Source of the DNA: a virus
Length of the DNA: 28,051 nt
Virus record (IMG/VR): IMGVR_UViG_3300032144_000035
Location: 1 to 28,051 of that record
Strand: one strand, 5' to 3'
Under the pieces are notes generated by a model. The model made no database searches, was not told where the DNA came from, and saw nothing but the letters and a program-made list of their open reading frames with translations. Of the stretch, positions 1-28,051 are shown piece after piece. Both the position numbers and the translations under genes were made by a program. Position 1 is the first letter of the stretch. Every line of letters starts with the position of its first letter.

Positions 1-3000
1 ACCTCATTCGCCTCAGTCATGAGCTCAAAGATGATGTTGCGAAACGCGGCTGCCGACTGCTCCAGCGCGGCTCGCTGCTCCGGCGTGACGGAGCTGAGCA
101 GTTGATTCAACTCCGCTTCCGCCATGACCGGCGAGCGGCCTTGTGGGTTGGCCAGCTCAGCCCGCACCCCCTGATGCGCCCGGTTGTGCCGGAACGTTTC
201 CAGCAACTCGAACGGGATGCCCTGCGCTTCCAGTGGAATGATCACCTGCTCGATGGCTTGCTCTTCGGCCAAGCCTTTGCGTTCCAGCTCGGCCAGCGTC
301 TTGTCAGCCTTTTCCAGCAACGCCATTTTCTCCGGGCCGAGCGTCTTGCGCATCGTCTGCATGTCGCGATAGGCGTCGAGTCCGCCCCGGATGCGTTGCA
401 GTTCGAGCACCTGCCCGAAGGTGTGTTCATCCAACCCGGCCTTCACGACCGGCTGAATCATCTCGTGATAAATCTTTTGCAGGTCCGCCGCATTGCGGTT
501 GTCATCAAACCGCCACTGCTCGTAGAGCTGGTCGAATTCGGACGGACGGCGCGGGTCTTTGCTGCCGAGCCGGCGGCGCACAAAACTTGCGATGTCGCTG
601 GATTGGATGCGCACCTTCGTAAGGAAATCTTTGAACGAATTGCGCGCGGCATCGCGGTAGGCGATCTTCTCATGCAGGATGGATTCGCCCTTCTCAAACC
701 CCTCGCGGGATTGCTGGAGTCGCTCACCCAGCACCGCCTCCGGTCCACGCGCGAGCAAATCCTGCAACGCAAAGAATTCCTCCTTGAACCGCTGCTTCTT
801 GTCCAGGTGCTCGAAGAAGGCTTTGTAAAATTTCGGGGCGCGCTGCTCCAGCAGCCCGGGCGAATTAAGCAGCACGCTGATGGCGTCCGCATACAATTCG
901 ACCGCGCTGTCACGATACTTGATGAACGATTCCGGTGAAGCCGCACGATCCCAGGGCCGCCAATAGGCGGACAGGTCCACGAGTTCCTGCCGGAGTTCCT
1001 TGTTGCTGAGTCCGCCGAACGACCCTTCCAGAAACTTATGCACGCTGCCGACGAGCCGCCCGATGAGGTTGCCGCGCTTCAATGTGCCCTCGGGCATGAA
1101 ATCGTTCACGTGCCCCAGCTCGTGCGCCAGCGTCATGGCCACCTGTTTGGGGTCGGAGAAAATCTTGGCGGACAGCTCGATGTCCTTTCCACGCGCCATG
1201 CCGCGCAGACTGGCTCGCATCCGTTTCACGGCCACTTCGCTGTTCGCAAATTCGCGGGCGAGTCGGAGAATCTCCGGCGTCTCCATCGGGCGGATGGCGT
1301 CCAACCCGCCGAACAACACGGGGAAGTCGGGTGAATCGTGGCCTTTGCTGGCCGCGTCAGCGGTGCCGGTTGGGGCGGAGGTGTGTTCCCCCTTTTCAAC
1401 CGGCAGCGCAATTGTTTCCCACTGTGCGGCGTGCTTGATTTTGTTTCCCCCAAGCTCTTTGAAGTGTTCCGCGATTTGAGAAACCGAGTAATTGTGCAGG
1501 CTTCCGATGCGGGTGGCATTTTCGATGTCACTCACAAATGCAGGCCGCTGGCCACGAAGTGACCGCGCCCAATCAATTGCCTTGGTGTCGCCCGGAATCT
1601 CCCCATTCGCGATTCCGTCTAAAATCTTTTGACCCGTCGCAATCCACTGCTCGCCGGCGCTGCGCAAGGCGGCTGTATCCGGAATTTCCGGATCGCCGGG
1701 CGGGCCGGACTTTCGTGGCGGCGTGCCTGAACGTGTGTCGAGCGCACGAGCGCGTTTCAGTACTTCTCCAAGCGCGGCGTGGGTATTCTCAATGGTGAAC
1801 ACCCCATCACCCGGAATCGAAATTGTGACTTTAGGACGCGGCTTGTCTCCTCTCAAGAGACGCTGCATGACCGACTCTCCAGTCATGGTCGCTTGGGCAA
1901 TGTTACCGCTGGCCGAACCGGCCATCTTCCGCTCCAGTGCGCCGGTTTTGCCATTCGTCGTTTCGGTTTCAATCGTCCACCCAAGGCCGGTTGATTCTCG
2001 AACCCTCAAACGCTGAGCTTTGTCCGGGGAATAGATGTAGAATTCCCGCTTTCCTTGAACCTTTCTCGGCTCGCTATAGAGCAATTCGGGCGCAGGCCCA
2101 AGCTTGGCCAAGGCATCCTCCAACCGCTGCACCAGTTCGGACTTCACTTCCTTCGCAGGTCGCTGGCCTTCGGTGCGCGCCACGGACTGAACTTCTTCGG
2201 CCACCTTCGCGACTGCTGCTGCCGGAGTTTCGACCTTCGGCAGTTCATCGGTGAGCCGTTGCTTGAGCGTGTTTGCTTCGGCCTTCGTCTTGATGTTCTG
2301 CTCGACGATACCGCCATCAACCTCCTTGCCTTCGGCGTTGCGGACCACGCGCTTGACCATCCAACCGCCCCGCGCCGCTCCGGTAGAGCTGACCCAATAA
2401 CGCACGACAGGTGACGGTTCGCCCGTTTTCCCGCTTCCCGGGGGTTTTGGTCCAGAAACGACCTCGCCAGTTGCCCCAGGACGCGTTTTGATTTCCGGCG
2501 AGGGTGAGGACACCGGGCGTTTTGATGGTGTTTCTGCCCCAAGGCCGCGTTGCACGCCCATCAACTGTTCCTTGATATTCGTCAGCCGGGCGAGGTCGGC
2601 GCTCGTCACATTGCCGCGCTGCTCCTGGTTGGTGATCCACCAACGCAAGTCGTTCAACGCGCCGCGAATCGCGCCGGCTCGCGTGGGGCTGTCAAATCCC
2701 CACGGCACACCGTAACCGGCAATGGACGTGTTGGCTTGAAAGATTGATTGCCACTGGCCATCCGGATTCTGGCGCACCTGGAACTCCACCAGCGGTGTCA
2801 CGTTGCCCTTGCTCAGTTTGGCGGAAAGTAAAACCTCGGGTGGGTGCGGTTTGGTTTCCGTCGGCAGCCCGCGCAGGTAGGCCGACCTTTCATCCGGCGT
2901 CAGGGTTTCAAACGGTTTTGGTGGGGCGGCAATCTTTCCTTCCGGAGCGGCCACCATCAGTTCCCGGGTGCGTCGTTCTATCTCAGCTAGGTGTCCCTGC

Positions 3001-4247
3001 AAAACTGCACCACGTTCCGCAATCACCTGCTCTGCTGGTTTGATCTGTTGCGTGCCTTCGGGCGCGACCGCCTTGCCTGCTTCCACTGCCGCCGACAACG
3101 TCTCCGGCGTCACCACTTCCTGCTGGATCGGTTCGCCCGTGGGCGTCTTGGTTTCGAGCACGTCCACGCCGCCCGCTGGTTTCTCGGCGGTGCTCATCCC
3201 GAGCAACTGGCCACCGCGCCCAGCTTCCAGCTCGGCCTTGGCCAAGGCGGGGTCAATCTTCTCCGGATTCACCAACGCTTCACCCCTCGTCGTCTCGACC
3301 GACACCAGCCCTTTCGCTTCCGGCTTCGCCTCACCCGGCGTCACGAGCGTGACCGCTTTCGGGTTGTAAGGATCAAGCGTGGCCTCCACCTGCACCTTGA
3401 GCGCGGCGGGAGATTCCGGCACGGGCACGGGTGGAGTTTGTGGCCGCTTCAATGGAATGTTATAGACTCCCGCCGGGGCGGCAGCGCGTTGGCCGCGCTC
3501 TCTCGGTGCTTGCCAATCACCGGAACTGACCGGGGGCGCGAACTCTGTCGCGTTGACCTGTTGTTCCAGCATGCGACCGGCGGTGCGCGCTGATGGTTCA
3601 ATCAACGGATGCTCCCGCGCCTGTCTGGCGAGCCCATGGGCGCCTTCGGCCATCATGCCCGCTTGCGCTAGCCCGATCACGCTCAGGCGCACAGCTTCTT
3701 GCGTGTCGCCCTCCTTGATCTTCTGCTGCACCGCTTGCACCTGGTCCGGCACTGAACCAGCAAAATCGGAAATGAAATAACCGGCGAGCGCAGTTCCTAG
3801 CTTCTGGCCTGCTGGTGTCGCCAGCACAGACGGATGCACTGCCAGCATGGGCGACGGGGTGGCCATCAATGCGTTGATGATTCCAACATCGCCGCCTGGT
3901 GGTCCGGCCAAGCCGCTAGCTTCCGCCGCTTCGCGCTCGATGTCGGTCGGCCCCAGCAGAGCGCGGCCAAGCTGACTCTCCCGCAATCGCTGGCCTAATG
4001 ACGGGCCTTCACCTGAAAGCGTTTGCTTGACCGGCAGAGTGGCCGCTAGTTGCTGCTGTCGGGTGTAATTGTCCATCGCCAGCTCCTCCCGGCTCGCAGC
4101 GGCGCCGGTCACCTCGCGTGCCAACGCGGACGATTCCCGCTCCTGCTGGGCATACAACCCTTCCACCTGCCGCTGAATGTCAGCGTCATTAAAGTCATCG
4201 GTAAACTCCACCACGCCGATGCCGTCAACTTGGACTTGCTTGGGCAC
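1..4247 (-). CDS. Giant polyvalent-type virion protein with zincin metallopeptidase domain (partial, runs off left edge)
   Basis: An open frame of at least 1415 codons with no stop down to base 1. The start is taken as GTG at 4247 (PKQVQVDGIGVVEFTDD follows), six bases after the preceding gene's TGA and in its frame. Residues 1-250 are helical, then come long Pro/Ala/Glu linkers and small beta regions (about 470-840). From about 990 a metallopeptidase domain appears: FFPVLFGG-like entry, RLAREFANSEVAVKRMR, then AMTLAHELGHVNDFMPEGTL with HELGH at 1042-1046, and ELYADAISVLLNSPG with E1117 as probable third zinc ligand (gluzincin-like). A long coiled-coil region follows. It resembles the large multi-domain phage proteins thought to be injected with the DNA. 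The metallopeptidase is well supported; the overall role is inferred. Confidence 0.85.
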   Translation of the reverse strand, partial: MPKQVQVDGIGVVEFTDDFNDADIQRQVEGLYAQQERESSALAREVTGAAASREELAMDNYTRQQQLAATLPVKQTLSGEGPSLGQRLRESQLGRALLGPTDIEREAAEASGLAGPPGGDVGIINALMATPSPMLAVHPSVLATPAGQKLGTALAGYFISDFAGSVPDQVQAVQQKIKEGDTQEAVRLSVIGLAQAGMMAEGAHGLARQAREHPLIEPSARTAGRMLEQQVNATEFAPPVSSGDWQAPRERGQRAAAPAGVYNIPLKRPQTPPVPVPESPAALKVQVEATLDPYNPKAVTLVTPGEAKPEAKGLVSVETTRGEALVNPEKIDPALAKAELEAGRGGQLLGMSTAEKPAGGVDVLETKTPTGEPIQQEVVTPETLSAAVEAGKAVAPEGTQQIKPAEQVIAERGAVLQGHLAEIERRTRELMVAAPEGKIAAPPKPFETLTPDERSAYLRGLPTETKPHPPEVLLSAKLSKGNVTPLVEFQVRQNPDGQWQSIFQANTSIAGYGVPWGFDSPTRAGAIRGALNDLRWWITNQEQRGNVTSADLARLTNIKEQLMGVQRGLGAETPSKRPVSSPSPEIKTRPGATGEVVSGPKPPGSGKTGEPSPVVRYWVSSTGAARGGWMVKRVVRNAEGKEVDGGIVEQNIKTKAEANTLKQRLTDELPKVETPAAAVAKVAEEVQSVARTEGQRPAKEVKSELVQRLEDALAKLGPAPELLYSEPRKVQGKREFYIYSPDKAQRLRVRESTGLGWTIETETTNGKTGALERKMAGSASGNIAQATMTGESVMQRLLRGDKPRPKVTISIPGDGVFTIENTHAALGEVLKRARALDTRSGTPPRKSGPPGDPEIPDTAALRSAGEQWIATGQKILDGIANGEIPGDTKAIDWARSLRGQRPAFVSDIENATRIGSLHNYSVSQIAEHFKELGGNKIKHAAQWETIALPVEKGEHTSAPTGTADAASKGHDSPDFPVLFGGLDAIRPMETPEILRLAREFANSEVAVKRMRASLRGMARGKDIELSAKIFSDPKQVAMTLAHELGHVNDFMPEGTLKRGNLIGRLVGSVHKFLEGSFGGLSNKELRQELVDLSAYWRPWDRAASPESFIKYRDSAVELYADAISVLLNSPGLLEQRAPKFYKAFFEHLDKKQRFKEEFFALQDLLARGPEAVLGERLQQSREGFEKGESILHEKIAYRDAARNSFKDFLTKVRIQSSDIASFVRRRLGSKDPRRPSEFDQLYEQWRFDDNRNAADLQKIYHEMIQPVVKAGLDEHTFGQVLELQRIRGGLDAYRDMQTMRKTLGPEKMALLEKADKTLAELERKGLAEEQAIEQVIIPLEAQGIPFELLETFRHNRAHQGVRAELANPQGRSPVMAEAELNQLLSSVTPEQRAALEQSAAAFRNIIFELMTEANE

Positions 4248-4250
4248 GCG

Positions 4251-5459
4251 TCAGTAAGTTTCAACCTGGCCGGTCTTTGGGTTCTTGCGGTAACGAAACA
4301 CCGGCGGGTTGGTGGTCGCCGTATCGGCGCCACGAGCAACGTCATCCCCACCCTCAAGGTCGGCGAGTTGTTCCGCGATGGCGGCAATCTTCTTATCGTA
4401 GGCACTGGACGCGGTGGGGTTATACGACACCCGGCTCTGCGCATCCACGAGTGTGTTAAGCTGCTTGGAAAGGCGATTGTATTTGTCCTTGTCCTTCACC
4501 TGCCCGGTCTGCAACGGCGTCACGCCACTGCGGCCCGGCAGACCGACGCCAAGATTCTCACCGCGCGGCCCCGTGATGGCCACCGCGTTGCCGGCGCGGG
4601 CTGGGTTGACTCCCGACGGCGAAAGGATGTTGCCGTAAGTGGCGAAGCGCGTGCCGCTCACCGGGTCTTCCTCAAACTGCAACGAAGGTGCTAGCTTGCC
4701 GCCCGCCCGGGCCGTCTGTTGGAGAATCTCCTGTGCAGCGGGTGCGGCCGGATTCGCAAAGGCAGCGGCCTGCACATCCTCGAAGTTGCTGCGGATCGGC
4801 GCCCCACCTCCACGCGCGAAGGTCGCCGCCGTCGCCGCATTCTGGAATGCCGTGTTCGCGGCGTTGTCCTGTTGCAGGCCGGCAGTCTGCGCGGTGGCGC
4901 GGGCTGTCAATGCCGCATACTCGTTCAACTTCGCCAGCACTTCCTTCTGGGCGTTGGCCTGGATGGCGCCACCCACCACCGCCATCTTCTCACGCGAACC
5001 GAGCGTGCTCCACTGCCCCTTGGTCACACCAAAGGCGCTGGGCTCTTCACCGGGAGCGGTCAATGCACCTTCGGCCATCGCCTTCCACATCGAGTCCGCT
5101 GACTTACCGGCGAGTTCGAGCTGCTTGAAATTCATCGCGCCGCCCTGGCTTCGCCCGCCACCACCAGAGAATGCTGATGGCGTTCCACCGCCGCCACCTT
5201 GATTCAGGCTCGCGTCCACGTTGGTCATGAAACCTTGGAAGGCGCCGCCGGCTGGAGTTTGTTTGCCCATCACTCCGGGATTGGCTGCGCCTTGAAACGC
5301 ACCGACGGTGCCGCTACCCAAGGCGCCACCGATGGCACCCATGGCGTCCCAACCTTGCTTGTTGGACTGCCAATCGCGTTCGAGCATGGCTTGCACGCCG
5401 GAGAAATTGCCCCAGCCGCCACCCACGTTGTTGCCGATGTAGGGAGATTGATACGCCAT
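4251..5459 (-). CDS. Putative second internal virion protein, Gly/Ala-rich
   Basis: A 402-residue protein starting MAYQSPYIGNNVGGGW. The first 120 residues are Gly-rich with few hydrophobic cores; the rest is Ala-rich helical (EVLAKLNEYAALTARATAQT, QQDNAANTAFQNAATAATFA) with a later DKDKYNRLSKQLNTLVDAQS helix. There is no signal peptide. Ejection-protein character is inferred from composition and location. It ends at a TGA (4251-4253). The next, giant gene begins two codons later in the same reading frame, so the two would be one protein if the UGA were read through. Confidence 0.6.
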   Translation of the reverse strand: MAYQSPYIGNNVGGGWGNFSGVQAMLERDWQSNKQGWDAMGAIGGALGSGTVGAFQGAANPGVMGKQTPAGGAFQGFMTNVDASLNQGGGGGTPSAFSGGGGRSQGGAMNFKQLELAGKSADSMWKAMAEGALTAPGEEPSAFGVTKGQWSTLGSREKMAVVGGAIQANAQKEVLAKLNEYAALTARATAQTAGLQQDNAANTAFQNAATAATFARGGGAPIRSNFEDVQAAAFANPAAPAAQEILQQTARAGGKLAPSLQFEEDPVSGTRFATYGNILSPSGVNPARAGNAVAITGPRGENLGVGLPGRSGVTPLQTGQVKDKDKYNRLSKQLNTLVDAQSRVSYNPTASSAYDKKIAAIAEQLADLEGGDDVARGADTATTNPPVFRYRKNPKTGQVETY

Positions 5460-5463
5460 AAAG

Positions 5464-6243
5464 TTAGACGAACGCACTCGCAATGCCGCCCACGAATTGT
5501 CCGGCGGCGCCGCTCACCTGCCCCACTTTGGCCATCGTGCTGGGGTCGGCGAACATGGCCGCGAGTTGCTGGTTCGAGTTGTAGATGTTGCCGGCGTAAG
5601 CCGACTCCGGATTGAAGATGTTCCCCGGCTGCATCGCCTGCGCCTGGTTGGTGGCGGTGCTGGGCCGGCCCAGGATTTGCAGGAATGGATCACCGACCAC
5701 GGCTTGATTGTAGCCGAGCACGTTGCCGGCAAAACCCTGCCGGTCGCGGAGCATCTTCTGGCCGAGGTTGTATTGCGAAAGCAGCTCGTCGCCAATGGCT
5801 GAGTTGCTACCCGAAAGCCCACGCGCCGCAAACGCCGCCCGGCTCGCTTGCGTCACTTCGCGCATCTCCCCCGGAGTCAGGCTTGTCCCCGCCACCAGAC
5901 CTTCCTCGGCCTGTTGATTCAGCAACTCCAGCAATCTGGCGCTGTCCGGGTTGGACGCCAGAATGGCTTCGCGGGCCGCCGGGCCGAGCGTAGCCACGTC
6001 GCTGATGTCTGCTGCGCGTTGGTTCGTGGCCTGCCCGGCCAGCAATTGTGTCAGGCCCGGCGTGCCGTTCGCGCCGTTGAGCAGGGTGTTGAGATTGCGC
6101 AACGCCAGCTCCGAATACATCGGCTGATACTGCGCTTCGCTCGCGTAGAGTTGCGGCGCGAGGTCGATCTGCGCCTGCAAGGTGTCGCGGGTTTCCTGCC
6201 CGTAATTCCGGGCGTCTGGTGCATCAGGTGAAAAGCAGCCCAT
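5464..6243 (-). CDS. Putative internal virion/ejection protein
   Basis: A 259-residue protein starting MGCFSPDAPDARNYG. It is helical and Ala/Gln/Asn-rich: LYASEAQYQPMYSELALRNL, DVATLGPAAREAILASNPDS, REVTQASRAAFAARGLSGSN, NLGQKMLRDRQGFAGNVLGY. The C-terminus is Gly/Ala-rich and slightly hydrophobic (GQFVGGIASAFV). This composition and gene position (after tail genes and before a giant protein) fit the ejected internal proteins of podoviruses. The ATG lies two bases after the GNAT-like gene's stop and has no Shine-Dalgarno. The call is by pattern, not by a defined motif. Confidence 0.6.
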   Translation of the reverse strand: MGCFSPDAPDARNYGQETRDTLQAQIDLAPQLYASEAQYQPMYSELALRNLNTLLNGANGTPGLTQLLAGQATNQRAADISDVATLGPAAREAILASNPDSARLLELLNQQAEEGLVAGTSLTPGEMREVTQASRAAFAARGLSGSNSAIGDELLSQYNLGQKMLRDRQGFAGNVLGYNQAVVGDPFLQILGRPSTATNQAQAMQPGNIFNPESAYAGNIYNSNQQLAAMFADPSTMAKVGQVSGAAGQFVGGIASAFV

Positions 6244-6245
6244 AA

Positions 6246-6623
6246 CTATAATCGCTTGAGGTTGAAACTGGACCAGCCCAGCGGCGTGTAGCCGAGTTTG
6301 CGGATGTGGGGAATGAACGGACTGTTCTGCGCGCACGGCATGCAGATGAGCGTCTGCCCCTGCTCGGTCGCGAGCCGCTCCGCTTCCCGCAGGCACGTGA
6401 GACTGTCGCGGGCGCGGCCCTTCTGGGAATGAATCCAGACGTTCAGCATCATCACGCTCCCAATCGAACCGTAACCGATGATCTCGCCGGCCTTCTCGAC
6501 GACATGCGTCGCCGCCACAACCACGTGGTTGTCCTCGGCGGCGGCAGCATGGAGTTCCAACAATTCCTGCTGGCTTTCGATGCGGCGCACCCGGGCGCGT
6601 TCACTGGTGGTGGCGGTGTTCAT
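6246..6623 (-). CDS. GNAT-like acetyltransferase fold protein
   Basis: A 125-residue protein. The middle and C-terminal parts read like a small GNAT fold: VVAATHVVEKAGEIIGYGSI (strand pair), VMMLNVWIHSQ, an SLTCLREAERLATEQ helix, LICMPCAQNSPFIPHIRKLG and YTPLGWSSFNL. The last two correspond to the usual C-terminal helix before the GFxxxG-type strand. The acetyl-CoA-binding Q/RxxGxG/A loop is degenerate (QKGRARDS). It lies between a tail fibre and an ejection-type protein, where similar small GNAT-like genes occur in some short-tailed phages. Function and activity are uncertain. The start overlaps the fibre stop. Confidence 0.55.
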   Translation of the reverse strand: MNTATTSERARVRRIESQQELLELHAAAAEDNHVVVAATHVVEKAGEIIGYGSIGSVMMLNVWIHSQKGRARDSLTCLREAERLATEQGQTLICMPCAQNSPFIPHIRKLGYTPLGWSSFNLKRL

Positions 6624-7507
6624 TTCTCCGCGTAAGCCTTCAAGCGCCAGCTCGACGTGGTGATGGTGTCGTGCTGCCCGTTACTCGTGTTCTGCACGTA
6701 GATGCTCGCGTCATTGGCGCGCACGCAAATCAGATTCGTATCGTTGGCCCGGGCGCTGAAACTGTTGCGCGAGGACGCGTTGGTGAAGTGCTCGATGCCC
6801 ACTTCCTCCCCAACCGCGTGGTTGCGGTCGGTCGTGGTGCATACCATCACCCATCGCACGAAGCGCGGGGTGGCTGACAAGCCATGCGCCAACGTCACCG
6901 CGTCACCCGCTGCTGGCACGGATTGGTTCGTGCCGGTGTAGGTCACAGCGGTATTCGCGGCAATCGCCCCGGCAATCGCCGTCGATGCCTGGGTGATGGT
7001 GGATTTCTTGCAGACGTTGGCTGCGGCGGAATCCCCAATCAACAAGAGGTCCGCCGCCACGGGCGTGGCCTTCGCGGTCGCGTCGGCGATGAAGTCTGTC
7101 GCCACCAACGCTTCGCCGATGGCCGGAGCGGCCTGCGTGATGGTGGACTTCTTGGCGATGTTGGAATCTGCGGAATCCCCGATGATCAACAGGTCCGCCG
7201 GCACGGGCGCGGTCTTCGCCGTCGCGTCGGCGATGAAATCACTTTCCAGATTTGCAAAGCTCACCTGCCCGGCGTAAAGCAGACCACTCAGCACCACCTT
7301 GCGCAGCGCACCCGCCCCGCCACCGGCGGACGCATCCCAAATCATCAGGTAATCGCCGCTAGCCGTCGCACCGCCGATGTCGGTCTGATCCGTGATGGCG
7401 CCCGGCAACAAAATCGCGCCGTCCACCAACGTGTTCAGGTTGGTGTAAGTCACCTGGTTGCCCGGGCTGCCGGCGGTGTAACTCGTGCCTTTGGAAATCT
7501 GCGACAT
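6620..7507 (-). CDS. Tail fibre protein with 48-residue tandem repeat
   Basis: A 295-residue protein with the strongest ribosome site in the left part (GGAGGAAT, about 10 bases before the ATG). The N-terminus is short and flexible. Residues 51-75 (DYLMIWDASAGG... KVVLSG) and then two near copies (90-137 and 138-181) of a 48-residue unit built on DFIADATAK, ADLLxIGDSA and KKSTITQA form a repetitive shaft. The C-terminal 100 residues are beta-rich (VTLAHGLSATPRFVRWVMVC, GEEVGIEHFTN, ending SSWRLKAYAEK), like the terminal domain of other phage fibres. It would contact the host surface. The stop overlaps the next start as ATGA. Confidence 0.75.
   Translation of the reverse strand: MSQISKGTSYTAGSPGNQVTYTNLNTLVDGAILLPGAITDQTDIGGATASGDYLMIWDASAGGGAGALRKVVLSGLLYAGQVSFANLESDFIADATAKTAPVPADLLIIGDSADSNIAKKSTITQAAPAIGEALVATDFIADATAKATPVAADLLLIGDSAAANVCKKSTITQASTAIAGAIAANTAVTYTGTNQSVPAAGDAVTLAHGLSATPRFVRWVMVCTTTDRNHAVGEEVGIEHFTNASSRNSFSARANDTNLICVRANDASIYVQNTSNGQHDTITTSSWRLKAYAEK
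6965..7240 (-). repeat. Tandem coding repeat, 144-base period, in the tail fibre gene
   Basis: Residues 90-137 and 138-181 of the fibre read nearly the same: DFIADATAKTAPVPADLLII and DFIADATAKATPVAADLLLI, then GDSADSNIAKKSTITQA and GDSAAANVCKKSTITQA. A weaker third copy precedes them. This is a duplicated fibre-shaft module. Confidence 0.85.
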
Positions 7508-7512
7508 AAATT

Positions 7513-9348
7513 CTATTCCTCCGCGACCTTGCCCGAGGCCGTGATCTCCACGGCCATCGTGCGCACCGTGGGCCGACCGGCGCTCGTGACGATTTCAATC
7601 TCTGCCTCCAGACCGCGCTTGCCGCATCGCTTCCGGGCGGAGGTATCGACATTGCTGTCATCAAAAGTGCGCGTCGCCGTCCACGTTCCCCGGTCGGGCG
7701 TGCGCACGGTGTAATTGATCGTGCCGGCATCCCCGGCGGCGGTCGCCAGTCGCACTTCCCCGGCGCGGACGTGGCGCGGAAACGCCCCCCAGCGCAGACT
7801 GCGGCTCTTGAGCCGTCCGATGATCGGCGCCGCCTCAAAGTTCGCTGCCGAGAAGGACACGGGAAGGGTGAACGGCAGCGTGATGTAACCCGAGCCCTCG
7901 CCGAATTCATCCACGTCGCCTTCTTCATACAGCGCCGGGCCGGATTGCTTGTCCACGATCCACAGCCGGCGGCGCGGGCCGTGGTCTGACACGAGCAGGA
8001 AATCAGCGAACAACCCGGCAGGCAGTGTGTCGATGGATTCCCATGCGTTGAGTTGCAGGTTGAACACTGCGATGCGGTTGTTCCGGGTGGCGATCTTCTG
8101 CACGGTCGCGCGCACTCCCAGCACCGCCGCACTGGTGGCCGTGGTCTGGACGGTGAAAGTTGTCGCGGTCGGTGCGGCATAGACAGTCTTCACACCGTTC
8201 AACAACTTTTCCTGCGCGTGGCTGATCTGGATGGTGTCGCCCACGGCCAGATTGTGCGCCGCGCTGGTTGTGAAGGTGGCCTCGTTCGGGGATGGTGTTT
8301 CGTTGACCGACACACTGGCCAAAGCCAGTGGCTCTTCTGAGATCGGCAGCGCGAAGTAGATGCGATGCCCGCTGCGCGCCAGACAGGCGCCGCTCGCGTA
8401 ATTCGCGCTCAACCGGTCGATGATGGGTTGAATCGGCGCGGAGATCGGTTCGCCCAGCACCGTCAATTCCAGGTCGAGTTGCGGTTGGAACGCATAGATG
8501 CCGTTATCGCTCACGATCCATAGCAAGCCGCCGGCTTCCAGCCACGCGCGCCGGCCCACGAGCCCGCCTTCCCGCGTAAGGTTGCGCAGGAAGCTGTCGC
8601 GCAGATTGAGTGTCCCGGTGTAACCGCTCGCGCCGATGCTCGGCGCGAAATAGGCGATGAAGAACCGTTTGCGCGTCGCCAGGATGACGATGTCCTTCTG
8701 GTATTCCAACAGGCCGACGAGATAATCATCCCCGCCCTTCAAAATCTGGAACTGGTTGAGCAACGTCCAGACGGTGTAGTCGAGAAAGTCGGACACCTTG
8801 ATGCTTTGCGCCGTGTCGTTCACGGCGATGCGGTCCTGATAGAACAGGCCGAAATCACCCCGCTCGAACGTCGGCAGCGTCGTCACGCCCGTGCCGTCGA
8901 ATTGCAGCACGTCCTTGGACTGGCCGCGCAGGATATAACCATACCGCGTGCTGCCACCGCTCACCCCGGCCTGGATGAAGTCCACACTGTCCACCCCGTC
9001 GTCGATGTCCTCCCCGCCGGGAAAACTGTGCGTGACGATGGTTTGGTCATCCGGGTCGAACAACTTCAACGCCGTGCTGGTGATCATCACGATGCGGTCG
9101 TTGTCGCCATCCGGGCGATACACGCTCGCGTAAAGGATCGGGTCCACCGTGTCGCCGGCAGCCAGTTGCCGGGCGATACCGCCACGCACGCGGGCACCCG
9201 TGGTGTCGAACCGGAAATTCTCCGACCGCTGCACCGTGCCCGGCGCGAGTGCTGCCGGGTCGGTGCGCATGTCCAAACGGCTGAACTGCGTGTCCCCGAT
9301 GGGTTCGGGCACGTCATCCAGCCGGTTGTAACTGCGGTCCTTGTTCAC
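7513..9348 (-). CDS. Tail hub/nozzle beta-propeller protein with inserted Ig-like module
   Basis: A 611-residue protein read from a GTG that overlaps the previous stop. It opens QFSRLDMRTDPAALAPG (21-37) and SENFRFDTTGARVRGGI (42-58). That is the usual beginning of the beta-propeller proteins that form the end of the short tail (P22 gp10 or T7 gp12-type nozzle). Repeating beta motifs such as IVMITSTALKLFD, YGYILRGQSKDVLQFDG and LLWIVSDNGIYAF fit propeller blades. At 341-420 a foreign-looking beta module (EATFTTSAAHNLAVGDTIQI, NGVKTVYAAPTATTFTVQTT) sits between YFALP and NNRIAVFNLQLNAWES, two pieces that normally follow one another. The nozzle identity rests on pattern and context. Confidence 0.7.
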   Translation of the reverse strand: MNKDRSYNRLDDVPEPIGDTQFSRLDMRTDPAALAPGTVQRSENFRFDTTGARVRGGIARQLAAGDTVDPILYASVYRPDGDNDRIVMITSTALKLFDPDDQTIVTHSFPGGEDIDDGVDSVDFIQAGVSGGSTRYGYILRGQSKDVLQFDGTGVTTLPTFERGDFGLFYQDRIAVNDTAQSIKVSDFLDYTVWTLLNQFQILKGGDDYLVGLLEYQKDIVILATRKRFFIAYFAPSIGASGYTGTLNLRDSFLRNLTREGGLVGRRAWLEAGGLLWIVSDNGIYAFQPQLDLELTVLGEPISAPIQPIIDRLSANYASGACLARSGHRIYFALPISEEPLALASVSVNETPSPNEATFTTSAAHNLAVGDTIQISHAQEKLLNGVKTVYAAPTATTFTVQTTATSAAVLGVRATVQKIATRNNRIAVFNLQLNAWESIDTLPAGLFADFLLVSDHGPRRRLWIVDKQSGPALYEEGDVDEFGEGSGYITLPFTLPVSFSAANFEAAPIIGRLKSRSLRWGAFPRHVRAGEVRLATAAGDAGTINYTVRTPDRGTWTATRTFDDSNVDTSARKRCGKRGLEAEIEIVTSAGRPTVRTMAVEITASGKVAEE

Positions 9349-9566
9349 GTCGGTTTGGAGCTGTCGGGAATGGTTGCCGCCACCACGTCCTCAAAGTGCA
9401 AGCATTGACCGATGGTGATCCACGGGTCACTGGACGTGATCACCGCCAGCCGTCCGTTGCAGGTGTTGCTCTGGGCGCTCGTGGAATGCAGGATGCCGGC
9501 CATGCCGGTTTCCAGGTTGATGACTTTGTCGCCCTCTTTGGCCGGGCGTCCGTTCTTGTAGTGCAT
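9345..9566 (-). CDS. Small conserved phage protein
   Basis: A 73-residue protein starting MHYKNGRPAKEGDKVINLE, then GILHSTSAQSNTCNGRLAV and a hydrophobic/acidic end. The opening looks like small beta-barrel (SH3-like) phage proteins that begin YKNGR.a..GD.V. The Cys-Asn-Gly-Arg segment is typical of this kind as I recall it. No function known. Its stop overlaps the tail-hub start as GTGA. Confidence 0.65.
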   Translation of the reverse strand: MHYKNGRPAKEGDKVINLETGMAGILHSTSAQSNTCNGRLAVITSSDPWITIGQCLHFEDVVAATIPDSSKPT

Positions 9567-9569
9567 GAT

Positions 9570-9779
9570 TCAACAATGGTTCAGCAGCGCCTTGTGTTTG
9601 TATCCGTGGCCGCCGGTGACGGGCTGCAAGTTGTCACAACCGGCCTTGTTCAATTGCCGTTCACCAATCCCGCGCCACGATCTCCGGGGACTCCACCGGG
9701 ATTGCTGCGCCAGCTCGCGCTGCGTATCCCGCTCCAGCCGATACGCGTCGATCTGCTGCGGTGTGACTTCGATGCTCAC
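9570..9779 (-). CDS. Short hypothetical protein
   Basis: A 69-residue protein read from a GTG that overlaps the previous stop as GTGA. It begins SIEVTPQQIDAYRLERDTQR after the start, has a basic Trp-containing middle (SRWSPRRSWRGIGERQLNK), then CDNLQPVTGGHGYKHKALL. A longer open frame runs upstream but only as an alternate-frame shadow of the exported-protein gene. Basic and His-rich; function unknown. It ends three bases before the next gene. Confidence 0.55.
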   Translation of the reverse strand: MSIEVTPQQIDAYRLERDTQRELAQQSRWSPRRSWRGIGERQLNKAGCDNLQPVTGGHGYKHKALLNHC

Positions 9780-10204
9780 TGTTCGTAAACGATGAGCACC
9801 TTGTCGCCGGTCGAACCGAGAAAATAGAAATCGGTGAGGTTGTATCTCGTGCCGATGTTGTTCAGCGCGAGCCATGACCCGGCGGCGATGCTGTCCACCA
9901 GCGCCGGCTGGTTCGCGGTCACGACTTCGCCGGTCACATCCTTGTAACCGATGTAAGCCGTGCCGGTGTTCGCGGTCGGCGCCGCATTGTTGGCGGCAGC
10001 CTTGACGCCGTAGAACGTGGCGGTCGTGAATTGCAGGTTCGTGGTGCTCGCGGCCACCGCCGTGCCGGTGGTCAACGTCACCCACTTGAATTTGGGTGCC
10101 TTCGGTTCGGCGCTGGATGCCTTGGAGTTCAAGCCGGCGCTTTGGGCGCCCGCGCTCAGGGCGGTCAGCAAGAGCAGTGCGATCAATGTTTTCATGGCGG
10201 TCAT
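9776..10204 (-). CDS. Small exported beta-rich protein
   Basis: A 142-residue protein with a clear signal peptide, MTAMKTLIALLLLTALSAGAQ. Starting at the fourth residue (ATG at 10195) would give an equally good signal. The mature part is beta-rich: FKWVTLTTGTAVAASTTNLQ, YGVKAAANNAAPTANTGTAYIG, SIAAGSWLALNNIGTRYN, KVLIVYEQ. It resembles bacteriophage decoration or surface beta-sandwich proteins but is exported, which is odd for a virion part. It is joined by overlaps to neighbours on both sides. Confidence 0.65.
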   Translation of the reverse strand: MTAMKTLIALLLLTALSAGAQSAGLNSKASSAEPKAPKFKWVTLTTGTAVAASTTNLQFTTATFYGVKAAANNAAPTANTGTAYIGYKDVTGEVVTANQPALVDSIAAGSWLALNNIGTRYNLTDFYFLGSTGDKVLIVYEQ

Positions 10205-10395
10205 TGGGTTGGTGGTTGCGGATTGCGGCCCTGCCAGTGCGGCATGGCCATGCGTTGCGCGACGTGCGCGTCAAATTCCTGTTCCTGTTCCGGCGTCATC
10301 TCGGAATTTTGCCGGGCGGTTTGCAGCATGCCTTGCAACAGGTCGGCGGCTTTGAGGGCCGCCCCCAGGGCGGCGAGGGCGTTGGCGATGTTCAT
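10201..10395 (-). CDS. Small helical hypothetical protein
   Basis: A 64-residue protein read from the ATG at 10395, two bases after the preceding stop; a TTG two codons earlier overlaps that stop. The N-terminus is an Ala/Leu amphipathic helix (IANALAALGAALKAADLLQG), then a Gln/Glu-rich helix and a Pro-rich end. It may sit on a membrane surface but has no full membrane span. Unknown function. Confidence 0.5.
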   Translation of the reverse strand: MNIANALAALGAALKAADLLQGMLQTARQNSEMTPEQEQEFDAHVAQRMAMPHWQGRNPQPPTQ

Positions 10396-10397
10396 GG

Positions 10398-10955
10398 TCA
10401 ATCGAGCTTGAGGGTTTTGGCCTTGGTTTCCGCCGCCTGCTCCACGTCGGACGGCGCGTAAAGGATCAACTGGTCGTAGATGAGTTGCAGCGCGAGCTTG
10501 GACTTTTGCAACACGTCCAGATTGCCGGAGGTCGGCAGTGCTTTGTAATCCCGGATGGATTTGTTGTAGGCGGCGAAGCTGGCCGGGAAATCCTTTTCCA
10601 GGCGGCGGGCAAACTCTTTCACATCGTCACCCAGCGTGGCGCGATAGGCGGCTTCCCATTCCATGAACGAATCCACCAACGCAAACGACTGTTTGGCGAA
10701 CTGTTCAGCCCGCACCACTTCGGGCCGGCTGCCCTCGGCCACGGGTTGAAAGAGCGCGCAACCCGTGAGGGTCACCGCCAGCAAGGTGGCGTAAAGATAG
10801 CGAGCGGTGTAACGCGGGCTCAGTTGCTTGGCGTTTCGGCGCAGGAAGCCGGCTTGCCGCTCCAGCCAGGTGGCGATGCGGTTGCGGCCCCGCGTGGTCA
10901 TGCGCGGTGCGTCTTTGATGGTGAGGATGGCGGCGGACTTCGGTTTCGTTTTCAT
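10398..10955 (-). CDS. Lipoprotein with a long N-terminal extension, spanin-like candidate
   Basis: A 185-residue protein. A hydrophobic stretch with a textbook lipobox, LYATLLAVTLTGC (54-66, LTGC), is preceded by about 50 very basic residues (RGRNRIATWLERQ, FLRRNAKQLSPRYTARY). That is far longer than a normal lipoprotein n-region. The start may be internal (MTTRGRN at 19), but no start close to the hydrophobic stretch is obvious. The mature part is helical and charged (EVVRAEQFAKQSFALVDSFM, ARRLEKDF, LDVLQKSKLALQLIYDQL). Beside the holin candidate, an outer-membrane spanin component is possible. It is coupled to that gene by ATGA. Confidence 0.6.
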   Translation of the reverse strand: MKTKPKSAAILTIKDAPRMTTRGRNRIATWLERQAGFLRRNAKQLSPRYTARYLYATLLAVTLTGCALFQPVAEGSRPEVVRAEQFAKQSFALVDSFMEWEAAYRATLGDDVKEFARRLEKDFPASFAAYNKSIRDYKALPTSGNLDVLQKSKLALQLIYDQLILYAPSDVEQAAETKAKTLKLD

Positions 10956-11215
10956 GGCTTCACTTCGGGGATGGTGTCCTCCAGGTCGAGTTCGCCGGTC
11001 TTGGCGAGTTGTTCGGATTTCTCGTAAAACATCTCCACGCCCTTCATCACCGTCAGCATCACCGCGATGCCGAAGGACATGATCTTCAATTCCCGCGTGC
11101 CGATGAAATCAAGGCTCGGCAGGTAGCCCTGCACTTGCGTGGCCACCATCACCGCTATGCCCCACGCCAGCTTCTTGCGGGCGATCTCAGCCAGTTTGGC
11201 AGCGAGCTTCTTCAT
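10952..11215 (-). CDS. Holin candidate (two membrane segments)
   Basis: An 87-residue membrane protein. The start is the ATG of an ATGA overlap. A basic N-terminus (KKLAAKLAEIARKK) is followed by two hydrophobic segments, LAWGIAVMVATQVQGYL (16-32) and IMSFGIAVMLTVMKGVEMF (45-63). The end is a charged, acidic cytoplasmic tail. Size, two-segment topology and charged tail fit class II holins, which open the inner membrane at lysis. The neighbouring lipoprotein genes fit a lysis region. No endolysin is recognised next to it, which weakens the call. Confidence 0.55.
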   Translation of the reverse strand: MKKLAAKLAEIARKKLAWGIAVMVATQVQGYLPSLDFIGTRELKIMSFGIAVMLTVMKGVEMFYEKSEQLAKTGELDLEDTIPEVKP

Positions 11216-11595
11216 TGGCGCTTCAATCGCCAGTAACCCACCGGCATGTCGGTGCTCGCTGGAATCATCGCGTAACGGATGGTCACCGGCTGGTGATGGA
11301 CGACGATGGGCGGATTCACCGCGTTCTCGCGGTCCTGCTTCGTCGCGTCGGCTTCGTTGTAAACGGTCTGCCACACCTGCGGGCGCGGCGGCGCGGGCAA
11401 CCATTGCAAATCATACTGGCCCGGCCCGTCAGTGATCGTGAACGTGACGGTGTGGCAAAGGTTCGAGTCGTGAAAGTAGCTGCCCGCCGTGAAATGAAAC
11501 GGGGGCGGGTTCGTGCTGATGACCGGCGCCGACAAGGTCGCCTGCGCTAACGCGCCTAGCGGGCCAAGGCACAGCAGCCACAACAGGATTCTCAT
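11212..11595 (-). CDS. Small exported protein
   Basis: A 127-residue protein with a Sec signal peptide (MRILLWLLCLGPLGALAQA, cleavage likely after ALA). The mature part is beta-rich (SYFHDSNLCHTVTFTITDG, QYDLQWLPAPPRPQVWQ, VTIRYAMIPAS) and ends YWRLKRQ. It is joined to the lipoprotein gene upstream and to the holin candidate downstream by ATGA overlaps. No enzyme motif is visible. It may be a periplasmic accessory protein. Confidence 0.65.
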   Translation of the reverse strand: MRILLWLLCLGPLGALAQATLSAPVISTNPPPFHFTAGSYFHDSNLCHTVTFTITDGPGQYDLQWLPAPPRPQVWQTVYNEADATKQDRENAVNPPIVVHHQPVTIRYAMIPASTDMPVGYWRLKRQ

Positions 11596-11981
11596 GGCGC
11601 GAATCCTTCCGGCGTGAAATTCGTGATGCTGGCGTTCGGCACGCGATACAACCGCCAGTAATTCGCCGCCGGATCGTCACCGCCGTCGAAAGCAACGCCG
11701 CTGTAAACAGTCGGGTCGGGGTTGACGTAGCGCGCCACCACCACGCCGTTGCGTTCGTCGCGGATGACCGTGACGGGATACTGTGTCGGCGGCTCTGCTT
11801 TCAGGTGGGGCCGGTTCAAGGATGGCGTGCCCGGGGTGTGAACTTCCGTTGCTGCCGGCACTGGCGCGCTCATCATGCCCAAGCGCGGTTGCCAGTCACC
11901 TTTCTGCACCGCCGGGAACGGCGCGCAACCGGCTGTGGCGAGCACCACCAATCCGCACAGATAATTGAGCAGCGATTTCAT
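11592..11981 (-). CDS. Putative small lipoprotein
   Basis: A 129-residue protein with a lipoprotein-like signal: MKSLLNYLCGLVVLATAGC, the Cys at 19 being the probable lipidation site (ATAGC is an imperfect lipobox). The mature part is Pro-rich for about 50 residues, then beta-rich with VARYVNPDPTVYSGVAFDGG and an aromatic YWRLYRVP. The start overlaps the glycosidase stop as ATGA, and the stop overlaps the next start as ATGA, so it belongs to an exported-protein block. Function unknown; o-spanin, exclusion lipoprotein or glycosidase partner are all possible. Confidence 0.65.
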   Translation of the reverse strand: MKSLLNYLCGLVVLATAGCAPFPAVQKGDWQPRLGMMSAPVPAATEVHTPGTPSLNRPHLKAEPPTQYPVTVIRDERNGVVVARYVNPDPTVYSGVAFDGGDDPAANYWRLYRVPNASITNFTPEGFAP

Positions 11982-13780
11982 TTCAGCACCCAGGTGGAAT
12001 TGCTGCGCACGAACAACCGTCCATCCGTGACGCTGGCCAGCGAACCGTTGGGCAGGGCGGTGGAAGGCGTGTTGTTGGTCACCAGCCAGACGATGCCGTT
12101 GTTCGTGATGACGTTCGCTGTGAGCCCATTCGTGGCGAACAACGACAGGTCCGACCGCGTGAACACGTGAAAGAATTCCAGGTAGTTCGTGGTATAATCC
12201 AACGTGGGGCCGGGCGCGGCACCCGTGATTTCACTCCACAGTCCGAACAGGTTGTCGTCCCCGGTCGCATAGCGTATCGCCCCCACGGCATTGGTGAGCT
12301 GCCAATACACTTCGTCATAATTGAATTCAATGCCGTGTGTGCCGGCGCGGTTGGTGAACACGGGAAATTCGCCGACTTGCGGGAGCTTGATGTTGTAAAG
12401 CCCGTTCGCCGCGGCCTCACCGGCGCCGAGCACAATGACTTGATTCGTGTTATCCCCGTTCGCGACGAAGTATGGCTGCCGCACGGTCGGGAGCGCATTG
12501 GTCCGCCACGCAAAATTCTGATAGTCGATGCCGGAGGCGGCACGACTCATCAGCGGCCCGGAGATGCTCCAAAGGTAATACTCATTCGCGCCGACGGGAG
12601 TTGGATACATATCAATCCGCTCAAAAGTCGTGAGCGGCAGGCCGCCGGAAGTGGCGGTGAACGCTTCGGAGATCATGTTCTCCGCTTCCCGCGGATAATG
12701 CAGCGCCACGGTGTCCCAGACCCAGTGACACAAGCCCGGCCACGCGCCGCCTTTCTGATACCCGCTGCCGTAATCCAAGGTTGTCATCTCGTTCGTGGGT
12801 TGCAGGAACGGGATCCCTTTGTAGGTATAGCAACCACGGGAATTAAGGCCGAGGCCCGCCAGCTCCCGCGAGATCAGGAAAGTTTTATTTGAATCGCACG
12901 CGCCCAGGCGCGCGATGAAGCCCGACCCAACCGGAGAGTGGTTGGTATAAGCGTGACCGGTGGCCGTGCCCGAGCTGAGGCGGAACAGGTTGGTGTTAGC
13001 GTCCCACAGGAATGCGGACAAGGAGTTGGAAATGAGCGCCAGCGAATTGCTGAACGCGTTGGCCACTGCCACATCCCCGATGGCCAGGTTCATCAACCAG
13101 AGTTGCTGGTTGGCCTGATAGCGAAAACCGGTCGTGACCAGGTCGAACCCCTGTTGGCCGAAAGCGTCGCCGAAACCTTTGTTCGCGTTGGAATTGGCGA
13201 CGTAGGTCAGATTACTCACCACCGTCACGTTCGCGACTGCGTTTGAAGCCACCTGTCGCCAGCGGATGAATTCATTCGGGTGGCCCGTCTTGAGGTAGTG
13301 CAAATACAAAGCGTCGATGAAGTCATACTGCGTATCAAAGCTCCACACCTCCGGGCCGGGGGCGCCATAGCCATCAATAATTGCTCCGTTGCCGTGATTG
13401 GTGTGGATCCCGTGCATGAAAATGAATGCGGCGATTTGCTCGGCGGAAAAGTAATCCGGGTCCGCTTTGCGCGGCCACAAGCCGTCGCGCACGTATTCGC
13501 CCACGCCGTAATAGTCGCCATGGCCGGGATCGTAGATGTTCGTCGTCCCGATGATGTGCGGGGCGTAAGAAGCGTTCTTCCGCAGCAGCAGCCGGTGCAA
13601 ACTCCACACTTCGTTTTGATTGGTCAGCGCCGCCCAATCGCCCGACGCAAACGAGCTGCCACTGCCGCCACTGCTCGGGCGGACGAACACCGGCGCCGGG
13701 CTGCGCACGACGCTCAGCAGCATGAACAGCAGCGCCAGGCTAGCTGTCGAAAACAAGATTCTCAGTCGGAGTGGCTTCAT
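11978..13780 (-). CDS. Membrane-anchored or exported six-hairpin glycosidase fused to tail-fibre-like modules
   Basis: A 600-residue protein. Residues 6-26 are a hydrophobic signal or anchor (ILFSTASLALLFMLLSVV) after a basic start. Residues about 55-425 read as an (alpha/alpha)6 glycoside hydrolase-like barrel: EYVRDGLWP (95-103), a paired helix YDFIDALYLHYLKTG (152-166), and the typical DYGSGYQKGGAWP (336-348) followed by a long helix. I cannot name the family or its catalytic acids. Residues about 450-530 form a beta module (ANGLYNIKLP...YWQLTN...PGPTLDYT). The C-terminus PNGSLASVTDGRLFVRSNS (577-595) plus TWVLK is the GSL..DG.lyvr...W motif common at tail-fibre ends. It could degrade host surface glycan, as part of the virion or as an exported enzyme. 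It overlaps the previous gene by 41 bases and the next as ATGA. Confidence 0.65.
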   Translation of the reverse strand: MKPLRLRILFSTASLALLFMLLSVVRSPAPVFVRPSSGGSGSSFASGDWAALTNQNEVWSLHRLLLRKNASYAPHIIGTTNIYDPGHGDYYGVGEYVRDGLWPRKADPDYFSAEQIAAFIFMHGIHTNHGNGAIIDGYGAPGPEVWSFDTQYDFIDALYLHYLKTGHPNEFIRWRQVASNAVANVTVVSNLTYVANSNANKGFGDAFGQQGFDLVTTGFRYQANQQLWLMNLAIGDVAVANAFSNSLALISNSLSAFLWDANTNLFRLSSGTATGHAYTNHSPVGSGFIARLGACDSNKTFLISRELAGLGLNSRGCYTYKGIPFLQPTNEMTTLDYGSGYQKGGAWPGLCHWVWDTVALHYPREAENMISEAFTATSGGLPLTTFERIDMYPTPVGANEYYLWSISGPLMSRAASGIDYQNFAWRTNALPTVRQPYFVANGDNTNQVIVLGAGEAAANGLYNIKLPQVGEFPVFTNRAGTHGIEFNYDEVYWQLTNAVGAIRYATGDDNLFGLWSEITGAAPGPTLDYTTNYLEFFHVFTRSDLSLFATNGLTANVITNNGIVWLVTNNTPSTALPNGSLASVTDGRLFVRSNSTWVLK

Positions 13781-14801
13781 AGGTGGCAGTGGCGGAGTAA
13801 TCGTCCCCGGTCAGGACCGGCGTCACGCGCCGCGACCACACCCAGGGATGCGTGACGGTGAGCGCCTGCACCTGCGTGCCCGTGCTCGTCACGTTCAGTT
13901 CAAAGAATTCCGGATTGCAGTTCGTGCGCGGGTCGTGCTTGGACACGCCGCGAATCGGGCCGAACACCTGTCCGACCGTGTCGCTGTTCGGGTCGGGCAG
14001 GATGGGCGTCCACTCGTTGATTGCGCTCCAGTCCGCACTGTCGCCGGGCACGCCGGTCGTCGGGGCGGTGGCGTAATAACCCTGACCGTTGTGGTTCACA
14101 TATGCGTCCTCGGCATAACTGCCGGGCAACCACGTCGGCCACGGCGCACCGCTAAATTTCACCCAGCGCGGCTGGGTCACTCCATCCGCGTCCACGGGCG
14201 CACCAAGCGAATCGTTCAACGGGATATAGTAGGCGTCCGTCGGCGGGTAATAACACGGGTCGGGATAATTCTCATCGCCCAGCCAGTTGCCGGCGAATTG
14301 CGTCCGCGCGCAGGTCATCAGTTGCGTCCACCACCACGCTTCCCACACTTCTTGCAATGCCTGCGAAAGACACATGCGAGCATCGCTCTTGTCGCGCTCG
14401 TCGAGCTGGTCCGCATCCCAACCGATCAAGCGATACGCATCGTCCAACACCACGCGGGCCTTGATGTAAAGACTCCGGCCCGTGCCGACCGCACTCGCCC
14501 GGTTGCCACGATCCACCGCCCGGTCGCGGGCTTCTTCGTCGCGGGCTTCGATCCGCACCATGTCATCCAAGCCGAACTTCTCCCGGCCATACGCCGCATT
14601 GCGAGCGGCGCCAGCCTTGTCGCCCTGCCCGTCCAGTGTGAGTAGATTCGCGTAGGTGAGCTGCGCCAGCGCATACCGCCATTTGGTGAGCAGGTTGATG
14701 CGCCGCCATTTCGTCGGGGCGTTGGTCGGCGTTTCGCCCGGAGACGTGGCGGTCACGCACTGGTAGAAATCCCCGTCCGTGAAATACATCTGGTCAGCCA
14801 C
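13740..14801 (-). CDS. Probable head-tail connector/adaptor with two carbohydrate-binding-like modules
   Basis: A 353-residue protein. The GTG at 14801 is chosen because AAAGGGGGAT lies about 7 bases upstream; the ATG four codons later is an alternative. Residues 5-35 (YFTDGDFYQCVTA..., ending KWRRI) and 226-262 (LPGSYAEDAYVNHNGQGYYA..., ending DWSAI) each resemble the small aromatic CBM5/12-type module Y-x-G-D-x-V/Y-x-x-x-G-x-x-Y-x-A...P...W. Between them lies a helical domain (about 38-165, ALAQLTYANLLTL, CLSQALQEVWEAWWWTQLM) like adaptor or tail-tubular proteins of short-tailed phages. The C-terminal 80 residues are beta-rich. It follows head genes and precedes tail genes, as an adaptor would. 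The exact role is uncertain. Its end overlaps the next gene by 41 bases. Confidence 0.6.
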   Translation of the reverse strand: MADQMYFTDGDFYQCVTATSPGETPTNAPTKWRRINLLTKWRYALAQLTYANLLTLDGQGDKAGAARNAAYGREKFGLDDMVRIEARDEEARDRAVDRGNRASAVGTGRSLYIKARVVLDDAYRLIGWDADQLDERDKSDARMCLSQALQEVWEAWWWTQLMTCARTQFAGNWLGDENYPDPCYYPPTDAYYIPLNDSLGAPVDADGVTQPRWVKFSGAPWPTWLPGSYAEDAYVNHNGQGYYATAPTTGVPGDSADWSAINEWTPILPDPNSDTVGQVFGPIRGVSKHDPRTNCNPEFFELNVTSTGTQVQALTVTHPWVWSRRVTPVLTGDDYSATATYEATPTENLVFDS

Positions 14802-15171
14802 GCGAATCCCCCTTTCCCGTGTGGTGCGAGGGTGGCGTCCAGCCGGATTGGATGCGTGTGCCGGTGTCCTTCACGCGCAAGTCCGCGTGTTGATCCTGCT
14901 TGAGCACCCACTTGCCGAAGTCCGGGTCCGCCCAGCACTTCTGGCCATACACCTGCATGAACGCCTGCCACTGCGTTTCATCCAGGATCATGTTTTGTCG
15001 CAGCTCGCCGCGTCCGGTCATGGCGTGGGGATTGTGCGCCAGCAATTGCGCCATGCGCCGTTGTCGCACCAGCCCGAGCGCATGGCGCGCCCGGTCCTCG
15101 TGATGCAGGCCCTTGATGATGCCCTGCGCCACGGCGGGATTCAGCCCGGTGAGATCAACGGTGAATTGCAT
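14794..15171 (-). CDS. Conserved small phage structural-region protein
   Basis: A 125-residue protein starting MQFTVDLTGLNPAVAQGIIK. A helical basic middle (RARHALGLVRQRRMAQLLAH) is followed by a Trp-rich region (QWQAFMQVYGQKCWADPDFG, KWVLKQDQHADLRVKD) and a flexible end (RIQSGWTPP). Small proteins with this shape lie between capsid and connector genes in other phages as I recall them. A head-completion role is possible but unproven. Its end overlaps the next gene by 8 bases. Confidence 0.65.
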   Translation of the reverse strand: MQFTVDLTGLNPAVAQGIIKGLHHEDRARHALGLVRQRRMAQLLAHNPHAMTGRGELRQNMILDETQWQAFMQVYGQKCWADPDFGKWVLKQDQHADLRVKDTGTRIQSGWTPPSHHTGKGDSRG

Positions 15172-15575
15172 CAGGCAGCGACCGGCGTGAGTTGCTCCAC
15201 GTGTTTGGCCGCGAGTGAACTCGCACTGCGGATTTCGCGGAGGATGTCGGCGGGCGTGTTGGATTGGTTCGCCAGCATCGCGGCGGCGATCTCCAGATGC
15301 TTCGCCGCCGCCTGGAGCGTGGGAAGATTCGCGTCCTTGCCGGCCAGTTCGTTCTTCGCGTTCTCGAACGCGGTTTCAATCGCGAGCCGGCCCGGATCGG
15401 TGTCGTGCGTCTTGTTGGCGATGAGGGCGCGCAGCGCGAGTTGCAAGCCGGTGCTCGCCGACTTCAAGGCCGTGTTGAGAGTGAGTTTTGGCGGCGCCTT
15501 GGGCGTAGGAGCTTCCGGCGGCTTCACGGTCACCGGGACAATCACCGGTGGTGTAGTGGTTGTTGGTTCTGCCAT
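15171..15575 (-). CDS. Hypothetical protein with Pro-rich start
   Basis: A 134-residue protein starting MAEPTTTTPP. The first 30 residues are Pro/Thr/Lys-rich; the rest is Ala-rich helical (TALKSASTGLQLALRALIAN, then LQAAAKHLEIAAAMLANQ), likely a small helical bundle. An earlier in-frame ATG (MPRNRRTIMAEP, about 8 codons upstream) is possible. No signal peptide. The stop overlaps the next start as TGATG. It may be a minor virion protein; unrecognised. Confidence 0.6.
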   Translation of the reverse strand: MAEPTTTTPPVIVPVTVKPPEAPTPKAPPKLTLNTALKSASTGLQLALRALIANKTHDTDPGRLAIETAFENAKNELAGKDANLPTLQAAAKHLEIAAAMLANQSNTPADILREIRSASSLAAKHVEQLTPVAA

Positions 15576-15619
15576 AATCGTTCTTCGGTTGCGCGGCATT
15601 GATTTCGCCCCTGTCCCCA

Positions 15620-15651
15620 GGGTGCGTGGTTCACCAGCGAACCACGCACCC
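15620..15651 (-). other. Perfect 13-bp hairpin between head genes
   Basis: GGGTGCGTGGTTC (15620-15632), a 6-base loop, and the exact complement GAACCACGCACCC (15639-15651) form a very stable stem in the 106-base gap after the putative decoration gene. On the minus strand it is followed by TGGGGACAGG and not by a T run, so it is not a textbook intrinsic terminator. It may act as an RNA processing or 3'-end-protecting stem that helps keep capsid mRNA abundant, or as a partial terminator. Confidence 0.7.
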
Positions 15652-15681
15652 CCGGTGTGCGACCGTTGGGGAGGATTGTTG

Positions 15682-16107
15682 CTAGGCGACCGCCCAGGTG
15701 TTGATGTCCTGCACCTTGAGGTAGAACGTGCATTTGCCGCTGGTGTAAGCCAGCGACGTGGCATCCGTCCAAAACAGGTCAACGGTGTCATCGACCAAAT
15801 AGACTTTGGGCGAACCGCCGACGTGGTAGAGGATTTCCGTGCCGTCCACGGCGACGACAATCGCCGCCATCAGCGCCGTGGCGCTGCCGCCGTCACCCAC
15901 GGAAACCGTGAGCGCGCCAGTGCCGCTGATGTCGAATGCCGTGTTCAGCTTGAAGCCGACCACCTGCACCTTGGTGCCGGCGAGCACGCTCAGCGAGGGC
16001 ACCGCCGTTGCGGTCGTGGCCGCAGCCACGTCCGTGTAATCGAGGATGAGCGCGAGATTTGCGCCCGTGATCTCTTCGTCCGTCTTGGAAAGCCAACGAG
16101 TTTTCAT
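15682..16107 (-). CDS. Small putative head/decoration protein
   Basis: A 141-residue protein starting MKTRWLSKTDEEITGANLAL. It is beta-rich throughout (VLAGTKVQVVGFKL, GALTVSVGDG, TEILYHVGG, KCTFYLKVQDI), with no membrane segment. It lies just after the capsid gene, a usual place for decoration or head-stabilising proteins. The ATG at 16107 is chosen because everything upstream in frame lies inside the capsid gene. Its leader repeats the AACACTTGAA motif found before the capsid gene. A perfect hairpin follows about 30 bases after the stop. Function is inferred from location only. Confidence 0.65.
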   Translation of the reverse strand: MKTRWLSKTDEEITGANLALILDYTDVAAATTATAVPSLSVLAGTKVQVVGFKLNTAFDISGTGALTVSVGDGGSATALMAAIVVAVDGTEILYHVGGSPKVYLVDDTVDLFWTDATSLAYTSGKCTFYLKVQDINTWAVA

Positions 16108-16145
16108 TTCAAGTGTTTCTTTCTTGGTTGAGTGTTCCGGTTGGC

Positions 16146-17165
16146 TTACGTCGCGGGCGCGTATTTGCCCTCGCCCTTGGGCGTCCAACAGACGAGCTGC
16201 CAGATGGCCTCGCAAAAGGCTTCATACTTGCCGCCCTCGTAGGGCTTCTGCGTCCAGTTCGGGCGATCACCCCAGCGGAATTCCCACTTGCTCTGGTGCA
16301 GGAACAGGCCGGAGTGCGTGTTGTAGGTCGTGCCGCTCTGGGCCACGCCGTTGGAGTCGAGCTTGTAGTTGCGCCAGCTCGTGACCAGGTCCACCTCGAA
16401 CCCGAACGGGCTCACGTAACGGCTGATGCCGCGATCAAACGCGCCGCCGCGCACCGGAGTCGGATACGCGCCGCCGTTGATCGTGCTCGCCGCTGCCGGC
16501 GTGAACATCGGGAAGTTGTTGAATGCGCGACGCAGGTTCGGGCCGCAGAAGGCCGTCACGGTCTCGTTCTGCTGCGTCGTGTCGCCGATGCCTTGCAGGA
16601 TGTTCAGGATGATGTCCTCGGTCAGCGAAGCCGTGGCCGTGGTGTCGATCTGCGCGGCGGCGGGATACTGTGAGGAATCCACCGGCAGCACGCTTTGCGC
16701 ACTGGCTTGGACCCAGTTCGGCACGCCCCGCGTGAGATAACCGGAAGTGCCCGTGACCCCGACGCGGCATTCCTGCGCGCTGAGACACGCGCTTTCCATG
16801 TCGTTGCGGAGTTCCTCGGTCTGCTTGCGGATTTCCTTGCCGAGTTCGTCGGCCACGCCGGCATTGTTGCCGTAGTCCTGTTGCAGCTTGCCGACGTTCG
16901 CGGCCTTGCTGGAATACTGGATGAGCGCGGAAATCTGCACGCGATCATCGCCGGCACTGGTGCCACCGACCACGGTGGTGGCGTCCGCATGGGAATTGCG
17001 GGCGGGCGCCTTGTAATTTTCGGCCTGGTAATCATACCGGGCCTGGGCTGGCTTGCTGCCCAGCGGGCACCACGCCAGGAGGGGGGCGTTGATCATGGCC
17101 ACGTTGGTGACCATGCTTGCCCACTCCTCTTTTTTACCCACTACTGCGGAGTAATTGAGACTCAT
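16146..17165 (-). CDS. Major capsid protein, SU10-like family
   Basis: A 339-residue protein read as the HK97-fold shell subunit. After a short start (MSLNYSAVVG) comes VTNVAMINAPLLAWCPLG (19-36) and a YDYQAENYKAP segment. This matches the opening of SU10-type major head proteins, which usually read TNV..I.TP...IG and then E/YWQxD. A central helical region (KEIRKQTEELRNDMES, about 110-125) corresponds to the spine helix. C-terminal beta strands include YVSPFGFEVDLV. Length is normal for the family. It follows the scaffold gene by 44 bases. No Shine-Dalgarno is visible; the leader reads AACACTTGAA, as in the next gene. Confidence 0.8.
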   Translation of the reverse strand: MSLNYSAVVGKKEEWASMVTNVAMINAPLLAWCPLGSKPAQARYDYQAENYKAPARNSHADATTVVGGTSAGDDRVQISALIQYSSKAANVGKLQQDYGNNAGVADELGKEIRKQTEELRNDMESACLSAQECRVGVTGTSGYLTRGVPNWVQASAQSVLPVDSSQYPAAAQIDTTATASLTEDIILNILQGIGDTTQQNETVTAFCGPNLRRAFNNFPMFTPAAASTINGGAYPTPVRGGAFDRGISRYVSPFGFEVDLVTSWRNYKLDSNGVAQSGTTYNTHSGLFLHQSKWEFRWGDRPNWTQKPYEGGKYEAFCEAIWQLVCWTPKGEGKYAPAT

Positions 17166-17209
17166 GATTTTGATTCAAGTGTTGTTGGTTTCTTGAACCA
17201 CCTTCCGGG

Positions 17210-18400
17210 TCACGCGCCGCTCAGGCTGAGCGAGGCGTAACGGTCCATGTCCTTCGTCGTGGCCGTGCCGTTGTTCAGGCGTTCCACGATCTCTTCCCGT
17301 TCGGATTTCTTGGGCAATGCCGCCACACTCGTGCGCGGGGCTCCGGGAGCACTGCGCGGGGTGGGCGGAACTGGAGCGGGAGCGGCTGCCGGGGGCGGCG
17401 TTGTCGCCGTGACCGTGCCGGGGCTGCTGCGCGATAGCCGATGTGCCACGCCCTCCGCCACCATCTGCGGCCATGCGGGCCCGAGATTGCGGACGGTGGG
17501 GTTTTGCTGGACGTAGGTTGCGAACGCCTTCCACGCCGCCGATTTCGGGTCGTTGAGTCCGGGAAGAATCTTCCCGGCTTCAATGAACGAATTGGCTTCG
17601 CGGGCCAGCTCGGCTTTGCGGAGCGGCGCCTGTTGCAGCGTCACTTCGCAACCGGTCTGCACGTTCACCAGCAGTTCGCTGATTTGCGCATCCGTCGCAT
17701 CATCCAGCGGCGTGCCGTCGATGTTGGCGACCTTTTGGGCCTTCAACGCTTCCAGCACGGCGGGCTTGTCACCGGCACTCATCTTCAAGATCAGCTTTGT
17801 GGCCAGGCTCTTGTCCCGGACGGCCTGCATGGTGCTGGCGTCCACCTGGTCGAAAGTTCGGCAATTCGCCAACGCCCCGGGCACGCTCGGCGTGTCGGTC
17901 GGCGCTGCCGCTGGATCGGCGGCGGGCGGATTGGGCGGGGTCGCAATCGTTGCGTCCGCCGGGGGAGTGTTCTTGGCTTGGAGTTCGGCGACTTTGGCTT
18001 CCAGTTCCTTGACCTTGGCGCGGGCCTCTTTGCGGGCTTCGCGTTCGGCCTGCAACGCACGTTTGCCGGCGTCATTCAATGACGCCAACACTTCGGCGCT
18101 CGGCTCGGGGTCTTCATCGGCAGGGACGGTGGCCGCAGGCGCGGGAGATTCGGAAACAGCAACTTGCTGTTCGACCGGTGGTGATTCTGGACCGGGCGGA
18201 ACCGCAGGCGCGGCGGCGGGTTCGGGTGGGGGCGTGAGATTGGCCGTGATCGCCAGTGCGGCGTAACGGTCAAAATCTGCCGGGGTGGCAAGGGGATTCG
18301 CTGCCGGCGCGCTCGGCGCGGCGGTTTGCGGAGCTGGCACACTGGCCGGGGGCACAGTTCCCGGGGTGGCGCTCGGCGCCACGACAATTGGTTCAGGCAT
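17210..18400 (-). CDS. Scaffold-like protein, Pro/Ala-rich with coiled coil
   Basis: A 396-residue protein placed directly before the major capsid gene, where head scaffolding proteins lie in many tailed phages. The ATG at 18400 is chosen; a TTG three codons earlier is possible and neither has a clear ribosome site. Residues 1-110 are Pro/Ala-rich and disordered. A charged coiled coil follows (about 116-144, AEREARKEARAKVKELEAKV). After a second Pro/Ala linker comes a helical domain (about 180-330), then a third Pro/Ala linker and a short C-terminal helix. The motif DRYAALAI (44-51) near the start recurs as DRYASLSL (386-393) at the very end. Composition and position support scaffolding; no sequence signature proves it. 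Confidence 0.7.
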   Translation of the reverse strand: MPEPIVVAPSATPGTVPPASVPAPQTAAPSAPAANPLATPADFDRYAALAITANLTPPPEPAAAPAVPPGPESPPVEQQVAVSESPAPAATVPADEDPEPSAEVLASLNDAGKRALQAEREARKEARAKVKELEAKVAELQAKNTPPADATIATPPNPPAADPAAAPTDTPSVPGALANCRTFDQVDASTMQAVRDKSLATKLILKMSAGDKPAVLEALKAQKVANIDGTPLDDATDAQISELLVNVQTGCEVTLQQAPLRKAELAREANSFIEAGKILPGLNDPKSAAWKAFATYVQQNPTVRNLGPAWPQMVAEGVAHRLSRSSPGTVTATTPPPAAAPAPVPPTPRSAPGAPRTSVAALPKKSEREEIVERLNNGTATTKDMDRYASLSLSGA

Positions 18401-18427
18401 ACGTGACAACGCACGGCGTCGTCACGA

Positions 18428-18443
18428 GCACGGAAGCACGGAA
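18428..18443. repeat. 8-bp tandem repeat GCACGGAA x2
   Basis: Two perfect adjacent copies of GCACGGAA lie about 30 bases upstream of the scaffold start on the minus strand. They share no sequence with the other tandem pair in the same gap. Confidence 0.6.
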
Positions 18444-18528
18444 GAAAGAGTTGAGGAAAGAGACTGCTCCGCGTTACCACCCTGAACCGCCCGATTCCGA
18501 TTTAATTACCCCGCGTCATCCCGTTCAC

Positions 18529-18544
18529 TTCTGAGTTTCTGAGT
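18529..18544. repeat. 8-bp tandem repeat TTCTGAGT x2
   Basis: Two perfect adjacent copies of TTCTGAGT lie in the non-coding gap upstream of the scaffold gene. They could be a direct-repeat operator or a chance duplication. Confidence 0.6.
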
Positions 18545-18569
18545 TCAGGCTTGAAATTGGAGCACTCAC

Positions 18570-18583
18570 GCTGGTTTCCCAGC
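18570..18583 (-). other. Small GNRA-type hairpin
   Basis: GCTGG-GAAA-CCAGC on the minus strand, 46 bases downstream of the small helical gene's stop at 18630. It has a 5-bp stem and a GAAA tetraloop. No U-run follows, so terminator function is doubtful. Confidence 0.35.
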
Positions 18584-18629
18584 CGCAGGCATGCTTCCGC
18601 CGGTGTCACCACCAGCAACCATGAGTGCG

Positions 18630-18938
18630 TTACGTCTTGGGCTTCTCTCTGGCCTCACGCCACAACGCGTCCAGCTCGTTGCGCAAATCGCGCAGCATCC
18701 CGATACGCCCGCGCAACCGATGCACTTCGGCATCGGGCAGGCCGGCATCCGTCAACGGTGTCAGCTCCACGCGGATATTGGCATCAATCAATCCGAGCAG
18801 GCCGGTCATCAGCGCGTCGTCCGGCAGCGTCGTGCTGAGCCGCTCCTTGAGCGCGAGCAACTTCGCATCCCACTGCGGATCGTTCGTTGATGGAAATTTT
18901 GCGTCCGCTCCGTTCGATTTCCTCAGCCAGTTCAGCAT
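18630..18938 (-). CDS. Small helical hypothetical protein
   Basis: A 102-residue charged helical protein. It opens with MLNWLRKSNGADAKFPSTND and ends in a coiled-coil-like helix (LRGRIGMLRDLRNELDALWR, residues about 75-94). The start overlaps the methyltransferase stop by 7 bases. The stop is the last gene end before the only long intergenic gap. Function unknown; it could be a minor head or assembly protein. Confidence 0.65.
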   Translation of the reverse strand: MLNWLRKSNGADAKFPSTNDPQWDAKLLALKERLSTTLPDDALMTGLLGLIDANIRVELTPLTDAGLPDAEVHRLRGRIGMLRDLRNELDALWREAREKPKT

Positions 18939-19576
18939 GCTCTAACCTTCTCGTTCATCAGGAACTTTCCCCGACGCCCATTTGAGAACCCTGTGTGACC
19001 GATGCGAGCCAGCACGTCCGCGTCGGCATCGCTCCACGCAATCAGCATTGAAGGTGCGCCAGAGGATTCGCCCTCGATGACTTTGGGCGATGACTCGTAG
19101 GTGTGGCCGGTTTTCTCGGGGTCTTTGTGTTTGCTCATTCCCGCGCCACACCGGGCGCAGCAGAATTCCCAGAACGCAACCCGCTTTTCGATGAATAGGA
19201 ATGCAGTTGCCCCGTCCCAAATGTGCGGGAAGAACGCCTTGGTTTCGGTGCGGGCGAAAATCAAACTGATCCCACAACCGTGCGCGGCAGCTTTCTTCAT
19301 CCACTTCGGCATTTGCGCGCCATACGGAGGATTTGTGAAAGGCCGGCCCCGCCACGGCTTCAAGAGCCCGTTGTCGAAAATTGTGTAAGTGCGCGGAGCG
19401 ATTGCCCAGGGGGGGGCTACAGGCGAGCACGGGTCCAAATCAAACGGCCCGAGGTCGTTCAAAATCCATCGTGGCGTCAGCCATTCTTCTTTCGCGTCGG
19501 TATTGTCGTGCGCGAAACCATCTTCATTCGCAGATGCTCGCTCAACAACTGACGCACCGAACAAATCAACGGTCAC
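18932..19576 (-). CDS. DNA N6-adenine methyltransferase, phage Dam type
   Basis: A 214-residue enzyme predicted to methylate adenine in DNA using S-adenosylmethionine, most likely protecting phage DNA from host restriction. The GTG start overlaps the portal stop as GTGA. Seen in order: EEWLTPRWILNDLG (30-43), FDLDPCSP (45-52), the DNGL segment (68-71), then the catalytic TNPPYG (81-86), and ARTETKAFF (108-116). This is the layout of the phage Dam family (PF05869 as I know it). An extra CCARCGAGM stretch at 139-147 could form part of a metal site. It overlaps the next gene by 7 bases. Placement between portal and scaffold genes is unusual. Confidence 0.92.
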   Translation of the reverse strand: MTVDLFGASVVERASANEDGFAHDNTDAKEEWLTPRWILNDLGPFDLDPCSPVAPPWAIAPRTYTIFDNGLLKPWRGRPFTNPPYGAQMPKWMKKAAAHGCGISLIFARTETKAFFPHIWDGATAFLFIEKRVAFWEFCCARCGAGMSKHKDPEKTGHTYESSPKVIEGESSGAPSMLIAWSDADADVLARIGHTGFSNGRRGKFLMNEKVRAC

Positions 19577-21876
19577 TGCGTCCCCTCCGGGTTCACGCCG
19601 ATGCGTCCGATCTGTTTGTTCTGCTGCTGCGTCACCCCGATGAATTTCAGATTCTCCAGCCACTTGAGCAGCAGCTTGCTGAACCGCTCGTTCGGATTGC
19701 GCGGCAACGTCTGCGCGATCATCTGCGCCTGTTGCGCGCCCACGACAGCCACCAACGCCTCGTCATCGAGCGCGGAGAGATACACCGGATTCTGTGTCAC
19801 AATTTCTTGCGTGTATTGCAGCAGCCCGGTCGCCGTCGGGTCTTTGTCGTCGAGATACGTCGGTGCGTTGCCCAGGAACATCTGTGCGATCTCCGCCTTC
19901 GCTTTGTCGCGCAGCGCGGCGCTCGCTTCGGGCACGGGTCGCACGAGCAACTTCGCCCGCCGCGGGCCGAGGATGCTGCGCGTCATGTCCGCCGCCCACG
20001 CGCCCCGATTCACCACGCCCAGCACATCGTTGGGCAGCACGATCTTGTTCATCGCCTCCACACGCTTCATCTCCATTTCCGGGTCGAACTCGCGCACGTC
20101 GAAGTCGAGCACGCACGAAAGCAATCCCGGCACGTCGCGATGCGCATCCAGCCAGCCAGGTGGCGCTCCGGTCACCTGCGCGAACTCCGCATCACTGCCG
20201 TGTTTCTGGTAGAGACACAACACCTGCTTGAAAGCGAGCGTCCACGCAACGGTGTGCCGGCGCACGCCTTGTTCCTGCTTGAGTTGCTGCCGCACCATCG
20301 GCACGTCTTCGCTCAGCGAACCAAAGCGGTTGTCCAATCGCTTCGTGAGTTGCGACACCGCTTCCAGTCCGTTGATCATCCCGGCGCGGTTCGATAAATC
20401 CATCAGCGCCGGCTCACGATCTTTGCGCGTGTAATTCTTTACGCCGGGCGCATACGCATACGTGCGGTCCTGCCCGGTCGGCGATTCGTAAACATTCATC
20501 GGCGGCAGCACTGACAGCGAGGCGAGGTCCAGCGTGCTGTCGAGATGTCCCTTGATGAGATTCTGGTCGGTGTGCGCCTTCTCCGTCACACCCCGGGAAC
20601 TGGTGAGACTGCGCGACCAGCGTTCGCGCAAGCAGCCGACATACGGCATGTCACCGTCCGGCGCTTCCACCACGTCATGCTTCGCATACAAATCACCCGC
20701 GTCACCAGTGCTGTTCGGACGCTTCGTGATGTCACGATGAAACGTCGTGCAATACACCGCCGGAATGCCGTCCTCGTCGGCAGCGCGATAAATCGCGTGC
20801 ACCACTTCAATCGCACCTTCACCCACCTTGCCGCTCGATGTCGTGGCGGTCTGCGTCGCTGTGCTGGTCTGGCCGAGCAAGCCCGCCACGCCGACGGGAT
20901 TACCGGTCGGCAATGTCGTGCTCGTCCATTGCCCTTTGCGGCGGATGGCTTCCACTGTCCACAGACTGTCGTAATCGTCAGTGATCAACCGACCTCGCAC
21001 TTCCGCCTCGCTGAGACGTTCCACCTGGAACACGATCTCGTTCTCGCTGGTGAGTTCCGGCGGCACGAAGGCTTCCTCGTAAGGTTTCAGCGCCTCGATG
21101 CTTGGTTCATTCTTGCAGAGATACGGGAGCGGCACGCTGGCTTTCCGCTCTTCGCTGCGCAACGCGATGACCGCCTTGCGCGCTTGCGCCTTCGTGGTCT
21201 TGGGTGCGCGGGCGCGCAAATCTTCCGGCAACTGGTTCTGCACATACCAGTCATACCAGCCTTGCAGGAATTCCACGGCCTGCTCTTCCAGCGTCGGGTC
21301 CAGGATGAGCACCGGCAGTTGATTCCACGGACTGTTCGGCGGTGCTTGCGCCGCCATCTGTTCGAGGTCGGAAAATTTCAGCGTGTAACGCTTCAAGCCC
21401 AGTTCCCGTTTCCAGCGCGGCGCGAGCAGACACCAGCCAATGTGTTCCTGATAATCGGCGCTCAGCTCCACTTCATCGACGAGCTGGCTCAACATCTTGG
21501 TGAACACGAGCCACTCGACCAGCGCCACGGCATACGCGCTTTCCTCGCTGCTGGTCGCGCCCGGGTTCACCATCGCGCGCCAGAACGCGGCGGTGAGCAT
21601 CGCCTTCCGTTCGTCGATCACGTCATCCACCACGTAGGGCCGGCAATCGCTGGCGTTTTCCCACGGGCGGGCCTTGCCGTTGGGGTCGCCGGGGATGTCA
21701 TGCTTCTTGCCGTCGGTGAACTGGCCGGGCCACCGGCAAAAGCGGATGTCATCGAGCCATTGCAGTCCGCCTTGATTCGCAGGCCGGCAACGGTTGAAGG
21801 TTTCTTGCAGCAGCGGAAGGTTCGGCGTGCCGTCGGCGCGCAGGTAGCCAGTGGTGGAGGTCATGTGATTTATCAT
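19573..21876 (-). CDS. Portal protein (head-tail connector ring)
   Basis: A 767-residue protein that I read as the portal, the twelve-subunit ring through which DNA enters and leaves the capsid. The start is the ATG in an ATGA overlap; MTSTTGY four codons later is an alternative. Support: its size (podovirus portals of the P22 class exceed 700 residues), its place between the terminase and the scaffold/capsid genes, a mixed N-terminal domain (CRPYVVDDVIDERKAMLTAA, 56-75 approx.), and a long helical C-terminal half with a Gln-rich end (VTQQQNKQIGRIG). No short catalytic motif exists for portals, so the call rests on context, size and general resemblance. The stop overlaps the methyltransferase start as GTGA. 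Confidence 0.78.
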   Translation of the reverse strand: MINHMTSTTGYLRADGTPNLPLLQETFNRCRPANQGGLQWLDDIRFCRWPGQFTDGKKHDIPGDPNGKARPWENASDCRPYVVDDVIDERKAMLTAAFWRAMVNPGATSSEESAYAVALVEWLVFTKMLSQLVDEVELSADYQEHIGWCLLAPRWKRELGLKRYTLKFSDLEQMAAQAPPNSPWNQLPVLILDPTLEEQAVEFLQGWYDWYVQNQLPEDLRARAPKTTKAQARKAVIALRSEERKASVPLPYLCKNEPSIEALKPYEEAFVPPELTSENEIVFQVERLSEAEVRGRLITDDYDSLWTVEAIRRKGQWTSTTLPTGNPVGVAGLLGQTSTATQTATTSSGKVGEGAIEVVHAIYRAADEDGIPAVYCTTFHRDITKRPNSTGDAGDLYAKHDVVEAPDGDMPYVGCLRERWSRSLTSSRGVTEKAHTDQNLIKGHLDSTLDLASLSVLPPMNVYESPTGQDRTYAYAPGVKNYTRKDREPALMDLSNRAGMINGLEAVSQLTKRLDNRFGSLSEDVPMVRQQLKQEQGVRRHTVAWTLAFKQVLCLYQKHGSDAEFAQVTGAPPGWLDAHRDVPGLLSCVLDFDVREFDPEMEMKRVEAMNKIVLPNDVLGVVNRGAWAADMTRSILGPRRAKLLVRPVPEASAALRDKAKAEIAQMFLGNAPTYLDDKDPTATGLLQYTQEIVTQNPVYLSALDDEALVAVVGAQQAQMIAQTLPRNPNERFSKLLLKWLENLKFIGVTQQQNKQIGRIGVNPEGTQ

Positions 21877-22136
21877 GCCTCCCCGCCAGTCGCACACCGG
21901 GATGGGATGGGTCGCAGCAGGAAGATGATCGCCGTCACGTATTTGTCCTGCCGCTCGCCGGGGAGACGGTGCTTCAACTGTGGATGAGCGTCAACGACTT
22001 TCTTGAACGTCTCCTTGTCCGCGATGTCGAGCAACGCCATCGCCGTGGCCCGGCGCACACGAGCGCCGTGCTCACGCTGGAACTTCGCCAACGCCCGCCG
22101 GTCCTCCGGTGACAATAATTTCGGGTCAAGGTTCAT
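21873..22136 (-). CDS. Small helical hypothetical protein preceding portal
   Basis: An 87-residue mostly helical basic protein (LLSPEDRRALAKFQREHGAR near the N-terminus). It ends with ATAIIFLLRP-like hydrophobic residues and a short polar tail. Both ends overlap neighbours as ATGA, including the portal start. No family recognised. A small terminase or portal-associated role is possible only by position. Confidence 0.6.
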   Translation of the reverse strand: MNLDPKLLSPEDRRALAKFQREHGARVRRATAMALLDIADKETFKKVVDAHPQLKHRLPGERQDKYVTAIIFLLRPIPSRCATGGEA

Positions 22137-22351
22137 TTCGCTTCATGGTAATACGCGCAGGCGTTCCAATTCGCGCGATGGTCGGTCGCCGGGCCGCAGG
22201 TCACACCACGCCAGTAGCATTTGAAGTAGCGGCCACGTCGCAGCAGGAATTCACAATGCTTGCATTTCACGGCGGGTGGCCCGTGGCCGAAGCGGCGGAC
22301 ACACGGATTCACTTCCGTGGGTATCTCGCCGATGGCCAGTTCCAGATTCAT
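22133..22351 (-). CDS. Small Cys-rich protein
   Basis: A 72-residue protein with CKHCEF at 29-34, further Cys residues in YFKCYWRGVTCGP, and a C-terminal TDHRANWNACAYYHE. Six Cys and several His residues suggest a small zinc-bound fold. It looks like small Cys-rich phage proteins recalled from other tailed phages, but I cannot give a function. It is coupled on both sides by ATGA overlaps. Confidence 0.65.
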   Translation of the reverse strand: MNLELAIGEIPTEVNPCVRRFGHGPPAVKCKHCEFLLRRGRYFKCYWRGVTCGPATDHRANWNACAYYHEAK

Positions 22352-22785
22352 TTCGCCAGTTCCTGCAATCGCTCCAGCAGTTTTGCGCGCAGCCGGGTGC
22401 TGCGCGTCACGCCCGGCGCAAGGTCGCGGGCGATGGTCGTCAGCTTGAGTTTCAATTGCATGATCTGGAGCGCCCGAGTTTTCGCCTCTTGCTCCGCAAT
22501 GTTCGCCCGGCGCTCAGCGGTTTCCAAAGCATCGGCGCGGCGCTGGCGGAATTCCTTCAACTCCGCTTGTGCTTTCCCCAGCATCATGACCAGCAGCGCC
22601 GCCGGATCGTTGTCGATGTCACCCACGCGCACGACTTCGGGCGACGTAAGCCGGAAGCTGAACGTGTCGCGGGTGGTCACCACGCGCCAGTTGCCGTTGC
22701 CATCGCTGAACACGGCCCGCCCGAGGCCGTCAGGTTGCGCCAGCTTGAGTGCCGGCGGTTGTTCGGTTGTGATTGTTATGTTCAT
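22348..22785 (-). CDS. Hypothetical protein with C-terminal coiled coil
   Basis: A 145-residue protein. Residues 1-70 look beta-rich (MNITITTEQ, GNWRVVTTRDTFSFRLTS). From about 70 to the end it is one long charged helix likely to form a coiled coil (AQAELKEFRQRRADALETAE and on through the C-terminal LRAKLLERLQELAK). There is no signal peptide. The genes on both sides are joined by ATGA overlaps. Function unknown. Confidence 0.65.
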   Translation of the reverse strand: MNITITTEQPPALKLAQPDGLGRAVFSDGNGNWRVVTTRDTFSFRLTSPEVVRVGDIDNDPAALLVMMLGKAQAELKEFRQRRADALETAERRANIAEQEAKTRALQIMQLKLKLTTIARDLAPGVTRSTRLRAKLLERLQELAK

Positions 22786-23114
22786 GGTTTTGCTTTGAGC
22801 TGTTGCAGCCGGTCAATTTCCGCCGCGATGAGGGCGCCCGCCTTCACAAGATTACGAATCGGATCGTCGCTCGGCTTGTACCACTCATGTCCCCACGGCC
22901 ATTCCACGAGCGAGTCGTTGAAGCCATTGAACATGACAACAGGCCATTCGCGGGCCTCCGAACCCCGCACCTCCGCCGATGCCACGACTGCATAGCAGAG
23001 CGCGGCTTCAGTCAGTTCCCCGAGTTCGTGTTGCGCGTCGTGTTCGGCTGTCCAGCCTTCGACGAAGATTTGTCGCGCCCGCTCTTCAGTGATCAGTTCT
23101 ATTCCGGTTTGCAT
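22782..23114 (-). CDS. Conserved phage protein with ERARQ-VEGWT motif
   Basis: A 110-residue protein starting MQTGIELITEERARQIFVEG. It has the wording of a common small phage protein: an N-terminal ITEERARQ helix, EGWTAEHDAQH, an Ala-rich helix with ALCYA, a WPW segment, and a C-terminal DPIRNLVKAGALIAAEIDRL helix. The acidic and His positions are reminiscent of all-alpha NTP pyrophosphohydrolase (MazG-like) proteins, but no catalytic EExxE pair is clear. I chose the ATG at 23114 over a TTG three codons earlier. The stop overlaps the next start as ATGA. Confidence 0.75.
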   Translation of the reverse strand: MQTGIELITEERARQIFVEGWTAEHDAQHELGELTEAALCYAVVASAEVRGSEAREWPVVMFNGFNDSLVEWPWGHEWYKPSDDPIRNLVKAGALIAAEIDRLQQLKAKP

Positions 23115-23304
23115 GTATTCCAATCGGGTGATAATTCACAATCGCCGCCGCGCAGCGCACCTCGGCGATGGTCAGCGTGATGTTCACATGGGCTTTCGGA
23201 TTCCAGCTCGGATCCCAGAGGTCCGCAAAACCTTCATCCACCGCTTCCTTGAGCACGGCGGTCGCGAGCCGTTTCGTGGCCCGCGACCGGTCCTTGCGAT
23301 TCAC
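23086..23304 (-). CDS. Small hypothetical phage protein
   Basis: A 72-residue protein read from a GTG that overlaps the VWA stop as GTGA. The N-terminus is very basic (NRKDRSRATKRLATAV), the middle is Trp-containing (LWDPSWNPK), then comes a beta/alpha stretch ending in HANRNRTDH. The basic start could contact nucleic acid. No family recognised. Its 3' end overlaps the next gene by about 29 bases. Confidence 0.55.
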   Translation of the reverse strand: MNRKDRSRATKRLATAVLKEAVDEGFADLWDPSWNPKAHVNITLTIAEVRCAAAIVNYHPIGIHANRNRTDH

Positions 23305-23966
23305 ATCTCATCCTCCGGCACCACGCCCGCTTTCACCTGCGCTTCATGGTCTGCCGGCGAGTAAGCCATGCAGACTGCTTCGCCGGAGCGCATTCGCCGC
23401 AGGTTGGATGAGGTGGAGGTGAACGCCGCCGCGGTGCCCGCTGCGTTGTGCGCATACGTCATCGCGTTCGCGGTGGCCACGCCCATCCGGGAGGCGGTCT
23501 TGATGGCGTCCTGATTCGCGCCCAGGAACACGAACTCCCACGAATACTTATCCCGCTGGTGAGAGATCATCTCGAACACCTTGCCGTGATCATATTCATG
23601 ACTGGCGTTCTCCTGCCCGTCAGTGATGATGACGAACACCACCTTGCCCGCCCGCTCGGTTTCACTCTTGGCTTGCAACCGGGCGCCTGTGTTCACGATG
23701 GCGCGACCGATGGCATCCAACAGGGCGGTGTTGCCACGCGGCACGAACGTGGCGGGCGTCAGGTCGGCGGCAGCTTTCACGTCTTGCGCGTTGATGAGCG
23801 TTTCAAACTCGTGATCGAACTGGTGCAACGTGATGCTGGCCGTGCCGGCAGCGATGCGCTGGTCCGCGAGAAAGCGGTTGAAGCCGCCGATGGTGTCGCT
23901 CGCCACGCTGCTCATGGAGCCGCTGCGGTCGAGGACGATGGTGATGTCAGTGTGATTCTTGTTCAT
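23301..23966 (-). CDS. von Willebrand factor A-domain protein
   Basis: A 221-residue protein that is almost all one VWA domain, a Rossmann-like fold that binds a metal and mediates protein contacts. The metal-ion-dependent adhesion site is complete: DRSGS at 13-17, the Thr in RGNTALLD (T80) and the Asp in ITDGQEN (D116). There is no signal peptide or membrane segment, so it probably acts in the cytoplasm or inside the virion. An AGGAAAG ribosome site precedes the ATG, in a 55-base gap after the terminase nuclease gene. Its role in a phage is unknown to me; by context it could help packaging or assembly. It ends with a GTGA overlap onto the next gene. Confidence 0.9.
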   Translation of the reverse strand: MNKNHTDITIVLDRSGSMSSVASDTIGGFNRFLADQRIAAGTASITLHQFDHEFETLINAQDVKAAADLTPATFVPRGNTALLDAIGRAIVNTGARLQAKSETERAGKVVFVIITDGQENASHEYDHGKVFEMISHQRDKYSWEFVFLGANQDAIKTASRMGVATANAMTYAHNAAGTAAAFTSTSSNLRRMRSGEAVCMAYSPADHEAQVKAGVVPEDEM

Positions 23967-24021
23967 TGTCTTTCCTGTTTGTTGGTTCTTGTCTTGCTCC
24001 GTTATCTTCGTTTGCTCCTGT

Positions 24022-24870
24022 TCACAACCCGAACGGTGTGCCGTAGGCGCCCAGCGCGCCCGGTGGCACGTATTCGATGCCCGATTTGCTCAAGCCTTTG
24101 AGGCAATCAATCGGGTCTTTGCACGCGCCTTTCAATCCATCCGTGCCGGTGAACGTCCGCAGCGCCCAGATGGTGTTGGTGCAGGCGCGCGAGATATACC
24201 ACTTGGGGCAGTTCATCGGCGTCACGTCCGCGTTGGCGTCCCAGCCGTCGTTGAGCCAGTTGTTCACCCAACCCTTGCCTTCCTCGATGCCGCAATCCGC
24301 CCCCGCTGTGAAATCCAATCCCGGGCAGATGAGTTTTCCGTTGCTGCGGATCGGGTCCGCCATGTGTTCCAGATACGTGCGCGCTTCCTCGTCGCTCGGC
24401 ACGCTCGTGCCGGCAGGCCGGGGATCCATTTTCCGGTCGAAAACTTTCCACGCGCCGTCACCCATCTCCCAGATGCCTTCGGCGTTCGGTCGCCAGCCTT
24501 CGCGTTCCAGAATCAGCCGCTTGTAATCGTTGAACGCGCGTCCGCCGCCGCTGGTCTGCGCCGGGCCGGCTTTGCCATCAGGCTTCGGGCCGGGTAACGC
24601 CCATTCACCCAACTCCTCATCCGGCCACTCGGCGAACGTCCATTTCGTTCCCATCGCATCCACTCCGGTCCAGTTCATGAACCAGTTCCGGTCGCCGTGC
24701 GGGTCGGCCCACATCCACACCGTCATGGTATTCACCGGCGGGATGCGTTCGGGCGCGACCAGGTGTGGCTCGCCGAAATTCGGGAACGCCTTGCGCGCCA
24801 GTTTCGTCGGCCAACCCCACAGCCGCTCCAGCGCGAACGCCAGCTTCTCGCCTTGGATGACGACGCTCAT
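24022..24870 (-). CDS. Terminase large subunit, RNase H-like nuclease domain as a separate protein
   Basis: A 282-residue protein that matches the C-terminal nuclease half of phage large terminases, the part that cuts concatemeric DNA. The first beta strand carries the metal-binding Asp in MWADPHGDRNWF (53-64, D56). The second strand reads VDAMGTKWTFAEWPD (70-84) with an acidic residue at E81. The C-terminal signature PKWYISRACTNTIWALRTF (222-240) followed by KDPIDCLKGL (251-260) supplies the third acidic residue, D255. This order, spacing and wording are those of a TerL nuclease. The N-terminal 45 residues may be the inter-domain linker. The start overlaps the previous stop (ATGA). About 55 bases separate it from the next gene. 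Together with the ATPase gene the total is about 630 residues. Confidence 0.85.
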   Translation of the reverse strand: MSVVIQGEKLAFALERLWGWPTKLARKAFPNFGEPHLVAPERIPPVNTMTVWMWADPHGDRNWFMNWTGVDAMGTKWTFAEWPDEELGEWALPGPKPDGKAGPAQTSGGGRAFNDYKRLILEREGWRPNAEGIWEMGDGAWKVFDRKMDPRPAGTSVPSDEEARTYLEHMADPIRSNGKLICPGLDFTAGADCGIEEGKGWVNNWLNDGWDANADVTPMNCPKWYISRACTNTIWALRTFTGTDGLKGACKDPIDCLKGLSKSGIEYVPPGALGAYGTPFGL

Positions 24871-25166
24871 TTGCGCCCTCCGGCATCGCGGGCGGCCCGG
24901 CGGAACTCATGCGGCAGATGCAACACCGTGATGAGCATCCGACCTTCGAACACGAACACGTGCTCGCCGAAGATGCGCGTGTTGTTGCCCTTCTCGTGGG
25001 TGAGATAAAGGTGGGACAGATACCGATGCAGCCGGCCCTTCGTCGCCGCGTGCGACACTCCCACGGCCAGCGCCTTGTCCGCCATGCGCGTGAGCGCAGC
25101 AGCATTCCAGCCGAGCCGTTCCTTGGCCCGCTCTTTCGCGTGAGCTGTGATTTGCGCTTCCATCAT
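24867..25166 (-). CDS. Conserved small phage protein (HAKER-type) between terminase halves
   Basis: A 99-residue protein whose ATG overlaps the upstream stop as ATGA. It opens with ITAHAKERAKERLG, followed by a helical region and a C-terminal beta hairpin (RIFGEHVFVFEG, MLITVLHLP). The layout of a His-Ala-Lys/Arg-rich helix followed by beta strands recalls small alpha/beta phage proteins and, loosely, the DUF4258/BrnT-like RNase-toxin fold. I would not assert RNase activity. It sits immediately before the terminase nuclease gene and is coupled to it by an ATGA overlap. Confidence 0.65.
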   Translation of the reverse strand: MMEAQITAHAKERAKERLGWNAAALTRMADKALAVGVSHAATKGRLHRYLSHLYLTHEKGNNTRIFGEHVFVFEGRMLITVLHLPHEFRRAARDAGGRK

Positions 25167-25432
25167 TTCGACATATCGCGGGGCGGGTGCGCCGTGTGCC
25201 CCCACGCTTTCAGGAACGCTCCCACCAGCGACCATGCGCTTAGCTTGCGGCGGCGAAAATTGGTCACCCGGGCGTGCCGCCCGTTGGTGGGTGTGTATTC
25301 TGCGTGCAACGTTCCGATGTAGTTGCCCACATCGAGCGTGCCGGTGCAGTCGTTCACGATTTCCATCGTTCCAATCGTCCGCGCCTTGCGCTCGTCGCCC
25401 CGTGGAATGAGCTGGATGGTGATTCGCAGCAT
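25163..25432 (-). CDS. Conserved small phage protein between the two terminase halves
   Basis: An 89-residue basic protein starting MLRITIQLIPRGDERKARTI. The start is the ATG two bases after the terminase ATPase stop; upstream in-frame starts lie inside that gene. The N-terminal half is predicted beta-rich (RITIQLIP, GTMEIVND, YIGTLHAEY) and the C-terminal part is basic with SLVGAFLKAWGH. Small proteins of this appearance recur next to terminase genes in tailed phages, as I recall them, but no function is known to me. It ends in an ATGA overlap with the next gene. Confidence 0.7.
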   Translation of the reverse strand: MLRITIQLIPRGDERKARTIGTMEIVNDCTGTLDVGNYIGTLHAEYTPTNGRHARVTNFRRRKLSAWSLVGAFLKAWGHTAHPPRDMSK

Positions 25433-25434
25433 GG

Positions 25435-26481
25435 TCAGTTGCGCGTTGCCCGCAGGTATTCCCCCGCCGCCGTGCTTTCGATGATGGCCTGCACGTTCGT
25501 GTAAGGGTTGAACATCGTCGGCAACGCCACGGCGAATCGCCGGCCCGAACCGCCGCCGCTTTGGATCACGAACGGCACATGGCCACGCGGACAGCCGCGC
25601 ACCAATTCCTGTTCCGGCGGCAGCAACCATTCGCCCCACTTCCACGTGCGATGCCACCAGTCCCATTCCACGGCGCGACACGGGATCACTTCCAGAATCG
25701 TCCCGGCCTCGATGTATTCGGCCACCGTCTCGGTATAACCGCCGACAGGTGTAAAACCGCCCAACAGGAATCCGCCCTTCTTGTGGACGCGAAAGCGTAA
25801 CGTCTTGAGCAGTTCGGCGGGCGCTTCCTCGTCCCAGGTCGCGATGTCCGCTTCGCCACCCTCGACGATGTTCTTGTCCTGCTCGTAACCTTTGTAGGTC
25901 GGGAACAACGCGGCGCTATGGTTGGGCAGGATGAAACACGATTCACTGAATCCGGTCGCCTCCTTGTAACTGATCTTAGTCGTGATGCCGCGGGATTTGA
26001 CCGTCCGCAGATTGGCCGGCAGGTATTTGAAAGCCGGCTTCTGGATGTAGCGCACGCTTGTGAGTTCCGATTGCGAGAACGCGCGCCACTCGCGGTGGGG
26101 CTTGTCGGCCAATTGCCCGACGCCAACCTTCGCCTGGATGTCGCTCTTGGCGCTGCCGTTGCCGCCGAGCATCACCACGTCGTTGGCGGGTTGCGTCTGT
26201 TTCCAGTTCGCGGGTGCGACCGACGTGCTGAACTGGCCCGGCACGTATGTGCCGGCGAGCAAAGCCCGCACCGTCTTCACCGGCGGTTGCTCCCACCCAT
26301 AGATCAGCGGCTCGTGGATTTCCTGCTGGATGCTCCATTCGCGTTTGCGATGGTATTCATCCACGGCACTGGCGCCTTTGGCCTGCGCGAGCCGCACGAT
26401 CCATTGCGAGTCCGGCATGGGCAGCGTGGGCCAGACGGTCCACTCCCACGCGCCCACTTTGATTTTTTGCAGGTCGGTCAC
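25435..26481 (-). CDS. terL: Terminase large subunit, ATPase domain only
   Basis: A 348-residue DNA-packaging ATPase. The GTG start forms a GTGA overlap with the preceding stop; the frame is open further upstream but only as a shadow of that gene. Motifs visible: a Walker A-like loop VVMLGGNGSAKS (102-113, with Ala where Gly is usual), a Walker B strand ADIATWDEEAP (211-221) with the catalytic Glu after the Asp, and a coupling-motif-like segment LLGGFTPVGGYTE (239-251). The protein stops soon after the ATPase fold, and no RNase H nuclease domain follows in this frame. Typical TerL proteins are 450-600 residues with both domains. The missing nuclease is encoded by the gene at 24022-24870, two genes downstream. 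The ATPase assignment is firm; whether the split is native or a disrupted gene is open. Confidence 0.88.
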   Translation of the reverse strand: MTDLQKIKVGAWEWTVWPTLPMPDSQWIVRLAQAKGASAVDEYHRKREWSIQQEIHEPLIYGWEQPPVKTVRALLAGTYVPGQFSTSVAPANWKQTQPANDVVMLGGNGSAKSDIQAKVGVGQLADKPHREWRAFSQSELTSVRYIQKPAFKYLPANLRTVKSRGITTKISYKEATGFSESCFILPNHSAALFPTYKGYEQDKNIVEGGEADIATWDEEAPAELLKTLRFRVHKKGGFLLGGFTPVGGYTETVAEYIEAGTILEVIPCRAVEWDWWHRTWKWGEWLLPPEQELVRGCPRGHVPFVIQSGGGSGRRFAVALPTMFNPYTNVQAIIESTAAGEYLRATRN

Positions 26482-26738
26482 ACCGCTTGTGGTTGTGATG
26501 CGCGCACGCAATCCGGCACAGCGGCCTCCGTCGCACCGTATGCAGTCGGTGGTGGTGGCACGACATGCGTCTTGTTCACGGCGGTCGCCATGAATTTGGC
26601 CTCGGTCGCTTCCGGGTTGGCGTAGTAGTCGTCCAGGCCGGTGATCAGCTCGCGCCGGCTGGCGAACACCACACGCTGACAGCCCACACGGCACACAAAG
26701 CCGTTGAGCACGGGTTCAATGGTCACTTCTCGGGTCAT
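26478..26738 (-). CDS. Small hypothetical protein upstream of terminase
   Basis: An 86-residue protein. The first half (to about residue 45) looks like a small beta-rich domain with CRVGCQRVVF in the centre; the last 40 residues are low-complexity and Pro/Ala rich. The ATG is preceded by an AAGGAAAA Shine-Dalgarno-like sequence about 8 bases upstream, one of the clearer ribosome sites in the window. That fits with a 21-base gap from the previous gene and so no coupling. The stop overlaps the terminase GTG start as GTGA. No family recognised. Confidence 0.65.
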   Translation of the reverse strand: MTREVTIEPVLNGFVCRVGCQRVVFASRRELITGLDDYYANPEATEAKFMATAVNKTHVVPPPPTAYGATEAAVPDCVRASQPQAV

Positions 26739-26759
26739 TGGTATTTTCCTTGTTGATGG

Positions 26760-26945
26760 TTAACCGAAAATTTTCTCGAACAGGCTCTTGGCCTCTTCAT
26801 TTTCTTGCTGGCCGGCTTTTCGTCCGCTTTCAAACGCGTCAATGATGACCTTTTCCAGCGACGCCGGGCGCAGTTCGATCTTCTCCGCCGCGAACAGCTT
26901 GCGGTTCTGATTCTCGATGAGCCGCAGGTATTCGTAAGCGGTCAT
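26760..26945 (-). CDS. Small hypothetical phage protein
   Basis: A 61-residue acidic-basic helical protein with no recognised family. The start is the ATG in the ATGA overlap with the gene upstream; an in-frame start 45 bases earlier is possible but would run far into that gene. The sequence (AYEYLRLIENQNRKLFAAEK near the N-terminus, FEKIFG at the end) predicts one or two amphipathic helices. Its place just before the terminase is where small terminase subunits often lie, but it is shorter than usual for one and shows no helix-turn-helix I can name. Confidence 0.65.
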   Translation of the reverse strand: MTAYEYLRLIENQNRKLFAAEKIELRPASLEKVIIDAFESGRKAGQQENEEAKSLFEKIFG

Positions 26946-27289
26946 GGCCGGTTCAAAAGTTCCGCGATGAAGTTGGCCACGTCTTCGCACTCACACGTGG
27001 CCACGTCTTCGCCGATCTTCGAGCGCACGGCCCACGGCGCCCGGTTCTCGCCCAGGGCGGGTTTATCCTTGAGCTGCCGGGCCACCGCACGGAACGGGCG
27101 GAAGTCAGCCTGGAATCGCCGGGCTTCGGAACTCGTTCCCGACTTCACAAGCTGTTCGCACTCCGGACAGCGGGTGTCGTTGCACATCGGGCAACGCCAG
27201 AAAGTGTTGGTGCATCGGGCGCACTTGCTCAGTTCCTTCGGGACATTCCAGTGCCGGCACAATTTCTGTCGTTCAGCTTCGGTTCTCAT
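26942..27289 (-). CDS. Cys-rich putative zinc-binding protein
   Basis: A 115-residue protein of unknown function. The N-terminal 45 residues hold three CxxC pairs (C23/C26, C33/C36, C41/C44) plus C10, H13 and further polar residues, the look of a zinc ribbon or double zinc knuckle. The C-terminal half is basic and then acidic, with CEC near residue 100. The ATG overlaps the helicase stop by ATGA, so the two are probably translated together. That position suggests a role in DNA metabolism or in helping the helicase or terminase, but this is inference from context only. Confidence 0.75.
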   Translation of the reverse strand: MRTEAERQKLCRHWNVPKELSKCARCTNTFWRCPMCNDTRCPECEQLVKSGTSSEARRFQADFRPFRAVARQLKDKPALGENRAPWAVRSKIGEDVATCECEDVANFIAELLNRP

Positions 27290-28051
27290 GGGTCTTCATC
27301 GGTTTGGGGTGGCGTGCCCGGTGGTGCGTATTTGGATTGCTCACCTTTGGCTGGGTCTTTGACTTTGTGGGCCTTCATCCACTCATTGAAATCCTCGAAC
27401 GCGGTGCAGCTCTTGTGGAAGAGCAGCCAGCAATCGCCCGTCGGCCCGAACCGGTTTTTCTCCCAGAGCAGGTTCACGCGCACCGGTCTTTTGCTCCAGT
27501 CCTGCTGATAGACCGCGTCCAACATGGCGTCGAATTCATCTTCCTGCGCTTTGGATTGTTTGGGCTTGTAGATGAACCCAACGAGGTCGGCGTCCTGCTC
27601 AATCGCGCCGGAATCTTTCAGGTCGGACAGGCGTGGCGGGCGTTGATTTTCCTTTTCCCAATCTCGGTTCATCTGCGCGAGGATGACGAACGGGACGTTC
27701 AGCAATTTGCTTGTGGCGAAGAGCAGGCCGGAGATGTAAGCCAGCTCCTGCACCCGGTCGCCGGCCCAATCACGCTTGGCCGAGCGGAGCAATTGCAGGT
27801 AGTCCACCACAAACAGCCGGATGTCGTATTGCCGCTGCATCCGGCGGGCCTTGGCGACCAGTTCTTCGATGGTGCAACGCGGGGTGTCGTCGATGTAGAT
27901 TTCCGCCTTCGCCAGTTCTCCGCACACGTTCACGAGCGGGGTCATGTCTGCGGCGGAGGCAAAGCCGGTTCGCCACCGCTGCTTGTCGCCGCGGGCACGT
28001 TGCCACACCATGCGATCCGTCAACGCTTCTGCTGCCATTTCCAGCGAGAAG
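27286..28051 (-). CDS. dnaB: Replicative DNA helicase, DnaB type (C-terminal part, runs off right edge)
   Basis: The last 254 residues of a hexameric replicative helicase that would unwind the phage DNA ahead of the fork. The frame is open to the window edge and begins FSLEM, the conserved segment just after the Walker A region of DnaB; Walker A itself is outside the window. Visible motifs, counted from that F, are the Walker B strand LFVVDYLQLL (79-88), the AQMNRD segment (125-130), the LKDSGAIEQDADLVGFIYKP stretch (144-163) and the KNRFGPTG arginine-finger region (198-205). All match the RecA-like DnaB C-terminal domain. The last ~30 residues are a polar Pro-rich tail. The stop overlaps the next start by ATGA. 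Family identity is secure; the true start cannot be seen. Confidence 0.95.
   Translation of the reverse strand, partial: FSLEMAAEALTDRMVWQRARGDKQRWRTGFASAADMTPLVNVCGELAKAEIYIDDTPRCTIEELVAKARRMQRQYDIRLFVVDYLQLLRSAKRDWAGDRVQELAYISGLLFATSKLLNVPFVILAQMNRDWEKENQRPPRLSDLKDSGAIEQDADLVGFIYKPKQSKAQEDEFDAMLDAVYQQDWSKRPVRVNLLWEKNRFGPTGDCWLLFHKSCTAFEDFNEWMKAHKVKDPAKGEQSKYAPPGTPPQTDEDP

Follow-up and report, generated by a model that had tools for sequence, protein, structure and literature searches.

We report a viral contig in which the ATPase and the nuclease of the large terminase (TerL) are encoded by two separate, intact genes with two further genes, designated M1 and M2, situated between them. Most likely M1 and M2 entered terL where its two domains join, and the separate halves would now work in trans. 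The stretch of DNA analysed here (the window, in full) is one linear IMG/VR virus record of 28,051 bases; it is a part of an incomplete genome, of which about 28 kb is seen.

Gene neighbourhood

In the order of transcription on the minus strand, a gene for a DnaB-like helicase is followed by three small genes, the ATPase gene, M1, M2, the nuclease gene, a gene for a von Willebrand factor A (vWA) domain protein and several small genes. Beyond these small genes lie portal-like, then Dam-like methylase, scaffold-like and SU10-type major capsid genes. The features that matter for the argument are as follows.

27286-28050, minus strand: DnaB-like helicase gene, truncated by the contig end
26478..26738, minus strand: small gene 5′ of the ATPase half, with a counterpart (47% identity over 75 aa) conserved ahead of the fused terL of the L001 group of relatives
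25435..26481, minus strand: TerL ATPase (motor) half, 348 aa, with a GTG start overlapping the stop of the upstream gene
25163..25432, minus strand: M1, 89 aa, phrog_8231-like small protein (weak match, 2e-4), starting 2 nt past the ATPase stop
24867..25166, minus strand: M2, 99 aa, phrog_16724 family (PHROG E 1.4e-12), overlapping M1
24877..24881, minus strand: Shine-Dalgarno-like GGAGG within the 3′ end of M2, six nt ahead of the ATG of the nuclease
24022..24870, minus strand: TerL nuclease (cutter) half, 282 aa, overlapping M2
23301-23966, minus strand: vWA domain gene (phrog_7371, 9e-60), immediately following the nuclease half
19573-21897, minus strand: portal-like gene (phrog_332 head-tail adaptor, weak match)
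18932-19663, minus strand: Dam-like DNA methylase frame, overlapping the end of the portal-like gene
17210-18409, minus strand: scaffold-like gene
16146-17165, minus strand: SU10-type major capsid gene

A TerL gene is expected near portal and head genes; the portal-like, scaffold-like and major capsid genes are all located downstream of both halves. Among the related loci examined, vWA matches were seen only in two (L066 and L070), in both upstream of terL. At the other end of the window (3-4247, minus strand) a protein of >1,400 aa, truncated by the contig end, bears AHELGH, a zinc-metallopeptidase-like motif, and looks like a large virion-associated protein. None of the anti-phage defence models matched M1, M2 or their neighbours.

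Identification of the two halves

The genes at 25435-26481 and 24022-24870 are confirmed as the ATPase and nuclease halves of TerL. The original prediction, made from the sequence, had proposed this division with two genes in between; homology, predicted folds and the intact coupled frames all agree with it. Searches of the window halves themselves against Pfam, PHROGs and NCBIfam recognised neither as a terminase. As these direct searches were uninformative, relatives were used instead, so that the profile searches recommended for both proteins led to terminase through the Terminase_6N and phrog_2 matches of the relatives. Among the aligned ATPase halves of relatives, 31 of 51 matched Pfam Terminase_6N and 18 matched phrog_2 ‘terminase large subunit’; two nuclease halves of relatives matched phrog_2 as well. 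In one relative (alignment A2) the ATPase half matched Pfam Intein_splicing weakly (E 0.0018).

The protein encoded at 25435-26481 has the N-terminal P-loop ATPase domain of a TerL, with Walker A GGNGSAKS (residues 106-113), Walker B WDEEAP (216-221) and then an FTP coupling segment (243-245); the motifs and coordinates first read from the sequence, a Walker A-like loop, a Walker B and a coupling motif with no nuclease domain behind them, were borne out. It is 52-67% identical to the corresponding N-terminal part of the fused TerLs of its clade. The residue before the Walker A lysine, usually G, is A in the window (position 111); 7 of 92 relatives share the A and another 27 have S. Among the closest relatives the G111A change is rare. 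The AlphaFold model, built on the relatives' alignment, has a mean pLDDT of 93.2, and the closest solved structures are TerL ATPase domains (P74-26, Z 16.4; T4, 15.6; Sf6, 15.5; D6E, 15.4). Matches to a DNA helicase, KaiC and NAT10 reflect general P-loop similarity and rank under most TerLs.

The protein encoded at 24022-24870 has a nuclease domain of the RNase H fold, conserved acidic residues included, and is up to 71% identical to the C-terminal part of fused TerLs. The signature on which the original prediction relied (D56, E81 and KDPID), the only one that it saw in this gene, is supported both by conservation and by fold: among 92 relatives the catalytic acids are kept at D56 in 92, E81 in 88, D252 in 92 and D255 in 91. 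The AlphaFold model (mean pLDDT 93.0, built on the relatives' alignment) retrieved terminase nucleases at all of ranks 1-33 of the structural search, D6E having Z 17.5, P22 14.0 and HK97 12.6. The C-terminus of this half is GTPFGL; a terminal Tyr is present in 78 of 92 relatives.

Mapped onto the D6E TerL structure, the ATPase half spans residues 10-233 and the nuclease half residues 232/233-416. The halves thus abut end to end and the cut coincides with the interdomain boundary. A TerL normally carries both domains in one polypeptide; here they are in two intact frames, with stop codons and M1 and M2 between.

Relatives with a fused terL

Scans of viral contigs and of contigs of prokaryotic genomes produced about 160 loci encoding the nuclease half; relatives of this lineage occur in MAGs of Verrucomicrobiota, among others. 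The nuclease part was present at 159 loci. In 143 of these it is preceded by an open frame of at least 250 codons; another 13 are truncated at the edge of their contig, and the remaining three (L009, L119 and L127) contain frame shifts. These three at first seemed split; each has a single frame shift inside a domain, without new starts or genes, of a kind common in metagenome assemblies.

The ATPase and the nuclease are found in one frame, in the same order, in 118 distinct fused proteins, and the pairing of the two is therefore not a matter of chance. At no other locus is a gene inserted at the split site. In 92 non-redundant relatives the sequence is continuous across it: the closest relative, L010, reads AIIESVQGSTLEFALERLWGW, and the window reads AIIESTAAGEYLRATRN-stop ... 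MSVVIQGEKLAFALERLWGW. A second scan, with the ATPase half, yielded no further split case; the M2-nuclease junction, sought in viral contigs, was in no other record; and the phage-genome and plasmid collections held no close relative. Conserved splitting in relatives, suggested earlier as a possible support for a native two-protein terminase, was not seen, every relative examined being fused. The split state is therefore, by sequence comparison, private to this contig within the data searched and, most simply, is probably derived.

Both halves are closest to L010 (67% identity for the ATPase, 71-73% for the nuclease), and the identity rankings of the two halves over 50 relatives agree (Spearman 0.69). 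Given the same nearest relative and the agreeing rankings, we conclude that both halves descend from one gene.

Constraint on the halves

All catalytic residues are intact in both halves, and nothing points to relaxed constraint. At the 50 columns that at least 95% of relatives conserve (21 in the ATPase and 29 in the nuclease), the window does not deviate. Within the close clade the window has private changes at 8 of 113 positions of the ATPase and 2 of 80 of the nuclease, compared with 2-9 and 0-10 in fused relatives. In comparisons with fused relatives dN is well below dS and third-position changes dominate, a pattern that mostly reflects the time before the split.

These observations bear on the possibility that the split is real and non-functional, in a defective phage or in one with its terminase supplied elsewhere in the genome or by a helper. 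We regard this as rather unlikely, given that the catalytic residues are all kept, that deviations are not in excess, that all 31 minus-strand frames tested are free of premature stops and that the nuclease gene has its own matched start site, GGAGG. A search for a second terminase returned only the two halves and chance matches in the window, which is smaller than the whole genome; the complete TerL elsewhere that the original prediction had named as counter-evidence was thus absent from these 28,051 bases. What speaks for a non-functional split is that only about 28 kb of an incomplete genome is seen, that split relatives were not found and that there is a discouraging precedent: T4 gp17 split at its linker kept the ATPase and nuclease activities and completely lost DNA translocation (PMC3012670). 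A working split also has against it the single record, the GTPFGL end lacking Tyr and the rare G111A.

Gene junctions and integrity of the contig

The upstream gene and the ATPase gene overlap by GTGA, and both M1/M2 and M2/nuclease overlap by ATGA. The original prediction of intact frames with coupled ATGA/GTGA starts is therefore right for three junctions; the ATPase/M1 junction, TGA-CC-ATG, has a 2-nt gap and is not strictly an overlap. The two intervening genes are complete as predicted, M1 and M2 both being whole frames.

This arrangement makes a chimera or misassembly of the metagenomic contig improbable. The junctions fall precisely where one gene ends and the next begins, ATGA overlaps and a Shine-Dalgarno site are present, and four intact coupled frames are not expected by chance. 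Moreover, both halves share their nearest relative and base composition is uniform, GC and GC3 of M1 and M2 being like those of both flanking halves. A chimera would fit the fact that the arrangement comes from a single IMG/VR record and that its M2-nuclease junction recurs in no other. Fused relatives together with an assembly break had been named in advance as evidence against a native split; the relatives are indeed fused, and no assembly break is visible in the contig.

The intervening genes

M1 and M2 belong to families unrelated to TerL. The M2 family, phrog_16724, comprises small proteins with conserved H, R and NN residues and is found free-standing in phages of several hosts. In Cellulophaga phage phi19:1, the HNH endonuclease gp041 (L164:2668-3273) carries an M2-like domain after its HNH part, and in another locus (L083) an M2 relative is near an HNH gene; the M2 family may thus travel with HNH nucleases. 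A homing endonuclease is absent from the M1-M2 insert, and an arrival of the insert in company with a homing nuclease is a possible origin, offered as an idea only. In the related records searched, neither family was found except for an M1-like gene (partial match) in L026, which ends where the fused terL starts. The family search with M1 matched nowhere at all, so non-detection of M1 in relatives is no proof of its absence. A search for flanking repeats marking an insertion event gave only short repeats at chance level. Most simply, M1 and M2 are cargo genes.

Some phages have a group I intron or an intein in terL, Mic1 among them. Bastillevirinae (PMC11878797), Jug phages (PMC12363816) and Campylobacter phage IBB_35 (PMC3322345) provide cases of group I introns in this gene, and M1-M2 could likewise be carried within a self-splicing intron, the mature mRNA encoding one TerL. 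That reading is very improbable: no Rfam intron match was found at E up to 1 in 24000-27000, whereas the same search detects the T4 nrdB group I intron at 9e-7 as a positive control, and the insert is almost wholly coding with coupled starts, so that a non-coding core would not fit. An intein between the halves is ruled out by the stop codons and in-frame starts.

Comparison with known systems

The single-chain TerLs of D6E, P74-26, P22, T4 (gp17), Sf6 and HK97 are like the window in their domains, domain order, catalytic residues and predicted folds; they are one chain, whereas the window encodes two proteins with two genes between. The intron- and intein-bearing terL genes of Bastillevirinae, Jug phages, IBB_35 and Mic1 have an interrupted coding sequence, as the window does; however, splicing restores a single protein in them, and no intron or intein was detected here. 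In nrdA of Aeromonas phage Aeh1 the insertion of a homing endonuclease turned one enzyme into two cooperating proteins. The insert in the window has no such endonuclease, though the M2 family adjoins or is fused to HNH in two phages.

A parallel in gene order, which speaks for action in trans, comes from plaque-forming Arthrobacter phages of cluster AY. Their TerL annotation assigns the ATPase to one ORF and the nuclease to the ORF after it (PMC12820723), as in genes 2 and 3 of BlueShadow. The AY ORFs are consecutive (PMC12820723), whereas the window has two unrelated genes between them, and the lineage of the window, with its SU10-type capsid, appears unrelated to the AY phages as that paper describes them. 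Split TerL itself thus already has a precedent; new here are the genes between the halves and the lineage. The nuclease domain has been called universal in Caudovirales TerL (PMC7824862); this statement is not contradicted, the domain being present in the window on another chain.

Proposed mechanism and implications

In the reading that we favour, insertion of M1 and M2 at the interdomain boundary split terL into two genes. One mRNA would be produced, from which ribosomes would translate the ATPase, M1, M2 and the nuclease in turn. The ATPase and nuclease proteins would then bind each other non-covalently, on the portal, via the domain interface of an ordinary TerL; the assembled motor would pump DNA, with the nuclease half cutting it when packaging is initiated and again when it ends.

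For annotation, the case illustrates that terminases can escape notice, either half alone being unrecognised by Pfam, PHROG and NCBIfam models. In current models of T4-type motors, a flexible covalent hinge transmits the force of the ATPase to the nuclease domain that grips the DNA. A packaging motor whose ATPase and nuclease/translocation domains are separate proteins with no covalent hinge, M1 or M2 possibly serving as additional subunits that bridge the halves, is a reading for which we see the balance as even. The present lineage, with TerL divided at the boundary where splitting gp17 stopped translocation and with both halves intact, provides a natural test of whether the covalent hinge is required or the domain interface suffices.
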